A stretch of 64,000 nucleotides of DNA. Source: Branchiostoma floridae. Taxonomy: Eukaryota; Chordata; Leptocardii; Amphioxiformes; Branchiostomatidae. How positions within the stretch are numbered: the stretch's first letter is position 1; each line of letters opens with the position of its first letter. The stretch is from assembly GCF_000003815.2 (NCBI RefSeq), contig NC_049983.1:12100283-12164282 (forward strand), written 5' to 3'. A program made the translations under genes and the position numbers. Shown piece after piece: positions 1 to 64,000 of this stretch. Below the pieces are notes generated by a model that had not been told where the DNA came from, searched no databases, and worked only from the letters and a program-made list of their open reading frames with translations.

Positions 1-3000
1 ACAAGGGAGGGTAGGTAAACTTACTGTCACAGTAAACAGGGCAGCTGTAGTTGAAAAACATAAGTAAACACACTGGCTATCTCAGTCGGAACTTCATTCA
101 CAATCGTTAAGGTTCAGGGAAAGAATTAAATGGCTACTGTACGTAAAATTAGGTTTGTGGTGCAAATGTTTTGTTGCAGGCCTCTACGCCTACTCAGAAA
201 CGATATCGGTATACGCCTGACCCTCAAAAGTCGCTGTTTTGCTTTGATCAATAAACAGAAAGGTTTGTTGACAAAAGTTTAAGTTTCCAGGTACTTCTAA
301 TGATTGTCTGTGCCGTCTGTTGACGCCTTATTATCCACTCTGACGTGTAAGCCATCCATCAGCAACGTAATCCCGACAACAACACGAGGGACATGATCTG
401 AGCCCGTCGTCTTTCATGACCTCGAGTTACCGAAACATCAGCGCCATCTGTAAATAAGCATCGTCATGCACATGTTGATGTCAGGCATGAAGAAATGTTG
501 GGAAATATGGGCAGATCTGTGTACATATTAAGAATTAGGTCAGGATTCTTTGTTGTTACTTCAGAAATGATTATATTAAGTTATTAACCATCTAAAGCTT
601 CATTATTACCAGAGATCATTTAAGCTAAAATGACGAGGTTCCCAGTGAATCAATCAATCTATTACCGGTAGAGGTGCGTCAAAAGTATTCAGCGGTCTTT
701 TTATTCATCGTACTGCAAGATCATCTACCACTTGCATGATTGTCAAATCCAAATTCTTTATTTCATGACTTTCGGATTGATTCATACAGATTGATCACGC
801 CAAACAGCGGTTGCAAGCGGTTGAGCATACTGGTCATCCATCCGGAACATGGACGGATGTCTGGCAACCCCCCATAGTTTATAAAATTAAATATTCCATC
901 TTTTCAAAAGAGACATTGATATTTGCAAGCGGGAAGGTTTCTCGCTTGGTCAGATATACAAAGTTGCAAGCCAATCCGCTTGTCAGTGCTACTTCAAAAT
1001 GTTATTTCAAACAGTGCTGTTGTTCGGCCTTGTTTGCTGTGAGACAAGCAACGTGCGCTGCAACGTGACTGGTCATGGATCCGTGCCTTAAGAGGGCAGC
1101 AATCAAGACATCTCCTTCTGAAGTACAGACAAGGAAAGACAAGACAAGGTCAGCCTTTCGTCCGGAAATCAGGGTAAAGGATTCTAGGATAGCTTGTTTC
1201 CCTCGTAAGCCACTTGCTTTGAAGAAGATATCATATACCTGAAGTACCTATACAATAGTCTGAGCTGACACAGCGAAAACTGCAATGTACAGGCCACCAA
1301 CGACGCCCATCTTGTTTTAAACTTACGGTGGGTCGGCAGCCAGCAAGGGACAAAGGGCACAGGTGTTTTATTATCATTTTGATACCAGGTATATTATGGC
1401 GTTGTTATTGCATCCAGTGAATGAAAAATGAGTGCCGAGTCATCTATTGAAATTAGATGCTCGTAGTCGGCTCAATACGAATGCCTTGATGAGTTCTCCT
1501 GTTAACTATACCGACTGGGTAAACATTTGCACAGCAATGAATTTGGCTGTGTGATACTCTTGAACTTCTGTCAGGCGCGACACTGTGGTCGACAGGTACT
1601 CGATAACTCTACTTCATCATTCCCCATTCAAGCTCACTGGACAATTGTTTTAAAAAAGATGCCACGTTCTTAATCTTACTTCACCCTTTTGTCGTACTAC
1701 AACGCCTTAAGCTCTGAAAATCTGCACTTAATATTCCACCATTTATTATATGTTCTTTATAGTGATATGATACTAAGCATTTACGTGGAAGAGAAACAAT
1801 AACCGTTTGGTGCCTGAAGTGTTAAACTTTTCACCCTTCATTTGCCATGCAGTTAATAACTATATACAACGCACAGTTTGATTGACAGCTAAAAAGAATG
1901 ACCTGTTTTCCCTCCATCTCCAGACCGTGTGCTCTTTTATTTGCCATTCCATAATATACCTCTTGTAATAACCCAGTATCCCTGGGCTAGAAATTCCGCC
2001 CTGCTGACGTTTACGGGTATTTACTTGCTCTACTTTTCGTGGCCGCAAAGTTGGTGCACATCTGCTTTTTGCATGTGTTGACGGTTATTCGGAAGCTTAA
2101 TATCTTGGTTTTTCTGTCAATGACCTGTCATCTGGAGCGAACAAACAGCTTAATTCCCTGCCATGCCCATTCAGCCGCGCCGTGTTGACCCACCTGCCCA
2201 AACCACGTCAGCGACGTGAAATCACAAACAAAAAGGCAGCAATAGTCGCCATGGCTCCACAAGTACGGAAGCTATGTGGAGCCTCGCCTGTCGTCCTAAA
2301 ACCTCCTCCATCTTCCCTAAGGGTCTGCATGCAGGTGGAGGGTGCAATTTTTTCTCCTCGCTTCAAAGAAAAGGCTTGAAAAAGGAGGTAATTCATCAAG
2401 TCCTTATGGTCAGAATTTCAAGGAACTCCTTTTTGTCAAGAGATCAGGATATGTTGAAATTTGAAGTGGGAGTCTCGCAAGACTCAAGATGTTATCGAAA
2501 AAGAGCTTTCCCCTAATCTTACCTTTGATGACGTCATTCTGAGAGGTGTAAGGGTTTTCTAACATATATGTGACGTCACATAGCAGGAACAGGAAAACAT
2601 CTTCGTTGCGCATGTCTGAGTTCCAATAGCATGCATGATGTCCAAGCACTAACAAGCATCAGCTTGTCTTTGTTGCCATGTGCTTACTTTCTTCTTTAAA
2701 GGATTTGGATGTAATTTCAGAGAAATAGAAGAAACTTGTAGCATCCTGGCGTTTTCTGGTACATCCGCTGGTAATTAGTCACCATATTGCTTACAAATGT
2801 AGATCTTGAAATTTTGTAAATTCAGACCTCATGATTCATTTCCCCTTAATGGTTTTCCGGACGAAAAAAATCAATTCTACATTCATGTATAAATTTATTA
2901 TATGGTGATGATCTTTAGAACAGTGACCAATATGTCAGGTCATTGATGTCAATGCTCGGACATTGCTTTCCTTGAGGATGTCCAGCAGATCCTTTCATCT

Positions 3001-6000
3001 CTTTTAATTGATGTCATGCGTCTTAGTCCAGACGTTGAATTGACATGTTTGTTTAATTTGGCAAAGGCTGTCCTTCCACCACCGTGACATCCCTAAACCG
3101 TATTGTCCCAGGAGATCAGTTTTGAACTCTTGTTGGTTTTGCTGATGTAAAGTGATTGCGTTTACTAATCCAGCCCAGACACTCATCGAGTACAGAAACT
3201 GGCGCGAATCTCACAGATAAGACAATTCTGTCTCCTGTTGTTGTTTTTTGGGATGACATCATTGACGCAGCTTTACTGCACCGTCTGACAACAAAATCTC
3301 CGATAAACTAGCTTTAGTAGAGGAATCTGTTTTCTTCAAAGCTGAATACCAGTGGCACATGCTATCCCAGCAGGTTTCAGTTGACTGGTGAGTAATAGTA
3401 GAGCTTCTCCCATCCTGTTCTTCTAAGATATGAAGTAGAAAGGAAAAGCAGCATAATCTTATCCAATTGTAAACAAGGGCGACAATCATTTGATCCAATC
3501 ACTGCAAACGCAAGTGTAAGAATTCCTCTGTGTTCTCAGTTGTTGATCTATTTTTATGTCTTATGTGATAACTGCTAGTCACTGAGATTACATAACTATA
3601 ACTGCTGCCCAATATTCAAAAGAAGAAACAACAGCAAGATCATAATGCCAGGTCTAAGGTCCTGTCTGCGCATGAATATTACTAGTAGTTCCTGTGTCAG
3701 CGATTCATGAAGTTCGAGGCAATGCTTGTTGAAGGACGCCAGCAATACTGGAAACAATCCAACCATACGATCTTGTCTGAATCCATGGGGATTCTTACAA
3801 TGCGATAGTTTCATTCCCCCTTGGCTTGTTTACCTCCTTTCAATGACCTTCAATGCCGCCCGGCAAGTTAAAATCGTTCCTGTCAAGTTTAAGAAGTCTC
3901 AGCCTGCGCGCTTGGCGGTAGTACCCTTAATGTCTAGCTATGGGTGTTGGGTCTCTTGAGCCTGATTACCCGCACAGTGGTGTGAAAAATGTTCACCTTA
4001 AGACGCAGATAAAAGGAAATGGTTTAAGCAACTTAACTTGAGGAGAAATGAATATCTCTTAAACACGATTTACATGAAGCAGGAGACCTGGAGGCCTTAC
4101 ACCTGTGTGTTGTACGCTTATCTCCAAGGTTGGTAAAACCCACGGGGATTTCTCCTGACCTTTCCTGCCTGATTAAAGTCCTACTGTTACGCTAGAGAAT
4201 GTAAGACTTGACCTTGGTGGTGGAAGCAAACAGAGTTTCAGATCGATTCTAACCCACACAGAGCTAGAATGCACCGCGTTACCATTACATTTGTGCAACG
4301 CATTTGGACATTATAAAATTGTTCTATCTACCTGAGTCGGAACGAAATTAAACAAAATCACGAAATATTCAACGATAGAAGACCAAGTTAAGCCAATGTT
4401 ATCAACACACCTGGAAGCATTTTTGTTCATTTTTTTCAGGTTTGTTTAAGCTACTTATAGGCGAACTATGAAAAGTTATGGTCTTCATCCCAGACTACCG
4501 TACATACATGTAACGTTACACAGGTGAACACGACCTTTTCTAACGTTATATCCCAGACTACTGTACGTACATGTACTCAGGTGAACACGACACGGGTCTC
4601 TCCACTTCCCTTCGCGCGTGGCAGGTCTGACCTATCACCAACCCCGCTGTCACGTGATCACAACGCTGGGTGTTAGATAAGAGGCCACTTAACCGTTTGA
4701 GGTCAGTCCCAAAGCCAGGCAAACAACCTGCCGTCGCCAGGACAAGAGGGGTGAGTGGCGGGAAATATTGATGATTGTTCCATGTTTTTATATTACTTGG
4801 GTTTTATTATAGATATGGTGTCGAGGGTCTAGGCAAGGGCAGTCATGACATGTGCATTGCCTCGTGAGGGGTAGAGAAAATGTTGCATAGGAATACAGAA
4901 GTTGTTGCAGCAAAGGGAACTGGCGGCATGTTCAACATCGTTGGGCGTTGGCGTCAGGCATTGATTCCTTGTCATAGCTCTTCCACTTGACGACATGGCA
5001 TTGTGTGAGAAATTATTGGGTGCAAATTTAGGCGGGACCTGCACAATGCAGCCTCTATGTCATGTCGTGCAGAGGGTTAATCGATTACTCGTGTATGCTG
5101 TACACGTCAAAACATTACTTTCTCTGGAAGAAAGATATCCAAGTATTCTAGATGATCTCAGTCATTGGTATATTTCTTGGTGTTGGAAAGATTAGGATGA
5201 AGCTCCTACGTCATGTGACGTCATGTCAACATACAACCTCTTTGTTCACTGATCTAAATCATAGTATTGTTTACAGTTTTGTCGCACCGGTGTAAACATG
5301 CAGAATTTAACGCGAAAGACTACCTATTATTGTATTGTTGAGTTGTGGATGGTCGGACCAAGCCCACCGGAACTGTTATTTTTTCCTTGATGTCCCCTTT
5401 CTATAGCACAACAAAACAACACTGTTTTCTGTGGCACAACAACAAAACAACATTGTTTGCTAAATGAACGCCTGAGAGATGACAAAGTATTTGAAGATGT
5501 CGAAACAAGATAGATAGGTAATTAAGATACAAGTTTGCTTTCGACGGTGTGTTTATGAATTGGACGCCAGGTGTAAACAATAGTTTTCTTGGATTTAAAG
5601 TGTTGCACACACGTAGAATACAAATTGACGGGAGCATGTTTTGGAATTGCGATAGTTGAGAGAGATTTGATGGGGGTTATGCGGAACAATACCGGACCGA
5701 CGCCGTTGGGCACGTCTGCTTTCTCTCCTGAACAGACACCACGTGCGACAGCAGTCTGATTACACCTGCATTGTCCCGGAGAACTCAGCCGAGGCAGCCG
5801 CGGGCGGACAAACAGCCCCGTTTGCCTTGCTGACAGCCCCTTGTACTGTACACACATGGCTGCTGTCACCTGTCTTTGTATTTCCCGCGCTGTGATTGAA
5901 CTGTGATGTTGACTTTATGTATCGTCCTTTCGGTAAATAAGACCAACAATGTCACTGCGAATTCAGGAAAAAAAACTGTATGGGTACCAGGGCCTGAAAG

Positions 6001-8480
6001 TATGGATCATGATGCTCAGAGCTTAGCAGGTATTTGTGATCAAAAGACGCCATTTATCACTGCAGTGCCGCTGCGGGCCCAGATTTTGAGGGGAATGATC
6101 CGTGACATAGTCATTCCGGAGCTCATGGGAAGACCTGTAATTATAGAACAATCACTGTCTTTTTACACTTACCGTAGCAAGCCTAACAGCGGTAGCATAC
6201 CAATATCAAAGTGTTTCAACATGTACATGCATTTTTACCGTTTTTAGATAGAAAATGCCAAGGCAGCCCGCACCAAAGTTGAGAGAAACGATTAAGAGTG
6301 AGGGAGAACCATTGGCTAAAGGTCAATGACCATTTGTAACGAATCAGATAACCGTATCATGTGTGCTGTGAAAATATTTAGTCACCGATCAAAGATCATT
6401 CTGATTAGATTATAACGTTACTGCCTTAGTGGTTCATTTCCGTCAGAACTTTAGGCGTCTTCAAGCGCGTACACTGGCTTGTTCAAGTTTGTTTTTGTTC
6501 ACAGGCTGTTTCGTTCATGACACTGCAGTGATTTAAGAGCTGGAAACATTGTTGTTGAATACCGTCGTGGTCTGCCTTGGCTAGGTATGGTAATTTGTCC
6601 TTCCCCATGATGCACCTGTTCCACCCACCTGTTTATTTGGTGCAGTACTGATAGAATCCGCTAAGCACGCTGCTGCACCGCAGGTTACGGTCAAAATGGA
6701 ACCTGATTTTCTAGTAGAGGACATGCACGTATATTGGATGTTAGAGAGTTGGAAAAAACTTCCTGATTCTATAGGACTATTTCATACGAAAGCTTAGAAA
6801 AACACTTTTCTGCGCATCTCTGTCACCAACAACAGATGACTAAGCCGTTTCCCCCAAAGCCCTTACTACTTTTACCTTAGAAGACACATAAAAAATCTGT
6901 CTGATATAATGTCATCATAAAGAGGATGTCATAAAAATTCCGATTAGGCAAGCATAATGTTGAGTGTAGCCAGGGCTGTGTAGTACTTCTAGGTGGTGAG
7001 TAACGATTTTGTATTGACACTAGCAGCTGCATATTCGCATGCAGGGCAATTTTAGAATACATTACACTGCAAGAACCACAATCTAAACAAACTGTCTGGG
7101 GGTGCCGCAGGTGTACGGAGAGATTTGCCTTTTCTCTTAGCGGTACGAATATTTACGTGCGTTATCTGAAACTAGTGGCGCTGGAGGTAAAGAACGTGAC
7201 TTTGATGTCAGGCTCCTATTGACTGTACTCCTTAACCTGTCGCATGGCAGGTTGGTTGATTTTTCGTTGACTTCATGATTATGCCATACTTTCATGGATC
7301 AAATCAAAGACAGGTGTGAGCTTTTATTTGGTAGACTGTGTGGTTAAGATTCTCATATAATCTATATCACCTGTCGAAAACGTCGAGAATCTATTGTCTT
7401 ACCTGCTCACTGTCCATTGTAATTTATCGTTACCCGAGTACGAAAATAGAGTTCAGAAATGTTTGACATTTTTCTTAACCAAACGAATGGCAACTCCAAC
7501 TGTCACAGCTACAATAGCCATGGGTTAATGGGACAAAGTCACTGTCAAGTGATTCATGTTGATTTTTCGTATTAACCGTGCACGTGGTTGGTGCTCCTTT
7601 ATTCCACCTGACTAATAATAGTTACACCAGTCATTCTATTGTCAAGGGTTAGAAAGGAAGTGTGTTTCTTTTGTAAGGCTGACTCAGCTGCCTGTCACTC
7701 TGCTGACATTGATACAAGTTCAAGGTTGGAAAACACGTACGAAGTACATTCTTGGCGGGATAGAACTGTTTCTGCGCTACAAGAATAAATAACAGCCTCT
7801 AAAATTTCAATAAGAGAAAAGATGAAGTCAGGTATGATCGTTTTGAGACACTTTTCGCACAGGATATTTTCTGTATCGTGTATCCCCAAATGTCGGAAGT
7901 TATTATAGACTGGCTCACTATGGTAATGGTGTTGGTGTGTTCATCACTGCGAACTTCCGATCGTACGATCTGTATGTTTTCTGAGGAAATCGTTGGAGAC
8001 AGTTTACAGGCACACCTTGGTGTTTTCTATACCCTGTGGTGTTTGATTACCGATAGATGCACGAAGTGTTTGGCTCCTGTGTCCGGGCCTTGATAACCAT
8101 CACAAGGTTCTACAGTCCTCTATCCGGAGACACGCTAACCTTGCCAGGATGTGTATTTCACGCAGACGCTCCTCGTTTACCACCAACAAGTTTGTCGCTA
8201 AACAAGAAGTGAGTTGTAGTAAAAGCAGAGAAAGCAAACACGAACTGTTCTAAACAATCTTAAAGAGCAGCAAACATGTCCATCCGGTCGGGAAAGTGTA
8301 CTTGATGTTATCTGTTACAGGTTCTTTAAAGGGGAATGTGGCCTATCCGTGCAAATGACACATGTCACATTGTCAATGGAGTGTAGAATACACAAGAAAC
8401 TCAGAAAAACACAACCACAAAAGGTTGAGACAACAACGGCACGGTTATGAAAACTAGGGTCGCTAAAGCTGGGTATAAGC
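1..8480. other. Gene-free flank, no recognised gene
   Basis: I read both strands and see no exon with a recognisable domain. The longest open frames (115 codons on the - strand at 5522-5869, 114 codons on the + strand at 5903-6247) show no family features, start or stop in arbitrary sequence, and have no convincing splice context. A short imperfect tandem duplication lies at 4486-4591. One stretch near 4683-4752 ends in a good splice donor (GTGAGT) and could be a noncoding first exon, but nothing in the sequence proves it. Most likely this is an intergenic region or a 5' intron of the downstream RhoGEF transcript. Confidence 0.5.
4486..4591. repeat. Short imperfect tandem duplication
   Basis: Two adjacent copies of a roughly 45-bp segment. 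Both begin ATCCCAGACTAC and end CAGGTGAACACGAC, starting near 4486 and 4548. The first copy carries a small extra stretch containing TAACGTTACA. No coding meaning is seen. Confidence 0.7.
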
Positions 8481-9266
8481 CTTCGAGGGGGTAGGAAATG
8501 ACAACACGTTGTGCCCGCTCTTTGAGTAGGTTGTAGGGAGCGCGGATAGCCGTGCGCGGAGCAGTAGGGATCAGTGGGAATGTATGGAGCGCGTCTGTGG
8601 GCGCCTGACTATTATGTCCTCGCGTCACAATAGGGCGGGTTTCTCTGGCTTTGCTTTTGCTTTTGTATAGTTTACACGGATCGGTTGGACAAAATCGTGG
8701 CGCCATCTTGGGTCCCGCCTCCGATCCCGTCCGTTACCATGGTCACTATTGTGCCCACGTCACCTGACGGACGACAGCCGCCGTTCCACAGGTGTCACAT
8801 GTCATACCGCCGCAGGCAGGCCAAGGACCCTGTTGGCATTTTTTTCTCCCGTGGGCTTCCCTCGGCAGCTCTCCTAAGGGGGGTAGAAACGACCCACCCT
8901 ACGATGGGTGATGATGACATACGCGACAGAATAGATGTCTTAGACGACGTCGTGAGCACAAGACCACATCGTCTTGGTACAAGACAAGGAGAAGACTGGC
9001 TAACGGTCCGGCCGCAGTAGTAGTGATTAGTGGCTAGGTTAGAGTTAGAGTGTTGTAACGCAAGGGTACCACCATCGACGTGCTGTTTGTGAACGGCGAA
9101 AAGACCTACTGGAATCCTACCCTTTGAGCGCATCGAGAGATCCACGACAACTGTAATACGCTGTGTGCCCAGAACACAGCTCCTACAGGGTGACGGAAAG
9201 GAGGAACTACTGAGACCTGATAGTACTTCCCTCCTATCGTAAATCATCTCAGAGAAAAGCATAGTC
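8480..9266 (+). promoter_or_regulatory. Candidate promoter and 5' UTR of the RhoGEF gene
   Basis: This stretch directly precedes the first coding exon and is richer in G+C and CpG than the DNA upstream. It contains CGCCATCTTG at 8701-8710, which resembles a YY1 site of the kind found near TATA-less animal promoters. An in-frame TAA at 9240-9242 closes the frame before the ATG at 9267, so the start codon choice is supported and the DNA just before it is probably 5' UTR. No TATA box stands out. The transcription start itself cannot be placed from sequence alone. Confidence 0.35.
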
Positions 9267-12200
9267 ATGGCACATAGACATTGGAGTGTTGACGAAGAGG
9301 TGAACTTTATTATCCAGGACCTGGGAGGTTCTAGTGTGACGAGGAGGGCCAGTGCCCCGGACATCACCAGGAGAAGACTCAGTCTGCCGGCGGACAGGCG
9401 AGCAGGAGAGGCCGAGCGGACCGGACAGGGCACGGGACACCGGGACCTGCAGAACGCACTCCAGGTTAGGAACAGATTCTTTATGTCTGTCACAATCGTC
9501 ATCAGGCTATTGGCATTGGTAGAAAACAATTTTGGGTCATTGCTCCTAGGTGAGGTGAGGTGAGATGTTCTATGGACATACGCCCTGCTAATATACTCTC
9601 TCCCCTGCCAACCTATAAGTGATCATTTGTTTTTATACTAGGATTATGATAGCGTGTACAATAGCGATAACGTTAGCTATCAATAGGATGACTTTGTTCC
9701 TGACAATTGCAGTAAAATCTTCGTATGTAGTCTGAATGATACAGTCATGCTGTTACTCATGATGGCATAATGTCATAGATATTCGGTTAGTACTGCACTC
9801 GGTGAATCACGTAGTTTGTTGAAAAACATATCAATCATAGAAGACTGCAGGTCAATGCACATCATTCGTGTGTTACGATCCGTGTAACAGCGCGCGGGAC
9901 ATTGCCTTACCTTTTCGGTTCTCCTTTGTCATACCAGTCCCTAATTATAGAGCACGGTCGTGCCCCGGCCAACAGCGAAGTACAACTGCAGCCCAAAGTG
10001 AATCACTCACCGTGCAATGGTGACTGAGCAATCAATGTCAGAGATGAATAGATACTTCAAATCGGTATTCAAATATATCAGTTGGGCTCGTAGCAACCCG
10101 GGAACGCCGTAAGGTGTCTAGATGAACCGGACTTCCTTTTCCCATGTCTGGTTGGAGATTTCTGACGAGTTTTTTTGTGTGTGATCTTAATCACACTAAT
10201 CTGCCTCTTGGCTGGGGTTTTCTTGTAACAGCTGCTCCCTGCCTGGTTACGGGCCCAACACATACTGGCGTTTCTAAGTTGGGCATGTAAGTTGTTTAAA
10301 CGATGCCATCTTCTTCAATTAGCGAAGAGAAATGCGATTGCACAGTGAGAACGACCAAGGCAGTGTCTAGCAAACTTCGAAAGCGCCATAAAATCTAATC
10401 AAAGCAATAAAGGCCACTTCCATGTTTTAATCCAATGTGTGTAGTCTTTAAGCTGTTGCATCGTCATAAACACCTTTATGTCTCCGAAGACTTGTGGAGG
10501 AAGCGTTTTCACGCCAGCGCTGTTCCTACACTAAGTAATGAATAGCACCGACAGCCCTGTTATCAGTAGACAGAAATGACAAGGCGGTTAACATGTTACA
10601 ACAAACCGTACAGAACTGCGGTGGGAGGGTGACAAGTACCAGGCAACAATCGAGAAAACCTCTCAACCGTCGGCCAAAGATCAGGCGCAAGTACTAACGT
10701 ATACGTGGAGGACCTTGTGTTGTTGAAAGGCCTTACTCTAACAACCTTGATCTCAAGTTGAGGATTATTTCAGGGCTTACTGGATCAACGTCACACACTC
10801 TGTAGTAAATACAACTTTCTGGGTCGCCACCTTGTCAGGGAGGTATCACGGAATGTGGCAATGTTATCATAAATTCCTCTCTCTTACTTGCCCGGTGATG
10901 CTCACTTTACAATGATAACTAACTTGTAGCATCAAAACAAGCGTAGTCAAATACATAGCCATTGAGCTTGTCGACCAATCTACCACATCATAAAATCACT
11001 ATCGGCATAGATTTGACGGTAATTATCTCAAAAGAACTAGTGTTACCTAGATATGACCTGCTGTCTGAAATGTTCTCTGAGAGGGACCTAAATTTAGTTG
11101 GAAACTCCAAATATATCTTAATTACTTGTAGCAGCTCATTTTATTAATTGCCTACATCCATACTTACGATAGAACATAATCTAATAAGGAGACTATGTTT
11201 GCATGTTTAGGTTATCCAGAAGACAATCGTGGCGATGTCGGAGCCCCGCCCTCCCCCCAGGACCACGTCCATCTCGTCTCTGCCTGACGCAGGCTCAGGG
11301 ACGTCACCCAAGTACCCCGGGCAGATGGAGCGCGGTCAGATGGCTGATTACGAGGCTACCTTCATGGCGCTCGAGCGGGAGAACGAGATACTAAAGGTAA
11401 ATCATTTAAAAGTAAAAAAAAAGAGTATTCCTATGAAAATTCAGGTTATCAAAGTTATTTTGTACATTCAGCCTGATCTTTTCGAAACATGAAATCTTGC
11501 AAATTTTAAGTTTCATATTTGATACTGTTTAACCCGCTACGAAGATTATCAAAACCGATTTTGTAGATTATAGCCTCATCTGTTTGAAACACAAAATCTT
11601 GTAATTCTAGTTTCAATGTCGATATTTTCTAACCCGCTACAACTGTTCCCCTGTCTTACAGAGTAAGCTCCAGAACGCCATGCGGCGGGAGATCCAGGCC
11701 CTGCGCACCAGTAAGAAACTGGCTCGGGACAACCACAAGCTGAAGCAGGTCGTGCTGAAACAAGAGGAGGCAGGGCACGGGCAACAAGGTAGGAGCTACA
11801 CAGTTTTTAAACGAAACCTGGATGGTAATCCTTTGGAACTACTGTAGGGGTAGCTGTTGGTTAATCAAGACTTTGATAATAATATCCGTCTTAATTCCCT
11901 GCCTTGTTTGACATTTGTTAGTTTAGTCCTAGGTTTAGCTTATTTGTTCAGTTCCTGGTGGTGTAAAATCCCTTCAAAGGTTATTCCTTTGAATACTCAT
12001 GAATATATACAAACTAATAATGCGTTGACAGCACATGGATTACAGTCAACAATACTGATTAGCAGAAGACACAAAAACTGATAACAAGGAATACTTTGCG
12101 TTCTTCATTTCTCTCTGTTGTACCACCAATTGAAGATGTTTATCATTACCCCCTGCTATCAGATAATTAGCTACAATTATTCCTAACCACCCCACTTACC

Positions 12201-15200
12201 CCTGCTCAGGTACAGGTGTGCACACAAGGTGTGTTACCTGCCACAGGTACTCTAACAAAGTGGAACACCGTCCACAATATCCGTACTAACATCTGTGCAA
12301 CAATAACGGCAGTTTGTCTAGCTGACCTCTTGTATGAAGTGTTATAGACTGGCCCTTTCCCATTTAGCGCTCTGCGAGCTTTATGAATATTCAGTACATT
12401 CGTCAATGTCCAATTCTATGGACAACTTTCGGAAAGGAGAACATCAAGCTTCAGATCATGTAGGTTTGATTTTTTTCGTTTTAGACATCTCTAGATCTAC
12501 GCTACACCGTACAAAATCAGTTAAAGGGCACTACTAAACTCAATGTGGTCTACTATAGATTGCTTGACTTTGAAAGAGGTGCGAGCCGTTCTATTGCCTG
12601 TAATATCTTTGGCAAACAGTAAGGATAAAAGAATCTCTCTATTTGTCAGCCTCTTGTTGATGGTATTTGGGCCATCATCTATTGCAAATGGGTTTGATGA
12701 TGCTACAGAATGATGATGCAGCAGTGTCTTGTAGTGATAGGGGGACACTAACGAACCATATCGAGTCTAGACAAACTCTAATGTTATGTATTTGGGACTA
12801 AAAAAACTGAAATGAAACTTTTGTGAGAAACATAACTGAACAGGCGTATCACTTATCTAAATTCCGAAGGCCTTTATTCCGTTTTCTGTTGGCACAACAA
12901 TATAACCAAAACAATGGGACAAAGAACTGTCAACGTCCTCTCACAAGGTTAGAGTCGGGTAGTTAGCCTTACATACTTCACAAATGTATCACTGGCCTTT
13001 CTGTGGCAACAACGTTCTTATCAGAGTGTGGGGAAACAAGAAACAACGACAAATCTGGTGTTTTTGTCCCAGACCGGAATATATCTTATTTATTTGTGGT
13101 ATTTAAAGAAGAGGCATGTGACGAAGGCTGTGCGAAAATAAAGGGAGTTGGCCCACCTTACATCTGCACATACCGACTCGGTGCGTCAGCCGTGACCACA
13201 CGAAAAGTAGCGGGAAATTCTAGACATTTGTACAAGAGTAACGTGACGTTTGTGAGGAGTGCTATGTGGTGTGAATCGGCCTGGATTCAGCTGTATGTTT
13301 TTGGTCAGGAAACGAGAATAAAACACGCGTCCTAGATAGTTGGGATACCAGAACAGCCTATTCGCACTCACATACCGGCCACCTGTCTCGCCAAACCGTC
13401 TTACTCACACAGAACGGAGGCGATGTCCCGACATTGTACCCAACAGGGATATCAGTGTTGGTTAGGATTTGAATGTCACCGACTTTTTCCTTGAACTTCT
13501 GCAAGAAACCTTATCCTTATCCGAGGACAAGTTGTCGCCACGTTACTTTTACACTTATCCTAACAAAAGAAACAGAACTTTGACAGAAAGTATCGGTTTT
13601 CGGCGGCGACAATGCCGGAGTATGTGTACACTGCCGGCCGGGCATGTATGGGCCCTTTCACCGCGTGTTTTCCTAGCGAGAGGTATTGACTCAATACGGT
13701 AAGGTAATACATAGCTGTCACCTGCTCTCTCGGCAGATTGACAGGGCAGAGAAAGGCGGCCAGCCCACGGTTACTGCGGACTAATTTCTCTATTTACCTA
13801 CGATTCTGGGGACTTAAATGGCCTCTTGATGATTTGGCGTTGATAGGGTAGGAAAAGTCTGTAGCCTGGCGGTTCAACAATGCACCGGTGTGGTGTGGCG
13901 GCGGCCTTTTCATATGCCATGATATTCACCTTTGGTGACCACTAATTAGTGACAAAAATAATATACTTAAATGAACAATGAATCACCTAATTACTTCAAA
14001 CGTCGTTGGTGATTAAAGTTTTCCCAACACTGATTTGGCCGTCACGAAACTTTTGTTGACATTTCGGCTTTACCTGCACGTCTGGGCGGTAATTAATGAC
14101 TAAACAGTGTCCAAACAACACACGATACGGTAGAAAGTGGAAGCTGGGATATCGTTATCCTCGGTTCATTGCCGACAGTTATAAGTGTGTTGTAGTACGT
14201 GCGGAAACGTGAAATGGTAGACAGGACGGCCACGTGCACCCCGGGACCACCCTGCATCAACAACAGGAACTGGAACGCTCTCAAGTACACGTAAGGTCTG
14301 TAGTCTGTCTCAGAACAGGTAATACAAGATCAGTGTGAGTTACAGACCTCAAACCCTAACAAGGCCGTTCAATTGTGCAGTTAATCAGTTTATTTGTATT
14401 TGATAACTTTTCCTAGGACCAAATCTTTTTCCTCTTCTTCAAAATAACCTCTTAGGCGACCCAACCGTACCAACTGTACAATTCAGTTATGTCACTATTA
14501 CTCCAGCCCTTGCTTCCAGGTAAAGTAAACAAACTTTAGTATATTGTCACTTCTGGATGATTTTCTTTTTCCGCTGTTTTCCGCGTATCTTTAACACACA
14601 AGGCATCTCAAAATGATGAGGATGATACTGATCATGACAAGTTGCTACATTAATACCAGGTATCCGACACTTAGTCTCCCATTCTAGAGCGTATATTGAA
14701 TATATGATGACAGCGTGTTATCTGGTCTACTCCCTTCTTCGTCTTGTGCGGTCCCACATTATAGGCCATCATAGTAAAGGACTCCGCTTATTGACGTCAT
14801 GTGAGAATGATATGTATGAGATAGGCACGTGCTTTATGTCATCCTACAAGGAGGAAGGATGAAAAATTGACTTATTTGTTTGTGCAATCTTTAGCACAAG
14901 GTCATTCGTAGAGAAGGAAAAAAAGACAGATTGTTTTATTCTAATCTCATCAAAATAGTACGACATCTATGTATAGAAGTAAGACAAAGAGACGCATTGC
15001 AGCCCTCCACAATAGACGCCAGAGAACACGTTTGGATAAGAAGGTCTGACAATAGGAGTGCCGTGAAACACCATACAAAAGACGCGTCCAGTTATTTTCG
15101 TCGCCATCTGGCGACACCTGAAACTACTAAAGAACACACCTGAGCATTGCCTCAACAAGGGTCAGAGGTCAGCGGGGTGTACTGGTATTGTGTGGAATCA

Positions 15201-18200
15201 AAACACAGAGACAAAGCGCCCGTGCTTCTCTTACAAAGTGATATAGCTTTCTCAACAGATTCTGTCCGGTCACCTGACAGAACCTAACCTCTGGGTGAAA
15301 GGATTGTTAGCCATCTTGTTTCCTTTCCAACATGGCCGCAATGGATAGAGCTTCTCGAAATGGAAAATTTGGGATTTGTAGAACTCTTCGGAGTCACATG
15401 ATTTTTGGTGCAAATTGCGTGTTTCTAGCATATTGGTAATTTTGATGACATCATTTTGGAATTTATTTTTACTGTGGTCCCCCTTTTCGCTGAGTTATAT
15501 TCGCACTTTCCATGCATGCTTTTTGTACTAACAAAGAAAACAAACAGTATAATCAGGTTACATACATAAATAAAAGTAGATGTAATACAAATAGTGATAT
15601 GTTCACAGGTATGTGTATTGCATGACAACACATATACTAGGGTTGTTGAACTCACAATTATTTTAAACCAGTGGTTGATTGAGAAGTGCTTCTTGATGAT
15701 CAAAAGGCATCATTTTCTTGTTAGGCTATTCTTAAAGTTCAATAGCAAGAACAAGTTTCCTAACTGTGTACATCTTGAATCAATGGTTTGCTCCCATAAG
15801 TCTTTTTCCTACATGACTCATCCACAGAAAAGGCTAGCTCACCGTGCTCTAGGCGATCCAAAAACACCGCGTCTTTATCTGGTTACTTAACGTCGACACT
15901 TTCTACACGTTACAGACGTTGTTTGATCTGTGATAACACATCTAAAGAGCACTTGAGGTAGATCAACATTTGCTGTTCAGAACTAGAGCAAATATTTTTT
16001 TTAACAGACTCGGTTTCTCCGAGCAGTTGTGGTTTGGTTCCTTAATGGAGCATGAAGATGTCCTGTGTTCTTTACTGTGGACGTGGTCTGGACTGAGCGA
16101 ATTGTCATGAATACGGGGCTACGATATCAAAAATACATGGTTATTTCCTCTAGCACAGCTTTGTTGATGTCTATGTGGATCCGTATCAGTCCTATCTATA
16201 CAAAAGGAACCGTTTCTTTCGAAACGGAATGCAAGGGGAACAAGAAAGGGAAATTGAAGCTTTTTAGACAGTGGGACAGTGAAACCGTAACAAATGAGCG
16301 ATGTATTCATGTCTGGAATCCGGCTTCCGGACATAAAGGAGCCTTTACCATACTAAATAGAAAGTAGAACAGCGAGTGATACTAGAGAAGGACGTATTGA
16401 TTATATCGTCCCTATTGCATGATACACAAATGCCCCTAATGTACATCTGTTGTGTAAGATCCTCACGCTATAGCCGACCCGTCTTGCAGAACGGGACCTG
16501 CCGTGCATGGTGACGGTTGGTGGGGCTTAACTCCGCCTAATGGCCGCAGACCCTCTCCTGGTCCCACCTCACACCAGCCCAGGCGTGTAAAGACCCACAG
16601 ACCAGCGGCATGTCTGGCTTAATGTGCCCAAAATAGCAACGAGCTGGTCTATCTTAGCCATGCATTGCAATACAAGCGGCCCGTGCCAGTGATTAGTCAA
16701 AGACCCACAAATCACATCAAATATGATTTTGGATTAGTTAAGTTTCAGGCTTTATTTGGCGAAAAACGGGAAAACCAATCATGATATTTAAAGGTAATCT
16801 TTTGATATGATTTGCGTAAATCATTACTTAATTGTCAGGTTTGTTATTTTGGTGGAGCCAGGTTGCTGGCACTTTGCAGGCTCTCAGGATTCACTCTTAG
16901 CACTTTAACAGTGAGAATGAGTGAGAGTTAAACATACACATCAACCACAAAAATGCTCTTCGAAGCCGGATCGTTGTTAAAAGTAACAACATCCGAAGGC
17001 TTGGTCGTTTGTTCTGTTGTGTTCCACTCAAGACCACGTACTTCTCACTTTGAATGACATCTTTAAAGGCTGAAGCACTGCGGAATTTCTTATTCCGACT
17101 GTCGACAGAACAGCTTTTGGGACGGTCTCCTCGCTGTTAGTGATGATTGTCTGTTCACGCTGTATTCAGCCTGATCCATTTGCGACGTTGTGCCCCATTT
17201 GAAGTCAATGGAAACCGAGGGCTACTGGGAACGCCCGGTGTTCAGGAGACATTCCAGCACTGCTGTCACAGTCCTTTACTTCTCCTCCGTGTGAGATACC
17301 CTCAGCATAGGTTGTGCATTTAACGTGCTTTTATAAGTTGTGTTATACATTCTTTCTTCGTATCCTTCATCGACCTCAACAGAGGGCACTTCCTGGGAGT
17401 GTGGACCCTTGTAATCACGGTAGGGGTCGCTTCTTTCCCTTCACGGTTGAGACAGCCTACAATCTGGACATTCTTCTCTTCATTCAATGTTGTTAGCAAG
17501 CCTAGTGGCTAACCTAGTAGTTTAGATTCCTTCCTTATCTTACTTTCTATCTCTCTGACAATTGTACTACCCCGTTCCTGTAAGACCCTGTAACGTGTGA
17601 TCCCGACACGCCTGCTGCCGGCCGTCTGACGGATCGGCAGGCTCCGGGATTAACCTTAAGATGACAAGTTGGCGAACAATAGTAACTCAGAATGAAGGAA
17701 AACTCTGGGAATGCACCACACGTAGACTGGCTAAGATGCTTATCACCAAGCCAGGCATAACAGACTGTCGTACACAAGGTGTGAGACACAGACATGGTGT
17801 GTTGTACAGTACAGGTGGGTGTTGAACTTGTATTTTGTCGTCCTCCTCCTCAGGACACCTGTCTCTACCGAAGCACGCCGGACTGTCCGCCGCGCGGTGC
17901 CGGTCCCCCATCGACATGGAGGCGCCCATGGTGGTAGGGAACGGTCAACAGCAACAACTGCCCATCCACCACGAGAGGAGCAACTCTGGGGACGACACGC
18001 TCTCGTACCCGAGGGACGACTCGGATAGCGCCATCGTCATGGAGAGCGACATGTCTCAAAGGTCAGCTCTCATGAAAACGTTTTTTTTATGTTTTATTTT
18101 TAGAGATTTTAAATGCGATTTCCAATGCAGTCCTTACAAAATCACAACAAATAAAGAATTATACATTCACAATGATAAAACATAAAGTAGTAATCAGTGA

Positions 18201-21200
18201 GCACATGAGTAATAAATCAACTCAAAATAACAATCAATAACAAATCAAAATCATAAAACATCTCTTAGAACTATCTCTATAATTACGTGAATCTGACCAT
18301 TGATGACAGCTTCCATTTGGCTATAGTGTTTGTTTTCATTAATGTCTGACAACCTGAATTATTTTTGTCATTGTTTGTTTTGCCTTGTCTGTCGATAATC
18401 ATCAAGATTACCGACTAGAATTAGCTTGTTCATCTCTGTTCATTCTCCATTCCGGTGAATTAGTAATGTTTAACCTATTTTCTGCTTTTATTTAATTCCC
18501 AATTGACATATTTTATCCCTTTTTAAGGCATCCAAGTGACAGTGACGACACCTCTGGGTCCGGGGACGACCGCCATCTTGATATGTCAAGGACAAGGAAA
18601 GGTCAGACCCCGGCACGGAGCGTGTCGGTGGTTATAGAGCGACAACGTGGCCTGTCACCCGCAGGTCAGGGCAACAAGAACATTTACGGACAGCTGGAAA
18701 TCACCGGAGATCGCCATGACGTACGGTTCCCATGGCAACGCGATGTAGCCACTCAATGTGACTTTAACGCTGACGTCATGTGTAGCCGTTGTGCGATGGT
18801 TATCAGAGAGGAGGATGAAGGTGTTGAGAAGGAGAACATGTCAGTTGGTCAACAAACTGTCGTCCGCAGAGACAAGAGTAAAATGCAGATGACCAGGGCC
18901 CGGCCAGCATCAGCCGACTGGTCTACTAGATACACGAGAACACTTGATAACAGTAACTTCAGGCCGCCCAACGTGGCGAGGCCGAGGCTACTTGCTGAAG
19001 AACTCACCGACGATGTGCAGCGGCGGCGAGCCGAGGCTGCTCGGATGTCCTTCGCCAGACGCACACACCTGTCCCTGGACGCGCCCTCTGAACCTTTACA
19101 GGTGGTGAACCTGAGAGAACCCGGGCAGGGCAGGAGGGGCGAGAGGCCCATGTCGGACGGGTGGGCCGACCAAAAGGTCCAATACGGCAGTGTGCCCTCT
19201 GAGAGCTTGTACTTCCCCCCTCCCAGTGACTCCCCCAGGGTTGTGAGAAGGGAGGCGGCTGATGTGCGCAGGATGAGGCCAATGTCTGCAGACTGGTCAA
19301 ACGTCTCCACCAGCTGGGGACCACCGGTCAAACCTCCGCAGACACAGACAGGCTCGGACCCTGAAATCAGGGCGCGGGTGTTTGCGTCAGAGGTGCCTCC
19401 CATGGACTATCAACAACCAGAATCAAAACAATTGAACAGGGCAACATCACTTCCGCCAGCAACCTTCAGGGTGCGTACACTTACCGACAGAAACACCATT
19501 AATCTTCCCTAACCACTTATTTAATATATCCTCCCTTTCATTCACATGAGTGTTTTCAATAACCTTATCAGTAGGCTGAACTTGAAACCGCTGTTTTGTA
19601 GGATCAACACAAGCAGCTCCATGGCGTCGGTGTCAGCACTGTGGAGGAGGAGGATGACGGCCCGTCAGCTGATGACAGCTCTCCCAAACGGGCCAACAAA
19701 GGGTCAGCTTCTCCCAACACTGACGACGGCTCTTCGGACGATAATTCTGTTAAGGTACAGTAAACTCTTTCTCTGTGTGACGACTGGAATTGTTAGTACT
19801 ATTTACTCTGCCCTGTTTCTTCTTTTGCTGACATACAGAACTACAATATGTAGACAGTGAAAGAACATCGGATTTTATTCCCGGTCTACGGCAGTGATCA
19901 CGTACTAACTTATAGCAAACCGTAAGACACAAGATATGTCAAACGGGGAGCGTCTCCTTTTATCCAACGGTTTATGTAAATAACAACTGTGTTGCTATTA
20001 GAATGACAACAGAGATGGCCTTCAGTTAATCAACTTTGCGTCATTTGAAGAATAGAAACGTAGTACGGGGGGTCTGATGAAAAATTATTTCCGGCTGGCG
20101 TTAGGGTGTTTGCTAGCCTTTTGACAGTTTGGCAATCTTTCCAACCCACTGACTGTGTTGTTTTTGTTGTTTCAGGGCACGGACGATGACACTCCAAGGT
20201 AAGAATACTGCAAAACAACTAATCTAGTTAACCTTGACCCTAGAGAGGGTTAATCTCTAAGCAGATCTACCTGTACCGGTGGATCAATGGGCATTTGCCA
20301 CAAGGGCAAATGGACTGTTTTGAACGTTCCATTGAGATTGTTTAGGCTAGTGGCTAAAGCCTGCCCACCACAGGCATATCTCCTTTGAGATTAGAGAGGG
20401 GTCTCTACCAAACCTTCTTCAACACTAAATATTATATTTCTTGAAGTTTCCCTGTTTGTCTTTTTCTGAAGTGTTTAGTAGCCCTCACGTACACAATTAA
20501 CAAACGTTCACCATTTGCACAATGACCTTAACGGCTGAAACATGATTCCCACGTCCAAAGACAGACATGTCAACGCGAGACCTCTTAAGTTAAAAGTAAT
20601 TTGTGATAGACAGAACGCAGGAGACATAACCTCAAACAGCTGCTGGACGTCCTCGAGATATTTACTTGTCCGTGAATTCAGGTAGCACGTACCGCGTCCT
20701 GGGCTGGCCTGATGTGAAACAGTACACTGTGTGTCCGGTACGAGGCATAGGCAAACAGGAATTGGCCTCTGCCCGATTACCCCGATGTACCAGGTTTCGT
20801 TAAAGCTACAAACTAGTCTTAGCAAAATATTCTTTCCGCACTGAAAGTAGGTCAGAAATGCGGACGCTGCAGCTGTAGGGCAGCCTGAGTGTTTTGGTTC
20901 TAGAATCTAGTGTGGATTTGAGTTTTGAATCCGGCCAGTGTCAGTCAGCTTTACTGCAACTCTTAACCAAACGCATGAGTCTGCACGGAGCTGACCTGAC
21001 AATGATTCGCGCTGTGCTGCTGTTCTACAGAAAACGGCGGCAGAAGAGAGCACTGAGGCGGCGGAGTTCGCTGATCGTGAGCCTGCCCGGACTGCAGGTG
21101 TCGCCGGGAGACTTGCTAGTCTGTGAACCTGGGGACTATCATGACGGACAGGCAGCATTAGCAGGTACGTCTTTATGGCAAAATTGAGATAACGGAATAC

Positions 21201-24200
21201 AACTCATAATTGATTGTACATCATGTTTTGTACCGGCATGATAAGAATAACGCGTGCTGCAGTAGGATGCAAAATATCATTTAAGTGACCCCAGCCATGC
21301 ATGTGTTTGTCTAAATGTCTCCTACTTGCACCTTTACAGCTCTTAAAGACAGACACAGGGGGTCTGCTGCTAATCTACTTGAAGGTGAGTAACTCATCGT
21401 GATTCTCTGTTGTCTCATTCATGCAGGAATCATTCATTTACTGACGTTAACGTATCCAATGTGTACAACAATTACAAACCTGGCGTTCTACTCAAACTCC
21501 ATGTGTATTGTTTTCCACAGATGAGAAGAAGACGAAATCGGCATGGGCCTTCCTGAAGACGAACTTTGTAAGTATAGAACCAAAGCCTGTGTTTTATGTA
21601 TTTCATCTTCCACACTGAGGACGGTAAAAATGACCAATCAGAAAATGACCTCTGCTGTAGCTGAAGCTTACGGAGTATCCCACTTATTTTCACAGACCAA
21701 GAGTAAGGAGAAGGATGAGCGCAAGAAGAGCACGGCCTTGGAGGTCGCCCTGACCACCATCAAACAACGGGACCTTGGAGAGCATCATCTTAATGCCTAC
21801 AAGGTACTAATAATCGATTAATGCAGTAAAAAAGTCATATCTACGCCTCACAGTGTATTTTATTTATGTTTTGATAACTCTGTAGGGGTGAGACAAAATA
21901 CGAAGAACGTCTGACGCCACGTTTATGGTTTGTCTTCGGATTCACACTGACCTCCACGAAGTTGAGCACAAAATCCAAGCTTTCTTCATTACTCCATCAG
22001 ACCACCCAGCAAACGTGTGTATTGCAAAAGCGTAGCAACTTGTTCTACACGATAAACACACACAGGGGAAGCCGCAGCTCGTGTTACCGGTGTTTGTAGA
22101 ACTTGGCACGGTACCAGACCGTACCTGAGCCGGATGGTGCCGGAATCCCTGTACCAACTACGGCACCTGGGAACGTTAGAAGTAGTTCCCACGTGCCTTC
22201 AAACAGCCGTTACTATTCTAGCTTGTGCAGTAGACCAATCGAACGGTCTCTATAAGTCAATGCAAGCGTATGTTGGGATACAGGAAAGATGCCAGGCATG
22301 TTTTTACTAGACAAGCCTCTTTCCAAATTGTGCGTGACCAACGGTACTCCATGGATTATTGTTATGTTAACCTTATTTTCAAACATGTTGTTATCAGGAC
22401 TCCCATTGGACAGACCTGATGGCCACCACGGAGCTGGGCTTACCTTCCCTGCCCCTGACGGAGATGGAGAAGAAACGGCGCGAGGCAGTCTGGGAACTCT
22501 TCACGTCAGAGTGTGTGTACCTGCTGGACCATCTCCTAATCCTCAAATATGTACGTCATTGTCACGTGATATTATGGTAGAAGATAGACCTAAGTAATCA
22601 ATATCTAAGATTCATTGATTAAAGTATGTATACTTTAGTAATGCCACATTATGCAAATGTAAGTAACATCAATTTGTATTGAAGAAGTGAACTTGACAGA
22701 AGCAAGACATTCCAGTGTGTTGAATATGATTTCTCCCTTTCTCCTCCTTCAGGTGTTCCTAGAACCTTTACTAGAACTACAGGAGCAGGGTCACGTGGCC
22801 TTTGTGGACACGCCCAAGCTTTTCGCAAACCTAGACGAGCTCTGCCAGGTGAGTGTGCAACATGTGACATAATGCAACAACATGTGACAATATCGGCCCG
22901 AATGTATAGTATAGTGTAGGCCCAAAGTGTGTTATGTTTCATAATGTTTACGCTCATATGTTTATGATCATTTGATACAACACATTGCAGAGTTTGTAAA
23001 TTGAAGTACTAAAATATTCACGACTTGTTTTGTCCAGGTGAGCTCCTGGTTCTGTAAGGAGTTGCTGAACAACCTGTTGAATAACGTGACTCCCATGGAG
23101 TTCGGCAGCACGCAGGCCGTGGTCAATGCCTTCAACACGGTACGTATTATTTCTAAAAAATAAGTCACGTTGGGTTGATTTTGTTTGGATATCATGAAAT
23201 AACTCTTTATGTCGAAATAGCTCAGTTGAGATGGTCTCCCGAGACGCCCGCTTCTGGTAGCAAGCTGTCGAAAACCGTAATTGTCTTACCCATCGTGTCT
23301 CTTGCAGACTCTGAGAGTTTTTATTAAACTATTTTGTTTTTGTAAGATAACTTCTCCACATCATAACCCATGCCAATCCCTTATTTCTTGCAGTTTGGTA
23401 CCCGGGTGTGTCCACCCTACCAGCGATATTGTCTCAACTACTCCAGTGCACTCTCCTACATGGTCGAACTGCGAAAGAACGAAGACTTCAAGGAATTCAT
23501 CCAGGTAAAAAAAAAACTGCAATCGTGGAAAAATATATATCATTGAGAACAAGCCCATTTCGTAGCTATCTACCAAATAGTAGTGTGAAAATTTCAGACG
23601 AAATCTATGTGAAACATACCAAACATTCCCGTGACTTGTATTTCCAGTGGTGTGAACAGGACCCACGGTGCAATCGGTTGAAGCTGTCGGACCTGCTGGT
23701 GGCTCCCATGCAGCACCTCACCAAGTTCCCGCTCCTGCTCAAGGACATCCGCAAACGTACCGAGGACGCAGACGACAAGACTTCCCTAACGGCAACTTTA
23801 GAATCTGTGGAGGAGTCTATAAGTAAGACACATTCTTAATCAAAATATAATGTTGAATGTGTCTGGTTTTCTTTTACTAAAGTTTCAAACATTTCATCTC
23901 CAATATAGCTGCAGCTTTAAACTTTTAAACCTAAAGTACAGAATGTCAAATAACTCTTGTTTTGATGTGTTTTTGAAGGAGAACTTGAGGGGAAAGTGAA
24001 GTGGCTGACGAACTTTGAGCGTCTACAGGAGCTACAAGAACTCATCGAGTTCCCCGCAATAGACCAGGAAACAAAGGCATATGTACCAGAGGTACGTTTT
24101 TCTGCATAACAGCCCAAACTAGAACTAGGGAAACTCTGTTGGATGATACATTAAAAAAACAAAGCTAAAGGATATATGGAAAACTGGATTTCTAGGTCTT

Positions 24201-25631
24201 CATGCACTGGGTAAGCTTTGGTCGGCTTTAATGTTTTCCACTATGTCTGTATCAAATGTTTCCTCTTGTTTATCTCATAGTTCCTGAGGGCGACCCTGAT
24301 GAAGCAATCCCACCAGAACATCCTGGCAGATCCAACGAGACAACTACTATATGAAGGGTCACTGTGCATGTTAGGTGCGTTTTTACATGTCTTAGTCTTG
24401 TGTATCTGACGGATAGACCAATGTAACATTTAAGGAATAGAGCTTAACTAATCTTGACTTTGAAAGTGTGGTAACGGTTTCTTGCCTGAAATTAAACTTC
24501 GAGTGCAATATGAATCTTTATATGGCTATTCATTTCATCACATGGTTATGGCATGAGTATTGGCACTAATCAACTGTCTTCCTTGTTGACATTGCCAACA
24601 GAGAGTGGAAAGCCTGTTGATGTGTACCTGTTCCTGTTTGATGATTTGTTGCTTATAACGAAGATGAGGAAAAACGCAGCGAAAAAGGTGAGGCACTGCT
24701 TAAATCCTTTTCCTTACTAGTGAAACATTCTAAGGTGTTAGCTTAAAGCTTGACCTAGTAGGAAATTAAGTTTGCCTATTGCCTTTTTTGTATTCAATTG
24801 CAATGTTTTGATGATGCCACTGTATGTAACATTGAAATAGTACAATTGCTGACTTTCCCTCCTATTTTTCAGAAACAATCCATGGACCAGTTCCCCCATG
24901 GCTCTGTCTCTTCGAGGAAGACCTCTCTGATGCACAAGGATGGACCAGTCTTCACCGTCTACAGACAACCTGTGCCGCTAGACAGGCTGGCCATACATGA
25001 TGTTGACATTCCTCAGTCTGTTGGTCAGTACTATTCAACACTTGTACACTGATACACTTGGCAGGCTTTTCAGCCTTGGTTGTTGGTGACCTTAAGTAGA
25101 GCGGCAATGCCATGTTATAATAAATTGGACAATTGAGTGACACAAGCACACCATCGGCTGACATATAGTCTAATAGTTGGTTAAGGCAGTCCAACATTGG
25201 CTGGTAGAATCATGGAAGGACACTGAATTGCTAGAGACTGTAACAATAACAGGCTTATCTGAGCATAATTACAATGTAACATTTGTATGTTACAAAAGTA
25301 GTACATTCCAATTGAATGAGAGTAAAATGAGGTAGCTGTAGCATTTCCTTGGACATTCTCCAAACAGTGGAAACCAACTTACTATGCTGTAATTGTTATC
25401 TAAAGTATGACTTTTCTCCCCACAGCTACTGGACTGAAGCATGCCTTCGTGCTGGTCCATGAGAACCGTTTCCAGCACGCAGCTGCAGTCCTGACCCTGC
25501 AGGCCTCCAGTGAACCCATGAAGGCCACGTGGCTGGCCAACCTGAACAGCGCCAAGGACAACTGGCGGGAGTTTCTGGACAGCCAGGACCAGCAGGGACA
25601 GGACAGTACCACTGCGGAAGAGAAGTCCTGA
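9267..25631 (+). CDS. PLEKHG5/PLEKHG7-family RhoGEF (DH-PH), complete, 21 coding exons
   Basis: Guanine nucleotide exchange factor predicted to activate Rho GTPases at the membrane or cytoskeleton. Coding exons: 9267-9464, 11220-11396, 11662-11788, 17854-18061, 18528-19470, 19602-19754, 20176-20198, 21031-21164, 21340-21384, 21521-21567, 21696-21803, 22398-22550, 22753-22848, 23038-23139, 23394-23504, 23648-23822, 23979-24091, 24281-24374, 24602-24687, 24873-25023, 25426-25631. All boundaries are AG/GT, all phases agree, and the lengths sum to 3450 nt (1149 aa plus stop). Order: helical N-terminus, a long disordered charged region to about residue 610, a basic patch, DH at about 735-935, PH at about 985-1131, then about 18 residues. 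DH signature RLKLSDLLVAPMQHLTKFPLLL and PH strands EGSLCML and VYLFLFDDLLLITK match PLEKHG5 as I remember it. The human PLEKHG5 N-terminal domain and long C-terminal tail are absent, so PLEKHG7 or PLEKHG6 is equally possible. A shorter product could start at ATG 11235. Confidence 0.88.
11220..11788 (+). other. N-terminal helical/coiled-coil exons of the RhoGEF
   Basis: Exons 2 and 3 (11220-11396, 11662-11788) encode residues of about 67-168. After a proline-rich stretch the chain becomes strongly helical and charged: MALERENEILK runs across the intron into SKLQNAMRREIQALR and then KKLARDNHKLKQVVLKQEEA. The hydrophobic spacing fits a short coiled coil that could mediate dimerisation; this is inference. 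The intron between the two exons is phase 0. Confidence 0.7.
11789..17853 (+). other. Large third intron of the RhoGEF gene, no gene inside
   Basis: About 6 kb between the donor GTAGGA at 11789 and the acceptor CCTCAG at 17853. I find no nested gene. Open frames such as 13003-13335 look random. Around 15310-15350 two YY1-like sites (GCCATCTTGT and AACATGGCCGC) lie close together and could mark an internal promoter that would omit exons 1-3, but there is no recognisable exon or donor to support this. Confidence 0.5.
18528..19470 (+). other. Large disordered exon 5 with three RP-x-S-x-x-W motifs
   Basis: This 943-nt exon encodes about residues 237-551, rich in R, S, P and D, without a recognised fold. 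It holds three copies of a short motif: RPASADW near 18901, RPMSDGW near 19144 and RPMSADW near 19276. A small cysteine cluster (C-x7-C-x2-C, in CDFNADVMCSRC) lies near 18757-18792. The motifs look like repeated short linear docking or phosphorylation sites; their partner is unknown. Confidence 0.7.
20176..20198 (+). other. 23-nt micro-exon of the RhoGEF
   Basis: A very short exon between the acceptor TTTCAG and the donor GTAAGA encodes GTDDDTP plus two bases of the next codon. It is required by phase: the upstream exon ends in phase 0, and the downstream exon at 21031 needs two bases carried over to give AGA. Removing it breaks the frame, which supports it as real. Confidence 0.8.
22398..24091 (+). 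other. DH (Dbl homology) domain exons
   Basis: Six exons encode the catalytic exchange domain. The first helix reads REAVWELFTSECVYLLDHL, which fits conserved region 1 with its E-x-x-Y. The middle includes PPYQRYCLNYSSAL. The conserved region 3 helix reads RLKLSDLLVAPMQHLTKFPLLL, where Dbl proteins usually have P-x-Q-R-x-x-[KR]-Y-P. Here the usual Q-R is Q-H and the usual Y is F. Residues about 735-935. Confidence 0.88.
24281..25631 (+). other. PH (pleckstrin homology) domain exons
   Basis: Four exons encode a PH domain. The beta-1 segment is LLYEGSLCMLESGKPVDV, followed by the strand VYLFLFDDLLLITK and a basic loop. The C-terminal helix contains the usual tryptophans (WLANLNSAKDNW). The stop TGA at 25629-25631 comes only about 18 residues after the helix, so no long C-terminal tail exists, unlike human PLEKHG5. 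Confidence 0.85.
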
Positions 25632-26800
25632 AATCATCCCATATTTCACTAACCATAAATGACATCCACATGCCTGATACATAAACTGAACATTGCCAAT
25701 CCGTCGTGAAAGCGACATCCAAAACAACTGTCAGACTCCTTATCATTCATCGTCTGATGTTAGAAATACTTAAGACAATCATGTACATGGGTGTCTAATG
25801 ATCTTTTCAGTTGTGACAGTTACAATGTTGTAAACGAATACTGTTCTCAACTTAGCTTCAACAGGCTGTCCTGAATGAATTATTGTCTGGCAAAGATGCG
25901 GGTAATCTGGCACCAGACCACTGTAAACACACTGGTCTCAGGAGGACCTTGTATGTGCTCACCTGTACCAAAGTTTTGCAATTTGAAACACCTGTTTTCT
26001 TGCTGCATGTATTCAAAGCCACATATTCTAGGTTGCAGTATCCTCTAGTATATATTTCTAAGTTTACTTATGTGCTGTTTTTAGCAATATTGTTTTAAGA
26101 ATCTATATCTACAGTACTATTGTTTCATGTAACATGACCAGTTTAATATTTGATTAGAAAAATGTAAAAAAAAGGTAAACATTGCATTCATATTTAGATA
26201 TCTTAAATTGCCCCAGTTGACCTGGCTGCTATTACCCCAAGTGTATATTCAAATGGTAAAACCCTTTATTACATTTTTTTTTCTTTTTTTTTTTGAGTGG
26301 TACTACAAGCAAGTTTGTACCAGCCTGGTTCTATTATTATTATGCAGTACGATAGTAGCATGTGGATGAGAAACATCATAAAGAATTCCACTTCTCCAGT
26401 AATAGAAATGGAGACTTGGCATTGTTGTGACAGTTTCTTTCATACTACATTTTTGTACATCTCTCTTGCTACTGAAAGACCCAAAGGTATTCCTAAAATC
26501 ACTGTATGTATCCATCTCTACTCTTTGTAGGTGTTTAGTGTGTGACTGCTGAATTGGACTGCCAATTTTGTTCCACGGATGCTCTTACGTTTCTCTATGT
26601 TAGTATGTAATCTGAAGCTTACCATGACATGGTTATTTGTACAGAGGGATGTGTGGTCTGCTGTTCACAGGTATTGTCAGCTGGGAAACATTTTCATGAT
26701 AGTACTGTCCAGCTAGTAGTCACTTCTTTCGAATATATGAATATTGTATGTGTATAATATTCACAATATGTACAATAAAACATTTTATAAGAAAGAAAAC
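25632..26800 (+). other. 3' UTR of the RhoGEF
   Basis: AT-rich noncoding DNA after the TGA at 25629-25631, running to the polyadenylation signal near 26774. It contains an oligo-T run near 26273-26294 and no open frame with family features. Confidence 0.65.
26774..26779 (+). terminator. Polyadenylation signal AATAAA of the RhoGEF
   Basis: AATAAA in TACAATAAAACATTTTATAA, followed from about 26803 by a GT-rich stretch (GTGCTGTTCATTGTGTC) that fits a downstream element. It lies about 1.14 kb after the stop codon. Confidence 0.7.
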
Positions 26801-26869
26801 AGTGCTGTTCATTGTGTCAATAGGTATTGTGTTTGAGGGGAAAAGAAATACAATAGACTGTAAACATTT

Positions 26870-27497
26870 TACTTTTAGGTACTAAAATTTATTGCTGAAC
26901 TTCCCACAGAATAAAATCTTTATTTCTTTAATACACAAAAATTCAACATAACGAAGAAATAATGGAATCATAATACATGTCTTAACGATGCAAGAATCCA
27001 CAGGGATTGCTAAGAAATAGCACACCAATAAACTGTATGTACAAGCAACTCAATGACCTGTGAGAGTCCACTGTACAATGGGTGTACAAAGCCTCTGCAA
27101 GATGAACAAACTTATCTACAAAATTTTATATTTTAATCTACAAATCTGTTAAAAGAGGCAACATATTGACAAAATGATTGTAAGATTCTTGCTCTTGAAA
27201 TTGAAATTGCAAGCCCTTATAACTCATATATGACAATTTCGATAAAAACTCTGTAGATACACACATTCATATGTCAAAAATATCTAAAAACTGTACATGT
27301 CATGTCCAACAATCTGAGGTCATAGTCAACAAGGATGTAATCAGAATATCATCATGTCCTATGCCAAAGTTGTTCTACTGTAGTCTGTTCCATACATCAA
27401 TCCAGTTAAAATTCAGGCATGTGCTAGAATTGTGGTAGTCTTACTATAGCCTACTCCATAGTAGTGGCCTTGTTTAGGTCATGTGCACTGTTATCTA
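26870..27497 (-). other. CCDC66: 3' UTR of CCDC66
   Basis: AT-rich noncoding DNA between the TAG stop (27498-27500) and the two AATAAA hexamers near 26.9 kb. No gene-like feature on either strand. Confidence 0.6.
26888..26924 (-). terminator. CCDC66: Polyadenylation signals of CCDC66
   Basis: On the - strand two AATAAA hexamers occur, at 26919-26924 and 26888-26893, about 575-610 bp after the CCDC66 stop. They face the RhoGEF signal at 26774 across roughly 110-150 bp, so the two genes end tail to tail with almost no spacer. Confidence 0.6.
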
Positions 27498-30400
27498 CTA
27501 TTGTGGTCCATGATGTGAGTTCTGTAAGTCAGACTGGAAGGCTGTTATAGGGGGAGACATGCAGGACTCGATCTCACGCTGCCTCATCAGTAGACCCTGC
27601 AGAGACACAGGACCATCAAAAACATAAACACAAACTCTACAGAGAATTGAACACATTCTCACACCTTCCTAAGGCTGTTTGGAGTATGGTAGAAGGCCTA
27701 CTTTATCCAAGCACAGACTGTTGAAAGAAAGGAAGATACAAGACCAGTACTCACCTCCCTGAGACTCTTCAGCTGCTTGAGGATCTCTCCTTGTCTCTGG
27801 GGATTTTTCACCACACTTGGGTTCAGCAGGGGGTCCTGAAGAATGGCAAATATTTCATTTCAGTTCATCACAAGAGATCTGAATCTATTACTACCTTGAG
27901 GTGATGAACTTTGCTGGTGATGAGGTTTAGCCATTATCTGCTGACTTCAACTAGATCTCTTTTGCATAATATCAATTCAATTCAAAGCTAGGATATAAAA
28001 ACTCTCTCCAACAGATCTCTAAAATGACACTGACAAAAGACATCGGATGGTTGTCTGAAATGTCTGACCGTTTCAAAAATCATATCCAGTTGCTTGAGTA
28101 ACTGCTTTTTAGCGTATCTTATGACCTGGATGTGTAACCTTCATCAATGTAACCCTTACCTTAGCCTGTCCAGCACTTGCAGACCTCATGCTGTCCGGCA
28201 CCTGTTCCTGCCCTCCCCTGTGAGGACTGTGGTCCGTGCTGGCGCGCCTGCGCAGCCGGGGGGTCTCCCGGGTCTCCGGTAGGGACATGGGCTCCTGCGG
28301 GTCCAGCACCCCGTCGTCTGTCCTCCGAAACGGGATGAAGTCTCCGTCACGCAGCGGGGAGTGGGGATGGTCATTTACTGTTCCATATCTACTTGTAGAG
28401 AAATACATGTCTGAATGTAAATCCAAATCAAGTATAACATCAAAATGAGATTGTTATAAACAAGACTGTAAGTAAGATAATATCACATATTTAGTGTAGT
28501 GCAGAAAAATATACAGAATACATATTGTAATTAACGTTCTGCAACATCACATACAAGAAACTGCAAGATTGGCGTACCTCTCAGGAGACTTCTGTCTCAC
28601 TTTTGGCTTCCTGTCAGGGCTTTTGCTTGGGCTGCGACGGGGGTTTCTGCTCCTGTCTGGGCTCTGATGGGGGTTTCTTTCCCTCTCAGGACCTGACTGC
28701 TTGGTTTTGCTCCTCAGAGCTGGAATAGGAGGTGAGTTTGCCCTGGGTGCGGAGTCGTAGTCATACTGTACAGGTTCTGCAGCTCCATCCCATGCCCTTT
28801 GTCCTCTGGCATTGGGACGGTCCCCCTCACCCCGCTGTGGGGGAGACAGGGACCGTTCCTTCTTGTCCTCCTCTACTTTCTTCCTAAGTGCAGGAACGGG
28901 AGGGGAATCTGTCCTAAAGTCCTGCACCGTTCTCACTGTGTCCTGTCGTTTTGGTTTCCGACTAGTCCTTTCATAAGGCGCATACACATCATCATCATCT
29001 TGTCTTTTCTTTCCTGCCAGAGTTGGCACAGGAGGTGACTTACGACCAGTCACTTCTGGTGATGACCTATGTTCTACGAGCCTCTGTCGGAGTCTCTCCT
29101 TTGAGTTTGCCTCCATCTGCCTCTTTAACTCTCTCTCCCTCTTCACAAGATTTTCTTCCCTCTTTTTCTTCAGTTTGTTAGGATATCTTTCGGATGCTTT
29201 CACAAATTTCTTCCCTTGCACCTTTGAGCTGCTCGCTCCCCACTTGGGCTTCTCTGCAGGTTTCTCGGTTTTCCTCTTTGTTCTGCTGTTCTCCTTCTCG
29301 CTGTCCGTGGCAGCAGCTATCCTGTTGCTGGGCTCCTTCTTACCACGTTTGGGGGCATCCCTGTTCTGTCTGCTCCTCGACTGTTCCCTCCTCTCCCTAT
29401 GTGGTGGTAAGACAGCCAAGGGTCAATCAAAAAGCATGATGTATTGTGTATCACTAGCAACTGCATATAATAAGTACAGCACGTACAATGAAAGAATTCT
29501 TAAATAAAAACAGGTAGGTCTCACCTGTACTCTATCTCCACACTGCTGCTGTCTCCCTCCTCAGGCAGAGTGACAGGGGCTTGTTCAGGCAGACGGAAAG
29601 GGTCTGTGGAAAAACAGCAAGTGCTACTGTTTACATCTTTAGTACCATTGGTATAGAAAAAAGTGTGCATCTGCTGTCAGCTTTTTGTGCAATAAAGATT
29701 TGACACAGATACTCTGTATTTTGCACATCACAACTTGTCAATGACTATCACGTCAAATTAGACCAGTCTACCTGTCTGCACAGCTGTTTCCCTTCTAGGC
29801 GAGACGTATCCCACGGGGGGTGGGTCTGCTTCCCTGGGGGAGTGGTAGGAAGCCCCTGGGTGATGGGGAGGGTCTCTGCGGGAGTGGACGACACCAAACT
29901 GCTCCCGAGGGGAGAGTCCCTGGAGTGGGGGGACCTCCCCTGGGTGGGCGGACCTGTAGGACAGCTGGGGCTCCGTGGACTCGAAGGTGTGTCTGAGGTT
30001 GGTGACATCATGGCCGTGTCTCTCCAGGTGTCTCATCCGCTGCTGTCTCTTCTCCTAGGAGGAAACGTCAGGATGGGATCAGCTGTACATCAGTGACACT
30101 GTCATGCTTTATACAACTAACATGACTCAGTTGCACTCTCTGGCATTCTAAGGTTTGTAGCAGTTTAAGCATTCAAAAATATTTACACTACATACAGTTG
30201 TATCATTACACTTGTAATCCTAACTTCTATTACCGGTACTTTGGAAGTGCTATGAGCCATAAAAGACAAAAATGACAGAAACCATCTATTTTACCACAGA
30301 GGGAAATGCTTTCCTTTATTGTAGATAACACCTATACATGCCTTGGAGTGAATGTATTACCTGCAGTGCCTGTTGCTCAGCCTGCTGCATGGACTCAAAT

Positions 30401-33400
30401 AGCATCTTTGTCTTCTGGTTCAGAAGCTCCTGTGGTTCGCCACCCAAAAAACAAGGTACAACATTCCAACACAAATCCACAAAGCAAGATGTGAAAGGAG
30501 TGTATTTTTGCTATGTATGTCACCAGAAATGTAGTAGTATCTATTATTAAATGTTTCCCACAAATACAGCATGCAAGTTGTATGTTTCCCTATCATGCAA
30601 AGTGTAATCTAATTAAAGCTCACACAAGAAATAGCCCAGGAGATATGATAATAGACAAAGCAAATGCCCACTCCATACCAACTGGTCTTCAGTTTAAATA
30701 GCACTAGTGATACAGACATTGCTATATACAACTGGCCTGCAGGTATGTTTCTGACATTGAGAGAAGAGAGCTGCCACAGTTCGGTGCCTAGAAGTGGTCA
30801 ATGGCCTTGCACTGAGCAAACAAAAAAACCTTTGTACACATAACGAATAGAAGATTTGCAAATACACTGTTGCTTCCAGATCAGTATACATAAAACCATC
30901 TCTGACCTCCTTCCTCCTCTGCTCGTGCAGTTCCCTGTCGAACTGGTCCTGTAAGGTCTGCCTCTCCCTGGCTAACCGCTGCTCCTCCTCCGCCTCCTCC
31001 CGCGCTCGCCGCTCCCGCTCCTCCCGCTTCACCCGCTGGCGCTCCTCAACCTGCTCCTGGATCGCTCTCTGGAGGATTGGCAATCAATCTGTTTGTTTGT
31101 TTATTCATTTTGCACATAAAAACAATAAAAATAGTAAAGAAAAGTGAAGTAAAGAAAAGTGCTGGAGGAGGGGAGAAGCCTGCATGGCTTGTACAAAGCT
31201 GTTATTCATCAATCTCTAAAGCCTGCATCACAATTTAAGCAAGTGCCAGCCAAATTTTTAGATCAGCTGGAGCTTGCTAAATTGTCACAAATTGGACTGG
31301 GCTCAGTATGTCATTCCAGAAAGTTTAAGTTACTGTCTTTTCTGCCTTTTTTGTAGCCTCCTTCACCGGCCTCTCTGGGAATCTTGGCAATTTTTTTTTT
31401 CGGGGGGTAGGTTGATTCGCGATTTTTAACCGGGAATATTATGCCGGGAAAGGAACATATGTCGGGAAAGGAATATGCACCGGAAAGCTTGTACGGGCTA
31501 GGCGAAATCGGCTTCCCAGTAGGCCTGCTACTTGTCGCTATCTACAAAGCCCCATTAAAAAACACTTATCACCATTTGGTATGGATGTGCGAACTTCCCG
31601 TCATAAACGCATCCAGCACTGGCAGCCCGCCACACAACCCGTCACGCGATGACCCGTAACTTTGTAACGGTCGTCGGGTCACGCATTTCAAACCACGGCT
31701 CATTTGAAAACGAGTACTTACCGTAGAAAAACTCCGCTGAAACTTCCCATCAAGTACGAAAGAGCAAGGGCCGAACGGGCAGCCAGGGAAATCTTTTTAA
31801 GTAACTCTCGCCCCCTCCACCATTCAGATTGCCGGTCGGATCATCGATGGTGTATATAAAAGCAAGGATTTCTTAACCTCCTTGATAAAAGTATGTTTTT
31901 AAACCCACTGGTCCCAGTGACACATGCACATTAAGACAAAAAAAATGTTTTACACTGATCTGAAATGTAAGTTTTTCACGTCTATCAATTATTCAAACTC
32001 CGGAAGTGACAAAGGCAGGCAGCGTGTGCACGGTTTCCGGTAACGTTACGTAGGCTTGTGGCACGCTTCGGGGTGGCCGTACACTATTAACGTTGACGTG
32101 TGAAGTGCTTGTCGCGATGCTGTGAATTACTTCTCGCGACAGTGTGAATAACTTCTCGCGAATACATTAATTGGCCGTCTGAAAGGCATTCTTAATCTTT
32201 ATTGCGTTTGTAGATAGCGACAGGTAGCAGGCCTACTGGGAAGCCGATTTCGCCTAGCCCGTACAAGCTTTCCGGTGCATATTCTTTTCCAGACATATAT
32301 TCCTTTCCCGGCATAATATTCCTGGTTAAAAATCGCGAATCGACCGTCAGCCGTACTTTGGGTTAAGTTAAACTTATCCCAGCTAACTATCTGCTAAATC
32401 TGACTACAGGTGCTACATGTATATGATGAAGGAGTTATTCTATGCCTGACCTTATGTTCCAGGTCCTTCAGACGTCTTCTTTCCAGTTCCTCCAGCTGGG
32501 CAGGGTCCTTCAGCGCTGCGCCAGTCCGTAAAAAGTTTCTGTGTGAAAATATTATAAAGATACATAAAAGATACTCATGTTAACAGTAGAAACCTTATAC
32601 CAGTACACAGGGTTAGGACAGGAGATGTCTCCAAGTCTGCCAGGGCTCCTGGTGGGTAACATGACCAATGACAGCAAGGTTAGACAAGTAAGAACCAATA
32701 CCAGGAGGCAAGATGACTAATTTTAGGTTTTGACTATTTCTGATGAAAGGGTACGCTAGACTGAAAAGTGAAGGAAGATAGTTATAAGGCAGAGGTGAAG
32801 GAATGGTCTGGGACAGCCAACTGGATCAATGGCAAGGAAGAGGCGGTAAGCCTACATCTAATCAATAATAGACTATGGCAGAATTCTACAATAGGTATAG
32901 GAATTTCTAAAATACTGTCTGGCAAAATGCATCAATGAAATGATGAGGGACTGAATAAGGAAATATCACATCAGTGCTGGTAGAAGTGCATCTGTGCTAA
33001 CCATCTGTAGGTTAGGTGCTGTTTAAGTGATGAGGAAATGACAAAGATTTAGTCACACATAATGATTCTTCCGTGCACAGCTCATACAGGCATGTTATGT
33101 GCAGATTACTACAGTGCAAACCCTGACCAGTGGACCACATGTGTGAGGGATAGAATGTTTTAGTGGCAGTCACCATGGCAACAAATACTCACACAGAGTC
33201 ATCATCAGGGTGTGTGGGTTCAGCTCTGCAACACAGGTTAACACATGGGGAGTCATGCCAACGGAAACGTAAAGCAGCCTCAGGCAAGCATCAATTTTTC
33301 ACAACCACAAGAAAATTAGAACGTACATGTATTATATTGGTTATGCAGTAGAACAGGTTGCATTGCATTGATTATGAGGTTAACGTGTAATTTGACTTAA

Positions 33401-36400
33401 AGATACGTGTCACAATCAAATTTCTTCTCCACCCGAAATCTGGCTCAAATGCTATGTTCTTTACAACTAATTACCAAAAGACTCAACAGATGCAAAGTTA
33501 TCACAATCTAGTTCATATATGAGTCCTAGCTAGCTGAGTTTGTTTCATGTATATCTGTGTCCATCCGGATAAAGAAACATCCACAGAAGGGCCATACCTC
33601 CTCTCCAGGGATGAACGCAGGGTACCACTGTGGTCTGCCTCTTGTGCTACGGTGTCTTGTACCACAGGGGTGGGGGACTGAGTCTTCTGGGGGTGGGGCT
33701 CTGGGACAGGGGGTGGGGCATCAGCTCCCCTGGCTGTGGGCTGCTCTCGTGTAGTGGGATGGTAGGTGTCAAAATGACGTGTCCAAGCATCCATGCCTCC
33801 GCCCTGGATGGGAGATGTGCTGGGTATCAGTACTTTTACTGGCTGGATACCAACACAAGGGAACATTGTAACAACAGAGATGTCTGTAGAAACCTTTCAT
33901 CCATAAAAACAGCAATGTGTGGTACTATAGAAAATTAGCCTCAGTTAGTGTACGTGTTGACTGCTCTCAAACAGGACTGGTGATCTTGTGAGAGGTGGAA
34001 AGTTTCACATTTGTGTTCAAAAACAGAAAAAAAAAGTTACAAAGGATTTATCCAGTGATAAGCTGCAGCAAAAGAAATGCATGGTGCAGATGCAGTATGG
34101 TTTATCACCCTGGTTGTGCCTTCTTGGATCATTGCTGTAAAATTTCCTTCCATGTTAGGCTGAAAGCTGTACTGTAACAGATGGTATAACAGATTACTTA
34201 ACTTAATATTCCATTATTTCACAGGTAAAAAGTTCTGGATATGATGATTTAAGGTGGGTAAATTACAAAAAAGTACAGTACATCATTTCTAAAAATTTCA
34301 TAAGTGACCTTGTATGACACAATTGAGTTTAAAGGTCAACCTAAAGGGCTCGATGAAAATCACATTCTTTAAGATTATGCAGCAGACCAATTAGACAGCA
34401 CATGGCCTCACCTCTTTATCCCTCTGCTTTTCCCTTTGTTTCCTCAGTCTGGCCTCCTCACGCTGTTTTTCTGTGTATCAGGACAGACATCAGGGTAAGT
34501 GGTGTATATCATCAACATCACTTCAGGTGTATAAACTATTGTATCATGCATCTAACAATCTATATTTCATGTTTATTGGCTAGAAAAGAAAACCCAGGAT
34601 AAGGCTTACCCAGTTCCTGTAGCCATTTCTTCTTCTCATCTTGATCTGTTGTGGCATACTGGTCATCACCAGGGGCTGCTCCCTTTTTCAAAACAAACAT
34701 TTAAAAAGAGATCAGATGTTCAGATCTACACATGAGTGATGGAGGAAACCTTGCAGCAAGTTCATCCCAAGTCTAAATGCAAATAGAGCTACATTGTACT
34801 CTCACCTCTCAAATAGAAGTACCCCCTGGAATAAAAGTACCCCCCGGACAAATCTTCAAAATCTAATAAAAGTACCCCCTGGAATAAAAGTACCCCCCGG
34901 AAAAATACCAAATTGACATGTAAACTGTGCCCATGCTACTTCAGTCCAAGAGATGATGATAAGCAGGTAGGCTCTTTTTATTTATTTATGCCTCAGTACC
35001 ATATCAGTCATTTTTTTTTATTACCATATCAGTTAATTGTATAAATAATGAACAGAATAATTCCTATGTTATTGCACATATTTTCTTTATCTGAGTGTCA
35101 CACCATCAACAAAGATTAAAATAAAAGTAAAAAAATGAATGAAAATAAAAATTGAAGAAATAAAAAAAGAAGTTTATTTCATAATCATTGTTACAAAATA
35201 ACATTTTGAAGAAACATTCCAACTTAGAATACCTTATTCACCACTTGTGCTATTTTCAATGTTGCAGAAACCAAGGTCATAGACACTGCCCCCTATCGAG
35301 AAATACCGGTACTGCAGGAAATATATGATTCTCTCGCGCATTACCGCGAGATTCGGCGTGAGTTGATGAATCCAACATGGCGGATCTTTTCGAGCCGATT
35401 GAACGCTATGCTTTGTTTTGGAATGATTTTTTCGTTGCTGGAACATTAAAACAAGTTGACTACGGGTGAAAAATAGTGGAAAAGTATTGGTAACTTTTTA
35501 ATTTGTTTGGTTGGTGGTTAATTTCTGTGTTTTGATAGAGAATTTACGGAAGTAAGCGACTGTGTGTGTAGCATGTGACCTCGATGTTTTCGTCTTTGTT
35601 CAGCGCAACATTTCAAGATTTTTGGAAGGTTAAAGATGGTTCAAAACGAAAAGGATATATTTTTTTACGAGTCCAGAGCCGAATCACTTGTGTTCCGGTA
35701 TTTTTGGACCTGAACCGAAACGTTTTTGCAAGTCCAGAACTGGTCCTGCGTACCGGTACGCATCCCTAGTTATGTTTGGGTCAAAGCGCTAGCGGCAGGG
35801 AAATCCGCGATGCCTCGTCCGAAAAATAGTGAATATTAAGCAAAAATACAGCGGAAATATGGGCAGAAAATACCAAACTTTCAATATTTTTGGGGTCCCT
35901 GGTTAGTAAAGAAAGCCCCAATTTGAAAAAAAAATAAACGTACCGTCTAAAATAAGGACGTACCGGGTGGATTTTGAGGCGGAAAAAAATAAACGTACCG
36001 GTACGTTTATTTGAGAGGTGAGAGTATGTCTTTCCTGTGATATTTCTTACTGTACAACTAAATATCAACTGTGCCTCATTTAAAAGATCAAATCTATGCC
36101 GAAGCTGCATCTATTATTAGTTTCCTACATAAGAATTGAATACTTCATATTCCTCCATGTTATCACTTGTAAAAAATGTTAAAATTCCATTGATCAGATT
36201 TCAGTTATCCTGTCACCAACAAATCAAACAATAGTGAAACCAACTATGTGTCATTCAAGAGAACAAATCTATGCCAGGGCAGCATATATTCTTAGCTTCC
36301 TCCATCAAGAATATACTTATTCCTTGATGTTCCTAGATGTTATCACTGAAAAAAATACTGAAATCCCAGTTTTCAGCTATCTTGTCACCAATCATCAAAC

Positions 36401-39400
36401 AATAATGAAACCATTTCTTAAACACATCCAGAACACTTCCATCTCACCCCTATAGCAAACGAGCTCCTCATGGCATGTGGAGGAGGTACTGTGGAGACTG
36501 CCCGCTGGTGCTGACTGGTGGCAGCTGGTTCAGCCTGTCCTGGGGACTGGGTCTGGTTGGGCTGTGTCTGCTGTCTGGGTGCTGTCTGGTTCACAGCTGT
36601 GTCAATGGCTCCTCTGGGAGATGCTTTCTGCTGTGACTGTTATGGAATAAGAAGTGAACATGAGTGACAGTTGAGAAGATAGAAATACATGTGTATTGAG
36701 TAGACAGATAGCTCTGCATAGGAGCATTGGGTACTTAAGGCTGTGAGAATAAAATTACAGTTTATTTTTTGGTAAGCAAAAACCAAAATGCTTTTGCAAA
36801 ATGCTTTCTTATAAAGTTTTCATGTTTTTCTCAGTAGAGTATTTTAGATCCAGTACAAATGATTGTACACTTGTTTCCTTTTGCCAACTGTAAGGATTCA
36901 GTGAGTAAATTGATTAACCAACGAACTCCGATCAGTAATGCTGGACAGAAACGAGTGGAGACACAGGTGTCACCTCCAAAAACAGGATGAACTGAACTGA
37001 ACGGAACTGAAGGATTCATGCAAATAACAAATTCTAAACTACCAGTAAGCTGAGAGAAACATTCTATAACGGGAGGTGCCCCAACACGGTACGCTTTTTC
37101 TTGCGCTCAAACTCATGGCGCTCCATCGCTAGTTGCCTGAGAGTGGTCAAATTTTGATGACTGAATTTTTTACTCATAGATTTGAACAACATACTTGAAT
37201 AAGAAATGCATTCATATGGTTCATGAACCTTTCGCGCTGCGTGTTACAAGCGGCAAACACTGAAAGACAATTTCGTGTATGTAACCTTCCAATTTTGTGC
37301 TACGCTGGACAGTGTGCCTAACTCGGTACGCTTTTTTTTATACTTTACTCTCTTCAGAAGTAAGTGGTAAATCTAAGTACACAGAAAAAATTAATAGTAT
37401 GATATTTTAGCTTTCTTTTGACAGTAAAATCGTGACTGTATGTACTTCTTGTCTCACATGAGGAAGGCTGTACCTGGAACAATCCAGCTGATGTTTTACG
37501 GGCAATGGGCTGAATGCACTGATTGTGAATGCCCGACTAAAAAAAACATTACGAAAAAACGACACCACCAACATCAACAAAACTCTGTCTGATTATATGA
37601 AAATATCACTACATCTCTCTGTCAAGTCTTATTTTCATAGACAGCACGAATCATTTGTTACAGTCAAATAAATCTTTGGAGCGTTCTCTAGTCTGCCACC
37701 TTCACGGCCACACTCCCCTGGGAGTACAATGGTGGCAATGTTTATGTCGCTTCCTTTTGGTTGCTTTTCTACTCAACAAACATTTGAAGACCCATATTCA
37801 TAGTGTTTTATGGAGCTTTATTCCTGTGTATCATGGCAGTTGTGTGACTGCTTGGATGAGTTCGTATAGTTAGCGACACGAGCCGCCAATACGCAGAGGC
37901 CGGTGACCGCAGTGATTCAGCACTGTCAACATTACTGTTAGAATTCTGCTCTTAAAAAAACATGAAGTAAATATGTTTAAGTATACTTGGAATGCAAATT
38001 AAAGCTGTGTGCATGGACTTGGTTTATTTAACTTTGTAATCAGCATAGTCATTGGCAACAAACACGGTGTACTTATGGATAATAAGATCAGCAAAAAATC
38101 CGTAACGTCTTACGACGGGGACCGTCTTAGGGCGGCCCCCGTTATACATGTACCAAGAGCACGTCATGATGATAATGCATAACTGATGACAGATGAATGA
38201 TAACAGATTCATTTAAATAAGTAACATGTTCAAACATTGTCCTCACCCTTCTGGTATCGCCGTACTCAGCCATGACCTTCCCAGACTGTGACCTTAGCGG
38301 CGCGCCTGCCCCGGGACGTCCCCACGGCACATAGTCCTCCGCTGGCCGGGCTCGCTCGACTGCCGACCGGTCACGCGCCTGCTGTTCCCTACGCTTCTTG
38401 TCTGCGATCTGTTCCTCTGTAGGCAGAAATCCGACATATGATTATGTTTACATTCACAGAAATTAAACTTGGTCTGTCCTTTCTTCTTTTTCTACAAAAA
38501 AATAGGGTCAACGACCTAGACCAGATGGCTGTCACCATGGTTTTTGTGCAGTGTTTGATTACACTATGTAGCAAGTAGCAGGACAAAACTAGAGGGGCTG
38601 GTCACCAATCTACTTATTTGTTTAACAAAACAGTGGTTTGTTGGGCTACACCCTGTGAATGTTAAGTTTCCAGTTGTATTAGTGTCACAAAGTCAGTTTA
38701 TCAGTCCCATCTCTCCAGTCTTTTACAAGTTCTTTGAACCAACCCAACCCTGATTTAGAGGAGATTATCATCAATGCCTTTTACGTCTAGAATTTTCTTC
38801 GATACAGTCCGTCTTTATATGACTCAGAAGCCTGACCCACCTAACTCTCTCCTGAGCTGAGCCTTCCTGGCCTCAGCTGCTGTTCTCTTGTCCTCCTCCT
38901 CCTTACCAATGGTGGATAACAGTCCTCCATAGCTGGGCTGATGCTTAGTGCTGCAGACATAGAAGTAAGATATACACTTTACAGTCACTGTTGCTTCTAG
39001 GTTTCTATTAGATGTACATGTACATCAGCAGTGTCTATGGGTCCCCTTTCTTTAATCTGCAATTTAACAAGCTACAGCCCCCTCCCCACAAGAACACACT
39101 TGGCACAAGCCACATGATAAAGAATGATAGAGGAGTTGCCCCATTCAATGAAAGACTACACGAGCAAAAAATGATTTCTACATCAATCTTTCAATCTATA
39201 AATAAAATTCTATAAAATAAAAGTGAAGAAATTTTCAAAAGTATCATACACCACAGTCTGTAAACATTGAAGTTTAGAACCTATTGTAACCTCAATGCAT
39301 ATCCAGTGTTATGTGCAGATACAACTAGTGCACAGTTCATTAAATATTCATGTCATAGAGACTGGGAGAGCATGATTAACATGAAGGGTAGTAACAGTAA

Positions 39401-41586
39401 ACAATGGTATACACAATCATGTTATACCTTACCTCACATGAATGACTCATACACACAGGGGCATTTAAACCACAAGGTACAGGCTGTAAGTGGAGCTTTA
39501 GTTGAGATTGGTGGCTGACACAACTTTGACACACAAACACACTCATTCAGTCTTACTTTCTTACTTCAATATGGAGATTCAAAGCAACAGGAGAATAGGT
39601 GTACATTTATCTACCAAGTTGTAAGTACATGTACCTGTGAACGTTGTTGTCTGGCTGTTGATGTGAAGGTGGTTCATTGGGTGGTGCAGCCTGAGCCTGT
39701 ACTGTCCCCTCTCCTGGGGCAGTTTTCTCAGTCTCAGCTGGCTGGTCCTGAGTCACCTCAGCAGGCGGTTCAGACTGACCACTGACCGGCTGGCTGGCGT
39801 CCCCGGATCCATTTCCTGACTGTGACGTCTCTTGAGTCGCTTGTTGTTCAGTTTCAGCAGGAACAACTTTTACTTGATTGTTTTCTAAAAAAAAGACCAT
39901 AAAAAATGAAACACAAAGGACAAAAAGGAAAATGCAAATTCTCTACCAGAGACATCAGTTACTGCATTGATACCATAGCAGAAAAGAGCCTGCAGAAAAA
40001 TGCCATTGTATAAACATCAGAAAAAGCCCCACTTACCAATTTGAACATTAACAGCACTGCTAGGGTCTGATGCTTTGCCTATAGAAGCCAATATGGCATT
40101 CAGCTGCTCTTGTGTCAAAGTTACAGTTCCTTCTCCAGCCTTCCCATCATTCTTTGTTCCTTTCCCATCATCCTTTCCCCTCTTCGTCCTTTGATTGAGG
40201 GGAGGCTTTCTATTGGCTGGTTTGACTTTCTTTGCTTGGCTCTGATTGGATGTTGGTCCTTCATCCCTGTTCTCATTGGCTGGTTCCTCCTGAGCAGGTC
40301 TTCTCAGGGGATGTTTGTTCTGCTTTGACAGGTAGATGTCCTTCTGTAAACGACACAAACAAAATTAAAAATCTTCAAAATGTTTAATGATATTAATGGA
40401 AATAGAATACTGAAAACATAAATCAGATTTCTGATGCGTAAAATATGTACTCAAAAGAAAATATGATACGGGAAACAGCCCTCACCTTTTTCTTTTTCGG
40501 CTGGGGTTGGCCTGTCAGGATAACATGAAAAGATTGTTAGAAATCAGTGTGTAGTGTACAGTAACATTCTGGATCTTAAATACAATAGTCTAATGTTACA
40601 TCAGGGATGACACAGTAAACTCATCATTGGCCAAAGTCTGATTATTTTTTAGGTGTGGAGATATCAGTTTTCTGTTCCTTTTTCTTCCAGTCCTTTTCTA
40701 CATGTATGACTGAGATAACTAAGGCCGCATGGCGCGTTGGATACACCCGATCCCTCAATCTCGGAAGTTAAGTCGTGGTCCGAACAGTTCTTGGATGGGA
40801 GTCCCCCAACCAAGGACGACCGGATTGCTGTATCCGGACCAAGCATGGTCATTCCACAAAGTCGTCCTCCGGGAGGGACGTAAAACGGGGGTACCGTGCT
40901 CAAGTAGGTGCCTCGACCACGTTAAACAGCCTCGTTACTCATTGGGTACCTACTGGCTGGCAAAATACACCAGATGATGATGATTATATTACCTGGAAAT
41001 AACAAACAGTAACTGACCTCTGACCGGGAAGATGGCCGGCTTCCCATCATGAATCTGCACTGCAAGGTTCCCACTGTCATGGGAAAAAGATTAGAATAGG
41101 GATTTAACATTGATCTAGCATTGTTCCCTGTATGTTTTTGCTGATTCTCAAAGAAGATATCATGTAACAACCTTAAATTAGCATATCATAAAACATCGGA
41201 TAAAGAATACAATAACTTCAACAGCACTGCATCAACGCATTGTCATCAAAATTACATTCAGTTTTAATATATGTGGTCGTGCACGAAAATTACGTTAACC
41301 TTTAATATAATTTTCATAATACTAGTTCAACGTTATTTTGTTTATAAACACATAATTGAACTGTTTCTTGGTATCAAATTATGATCAATGTCGACAAAAT
41401 ATAAGCATATAGAGTCTGCTAATGAAAAGTTGGTAATAGCAACTTCGCAGAGACTGACATCGTAGAAAAAGTAAGTTAACGTTACGTTCTGGTCCAATAA
41501 GTTTTTCAGACATTCAGTTTGGAAGATCATCGTCTCCCCTCCCCATATGTGGCCAGTTCCTTCTTCCCAACTCACCCGAAATTCAT
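27498..41586 (-). CDS. CCDC66: CCDC66, cilium/centrosome microtubule-associated protein, complete, 21 coding exons
   Basis: Orthologue of CCDC66, a coiled-coil protein of centriolar satellites, centrosomes and cilia known in vertebrates. Exons in transcript order: 41586-41576, 41073-41018, 40511-40486, 40343-40037, 39884-39635, 38950-38841, 38416-38247, 36636-36448, 34682-34610, 34470-34412, 33803-33598, 33225-33193, 32538-32451, 31068-30907, 30429-30361, 30054-29772, 29603-29525, 29396-28578, 28391-28160, 27835-27755, 27596-27498. The lengths sum to 3402 nt (1133 aa plus stop; human about 948) and every phase agrees. Matches to human CCDC66 from memory, in order: N-terminal MNFG; LTQEQLNAIL (107-116); AEARKAQLRREL; DAWTRHFDTYHP; NFLRTGAALKDPAQLEE; the charged coiled coil at about 526-620; TAVQT; KASERYPNKLKKKREE; DFIPFRR; and DPLLNPSVVKNPQRQ near the C-terminus. 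Confidence 0.92.
27755..27835 (-). other. CCDC66: Conserved C-terminal helix exon of CCDC66
   Basis: Encodes DPLLNPSVVKNPQRQGEILK and a following helix (QLKSLRE) that continues into the last exon as GLLMRQREIES. This matches the C-terminal block of human CCDC66 (DPLLNPNMVKNRDRQQAILK) almost residue for residue and is the strongest single piece of evidence for the gene name. Confidence 0.9.
28578..29396 (-). other. CCDC66: Long basic, repeat-containing exon 18 of CCDC66
   Basis: This 819-nt exon encodes about residues 724-996. It begins in a basic stretch containing KASERYPNKLKKKREE, aligned to the human segment starting ASEKYPKQLQKQREE. After that it carries three copies of a proline motif, SPPVPTL, SPPVPAL and SPPIPAL, each followed by basic residues, then an RS/SP-rich tail (SPDRSRNPRRSPSKSPD). 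The repeated SPP-x-PAL motif may be a partner-binding site; I do not recall it in the human protein. Confidence 0.75.
29772..30054 (-). other. CCDC66: CCDC66 exon 16, proline/histidine-rich linker
   Basis: Begins EKRQQRMRHLERHGHDVTNL, matching the human stretch RIRELTQKGHDTSRL, then turns into a proline, serine and histidine-rich linker and ends ETAVQT, matching the human DTGVQTDD segment. Phase 0 at the start, one base left over at the end. Confidence 0.8.
30361..33225 (-). other. CCDC66: Conserved CCDC66 core domain exons
   Basis: Exons 12-15 (33225-33193, 32538-32451, 31068-30907, 30429-30361) encode the conserved block from NFLRTGAALKDPAQLEELE through a continuous E/R/Q-rich helix (EERQRVKREERERRAREEA) to MLFESMQQAEQQALQ. 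This is the region shared by all CCDC66 proteins and is expected to form a long coiled coil. The 936-bp inverted-repeat element at 31410-32345 sits in the intron between exons 13 and 14. Confidence 0.85.
31410..32345. mobile_element. 936-bp element with 139-bp terminal inverted repeats
   Basis: The left arm 31410-31548 and the right arm 32207-32345 are near-perfect reverse complements of each other. They start GGTTGATTCGCG (left) and GGTCGATTCGCG (right, read inward) and end at CTATCTACAAA. The roughly 660-bp centre is unrelated to the arms, is CpG-containing and has a repeated TTCTCGCGA motif. No transposase is present, so this is a non-autonomous DNA transposon or foldback element inside a CCDC66 intron. 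A clear target duplication is not visible, so the superfamily is unknown. Confidence 0.8.
34799..36024. mobile_element. 1226-bp element with terminal inverted repeats flanked by TA
   Basis: The ends are CTCTCACCTCTCAAATA at 34799 and its reverse complement ending at 36024, each flanked by TA (34797-34798 and 36025-36026). This fits a TA-targeting DNA transposon such as a Tc1/mariner relative. Just inside both ends are subrepeats of AATAAAAGTACC or AATAAACGTACC type. No transposase is seen. The centre carries a promoter-like CpG stretch and a 30-codon ORF at 35377-35469. It lies in the CCDC66 intron between exons 8 and 9. Confidence 0.75.
35377..35469 (+). other. 30-codon ORF with promoter-like upstream DNA inside the TIR element
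   Basis: ATG in AACATGGCGGA (a YY1-like context) opens a frame reading MADLFEPIERYALFWNDFF and eleven more residues before TGA. A possible donor (GTGAAA) overlaps the stop, so it could equally be a first exon. About 40 bp upstream are TCTCGCGC and ACCGCGAGA, resembling the TCTCGCGAGA promoter element. It may be a captured first exon with its promoter. No function is claimed. Confidence 0.35.
36071..36415. repeat. Imperfect tandem duplication, period about 176 bp
   Basis: Two diverged adjacent copies. The first begins near 36071 and contains CAAATCTATGCCGAAGCTGCAT; the second begins near 36248 and contains CAAATCTATGCCAGGGCAGCAT. Both end with a TGTCACCAA...AATCAAACAATA-like or ATCATCAAACAATAATG-like segment followed by GAAACCA. 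Located in a CCDC66 intron beside the TIR element. Noncoding. Confidence 0.75.
40721..40990 (+). mobile_element. 5S-rRNA-derived SINE
   Basis: The first roughly 110 bp resemble 5S rRNA: CCCGATC, then ATCTCGGAAGTTAAG, then CTTGGATGGGAG, in the order and spacing of the 5S internal promoter region. The body contains GTCGTCCTCCGGGAGGGACG, which can form a small hairpin, and the 3' end is a short GATGATGATGATT microsatellite. This is the layout of a SINE3-type (5S head) retroposon. It lies in the second CCDC66 intron, antisense to the gene. Confidence 0.8.
41576..41586 (-). other. CCDC66: 11-nt first coding exon of CCDC66
   Basis: ATGAATTTCGG followed by the donor GTGAGT encodes MNF and two bases of G. 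It joins the exon at 41073-41018 to read MNFGGNLAVQIHDGK, which parallels the start of the human protein (MNLGDG, then a DGK a little later). It is too short for automatic gene finders and would easily be missed. Confidence 0.8.
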
Positions 41587-41830
41587 GTCATCTCCTTCAT
41601 AATACCCCCTGTAGCATCAGCGAATAGACTCCGACAAATGTGTATCTATATGTTGTTCACAATCGCAGAATTCAGCCCGTTAATCCGATCTTCCAGTCCT
41701 GCCTACAATGTTATTCTGCCCAGTGGTATTTGAGGTATTATGGCCTCCGTTTAACGGCGGCGCGCACACAATAAGCGCCACGCTACTATTGGTCAATCCC
41801 ATCGGTGAGGATAGTTTCGTCGACGGCAGT
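41587..41830 (-). promoter_or_regulatory. CCDC66: Candidate CCDC66 promoter, overlapping the left arm of the inverted repeat
   Basis: Only about 157 bp separate the CCDC66 ATG from the left end of the large inverted repeat at 41743. Read on the - strand, the arm supplies GATTGACCAATAG (a CCAAT box, near 41790-41802), a CpG-rich GGCGGCGCGC stretch and ATGGCGGAA (YY1-like). These are typical TATA-less promoter parts, so the promoter probably overlaps the repeat arm. Confidence 0.45.
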
Positions 41831-42065
41831 ACAGCAGTTCCGCCATAATTCAACATTTGAGCGCATAAAACACGGCCTTTTAGAGCATACTCATGCTATG
41901 TAAGCCCTTAAACAGGTAGGTCCTTTTCTATATGATTCTAAGAAACATAAGTAATCGGAATTGACCCGAGCTTATGGTTCAAAACAGTAACTTTGTTACG
42001 CATATTTATCCCGGAAGCAAGTCGCTTCCTTGCCCCTAGTTAGTCCCTCATTCATCGGTTAAATT

Positions 42066-42811
42066 TTAGCTCTCTAGAGACCAGATAACACACCTTACAG
42101 GTAATATTTGCGTGGCTCTTAGCTCTTGGGACCAGGTAACACACCTTACAGGTAATATTTGCGTGGCTCTTAGCTCTTGGGACCAGGTAACACACCTTAC
42201 AGGTAATATTTGCGTGGCTCTTAGCTCTGGGGACCTGGTAACGCACCTTACAGTTTATATTTGTGTGGCTCTTAGCTCTGGGGACCAGGTAACACACCTT
42301 ACAGGTAATATTTGTGTGGCTCTTAGCTCTGTGGACCAGGTAACACACCGTACAGGTAATATTTGCATGGCTCTAAGCTCTGGGGACCAGGTAACACACC
42401 GTACAGGTAATATTTGTGTGGCTCTTAGCTCTGGGGACCAGGTAACACACCTTACAGGTAATATTTGTGTGGCTCTTAGCTCTTGGGACCAGGTAACACA
42501 CCGTACAGGTAATATTTGCGTGGCTCTTAGCTCTGAGGACCAGGTAACATACCTTACAGGTAATATTTGTGTGGCTCTTAGCTCTGGGGACCTGGTAACG
42601 CACCTTACAGGTAATATTTGTGTGGCTCTTAGCTCTGGGGACCAGGTAACACACCTTACAGGTAATATTTGTGTGGCTCTTAGCTCTGGGGACCAGGTAA
42701 CACACCGTACAGGTAATATTTGTGTGGCTCTTAGCTCTTGGGACCAGGTAACACACCGTACAGGTAATATTTGTGTGGCTCTTAGCTCTGGGAACCTGGT
42801 TACCCACCTTA
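42066..42811. repeat. 51-bp tandem array, left arm (about 15 units)
   Basis: The unit contains GGTAATATTTG, TGGCTCTTAGCTCT and GGGACCAGGTAACACACC; copies are spaced exactly 51 bp apart. Two more diverged units follow the inserted MITE (about 43145-43255). Because 51 is a multiple of three, the array stays open in frames on both strands, giving artificial ORFs of up to 265 codons. These are not proteins. Confidence 0.92.
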
Positions 42812-43144
42812 GGCCACACCAATTTAATTTCTTGGTTCACGGATTCGCTCGCTCCTATGTTTTGGGAAATAAAATAAAAAATTACCACTCAGCAAATTTT
42901 CACCATTAATGAAACCATTCACCAGCTTTCTGGTGTAGCAAATTGGCCTTTATATTATAAGCTCCTTAAAGTGTGGATACAGGTGCTGTTACTGTACAAT
43001 AAGTGTTTTTGTACTTTTTTGGATTAGCCATTACCTTTACCCCAACCATTTTACAATTTTTTTTTTTTTAATTTTTATTTCGCCCTCTCGCTCCATATTT
43101 TTTATGAAAATCTCCGTGAACCACGAAATTAAATTGGTGTGGCC
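42812..43144. mobile_element. 333-bp MITE, PIF/Harbinger-like, inserted in the array
   Basis: The ends are GGCCACACCAATTTAATTTC and, inverted, GAAATTAAATTGGTGTGGCC, with the match continuing to about 30 bp (GGTTCACGGA). TTA flanks both ends (42809-42811 and 43145-43147), a 3-bp TWA target duplication as made by PIF/Harbinger transposases. The host 51-bp repeat resumes on the far side with TTACAGGTAATATT, which confirms the boundaries. It has no coding capacity. Confidence 0.85.
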
Positions 43145-44724
43145 TTACAGGTAATATTTTTGTGTCTATTAACTCTAGGGACTAGATAAGGCACCTTACA
43201 GGTAATATCTTTGTGGCTTCTAGCTCTGGGTACCAGGGAACACAATTCTGCATTCACAGTACATTCAAATAATTGTTTTGTTGCTTGTTTTCACTGTACA
43301 TGTTTAGCTGGAGGCACGTTCTGTAGCCAGATGCTTCTTATTAAATCTAAGGAGAGTAAGCTATTTTACATTTCTCTAGCAGCACAGACCCACTGGTCAG
43401 ACCACTGGAACAAGATTGATGGCCAATACATGTTCTATATCTTGTCTTGCCTGTGTGATTAGAATTTTTGTACATTGTTTCAGATGGAGATTGTCACTAA
43501 GAAAATGAAGAGTCATCAGGGAAGGCTTGCCACAGACCCACACTGATGTAGACTTGAGTCAACCAGGCGAACTGAGTTGCATTTGCTTATGAGGTAACAA
43601 GGACACAGAAAACATATTCTTAACAAAAGATACACGAACTAAGATCTTGGAACAAAGTCAAGGATAGGTTCCACTTCTCGCTTCTTGCAGGTATGAATGT
43701 ATGGAAAGGATGGAGCTTATATTACATTGTTTGTCTAATTGCGTATTTAAAGTAACATAATTTTTCCTGTGCTATGTTGATATTAGAAGATATGGAACAT
43801 ATATTGTATGCAATTGAGGCTATTTATCTTTGTTGTATAATACCGTCTGCAACAATATGACATCCATCTTCATTCTTATTTAGATCACAATTTTTACAAC
43901 TTCTTGGCTGCACAGGAGTCTGTAATGTGCACCTTTTAGTTTTTAGACATTGATTTTGTGTGAAGTATCTGGAGATTTGTGATGGATTTTCTATGTCATG
44001 TTATATATTTATTATTTTGTGCACAATTCTCCTAGCCTAGGTCGTACTCTGTATGTTTGTAATTTGTTGCACATGACAATGACAATGTGAGACATTTGGC
44101 TACTGTTATGTGAAATGATAATATCCAAAGTGTACATGTAAATATGTTCAGGTTGACTTCTTTTCTGTTAGCAGTGGAAAAGGAAGGGTCCAACGTATCA
44201 TGTAATGAGTAGGTTCTTTGATGTTGAGAGGTGTTAATATTTTCCAACAGTGAACATGACAACATTGTTATGGTATTTGGTGACAATATTTAGTTTGAAT
44301 AGCTCAATTCTTACATGATGTTTTTGTAAAAAAAACACGAAAGTTTTTGCAAAGAACTTAGAAGATGATACGAAATGTCTTTTGTCTCCCAAAGTTTTTT
44401 ATATTATATACATGTACTTTTGTGCAAATTGTGTCACAGAGCGAAGGAGATAGTGAATTAAGTATGTTTACATTACCTACTGGTGCACAATGAAGTTCTT
44501 ATTAAAATGTGAACCTATACCGATTCATTAGACTATTGCTTCAAGTTTCTTTTGTGTTAAGTAATTTTATTTGATGCTTCTCGGATTTTTTCAGAAAAAT
44601 ATTGGGGTGGGCGGTCGAAAAAAAAAGGAAAATAAAATTTTGCAAAAAGTGTTGGGTGAACATATGAGGCTTTAATATATTACACAAAAAAGCAAGGTTA
44701 GTAATCAAGATTTCAGCGTTTCGT

Positions 44725-45856
44725 CTAAAAAATTATTCCGCACCCAATAAAGTTAGTTTGAAGAAAATCAGACATCGTTTCGCGAAAGCATTTTTTATGC
44801 GAAAAAATGCTCTTTTTGCCTCAGAAGGGCAAATTAAGATTTTTTGACCAAATTGTTGCATATTTGATGTAAAAAAATTATTCCGCACCTAATAAAGTTG
44901 GTTTGAACAAAATCGGACATTGTTTCGCGATATCAATTTTTTATGCGAAAAAATGCACTTTTTGCCTCAGAAGGGCAAATTGAGATTTTTTGACCAAAAA
45001 ATTGCATATTTGATGTGAAAAAATTATTCCGCGCCCAATAAAGTTGGTTTGAACAAAATTGGACATTGTTTCGCGATATCATCTTTTTATGCGAAAAAAT
45101 GATCTTTTTGCCTCAGAAGAGCAAATTGAGATTTTTTTACCAAAAAATTGCATATTTGATGTCAACAAATTATTCCGCACCCAATAAAGTTGGTTTGAAC
45201 AAAATCGGACATTGTTTCGCGATATCATCTTTTTATGCGAAAAAATGCTCTTTTTGCCTCAGAAGAGCAAATTGAGATTTTTTGACCAAAAAATTGCATA
45301 TTTGATGTGAAAAAATTATTCCGCGCCCAATAAAGTTGGTTTGAACAAAATCGGACATTGTTTCGCGATATCATTTTTTTATGCGAAAAAATGCTCTTTT
45401 TGCCTCAGAAGAGCAAATTGAGATTTTTTTAACCAAAAAGTTGCATATTGGATGTGAAAAAATTATTCCGCACCCAATAAAGTTGGTTTGAACAAAATCG
45501 GACATTGTTTCGCGATATCATTTTTTTATGCGAAAAAATGCTCTTTTTGCCTCAGAAGAGCAAATTGAGATTTTTTGACCAAAAAGTTGCATATTGGATG
45601 TGAAAAATTATTCCGCACCCAATAAAGTTGGTTTGAACAAAATCGGACATTGTTTCGCGATATCATTTTTTTATGCGAAAAAATGCTCTTTTTGCCAAAG
45701 ACGAGCAAATTGAGATTTTTTTACCAAAAAATTGCATAGTTGATGTCAAAAAATCATTCCACACCCACTAAAGTTGGTTGAACAAAATTGGATATCGTTT
45801 CGCGATATCTTTTTTTCTGCAAAAAAATGCTCTTTTTGCCTCAGAAGAGCAAATCT
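44725..45856. repeat. Satellite-like tandem array, period about 146 bp, nearly 8 units
   Basis: TTCCG (TTCCA in the last unit) recurs at 44736, 44881, 45027, 45173, 45319, 45466, 45611 and 45757, so the spacing is 145-147 bp. Each unit holds two potential hairpins: TTTCGC...GCGAAA around GATATCATTTTTTTAT, and TTTGCC-TCAGAAG-GGCAAA. In later copies the second hairpin decays to AGAGCAAA. AT-rich and noncoding. The last unit runs directly into a Penelope-like coding remnant. Confidence 0.9.
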
Positions 45857-46235
45857 GAGCGATCACTCAAGACCAGGGTCCTTGAGCACAGACTCCCGAG
45901 TTCAACAACCTCAGAAGTTTCCCAACATATTCATATAGAATCGCCTGGTCATTCGGTCTCAAAGGACAAAGTTAAAATCTTGGACATAGAGCCTGACTAT
46001 TTTGCTAGAGGGATCAAAAAAGCCATCTACATCAGAGCTTTACAACCATCCCTATTTAAAACAGAGACATAGCCTTCCTGCAACCTATGATCTGAGCTTG
46101 CTGAGTCACGCGTTCTATTCAGTATTTGCTAAAGATGACGTCACGACAGCAGTGGATTGTTCATCTCTTGACAAAGACTGGTGCTGTTCAGTCGAAAATT
46201 TGGATGAGGCCAATTTTTGTGTTGGATATTACAGT
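45850..46235 (+). pseudogene. Decayed Penelope-like element fragment (GIY-YIG endonuclease end)
   Basis: The reading frame after the satellite gives SLKTRVLEHRLPSSTTSEVS and then EPDYFARGIKKAIYIRALQP. This pattern (R-x-x-E-H near the front, R-x-I-K-x-A-I-Y-I-R-x-x-x-P-S-L at the back) is typical of the C-terminal half of the GIY-YIG endonuclease of Penelope-like retroelements. A TAG follows near 46069, and the downstream sequence continues in another frame (LPATYDLSLLSHAF), so it is frameshifted. The reverse transcriptase part is absent. Confidence 0.6.
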
Positions 46236-49200
46236 TAGAATAGTTCAATAATGACTGAACTACCAACGCAGATGAACTTTCAAATTAAAAGAAAAATGCA
46301 ATTGTGCGTGATGCGCTTCAAATTGACCTTGATTTACCCATGCGAAACATGGATGTCACGATGCGGCCACGCGGCGAGCGCGCAACTTTAACATGTTTGT
46401 TTTTCACCTTGTTTTTTTTTCTTCATATTTATCACACATATTCATGTGGACTTATGTAGCCTCTCTTTGAAATCCCAATTCGACATGAAACATTCGTTTC
46501 CAAGTAACTCTCAGTTAAAGTTTTGGAGACTTGGCATCTATGATAACCTATTTCTCGCAACTTTACAGTAAATGTTGAAATTTCTACAAATATGAGAGGT
46601 ACCACATAAAAAGGAACCAGTGATATCACTGAAAGGCCAGTGATGTCACTAAAAGGGTATGTTGTGTGTGGCTCTTATTGCATCTCTTGTAAAGCTTTAT
46701 TTCGCTGCAGTCAAGCCACCATGAATAAATAGTGGTCTTTCGAAAAATACTTGTGCGGGACACTGAATCTTTTGAAGGAAAATTACTATTAAGTGTCGTT
46801 TATGTCTCTTCTACAAAACAAAAACGGTTTCTCTCAAGTTTGGCTGGCATATCGATGTATATTATCATTATTGTTACATAGATGAATTTAATTGGGGGTA
46901 ATATTTACTTATTGATATAAAGTATCTCCAAGCACATCGACAGCAAGCGCCCAGGAAGGAAGTGGAAACGAAAGACTTGACCAAATGGAACATCACGATT
47001 AAATTTGGCACTCGTTCTGCTGATCACGATCATCATCATTGAACAGGCGGTTTTAGAACTCGTCAAAATACAATGACACACCGCGGCAGGGCAAATCCTG
47101 TAGTTCCGCCAGGATATAGAATGTCGCCATTATATATAACTTGTATGTGTATTCATCAATGCGCACTATGAAGGCTATCTGACAAATGGAATATCAAGAT
47201 ACGTATTTTTGCCAATTGTGCAGATAACAATTCATGAATAGTGGGTTTTTAAACGTCGACAAATGACACCGATAAGCGCCACCTGCTGTACAGATATCGC
47301 ATGAGCTGAATAATGAAGAAAGATGAATCGCCTATATCTGCAATTAGATAGACGACAGAGCAAAACCGCTTAAAGTACATATAGATCAGTATATTAGCCT
47401 ACCGTGGTGAAAATTTCATTGACAGACACCGATTTTTCCTCGTTTCATGAAGTAAATCGCACTCCCGTCATGCGGGGTTCAAATCGGACTAAAATTGCCT
47501 AAGTGGAACATAGCGGTCGGAGTGCGCTCTCACGTTTTTGCCGACACGTCAGTGGTTTTCATACCTCTCTTAGGGAACGACAGATTTCTACCAAATTTGG
47601 TCGGCATATACATGAAAACCTACTTAGTCGCTGTATGAATTCTCATTTAATCATTTTGATTGGTTATTGAGTTTTGAGCTGTTGACGTTTGGAAAATAAA
47701 AGTCCAAAGTGGACTTTGTAGCACAACTCACGGGTATACCGAGTGTAACCACTCACAAAGGAAAGTGCTGATATCGCCGAAATACCCTTAGCAGAGTTAT
47801 ATAAAATTTTGTGCCTATTTCAGGTTGGAAATCCCTAACCCGACATCATTTTGTAATGTCGGACTTTCCGGACTTTGGACTTTTGTGAGATCACAAAAAC
47901 TGACGACTTCGACAGATAAATGGACTCGGTATATCTTTAAACAATTGCAAAATAACGAAAGAGTAACATTTCTAGCAACACAGATAGCTCAGTATATTAG
48001 CCAACCGTTGCCAAAGTATTAAGTGAAAAATACCACTCGCACTCGTTTGATAGGAAAACCTCGTTTGATAGGACTATTCGGCAAATGGGGGTTGGAACGC
48101 GAGTTCCGTGATCCGGACGTGAACGTTTAGAACTTCATCTGCCTCATTAATGTTATGAGAATCGGATTTCTTTCAAATTTGGCTGAAATATTTATAAATG
48201 CTTGCAAAGTCGCTGTGCCAATTGCTATGCTGAAATCATGGATCATTATCGTGTTACTTGTTACTGGGTAACTTTGTAATCAGTGGTCTCAAACACAAAC
48301 CCACCTCCGCTGGTTTCCAAAACAGAGTGCCTACTAAGCCCTATTATTTTGGGTACATAATCCACACACATAAACGCGTACACTTTATTCATACACCTCC
48401 ACATTATGCTGGATACTACTACTACACTTGGGGTGGATATCGCTTCGTCGTACGTGCAACTGCGTGCTGTCTACGTACAAAACGTGGGCGATCCTTTGGG
48501 ATCTGTACGAGGAGTGATCAATAAGTCCTTGGCCTCACCCAGAAATAATGATGAAAGTTATTTGCAAGTTCTTGCCCGAGGGCTAATTGAAACATGAAAC
48601 ATACAGAAAATATAGTAAACATGCATAAAATAACTTAAAAACACTTTGGTATAGATAACAATGGTGACAAGTCTAGAAAAGTGACTATTCTATCAATGAT
48701 ATGGACTGCTGAGAGCTACAATCTACGCATTTGGGGTTTGATTTCTTTTCAGTGGAAGACGAAGTACCCCACCCTTTTCTATAATGAGTGGGTTATGTGA
48801 CGTTAACAGCGTTATAGTTTTGTTTTCGTCAGTAAGCGTTTGGAAATTTTTGTGTTCTGCATGCCTCTTCAAATAACTCCTTTCTTTCCTGGTCATTAGA
48901 GAGGCAGTTAGAAATAAAATGTATTTCGTCTTCCACCGGTTTTGCAATACAATGGTTACATGCTCTTTCGCCCACAGGTAGCTTTTTGTACCGCCCTTTC
49001 TCAATTTCAAGGGGGTGAGCGCTAATTCTAAGTTTCCCCCTTGTCGATCTGACCACGAATTTATCTAGTAACGTTAAATAAGTTATCATTGAGTATCCCT
49101 TCTTTTATAGTTTCTTAAAAATCTTAACTTACCATTACCTGTAGACAGTCTATGAGAAAATGTCTGGATATATATATCTTTCAACCCTTTTCTTAGCGAT

Positions 49201-49835
49201 GTACATATATGCTTGTTGTCTAACCACGAATCCATAGAGTTCCATAAAAAAGAGCAACCAGTATTGTCTAGAATTTCCTTTACGTGTAACAAGCACAACT
49301 CATATTTCGAAGCATAGATGTCAAGTATTAAGTCTTCATGAATGTGCACCGAAATTCAAATTATTGTGATCATTACTTTTTGTAACGTTAGGTAAGGTAG
49401 ATGGGGAAAACGTGGACAATTATGCTGCGACCTGAGGTGTGCGGGTCAAGTTGCGCTGCTGGAAGTTTGACACCCACTTCTTTCATCATGATCAAACATT
49501 TTGACAATGTCTTTTGTTAATGACAACGACTTATGGCATAGGGAACTCGACCCACGCGTCTGATCACAATTCATCCTTGTTTTTCTCGCCACTTACCTTC
49601 TGATTTGCAAAAAAAAAACCGAATGCCTGGAAAGTAATGACTGCAATGGTTTGAAATTTGGAGGATATTGATAGAAGACTTGATACTACGAAGCTGTGAC
49701 TCAAAATTTGAGTTGTGCTTATTCTTTCTGGATGAGGCCAAGGACAGAGATCGTACGTACAACGCACTTACCACTTGCGCCACCAACGATGCACCCAACC
49801 GCTCACGGCCAGGCGTGGCATGGCCTCTCTGCTCT
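45857..49835. other. Interior of the inverted-repeat block, mostly unassigned
   Basis: Apart from the Penelope-like and LINE remnants, this stretch is AT-rich and without recognised genes. Short local duplications occur, for example two CTCGTTTGATAGGA copies near 48040-48075. No transposase-like frame was found on either strand. Confidence 0.5.
48723..49349 (-). pseudogene. Decayed 3' end of a non-LTR retrotransposon
   Basis: Three overlapping - strand frames follow one another: 49349-49086, 49089-48829 and the end of 49010-48723. The middle one reads LRISAHPLEIEKGRYKKLP, then CNHC and EDEIHFISNC, a C-x2-C...H-x4-C zinc-knuckle typical of the C-terminus of many invertebrate LINE polymerases. 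The last frame ends with a FQTLTDENKTITLLTS-like tail. At least two frameshifts separate the pieces, and the catalytic reverse transcriptase domain is missing, so this is a 5'-truncated dead copy. Confidence 0.65.
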
Positions 49836-50284
49836 CAGAGCTAAGAGCCACGCAAATATTACCTGTAGGGTGTGTTACCTGGTCCCCAGAGCTACGCGCC
49901 ACGCAAATATTGCCTGTAGGGTGTGTTACCTGGTCCCCAGAGCTAAGCGCCACGCAAATATTGCCTGTAGGGTGTGTTACCTGGTCCCCAGAGCTAAGCG
50001 CCACGCAAATATTGCCTGTAGGGTGTGTTACCTGGTCCCCAGAGCTAAGCGCCACGCAAATATTACCTGTAGGGTGTGTTACCTGGTCCCCAGAGCTAAG
50101 CGCCACGCAAATATTACCTGTACGGTGTGTTACCTGGTCCCCAGAGCTAAGCGCCACGCAAATATAACCTGTACGGTGTGTTACCTGGTCCCCAGAGCTA
50201 AGAGCCACACAAATATTACCTGTAAGGTGTGTTACCTGGTCCCCAGAGCTAAGAGCCACGCAAATATTACCTGTATGGTGTGTT
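49836..50284. repeat. 51-bp tandem array, right arm (about 9 units, inverted)
   Basis: Same unit as the left arm but in reverse complement: GTGTGTTACCTGGTCCCCAG, then AGCTAAGCGCCACGCAAATATT. Spacing is 51 bp. The units here are more alike than in the left array and carry GCGCC or GAGCC variants, suggesting independent homogenisation. Confidence 0.92.
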
Positions 50285-50499
50285 ATACGTAAAATTTAAC
50301 CGATGAATGAGGGACTAACTAGGGGCAAGGAAGCGACAGTCGCTTCCGGGATAAATATGCGTAACAAAGTTACTGTTTTGAAACATAAACTCGGGTCAAT
50401 TCCGATTACGTATGTTTCTTAGTATCATATAGAAAAGGACCTATCTGTTTAAGGGCTTACATAGCATGAATATGCTCTAAAAGGCCGTGTTTTATGCGC

Positions 50500-50745
50500 T
50501 CAAATGTTGAATTATGATATTGTAAGCGAACAGCATGGCGGAACTGCTGTACTGCCGTCGACGAAACTATCCTCACAGATGGGATTGACCAATAGTAGCG
50601 TGGCGCTTATTGTGTGCGCGCCGCCGTTAAACGGAGGCACCTATAGCTCGGTATTTGGTTGCCCGAAAAATGGCGTCGTAACGACAGGTTACGGACATGC
50701 GCAGTTCTGTTTAGAGCGTCACTTAGCGAACTTCAGGTGAATTGC
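50500..50745 (+). promoter_or_regulatory. Promoter-like right arm end, possible first exon donor
   Basis: Read on the + strand, the right arm gives ATGGCGGAA (YY1-like), GATTGACCAATAG (CCAAT) and a GCGCGCCGCCG stretch. Just outside the arm comes ACATGCGCAG (NRF-1-like), and about 40 bp later CTTCAG/GTGAAT, a possible splice donor. This mirrors the CCDC66 promoter. It could drive a + strand transcript toward the TRIM gene 2 kb away. No exon is proven. Confidence 0.3.
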
Positions 50746-52730
50746 AGGGAGGGTAATTTCTGTGTTTGGATTGTAATATTCAACCAAGGAGATTTTGACA
50801 AAACCTATAGGACGTTTTGATAAAACCTCATTGATTCAATTTCATTGAGACTATATCAGTGTATTACAATGCAAATGATCCACAATTAAGTATCTTGTTA
50901 GCATAGCTCATATCAATGCATCGTCTCTTCTTTCCCAATACAGAAGTTGCAAGTTCACATATGTTGCAAATATCCTTCTTCAGAAAGCAACGGTATTTCC
51001 TCATTAATTATGCAAATGATGGAAAAACAATAATTTATGTGTTAGATGATATTGGTCTTTATCTGACATTAACCTACGTGTACCACTAGTATGAACATGC
51101 CATCATTTACCATTGCTGCCATTGTCGGCTATTAAATGACATCTATTTTCGAGGGCCGCTTCATATCAATATACCAGCGGTGCTGCATGCGCCATCGTTC
51201 CCATGACAACGGCTCTTACTTCCCGTTTGGCTTGCTTTCATACCAAGAATAGCTGCAAGAGAAAAGAGCCTCGTGACATGTGCACGACAGAGAGGAAACC
51301 TTTGCCTGCTGTGCTTCCTTCTTTAATTGCGGTCTTTTCATTTTCGCCTCAGGCAGACGATCGAGACTCGTAGTTTATGGAATGACGACGGTCATTTCAA
51401 TATTGTAGCAAAACGTTACAATGCGTCTGCATTTTAATATTGTAACAAAAACTCCGGACAGAAATCTCGAGGAATAACAGTAAGACCTTTAAGTGGTTTA
51501 TGGAATGACGACAGCCATTTCAATATTGTAGCAAAACGTTACAATGCGTCTGCATTTTGATATTGTAACAAAAACTCCGGACAGAAATCTCGAGGAATAA
51601 CAGTAAGACCTTTAAGTGGTTTATGGAATGACGACAGCCATTTCAATATTGTAGCAAAACGTTACAATGCGTCTGCATTTTAATATTGTAACAAAAACTC
51701 CGGACAGAAATCTCGAGGAATAACAGTAAGACCTTTTCACATATGCAAGTCTCCTGAAGCCCCAGTAATTGAGGCTTTTTCCTGTACACCTGTTGCACAC
51801 GGTAAAACGTGACTTTTGCCTCCCTCCAATCAGTGATTCCAGACGTTTCCGTGAGTGAAGACATGCATGCAAGTCACGACACACTGAAGCACTGATGGCG
51901 ACAATAAAGCAATTGGCTTGCAATGCGAGCATTCCTGGTTGGTGCTAGCTGGAACTGATTGTCTAAGATGTTTACATACTATGAAATGAAGACATGCTCA
52001 CTTACAGATGTGGTCACTCGCAGAAATCATATACGATTGATATTCGGATAGCTTTAAAGTTTAAATTTGCCAGGTAGGCCTTTGAAGATAAACAATAACA
52101 CGGCTTCAAAAGCATGTCGTGGTATGTTCCTGTGTAACATGTTTGTCACGCGTCCGAACGGACGTGCATATGTTTGGAAGTTATGTGAAAGTTATTACAT
52201 ACAGTATTCATGAACGGGTTGCCACGCGTCACTCGGTCGTTGTATAGAATCTATTTATATCACAAAAAGTATGTTAGAATTGATGAGTCTACCTCAGTAT
52301 AACATGGCTCGTGTAACAGTTGGTAAAAGGGCTTGTAATAGTATGATTGCAAAAACGCCTCAGCATATTTCGGTCATGTAGTGTTTTTCCCCAAGGACAC
52401 AGCCGCTATGCAGCCTTTGCAAGTGCCGCGATATGTTGCATGTGTCCTTAGGTTGGGGTTTACAGGTGCATTAATATTGATGGCCTTCTTCAAGCGGTAA
52501 AAGCTGGCATGAATGATTTCGCAAGGAATGTATAATTTGGTGAACCCAGAAGGCTCAGAAATCCCATTTTCCCCCGAGGCCGGTGATAATAAGATTCTCA
52601 CGACTTGAACAATGCCGCCTCGTACCGCCGGTCCCCATGGAAACCGTGTTTGCTTTCCGGACGAGAGGAGAGCTACCTGACGTCACAGCTGACGTGCTCA
52701 TGCGAGTGGGTGTCCCGTTCCCTCACAAGT
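50746..52730. other. Upstream region of the TRIM gene, no other gene
   Basis: AT-rich spacer with one tandem repeat (51375-51738) and no frame with family features. It should contain the promoter of the TRIM gene; no TATA box or clear core element was picked out. Confidence 0.5.
51375..51738. repeat. Three tandem copies of a 123-bp unit
   Basis: TTATGGAATGACGAC begins at 51375, 51498 and 51621, exactly 123 bp apart. Copies are almost identical; the first differs slightly at its start and the third ends where the sequence changes after CAGTAAGACCTTT. Each contains two short TAATATTGTA-like or CAATATTGTA-like segments. The near identity implies recent duplication. Confidence 0.92.
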
Positions 52731-54740
52731 ATGGCAGCTGGACTCGTTAGCGAGATTAATGAGGAGTTTCTAGTCTGTCAGATCTGCTATAACGACTTCG
52801 ACCGCCCGAAGATTCTTCCGTGTCTTCACACCTTCTGTCAGCCATGCCTGGAGAAGCTTTTTGCCGCCCAGGCGGACAGGAACCTGTCGTGCCCCACCTG
52901 CCGGCAGGAACTGTACTTGCCCCCGCACGGTGTGCAGGGGCTAAAGGACAACTTCCTAGTGTCCAAACTCCGTGACGTCGTTACCAAACCAGGAAGACCG
53001 CCGGCAAACGCACAAGACGTCACCATATGCCGCGTCTGTTCGACTGGTACGGGCGCTACCTTCTACTGTGTGGACTGTCGGGAATACCTGTGCCAGGTGT
53101 GTACGGACGCCCACCGCCGACTCAAGCTCACACGGGCACATAACATTGTAGCCACAGGCAACTCTAGTCCCGTTATGGCTGACCGTGGGGACAACAACAC
53201 TTCAATGTGCACAAGGCACGGCGAAATCAACAAATTTCACTGCGACACCTGCCATCTGGTAATCTGTCTGCACTGTGTTGTTACCGCCCACAAGGAACAC
53301 AGGTATGTGGAAATAGAGGAGGTGGCGGAGAGGGAGAAAAAGAACGTAAGGCGACTCCTGCCTGTAGCCCGGGGGATCGCGTTTCTACAACAAGCTAAGC
53401 TCAATGAAATGCATTCATTGAAGCAGAAATGGGACGCCCGTGTTGACCAGACTGTAAGCACTGTGGAGGCTCGGGCGAAACTAATGATAGACGCCATACA
53501 AGAGTTAAAGCAAGCCAAAATCAGTCATATCCAAGCGCTATACGCGGCGAGTAAGAAGGAACTGGTTTCGGCAGTGCAGGCGGCGGAAGAGAATCTCAGT
53601 TCCGCTAAGAGTTTCGTCCAGTTCGCGGAGAGCATGGACGATAATGGCACTCCTATGGAGGTGTTTACCCAAGCACGTGACCTCACAGGTAGACTACAGA
53701 GGTACATAGACAATGATAATAAGGGGAAAGTCGACGTTTCTAGTTCTTTGATGGACATTCAGTTTTCCTCAACTGTCACAGAGGGGGCAGAAGAACTGGA
53801 CCGTCTGTTCGGCAGTTTGTCTATCAGAGCGCCAATGCCGGAACCTTGGCCGACTCTACCGACAATTCCGTCTGAAACGCCTTATGAAACGCCCAAGACT
53901 GTCGCCAAGCCTAGCCGGACGCTGAACCCCACGGGAACCGCACGGCTATCCACAGCCTTGGGTAAGAGGGGGAGCGGGGACGGAGAGTTTGACTGGGCGG
54001 CGTCCGTGTTTGTCAACAACGAAGGTTTCATCATCGCGACGGACGTCCGGAACAAACGCCTGCAGGTGATGGACGAGGAGAACCTGTACGGAACCATTAA
54101 CCTTGGCTTTGAACCGTGGGACGTGGCCTGCAAGGACAACGGCGACCTCCTGGTCACCGGAGATGGACACTCCATTCACGTGCTGGACAACCAAGGTAAG
54201 GAGAAGGAAACCATCAATGTGGAGGGGTTCAGGGAGAAGGACAAGCCCTCCCGAGGTATCGCGGTGGACAGGCTGGGCCGGATCATCGTGTCTATCGGGT
54301 GGCAGGTGTTCGTGCTGCTGCCGGACGGCACGCCGGTCCACACCCTCGCCTCCTCCTCACACCAGCTCTTCGGTAACCAGCTCCGCCTCACCACCAACAG
54401 CGACAGTCAAGTCATCGTCAGCGACTGGAGAAACGATATTATCAAGGTGTTCGGACAAAACGGAGAGTTCGTAAAAGAGTTTGGGCTGTACGGGTCCGGG
54501 GATGGGTACTTCGACTATCCAACCTCCGTCCACACGGACGACCACAACAACATCATCGTGGCGGATAGCAAGAACCACCGAGTGTCGCAGTTCAGTAAAG
54601 ACGGGACGTTTGTGCGCCACCTGTTGTCCCGGGATAACGGGCTGTGGCACCCGCAAGGTGTGGCCATCACTCCCGACGGGAAACTTGTCGTCTCGGACAG
54701 AAGCGAAAACAGTTGTGTCAAGGTCTACACTATTGACTAA
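52731..54740 (+). CDS. Single-exon TRIM-NHL protein (RING, two B-boxes, coiled coil, NHL)
   Basis: Predicted E3 ubiquitin ligase and possible RNA-binding regulator of the TRIM2/3/32/71 type. The 669-aa product has a C3HC4 RING (C16, C19, C31, H33, C36, C39, C54, C57), B-box 1 (C100, C103, C113, C116, C121, C124, H128, H137), B-box 2 (C160, H163, C171, C174, C179, C182, H187, H190), a coiled coil of about 195-330, a proline-rich linker, then NHL repeats from about 420 to the end (for example NKRLQVMDEE, SDWRNDIIKVFGQNGEFVKEF, ADSKNHRVSQFSKDGTFVRH). There is no filamin domain, unlike human TRIM2/3. The frame stays open upstream to 52605, but the first in-frame ATG is 52731, directly before the RING. 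No introns. Large intronless TRIM families are known in lancelets. The exact orthologue is unclear. Confidence 0.9.
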   Translation: MAAGLVSEINEEFLVCQICYNDFDRPKILPCLHTFCQPCLEKLFAAQADRNLSCPTCRQELYLPPHGVQGLKDNFLVSKLRDVVTKPGRPPANAQDVTICRVCSTGTGATFYCVDCREYLCQVCTDAHRRLKLTRAHNIVATGNSSPVMADRGDNNTSMCTRHGEINKFHCDTCHLVICLHCVVTAHKEHRYVEIEEVAEREKKNVRRLLPVARGIAFLQQAKLNEMHSLKQKWDARVDQTVSTVEARAKLMIDAIQELKQAKISHIQALYAASKKELVSAVQAAEENLSSAKSFVQFAESMDDNGTPMEVFTQARDLTGRLQRYIDNDNKGKVDVSSSLMDIQFSSTVTEGAEELDRLFGSLSIRAPMPEPWPTLPTIPSETPYETPKTVAKPSRTLNPTGTARLSTALGKRGSGDGEFDWAASVFVNNEGFIIATDVRNKRLQVMDEENLYGTINLGFEPWDVACKDNGDLLVTGDGHSIHVLDNQGKEKETINVEGFREKDKPSRGIAVDRLGRIIVSIGWQVFVLLPDGTPVHTLASSSHQLFGNQLRLTTNSDSQVIVSDWRNDIIKVFGQNGEFVKEFGLYGSGDGYFDYPTSVHTDDHNNIIVADSKNHRVSQFSKDGTFVRHLLSRDNGLWHPQGVAITPDGKLVVSDRSENSCVKVYTID

Positions 54741-54933
54741 TCTCTGTGTTTATACATTTGGAATTGCATCATATTAAAAATGGAAGAAATGCAGGGCGTG
54801 GACATCATCCCGGACGGGAAACTTGTCGTCTCGGACAAAAGCAAAAACAGCTGCGTTAAGGTCTACGCTATTGACTGATCTCTGCTTTTATAACGTTACA
54901 TTTCTCAATTTGTATCAAATTGGAAGAAATGGA
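54657..54933 (+). repeat. Tandem duplication of the TRIM 3' end
   Basis: The last roughly 85 coding bases plus 50 bases of 3' UTR are repeated about 138 bp downstream (AAACTTGTCGTCTCGGAC at 54681 and 54819). The second copy can still be read as DGKLVVSDKSKNSCVKVYAI and also ends in a stop, but it lies after the TAA of the gene. It is a remnant of unequal exchange or of a neighbouring paralogue. Confidence 0.85.
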
Positions 54934-54940
54934 CTAACAA

Positions 54941-57430
54941 ACAACGTGTGATAAGCACTTGCTCAATATATCCGTTTGAACTGGTTTTCATTAAGGCGAA
55001 CACCGCCTATCTAAGACATAAGTTGTGCCAAGTGGTGTAATATTAATTGTGACGTTGACCTTCACCCTAGTTGTATCGCCACAGCCGCTGGGGCCGCCCA
55101 ACCACCTGTTGCATATTTGTCCTGTTTGTGTGAACTGTGAACGGTTTGCCTGTTGAAAATTCCATACCTGAACATCAGACACCATGTCCTTTTTAAGACA
55201 GAGGAAAATTGTGTAATTGATCATGACTTTATCATGCCAATCACGTTCCAATGTTGGTACGAAACCACGACCACTTTCCTGTCTCTGCGTCCGGTTTCCG
55301 GTTCTGAATTCTCAAAAATTACAAGTCATCGGAATCGGAAGGCAAAAACCTTTACTTCCCGGTTAAACTTTCAATTTAACTTCGACAAAGTGCAACAAAG
55401 AAAGCAAACCTCTTTGACAAACGTAAACGTGAAATAGAAGGGTATTTAGAGATGATACGTGTCGTTTGGCGACAGAGAGGACACTGCGAAAGGAAGGGCA
55501 CGAGAGTGCGTTTGTTTGCCAAAGGAAACATGCCCTTTTGGTGCTCACGGTTCGCTTCCTGAGGAATTAGAGCAGGCTTATGTTATGGATCACGAAACTA
55601 TGGTGCTATGTTTTAAAGTGAATCTATTGAAAATACTTCTCATTTCAAAATATGTCGACAGAATATAACCCTGATATGTATGATATTTTTGGAAATAAGA
55701 TTACAAAAATTGACCCAGTTATCTGGACTATGTGCCAACAAATGTATGTATGTTTTGGAATAGATCGATGTACACCCAGTATTAACATGTGTAGCTTCGC
55801 ACCTGTGTTAGCCTTACGCCGAGTACTTTTGTTGGTTAGAATAACATTAGTTGTATCAACACAGGCACCTTACGAAGGTATAAATAGAAGCTTTACTAGG
55901 TGGCTGTTGTGTGTAGCAAATATTATCCACGCCATATGATATGCTGGAGGAAGGCATATTGCGTGATATTCCATTTGAATGATTTAGAGCATCGACGTAA
56001 TGTTAACACGTTAGAGGTAGCATAAAGATTGATAATTAAAGATAAGAATCAACAGCCAAGTAACGGGTCAACATATTAAAAATATCCCACCCCTGCCGCA
56101 AGGTTTTATTGTAATATCAGGCCCGGAGTTCGAATAAGGGTGAACCTTGATAAAATCCTCTTATACATAAATACTTATCATGAATCTAACATTCAATGAC
56201 GGACGATTTATATCTTGACTCGTTAACATCATGTTCCTTGCACTTATGGCAGAGTTCATGACTGAATTCCTCTGGGCCCTGGAGATTAAAAGAATAAAAA
56301 TAAAACTAATATCCGGTGTATTGTTCAGTCACTTTAACTTGGCAAACTGCCCACATCAGCACGAATTACGTAGGTGTGAACTGTCAACTTCACTTGTTGC
56401 TTAGAGTTAGAAGCAGCAATTAGGAAAATCAACGTCCACGTCACTTTTCTTTCCTACGAGATCTTATCGACACTAAAAGCTTGGGATGTTTTATCCACGA
56501 GACCAGGTGCTTTATTGACATAACGGTACGGTGTTGTCTTACAGCAAGGCTGTTAATGATTGATCATGATTGTGCCATGACGTTGGTGGAAATGAGAAGT
56601 TGCGTGATCTTACTGCTCGTAATTGAATTTGTTGAGTCACTGATGAAAAATACCCGGCGCTATCTGGGCATTTATCTAGTTGCTTGTTGCTGTTGGCCAG
56701 TCATGCAAGCAATATATAATTCCACGGAAAAAAAGTTGTAGCCCCCTTCTTAAAATTTACTAAACCTAAACATTCTCAATCATCTGGTAGATCGTTTTAG
56801 TTGTTCATCGTAGCCTGACAAAAATTGAACTCATTTTTCTTTTTTTGCAATACGTACTTTATCTCCTCAGACTCAGGACCATTTGTGGCGATGGGAGTAG
56901 CTGGTGTTTAACATAGCTCGCAACGAGGCCCGGAAAAAGAATGTTTAGTAGCAACCATTCTTTGCAATCTAGAAAAAAATGGATGGGTTCGCTGCACAAA
57001 ATCTTATCGACTTGAAACACCTTTGTGTTTAACTGAATGCGTTATCGTTCTAATATGCAGTGCATGGTAAGGTTTCTAAGCAGCGTATTCCAAAGGCCAT
57101 AGTTTAAGCGTATTATTGGAAATGTGCGTCACTGGAATTGTGCGTCATTCCGCACTGTTGTCGGGAGAGAGAATCATTGCTGATTCGTTGTGGTCTTTCT
57201 GTAGGTGTCTATACAAATGTATTACAGAAAGGGTTCCTTGATATGCTATTTCTAATGTATAAGTGTGCTGAAGACGCGGCACTACCTTAGCAGATGGGTG
57301 TACTATCTGCGAACTGTCCAGCCGAATATCAACCATATGTCATCTTTCATTTCTGCTGACTTCCTGCTCCCTAGGCTGAGACTAATCAGTCTACCTTATC
57401 TAGGCCAAGCAAACAACAAAACAAGGCGTG
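54941..57430. other. Spacer between TRIM and WNK genes
   Basis: AT-rich, no recognised exon or repeat family. AATAAA at about 56293-56298 on the + strand could be a distal polyadenylation signal for TRIM. The variant ATTAAA at 54773-54778 lies only about 30 bp after its stop. Confidence 0.5.
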
Positions 57431-57434
57431 CTGC

Positions 57435-60400
57435 TGTCCGCATCATTGCTTGCTTTATTCATTTCATGTGCGGAATAAGCAATTCAATGAAGGAAACATT
57501 TACCCAGTTGGCTTGACCCTCCCAACCTGCCACCACTGGGTCCCACAGTTTATACACGATTATTCACAGTCTGACATGGTGCTGCAGCTGAAGCCTTCTC
57601 ACAAAACCAGCACAATCTGACTTACTAGTGTTCGCTGGAGGGAAGCAATTCCTTTGTCTTGTATTGTATCATTACTAGTTAGTGAATTCCTGACATGTAC
57701 TAAGATTCTGGATCTGTGGTCTTGTGCTACAGCATTTCCGAGCATCTGAAACTGAACATTTCGAATTGCAATGACATTGTAAAATGAAAGGAAAAACTTC
57801 TCCTGACTGATACACACTATGCATTCCAGAAGGCTTATTCTGTGTACAATTTCCAAAATACAACACATTTGTTATTCAGTGCACCCAAACAAAAAACATG
57901 TACTTCCCACTCAAACGTATGGGTGCCAGGATTGTGTAATATCAGGCTTCCATTGTGAAAGTCTGATTAAAAAAAAAGAAGTCTGCCAACAAAGTTAACA
58001 GCAGTTTCCAATCAGTAGTACTCCAGTAAGTAGCCGTTAATTTTCATAGCTGTAGCTATGCTAGATTACAACATGGTTACAGGGTTATTGTAACATTTCA
58101 GACTTAAATATTCCTGGTCAAAACAAACTTGGGACACAGTAGTGCCACTGTCCACTTTCTATCAAGTGTTGGATTGGTAGGTGCAATGTAGTTACAAAAG
58201 GCATTGCAGGTATTCCATTAAAATTGGAGGGGGGTGGGGTGGTGCTCATACCATTTTTGTCAAAGACAGAATTGTAAGATCGACAGGGAGTCATGTAATC
58301 AGAATAAAAGGTGGGAGCATTGCAGTGGTCTAATAACCGAGAGGTCAAAGGGGTTAAGAACAGTTTTACCATCCCTCCTTAACAATTATAATGGAATAAC
58401 CAGAACAAATGTTTTCATACTATCATAGTAAGAGAAAAATGTCCAGCCCGGTTGCACGAACATTTTACAAGAGCTGTGTTTCATGTCTAGAGTTACTGGA
58501 TGTAAATGGAGTGCGGTACATTAATTGACATCAACAAAATAAAATGTAAGGTTTGATACACTGTACCCTTTTGCTGTGGATGTACAGCAAAACAAAACAA
58601 AACAGAACAGGACAGACGTGGTTTTGACCAGGAATATACCTGTTACATGGCCTGGTCAGAGGCCCATGGATGTATCATTCTCAGAGTGGTACATAGCCGT
58701 CGCTTCTCATTCAAATTCAATGCTGTGTTGTGACCACTTCTCAAAGATCAATTTGTGACTGCAGCATAACAACAATGTGAGGTAACTACAAAAAAACAAC
58801 AACTGTAGCATTTTATATACAAGGGTTAATCATAATACTGATATCCAAAACAATTAATATTTGTACAAATCTGCTTATTCCATCATAGTTACAAAGAGCT
58901 AGCATTTCAGCCAAAACTCTTGATGAAATTGTACAGAATTTTACCTTTTGATATTGCATAATATTTGAGATAGGTACAGAAATATGGAAACATTCACTGT
59001 TAGCATGTAGGCAATGTTCAGCACTCACTTCTGCAATGCAGATATCACACCTTTATACATTGCATACAAGTTGATAATTTGGTTACCAAATTTAGCTATA
59101 CAAAGCACCATATCTACCTAAAACACACATTTCCCTCTCCAATTCAGCTGTACAGGGTAAGGCATTTGTATGTTTTGCTGCCATCTTTAAATTTGCAGCA
59201 TTGTTGCATTGATTATTATTGAGTACACACTGAACACATGGCTGATGGCAAAGCAGAAAAAATGTTTTGTGACATTAGTGGTCACTGGGATAAAACAACC
59301 AACCTCAAACATTTCCCAGCCCACAAATTCTCCCAATTATCATTTGCTTCACTGTGCCATCAAGGGTTACATGTCATTGGCCCATTTCAACATGAAATAA
59401 ACTTCTCTAATTGGCCAAACACAAGACAGTGAGTCCAACCGTTTTTTTTTGGGGTGCTAAGCTAAATATAAAAAAAAGAAAGCAATCATCACTTAACTTG
59501 GCATTTGATATCAAGCAATCATTCTGGGCTTCAAACCAGTTCCAAGAAAAATCTAGAAGTAACGCTTGGTGACCCAAAAAAATGTAGAGAGGGGCTTTTA
59601 CAGCTTCTGAAGTTTGCTTCACACAGTATCACACAGTGTTGACTGTAGCATACACTTCAAATACACAAAATATTTTAGGGAAAGCTCACACTAAACAGTA
59701 TACTTTCACAACTCAAGCCAAACTTGACATTGCATTCTGTAAGAGATACTTTCCACCTCTTTAGTCTTACACAGGTGATGACACTTGAGCAGGGGCTATC
59801 TCTGATGTCATGACAGCTATTGTTTCTCTGGAGTAAACTATCCCCAAATCTTGAGAACTCTCAGGCAATCTATACAACGTTTCAAGTATTACCTCTAGAG
59901 TTCACCTTTAGAGTACACAACTGCCAAAATGACTTGGCAGCTGACAAACATCCACATCACTAACAATCTGCTCTCTTTGAAAGCTTGTCAAGTTATAAAA
60001 CCACAACAGTCACAGGCAGACTTCACTTACACTCAAGCTAACACCTAAAAAAAGGCAGGGTCATGGAAATGTTACCACTTAAACAAGAGTACAGCTGTAA
60101 CATGGTACATGGTTGACCAGCATCTAATGTACATGTATTTTCATTCTTTGTCTTTCTGACACAACAGAAACCTATGGCTTTGCGAGTAAAGAAAATAAGT
60201 CTGAGCTGTCTAGAGAGCAAGATGTATTGCCCAATAAAGGGTAAGTACACATTTTCCACATAGCTGATGACATATCAAAATGAAGAGGTATTTATCTGGC
60301 CAAGCCCAGCTCTACACTTCTGTGTGCTTTTCACACTGTTCTAACATAGCTACAATGATTAACAGGGTTGATTCTAGCCTACTATTCCTTTTTTGTCTCA

Positions 60401-60600
60401 GGCAAATTTACATGTATATTGTCAATTTTTCTGGATCCATTTTTCAATTTGGCAGCATGTTTGGTATACTTGGTATACAAGAACGGTGTACGCATTCAGG
60501 AATTATTCGAAGTGCAAGTCCGTCTGCTTCCCATTCACTTCATCCACATGACTAGTCTGTTCATTTCACTCTTTAATCATATGTGGATGCCCTGTACATA
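57435..60600 (-). other. Probable 3' UTR of the WNK gene
   Basis: Noncoding, AT-rich DNA after the TAG stop with no domain-bearing frame on either strand. Long 3' UTRs are usual for WNK transcripts in animals, but the end point here is only inferred from the polyadenylation hexamer. Confidence 0.45.
57454..57459 (-). terminator. Candidate polyadenylation signal of the WNK gene
   Basis: On the - strand AATAAA is followed, after about 30 bases, by a GT-rich stretch (TTGTTTTGTTGTTTGCTTGG), as expected for a downstream element. It would give a 3' UTR of about 3.1 kb. No better hexamer was found between here and the stop codon at 60601. Confidence 0.45.
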
Positions 60601-63600
60601 CTATCTCTGCGAGGTTGGCGGATTGCTGGTGCCTTTCTGCAGATGGCCGTAGGGCGCCTGTTGGGGCTGCTGCGCCTGTTGGTAGGCCTGCTGGGGTAGG
60701 CTTGCCGATGGTGGAACCGTTCCCCAGCCTTGCTGCTGCGGGATGTACACAGCCTGTGACGTGGGGAAGGTCTGCTGATTGTACTGGGTGAAGTCTGCGT
60801 GCATGGCCCCGGGGAACGTCTGCTGGTTGATCTGGGAGAAGTCGGCGAAGCCCTGCTGCTGCAGGATCTGCTGCTGGTGGGCCAGCATCTGCTGGTGAGC
60901 TGCCAGCATCTGTGGTGGCGGCATCGCGTACTGGGGAATGTTACCACTCGACAGCTGCCTCTGAGCGGGTGGGTCGCCCTCCGACTTCCGTCCCAACTTG
61001 GGCGTGCTCGACGGCGTACTGCCCGACGATGACCCAGAATGCAGCACGGGCTGCACGGCTGGCGCGGCTTGCTGCACGGCAAAGCTACTCTCCATCTCCT
61101 GGCGGATCTGAGCCTCCCGTATGGCATTAAGGCTGAGCTTTTCTGTCACAGTAGGGGCTCCCTTCTTCTTCTCCCAGTCCACCAGGTCAGCATACTTACT
61201 CAACAGGTCATCTGTAAGCTTCTTGCCTTCCTGCCCTTGCTGAGCCTGCACATCAACTTGACTGGACACAGTGCTCATGATGGACTCTGTGGACTTGGAT
61301 CCTGCCATTCTGGGCTGCTGCATAATGGTCGGGGTTGGTGGTCCACTCTGGGTCTCCTGTGGCGGCGCCCCCGGCTCCTGTGAAGCAGCTGTCTGCACCT
61401 GTTGCTGCATCTGCTGCACCTGGGCCTGCTGTTGCAGCTGTTGCACCTGGGCCTGGTTCAGCTGCTGCATCTGACCCTGCTGCAACTGCTGCACCTGAGG
61501 ATGTGGGCACATCAACTTGTCAGTAAGGCAGCTCAAACGACCTGTTCATGCTTATCCTTACAAATAAAAATTCACAGGAACAGAGACATTAACTGCTGGA
61601 ATAGCCAGAACAGAGACATTAACTGCTGGAATAGCCAGCTGCTCAACAGAAACTAAAGTAGTGTGACAGATAAGATTATGCTAGGTTTATGTGTGGATAC
61701 CAAATGTTAGTAAAATAGACCAGTGAAGACGAGAGTTAGGTCAACAAGAGTGGGACATGTAGACATACAGTCTACTTTTCAACAGCTTAATTCTGCATTT
61801 GAACTTGACGAGGAATGAATGGCTACTGTTGCGGTGAGTAACACAAAATACAATGGCTTGAATTTCATGAAATGTACTTCAGACCTTAAAGTCATCCAGA
61901 GTATAGTAGCTAAACCAGCGACTTGAAGGGGATCCAAAGCTATACTCTGCAGAGTAGCCAAGTAACTGATGGCAAAACAATAGAAAAGGCATGAAATCAA
62001 ATAGAAAAGCTGGAGGGAAGAATATAAGCATTTATCACAGTTGCTTGTCAATTTTGGTTGCCTAAACTGATGAATATCAACCATTGGCATTACCATTGAG
62101 AACTTTTGAGGAGTTGGCATAAAAGAATACAAAGAACCAAAAATTGGTTTCAAATTGTATGCTAAATGTAGTCCAAACGTCCTGTTTCATGTAAGTGGTT
62201 GTGAGCACTTATGATACAGTCATGCAGTAGAAGTATTGAAGACATGCTTTTGTCCATAAGAAATCCTGACTAGACTGCATGGAAGAGCGAACAAAAGTGA
62301 TGAAGACATAGAAGGATATACAGAAGATGCAGATGCCATCAACAGGATGTCTGTGGTCAAACTATCATGTCAACTTGCAATAACTAACTCTTATCGAGTA
62401 CTAATGGTAGAAATATTTCAGGTAAAAGGTTTATACTTTACAAGACAAATGGTTTCATAATAGCCTGGGAGCCATCCCTGTTGAGCTGAATAATCAATAC
62501 ATTTGCACCAGCTCCAAAACAACAACAACACAGGAGCTGATCAACCCAAGAGGGATGGACCCAGGCTAATCAGGGCTGTCAGACTGACCTGTGGGTTGGG
62601 GATACGTGGCACCGAGCTGGACCGCTGGTGAGGCCGCGCTGGTCTTTTCTTCTGGATCAACAGCCTTTCCACTTCCTGTTTCTGTCGCATTTGCACCTCA
62701 GCTAACTCCTGTTTGTGCCTAAAGAAGCCAAAATACTACTGTCAGGATTTATCGGCTGAGCGCACATTTCAGGAAGGGTTTCCTCCTGCAGCCAATGTTC
62801 ACTCAAAAGTTACTCTCCTTACAACAGGGTCAATACTTGCAACAAAGCTACCTTGTACAATTTAAATGAAAAAATCTACTGCAAAAAACTGAATAAGATG
62901 CTTCCTCTTCCTCACACACTCACTCATAGCTCAATGTTAGGAATGCTGAATCTTTTGTGAATGTCAAAATGTGGTCAGCAAACATTTGCCTTATGGCTTA
63001 ATACCTAATTACAAAGGGTGTGTATAATATACATTATGCATCTAGAACCTTTATTCCAATTTCATACTTACTTCTCTAATAGTAGTTTCATCTCCTCATC
63101 ATTCAAACCCTCTCCACTTGAAGACAGGTTGTTTTCATCAAGCACAGGCGATGTCGCTGCACCCATAGGGACTGACTCCACTCGAAATCTACCGTTTTGT
63201 TGAGAACTGACTCCACTGGGCTCCTGCGATGCTTGAGATGAAGGCACTCTTCTCTGTGGACCACAAAATACACGGAGTGTACTGTACTGTACTGTAGTGC
63301 ATGAGACAAAGTCTACCAACAAGACTAAGTACCACCCTTCTAAGTATAATCTATAGAAGTAGCTGTGTAAAACTTAAACGAGTGGTCAATCAAACAGGTA
63401 TAATAAAACATACAGATCACTTACCAACTGGTCAATGGGTGGGGGCTTCTTGAACACGTCATCATCTGAAGGCATCTTCTCAGCAGCATTGTTGTCTGAA
63501 GCAGCAGCAGCAGCGGCTTGTTGTCCAGTGAGATCGTCCCTCTCTGAGTCTACTGGTCCCCCTGACTGAGTGTCCTGCTGGCCCCAAATGTCCCCATTTT

Positions 63601-64000
63601 TAGCAGCAACAGACACTTTGTCCTGGATGGTGGATATCAAGAATCTTCCCTGTTTAGTTTCATCTTGTCCAGCAGCAGGAGCCTGTGTTTGGGACGGTTC
63701 CACAGCCTCTTGTCCCTCTACTTTCTGTACTGTTTGGTTGACCAGCTGCTGCACAATGCCTTCCACTTGCTGCTCTTCCGTAGTTACAGGCATGTCCTCC
63801 ATCTTTGCTTCAGGCCCAAGCTCTGCACTTGGTGACACCAGGAACCTTCCTACCTTGCCATTGGAACCAGAACTGGGCGTCAGTTGTGAGACAGCTGGAA
63901 TCGGCCCCATACTTGGAGGCATACTACCTGGGATCTGCATGGGCGCTTGTCCTGAAGCAGGACCAGTGAGATACTGAGATTGAATAGGCAGAGAAGTTGC
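60601..64000 (-). CDS. WNK: WNK serine/threonine kinase, C-terminal part (5' end outside window)
   Basis: With-no-lysine kinases sense chloride and osmotic stress and phosphorylate SPAK/OSR1, which control cation-chloride cotransporters. Four exons are visible in transcript order: 64000-63425 (open to the window edge), 63253-63072, 62718-62589 and 61494-60601. Splice phases are consistent and the stop is TAG at 60601-60603. Evidence: three docking motifs GRFLV, GRFLI and GRFRV (63836-63850, 63635-63649, 63179-63193); an acidic-to-helical stretch EEMKLLLEKHKQELAEVQMR resembling the WNK coiled coil; a QQLQ-rich segment; and KLTDDLLSKYADLV, similar to the TDDLHKLVD block near the end of human WNK1. 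The kinase domain is not in the window, so activity cannot be judged. A small exon between 61494 and 62589 cannot be excluded. Confidence 0.82.
61579..61638. repeat. Perfect 30-bp tandem duplication in a WNK intron
   Basis: AACAGAGACATTAACTGCTG plus ten more bases occurs twice back to back (61579-61608 and 61609-61638) without differences. It lies about 85 bp upstream, in transcript sense, of the last WNK exon and does not touch the splice site. Confidence 0.9.
63179..63850 (-). other. WNK: Three RFx[V/I] SPAK/OSR1 docking motifs
   Basis: GRFLVSP, GRFLIST and GRFRVES are spread over two exons. RFx[V/I] peptides bind the conserved C-terminal domain of SPAK/OSR1 kinases, and WNK C-termini usually carry several. 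The first two share a GRFL[VI]S pattern, the third GRFRVE, suggesting duplication and drift of one ancestral block. Confidence 0.8.

Follow-up and report, generated by a model that had tools for sequence, protein, structure and literature searches.

The 64,000-nucleotide stretch of Branchiostoma floridae DNA analysed here (the window) carries a CCDC66 gene near 31 kb on the minus strand, recognized by a Pfam match that passes the cut-off (PF15236, E 2.7e-8). Between this gene and a RING/B-box/NHL open reading frame lies an element of 8,918 bp with exact limits at 41732-50649. A preliminary description had placed the block at 41743..50638; the block is real, and its true bounds are slightly wider. 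The letters GGTATTT stand on the plus strand on either side, at 41725..41731 and 50650..50656, as the left and right target-site duplications.

Each arm of the element is made of an outer domain of about 340-360 bp and a 51-bp tandem array of variable size, and the middle contains a 146-bp array. The left outer domain (41732..42071, plus strand) starts with GAGGTATTATGGCCTCCG and lacks about 21 bp present in other left domains; the right one (50286..50649, minus strand) ends with ...CACCTATAGCTC. Their reverse complementarity, announced earlier as exceeding 300 bp, extends over 349 nt at 91% with gaps and, ungapped, over 115 nt at 95% and 175 nt at 97%. The 51-bp repeat, previously estimated at about 15 and 9 units on the two sides, indeed forms a left array of 14.5 copies (42072..42811, plus strand) and an inverted right array of 8.8 copies (49836..50285, minus strand; nine GAGCTA at 51-bp spacing). 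At 13 of the 14 unit junctions of the left array stands TAGCTC, the final six bases of the right terminus. A nested inverted-repeat insert of 331 bp within this array (GGCCACACC...GGTGTGGCC, 42812..43142), with TTA on either side, separates it from approximately two diverged 51-bp units (43143..43244, plus strand).

The interior begins with a unique block (43245..44726) in which no Pfam family was found in six frames, followed by 7.8 copies of the 146-bp repeat (44727..45859, plus strand), an array absent from the preliminary description. In a second unique block (45860..49835), six-frame analysis gave two Pfam matches, each under the cut-off, and no transposase. Short overlapping ORFs without a supporting Pfam match occupy 48723..49355 on the minus strand; a motif in them suggests a possible remnant of the tail of a LINE-type reverse transcriptase.

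The window's own genome (513 Mb) was searched with the terminal domain, as the preliminary description had proposed. The 15 matches (E 5e-165, the domain itself, to 2e-40), which lie far beyond chance, form six inverted pairs and three singles, and paired inverted ends with target duplications are present at several unlinked places. Four other loci with unrelated flanks (C4a, C5b, C8 and C19) have the same arms as the window copy (W) and most of its interior, and all five of these young copies have perfect 7-bp target duplications, each different. An older copy of 15 kb, C1, also has a 7-bp duplication. In all 20 comparisons made (10 pairs, two blocks) the five young copies differ by 0.18-0.89% substitutions, and with so few substitutions current activity is open to test through empty sites. 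The match is incomplete in C19, which lacks approximately 48639-49835, and in C8, which lacks parts of 47355-48201; assembly gaps are present in C5b (1,512 N), C8 (464 N), C19 (100 N) and C1 (five gaps). The 331-bp insert occupies the same position in C4a, C8 and C19, and also in C5b, there around an assembly gap. The termini of this first family are fixed (GAGGTA.../...TAGCTC): a 26-base pattern spanning both occurs at 12 places genome-wide, all 12 of them at known copies, and its backwards control at none.

Left domains share 98.8-99.7% identity between copies and right domains 97.3-99.7%, whereas left and right domains share 94.3-98.3%. Since same-side domains are the more alike, the copies have moved as a unit. 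The left domain of W is 99.1-99.4% identical, gaps uncounted, to those of the four other copies, and its right domain 98.6-99.1% identical to those of C4a, C5b and C19; the value for C8, 97.3%, refers to a fixed 345-bp slice, used because the inner border was not found there. The size of the 51-bp array varies freely among copies: W, C4a, C5b, C8, C19 and C1 have 15, 5, 15, 12, 12 and 24 units on the plus strand and 9, 13, 19, 4, 41 and 34 on the minus strand, respectively, when up to 14 of 51 mismatches are tolerated.

Interior probes revealed a second family in the same genome, one copy of which measures 14.1 kb. The order of its parts is that of the first family: a GAGGTA end, a diverged outer domain, a 51-bp array, unique sequence homologous to the first interior block and a 146-bp array, the last also found in C5b and C1. 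The ends read GAGGTAACTCC, the inverted arms of the copy measured are 1.4 kb long, and the 51-bp arrays comprise 36.7 units on the left of the C13 copy and 23.6 on the right of the C6 copy. With homologous 51-bp and 146-bp arrays and diverged outer domains, the two are sister families. All four second-family copies whose two ends both lie on a chromosome have duplications, three of 7 bp and one of 8 bp; a fifth, at the end of the small contig C299, showed no matching flanks, 7 bases being comparable. In the two families together, 11 of the 12 elements with both ends seen carry a perfect duplication (7 bp in ten, 8 bp in one), which differs from site to site and directly adjoins the terminal GAG/CTC.

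These duplications bear on the origin of the locus. The preliminary description had suggested, as one option, a local inverted duplication of the CCDC66 promoter, a reading favoured by the position of the element beside that gene and by the CCAAT and CGCCAT motifs of the outer domain. However, the arms and much the greater part of the interior recur elsewhere with perfect duplications, and four unrelated loci have a left domain that is 99% alike and lies inside the target duplications; we therefore reject this origin, to which we attach practically no probability. The small number of copies and their very close identity would also suit segmental duplications spread by host recombination rather than by transposition, yet the site-specific duplications at the terminal GAG/CTC refute this idea and make it extremely improbable. 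The alternative that the preliminary description had offered, a foldback transposon, is upheld by the paired inverted ends and target duplications at several unlinked loci and by long inverted arms built partly from tandem repeats. We conclude with high confidence that 41732-50649 is a recently inserted non-autonomous foldback-type DNA transposon of the cut-and-paste kind.

No transposase was detected by Pfam in six frames of the element stretches scanned, which gave sub-cut-off matches only; for a large part of C1 and for the left half of copies of the second family, ORF lists alone were examined. Nor did six frames of the stretches scanned, gaps and the parts covered by ORF lists set aside, contain a MULE transposase, which a non-autonomous copy need not encode. 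A gene could hide in the assembly gaps of C5b, C8, C19 and C1. An 18-base tip with at most two mismatches occurs at 34 places (backwards control, 2), seven of which belong to the first family. Sixteen of the other 27 were fetched: ten are an unrelated dispersed motif, the homology running through the supposed end, and six are single places or lie inside other repeats, those fetched as 400 bases being judged without a search for a partner end. The remaining 11, judged by their matched letters alone, all read GGTATTATGGCATCCG, as the dispersed motif does. No autonomous partner was found through this tip.

Because no transposase was found in the stretches scanned, both families look like foldback-type DNA transposons mobilized in trans, a mode of movement that we infer. 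The transposase would be encoded elsewhere, unless its gene lies in copies or gaps that this assembly lacks, and might recognize the termini, the repeated subterminal sites within the 51-bp units, or both. It would cut the target with a stagger of 7 bp (once 8), presumably with a preference for promoter-type DNA, and the arrays could expand and contract through slippage or unequal exchange between units.

The foldback transposon may itself have a composite origin, the outer domain being a small ancestral transposon, from which the large element arose as two inverted copies around captured DNA. In favour of this is C4b, a 379-bp copy with a single outer domain (ends GAGGTA...TACCTC) and its own 7-bp duplication, whose inner end coincides with the start of the arrays in the large copies; in addition, the left domain has TAGCTC at its inner edge (42067), like the right terminus. 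However, C4b is the single small copy found, TAGCTC is also present at 44300 and 47985, outside the arrays, and a large copy that lost its inside by deletion would look no different, an origin proposed in PMC4079207 for DAIBAM from a Tetris-like element. We regard the composite origin as a serious possibility, though one against which we lean.

As for affiliation, the element could be a non-autonomous, Galileo-like member of the P superfamily. P elements have ends beginning with CA, whereas both families here start with GAG and end with CTC. No transposase was found inside the element, and around the best of the three P-type matches in the genome (C19:10311853, the one inspected) the surrounding 6 kb contain no inverted ends with a 7- or 8-bp duplication. 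The existence of these P-type transposase genes, the long arms with tandem repeats and the 7-bp duplications with their 8-bp exception, which match the account of Galileo in PMC4168063, speak for this affiliation, which on the whole appears unlikely.

The terminal domains had also been described as promoter-like. Among eight aligned outer domains from the two families, a CCAAT box is present in all eight, CGCCAT in six and the full form CGCCATnTT in four, so that a promoter-like appearance may be granted in part to the sequence; the CCAAT boxes, however, are not all co-aligned. In W they lie at 41788..41792 (minus strand, ATTGG on the plus strand) and 50589-50593, and the right domain has CGCCAT at 50535-50540 (minus strand). 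The host flank outside the right end contains AAAATGGCG (50667-50675) and CATGCGCA (50696-50703), both on the plus strand, which we take to be YY1-type and NRF1-like motifs, respectively. Insertion sites are enriched for ATGGCG, the YY1-type core, which occurs within 60 bp at 6 of 13 sites, as against 123 of 2,979 background windows. Taken together, the insertions of the two families appear unusually frequent next to a promoter-type motif, a bias that, if upheld in more copies, would link end sequence to target choice. The arms might be promoter mimics: a YY1-like host factor, or a transposase domain of like specificity, bound both at the element ends and at host promoters, would tether insertion beside ATGGCG. 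We consider this improbable; if true, two giant foldback families without a transposase would home to core promoters by means of a motif that they carry themselves. A literature search on YY1 or NRF1 and transposon insertion preference found no matching paper.

Foldback transposons with arrayed arms have been described in flies, nematodes, sea urchin and plants. The TU elements of sea urchin and the FB elements of Drosophila, compared here by description, share with our element inverted arms with internal tandem repeats, and have duplications of 8 and 9 bp. Mutator, with superfamily duplications given as 8-11 bp (PMC6446971), was set aside on account of the lengths found here. So was Dada, described as lacking terminal inverted repeats and inserting in small RNA genes (PMC3706591), since long inverted ends are present here; the window, which covers the W insertion site only, has no Rfam match at gathering scores. 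The Mutator/foldback element Tm1 of root-knot nematodes resembles ours in its composite arms, variable number of tandem repeats and asymmetric terminal motifs, and differs in its repeats of 13-15 bp, duplications mostly of 9 bp and known transposase-encoding group (PMC3169594). Galileo, as presented in PMC4168063, has long inverted arms able to hold direct tandem repeats, 7-bp duplications with a few of 8 and abundant non-autonomous copies; unlike our families, it has copies that encode a P-type transposase and a preference for GTATTAC, and we saw neither here. Foldbacks of sea urchin and Drosophila are cited in PMC4079207, which describes Tetris, a foldback transposon of Drosophila virilis. 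According to that account, Tetris also has an outermost flanking domain followed by tandem repeats in long inverted arms, a middle without apparent coding, arrays of variable size, few complete copies, no autonomous copy found and, in DAIBAM, a related small element consisting largely of ends. Its repeats are of about 220 bp and its duplications of 8-10 bp, whereas the amphioxus element has 51-bp repeats, duplications of 7 bp (8 bp in one of 11), a size of 8-15 kb and a second array of 146 bp. The two amphioxus families look nearest to Drosophila Tetris in plan and to Galileo in duplication length.

The element copy in the window (W), a foldback-type DNA transposon, begins with GAGGTATTATGGCCTCCG at 41732, finishes with CACCTATAGCTC at 50649 and carries the 7-mer GGTATTT as a target duplication on both sides. 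Each end consists of an outer domain of about 340–360 bp with a 51-bp tandem array internal to it. The preliminary description had recognized these arrays as inverted, with some 15 and 9 units; they are indeed inverted, the left one holding 14.5 copies and the right one 8.8. The middle of W is formed by a 146-bp array (7.8 copies) and two stretches of unique sequence; neither these nor selected ORFs gave a transposase in Pfam. TAGCTC, the final six bases of the right terminus, recurs at 13 of the 14 unit junctions of the left 51-bp array and, mirrored, at nine places in the right one; outside the arrays of W it is found at 44300 and 47985 and, mirrored, at 48713. The match between terminus and array is possibly a 6-base coincidence. 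The left 51-bp array also contains a nested inverted-repeat insert (42812–43142, 331 bp) with TTA on both sides, and pieces resembling it occur on C1, C3 and C19 (second copy) and in the second family of elements considered below. Other repeats in the window are three 123-bp tandem units with 98% matches (51373–51736), about 700 bp to the right of W, and a 139-nt inverted pair in the CCDC66 gene region (31410–31548 and 32207–32345), 96% complementary and 658 nt apart.

The suspicion that W is mobile had been left to a genome-wide search with the terminal domain, and this search bore it out: inverted pairs lie at several places, and each young copy has a 7-bp duplication. Searching the window's own genome (513,431,437 bases, 431 contigs) with the left outer domain gave at least 15 matches, namely six inverted pairs 8–15 kb apart and three singles. 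Besides W, the young copies of this first family are C4a (C4:21.18M), C5b (C5:16.90M), C8 (C8:13.40M) and C19 (C19:7.19M); C1 (C1:11.89M, 15.2 kb) is an old copy and C4b (C4:1.764M) a small one. C3:24.51M and C2:0.42M, with one unpaired outer-domain match each, are regarded as relics. Perfect duplications flank all five young copies (GGTATTT, TTGTGAG, CACTACT, GTTTTGA and GACATTT); that of C1 is ATAAGAC and that of C4b ACCAACC. A 26-base pattern covering both termini, with at most 3 mismatches allowed, found 12 places in the genome, all of them at known copies, and its backwards control found none. C4b, a 379-bp copy with a 7-bp duplication of its own, consists of the outer domain only (GAGGTATTATGG...TTAAATTTACCTC); it is either a small element of the ancestral type or the remainder of a copy that lost its interior in an extreme deletion.

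Between copies, identity (gaps not counted) is 98.8–99.7% for left and 97.3–99.7% for right domains, compared with 94.3–98.3% between left and right; consequently, the element moved as one unit. Most of the interior is common to the five young copies, C19 being without about 48639–49835 of the W interior and C8 without parts of 47355–48201. Their substitutions (0.18–0.89%; two blocks of 1.0–1.5 kb, 10 pairs each) fall below the amphioxus heterozygosity of 3.2–4.2% given in PMC12500494, and very recent movement of the family would fit this divergence. Fragments of the W interior at 98–100%, with internal deletions resembling those of C8, lie at C3:7775900–7776403, where the left-domain search gave no outer-domain match. 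A dispersed family in stretches L047 and L048 is 75–85% alike to parts of W 46805–48271; six-frame Pfam analysis of L047:1900–6401 gave no match.

Two W interior probes revealed a second family. Two of its elements, compared directly, share a sharp left limit at GAGGTAACTCC and have unrelated flanks. In the copy at C6:6177066–6191138 (14,073 bp, duplication CGCGTGA), the arms agree at 93% over 1.4 kb. Its parts follow one another as in W: a 213-bp outer domain and a 51-bp array lead to a unique stretch, a 146-bp array and a second unique stretch, and a 51-bp array closes the series; the unique stretches are mostly 80–92% alike to those of W. No transposase was found in L046:700–4601 of this copy, the remainder of which was examined as ORF lists; it carries a 353-aa ORF that we take, from its motifs, to be reverse-transcriptase-like. 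Complete copies on C13, C4 and, a second one, C6 have the duplications AAATTTTG (8 bp), CACACTG and AGTGGAA. On C299 the contig ends 7 bases from the element, and these bases show no match to the opposite flank; for the C2 copy, the sequence examined stops short of the right end. Of the 12 elements in the two families for which both ends were seen, 11 are flanked by a perfect duplication, 7 bp long in ten cases and 8 bp in one.

Aligned with the C4b outer domain, that of the C6 copy matches from its first base onward and scores 64, a value attained by none of 1000 shuffles (best 54; reverse-complement control 35). The score with C1 was reached by 14 of 1000 shuffles. Comparison with the right domain of W gives no evidence of homology: its score of 31 was reached by 303 of 1000 shuffles and surpassed by the reverse-complement control (37). 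The homology of outer domains between the families therefore rests on C4b. Eight outer domains, viewed as putative promoters, were aligned (three second-family arms, both of W, both of C1, and C4b). CCAAT or ATTGG is present in all eight, but its column in the alignment differs: W has it at base 56 and the second family at base 87, and C4b carries it at both. CGCCAT follows 41–71 bp further in in six (the second-family arms, both W domains and C1 left), and the full form CGCCATnTT occurs in four of the eight; C4b and C1 right lack CGCCAT. The dispersed motif GGTATTATGGCATCCG(g/a)tggaattatgagagttgatg, which with variants occurs in L028–L032, L036 and L040–L043, proved unrelated to the element ends.

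YY1-type and NRF1-like motifs adjoin W and C1. Since these were noticed first, the first-family counts within 50 bp are post hoc: NRF1-like at 3/7 sites versus 52/10,573 background points, YY1-type at 2/7 versus 86/10,573. In the independent second-family set, two of whose six sites were seen on one side only, YY1-type motifs lie within 50 bp at three sites and NRF1-like ones at none. With no motif preset, ATGGCG ranked first among 6-mers around the 13 sites at distances of up to 40, 60 and 100 bp and came second at 150 bp. Within 60 bp it marks 6/13 sites versus 123/2,979 background windows; when 13 such windows were drawn at random 2,000 times, 9 draws held an equally extreme 6-mer at this distance. 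The background (181 kb, from the window and other stretches of the genome) is not promoter-matched, so that an insertion preference for promoters generally is as likely as one for ATGGCG; the sites number only 13. The promoter-like motifs at 50667–50703 may belong to a 715-aa ORF with RING, B-box and NHL repeats (52593–54740).

The element inserts as a unit whose ends are fixed and generates a target duplication; its arrays differ freely in unit number from copy to copy, although gaps in the assembly and repeats collapsed in it may have distorted these counts. The element would be mobilised in trans by a putative transposase, and the 51-bp units may serve as repeated binding or end-like sites. 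The hairpin and, if the arrays are transcribed, the double-stranded RNA envisaged in the preliminary description would be structurally possible. A P-type transposase-like open frame in L058 (892–3192; C19:10310191–10312491) encodes 767 aa and encloses a 39-bp tandem repeat; the 6 kb examined around it show no inverted termini accompanied by a 7/8-bp duplication.

In the portions of the literature searched, no report of a foldback element in Branchiostoma or amphioxus was found, papers naming Branchiostoma having only the word fold-back and neither foldback transposon nor foldback element. The mainly 7-bp duplications fall outside the 8–11 bp of Mutator (PMC6446971), and those of Tm1 are mostly 9 bp (PMC3169594). 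Dada, at 6–7 bp, is near in length but differs in lacking terminal inverted repeats and in targeting small RNA genes (PMC3706591). Galileo has a similar duplication length (PMC4168063), and Tetris shares both a similar plan and the partnerless state (PMC4079207).
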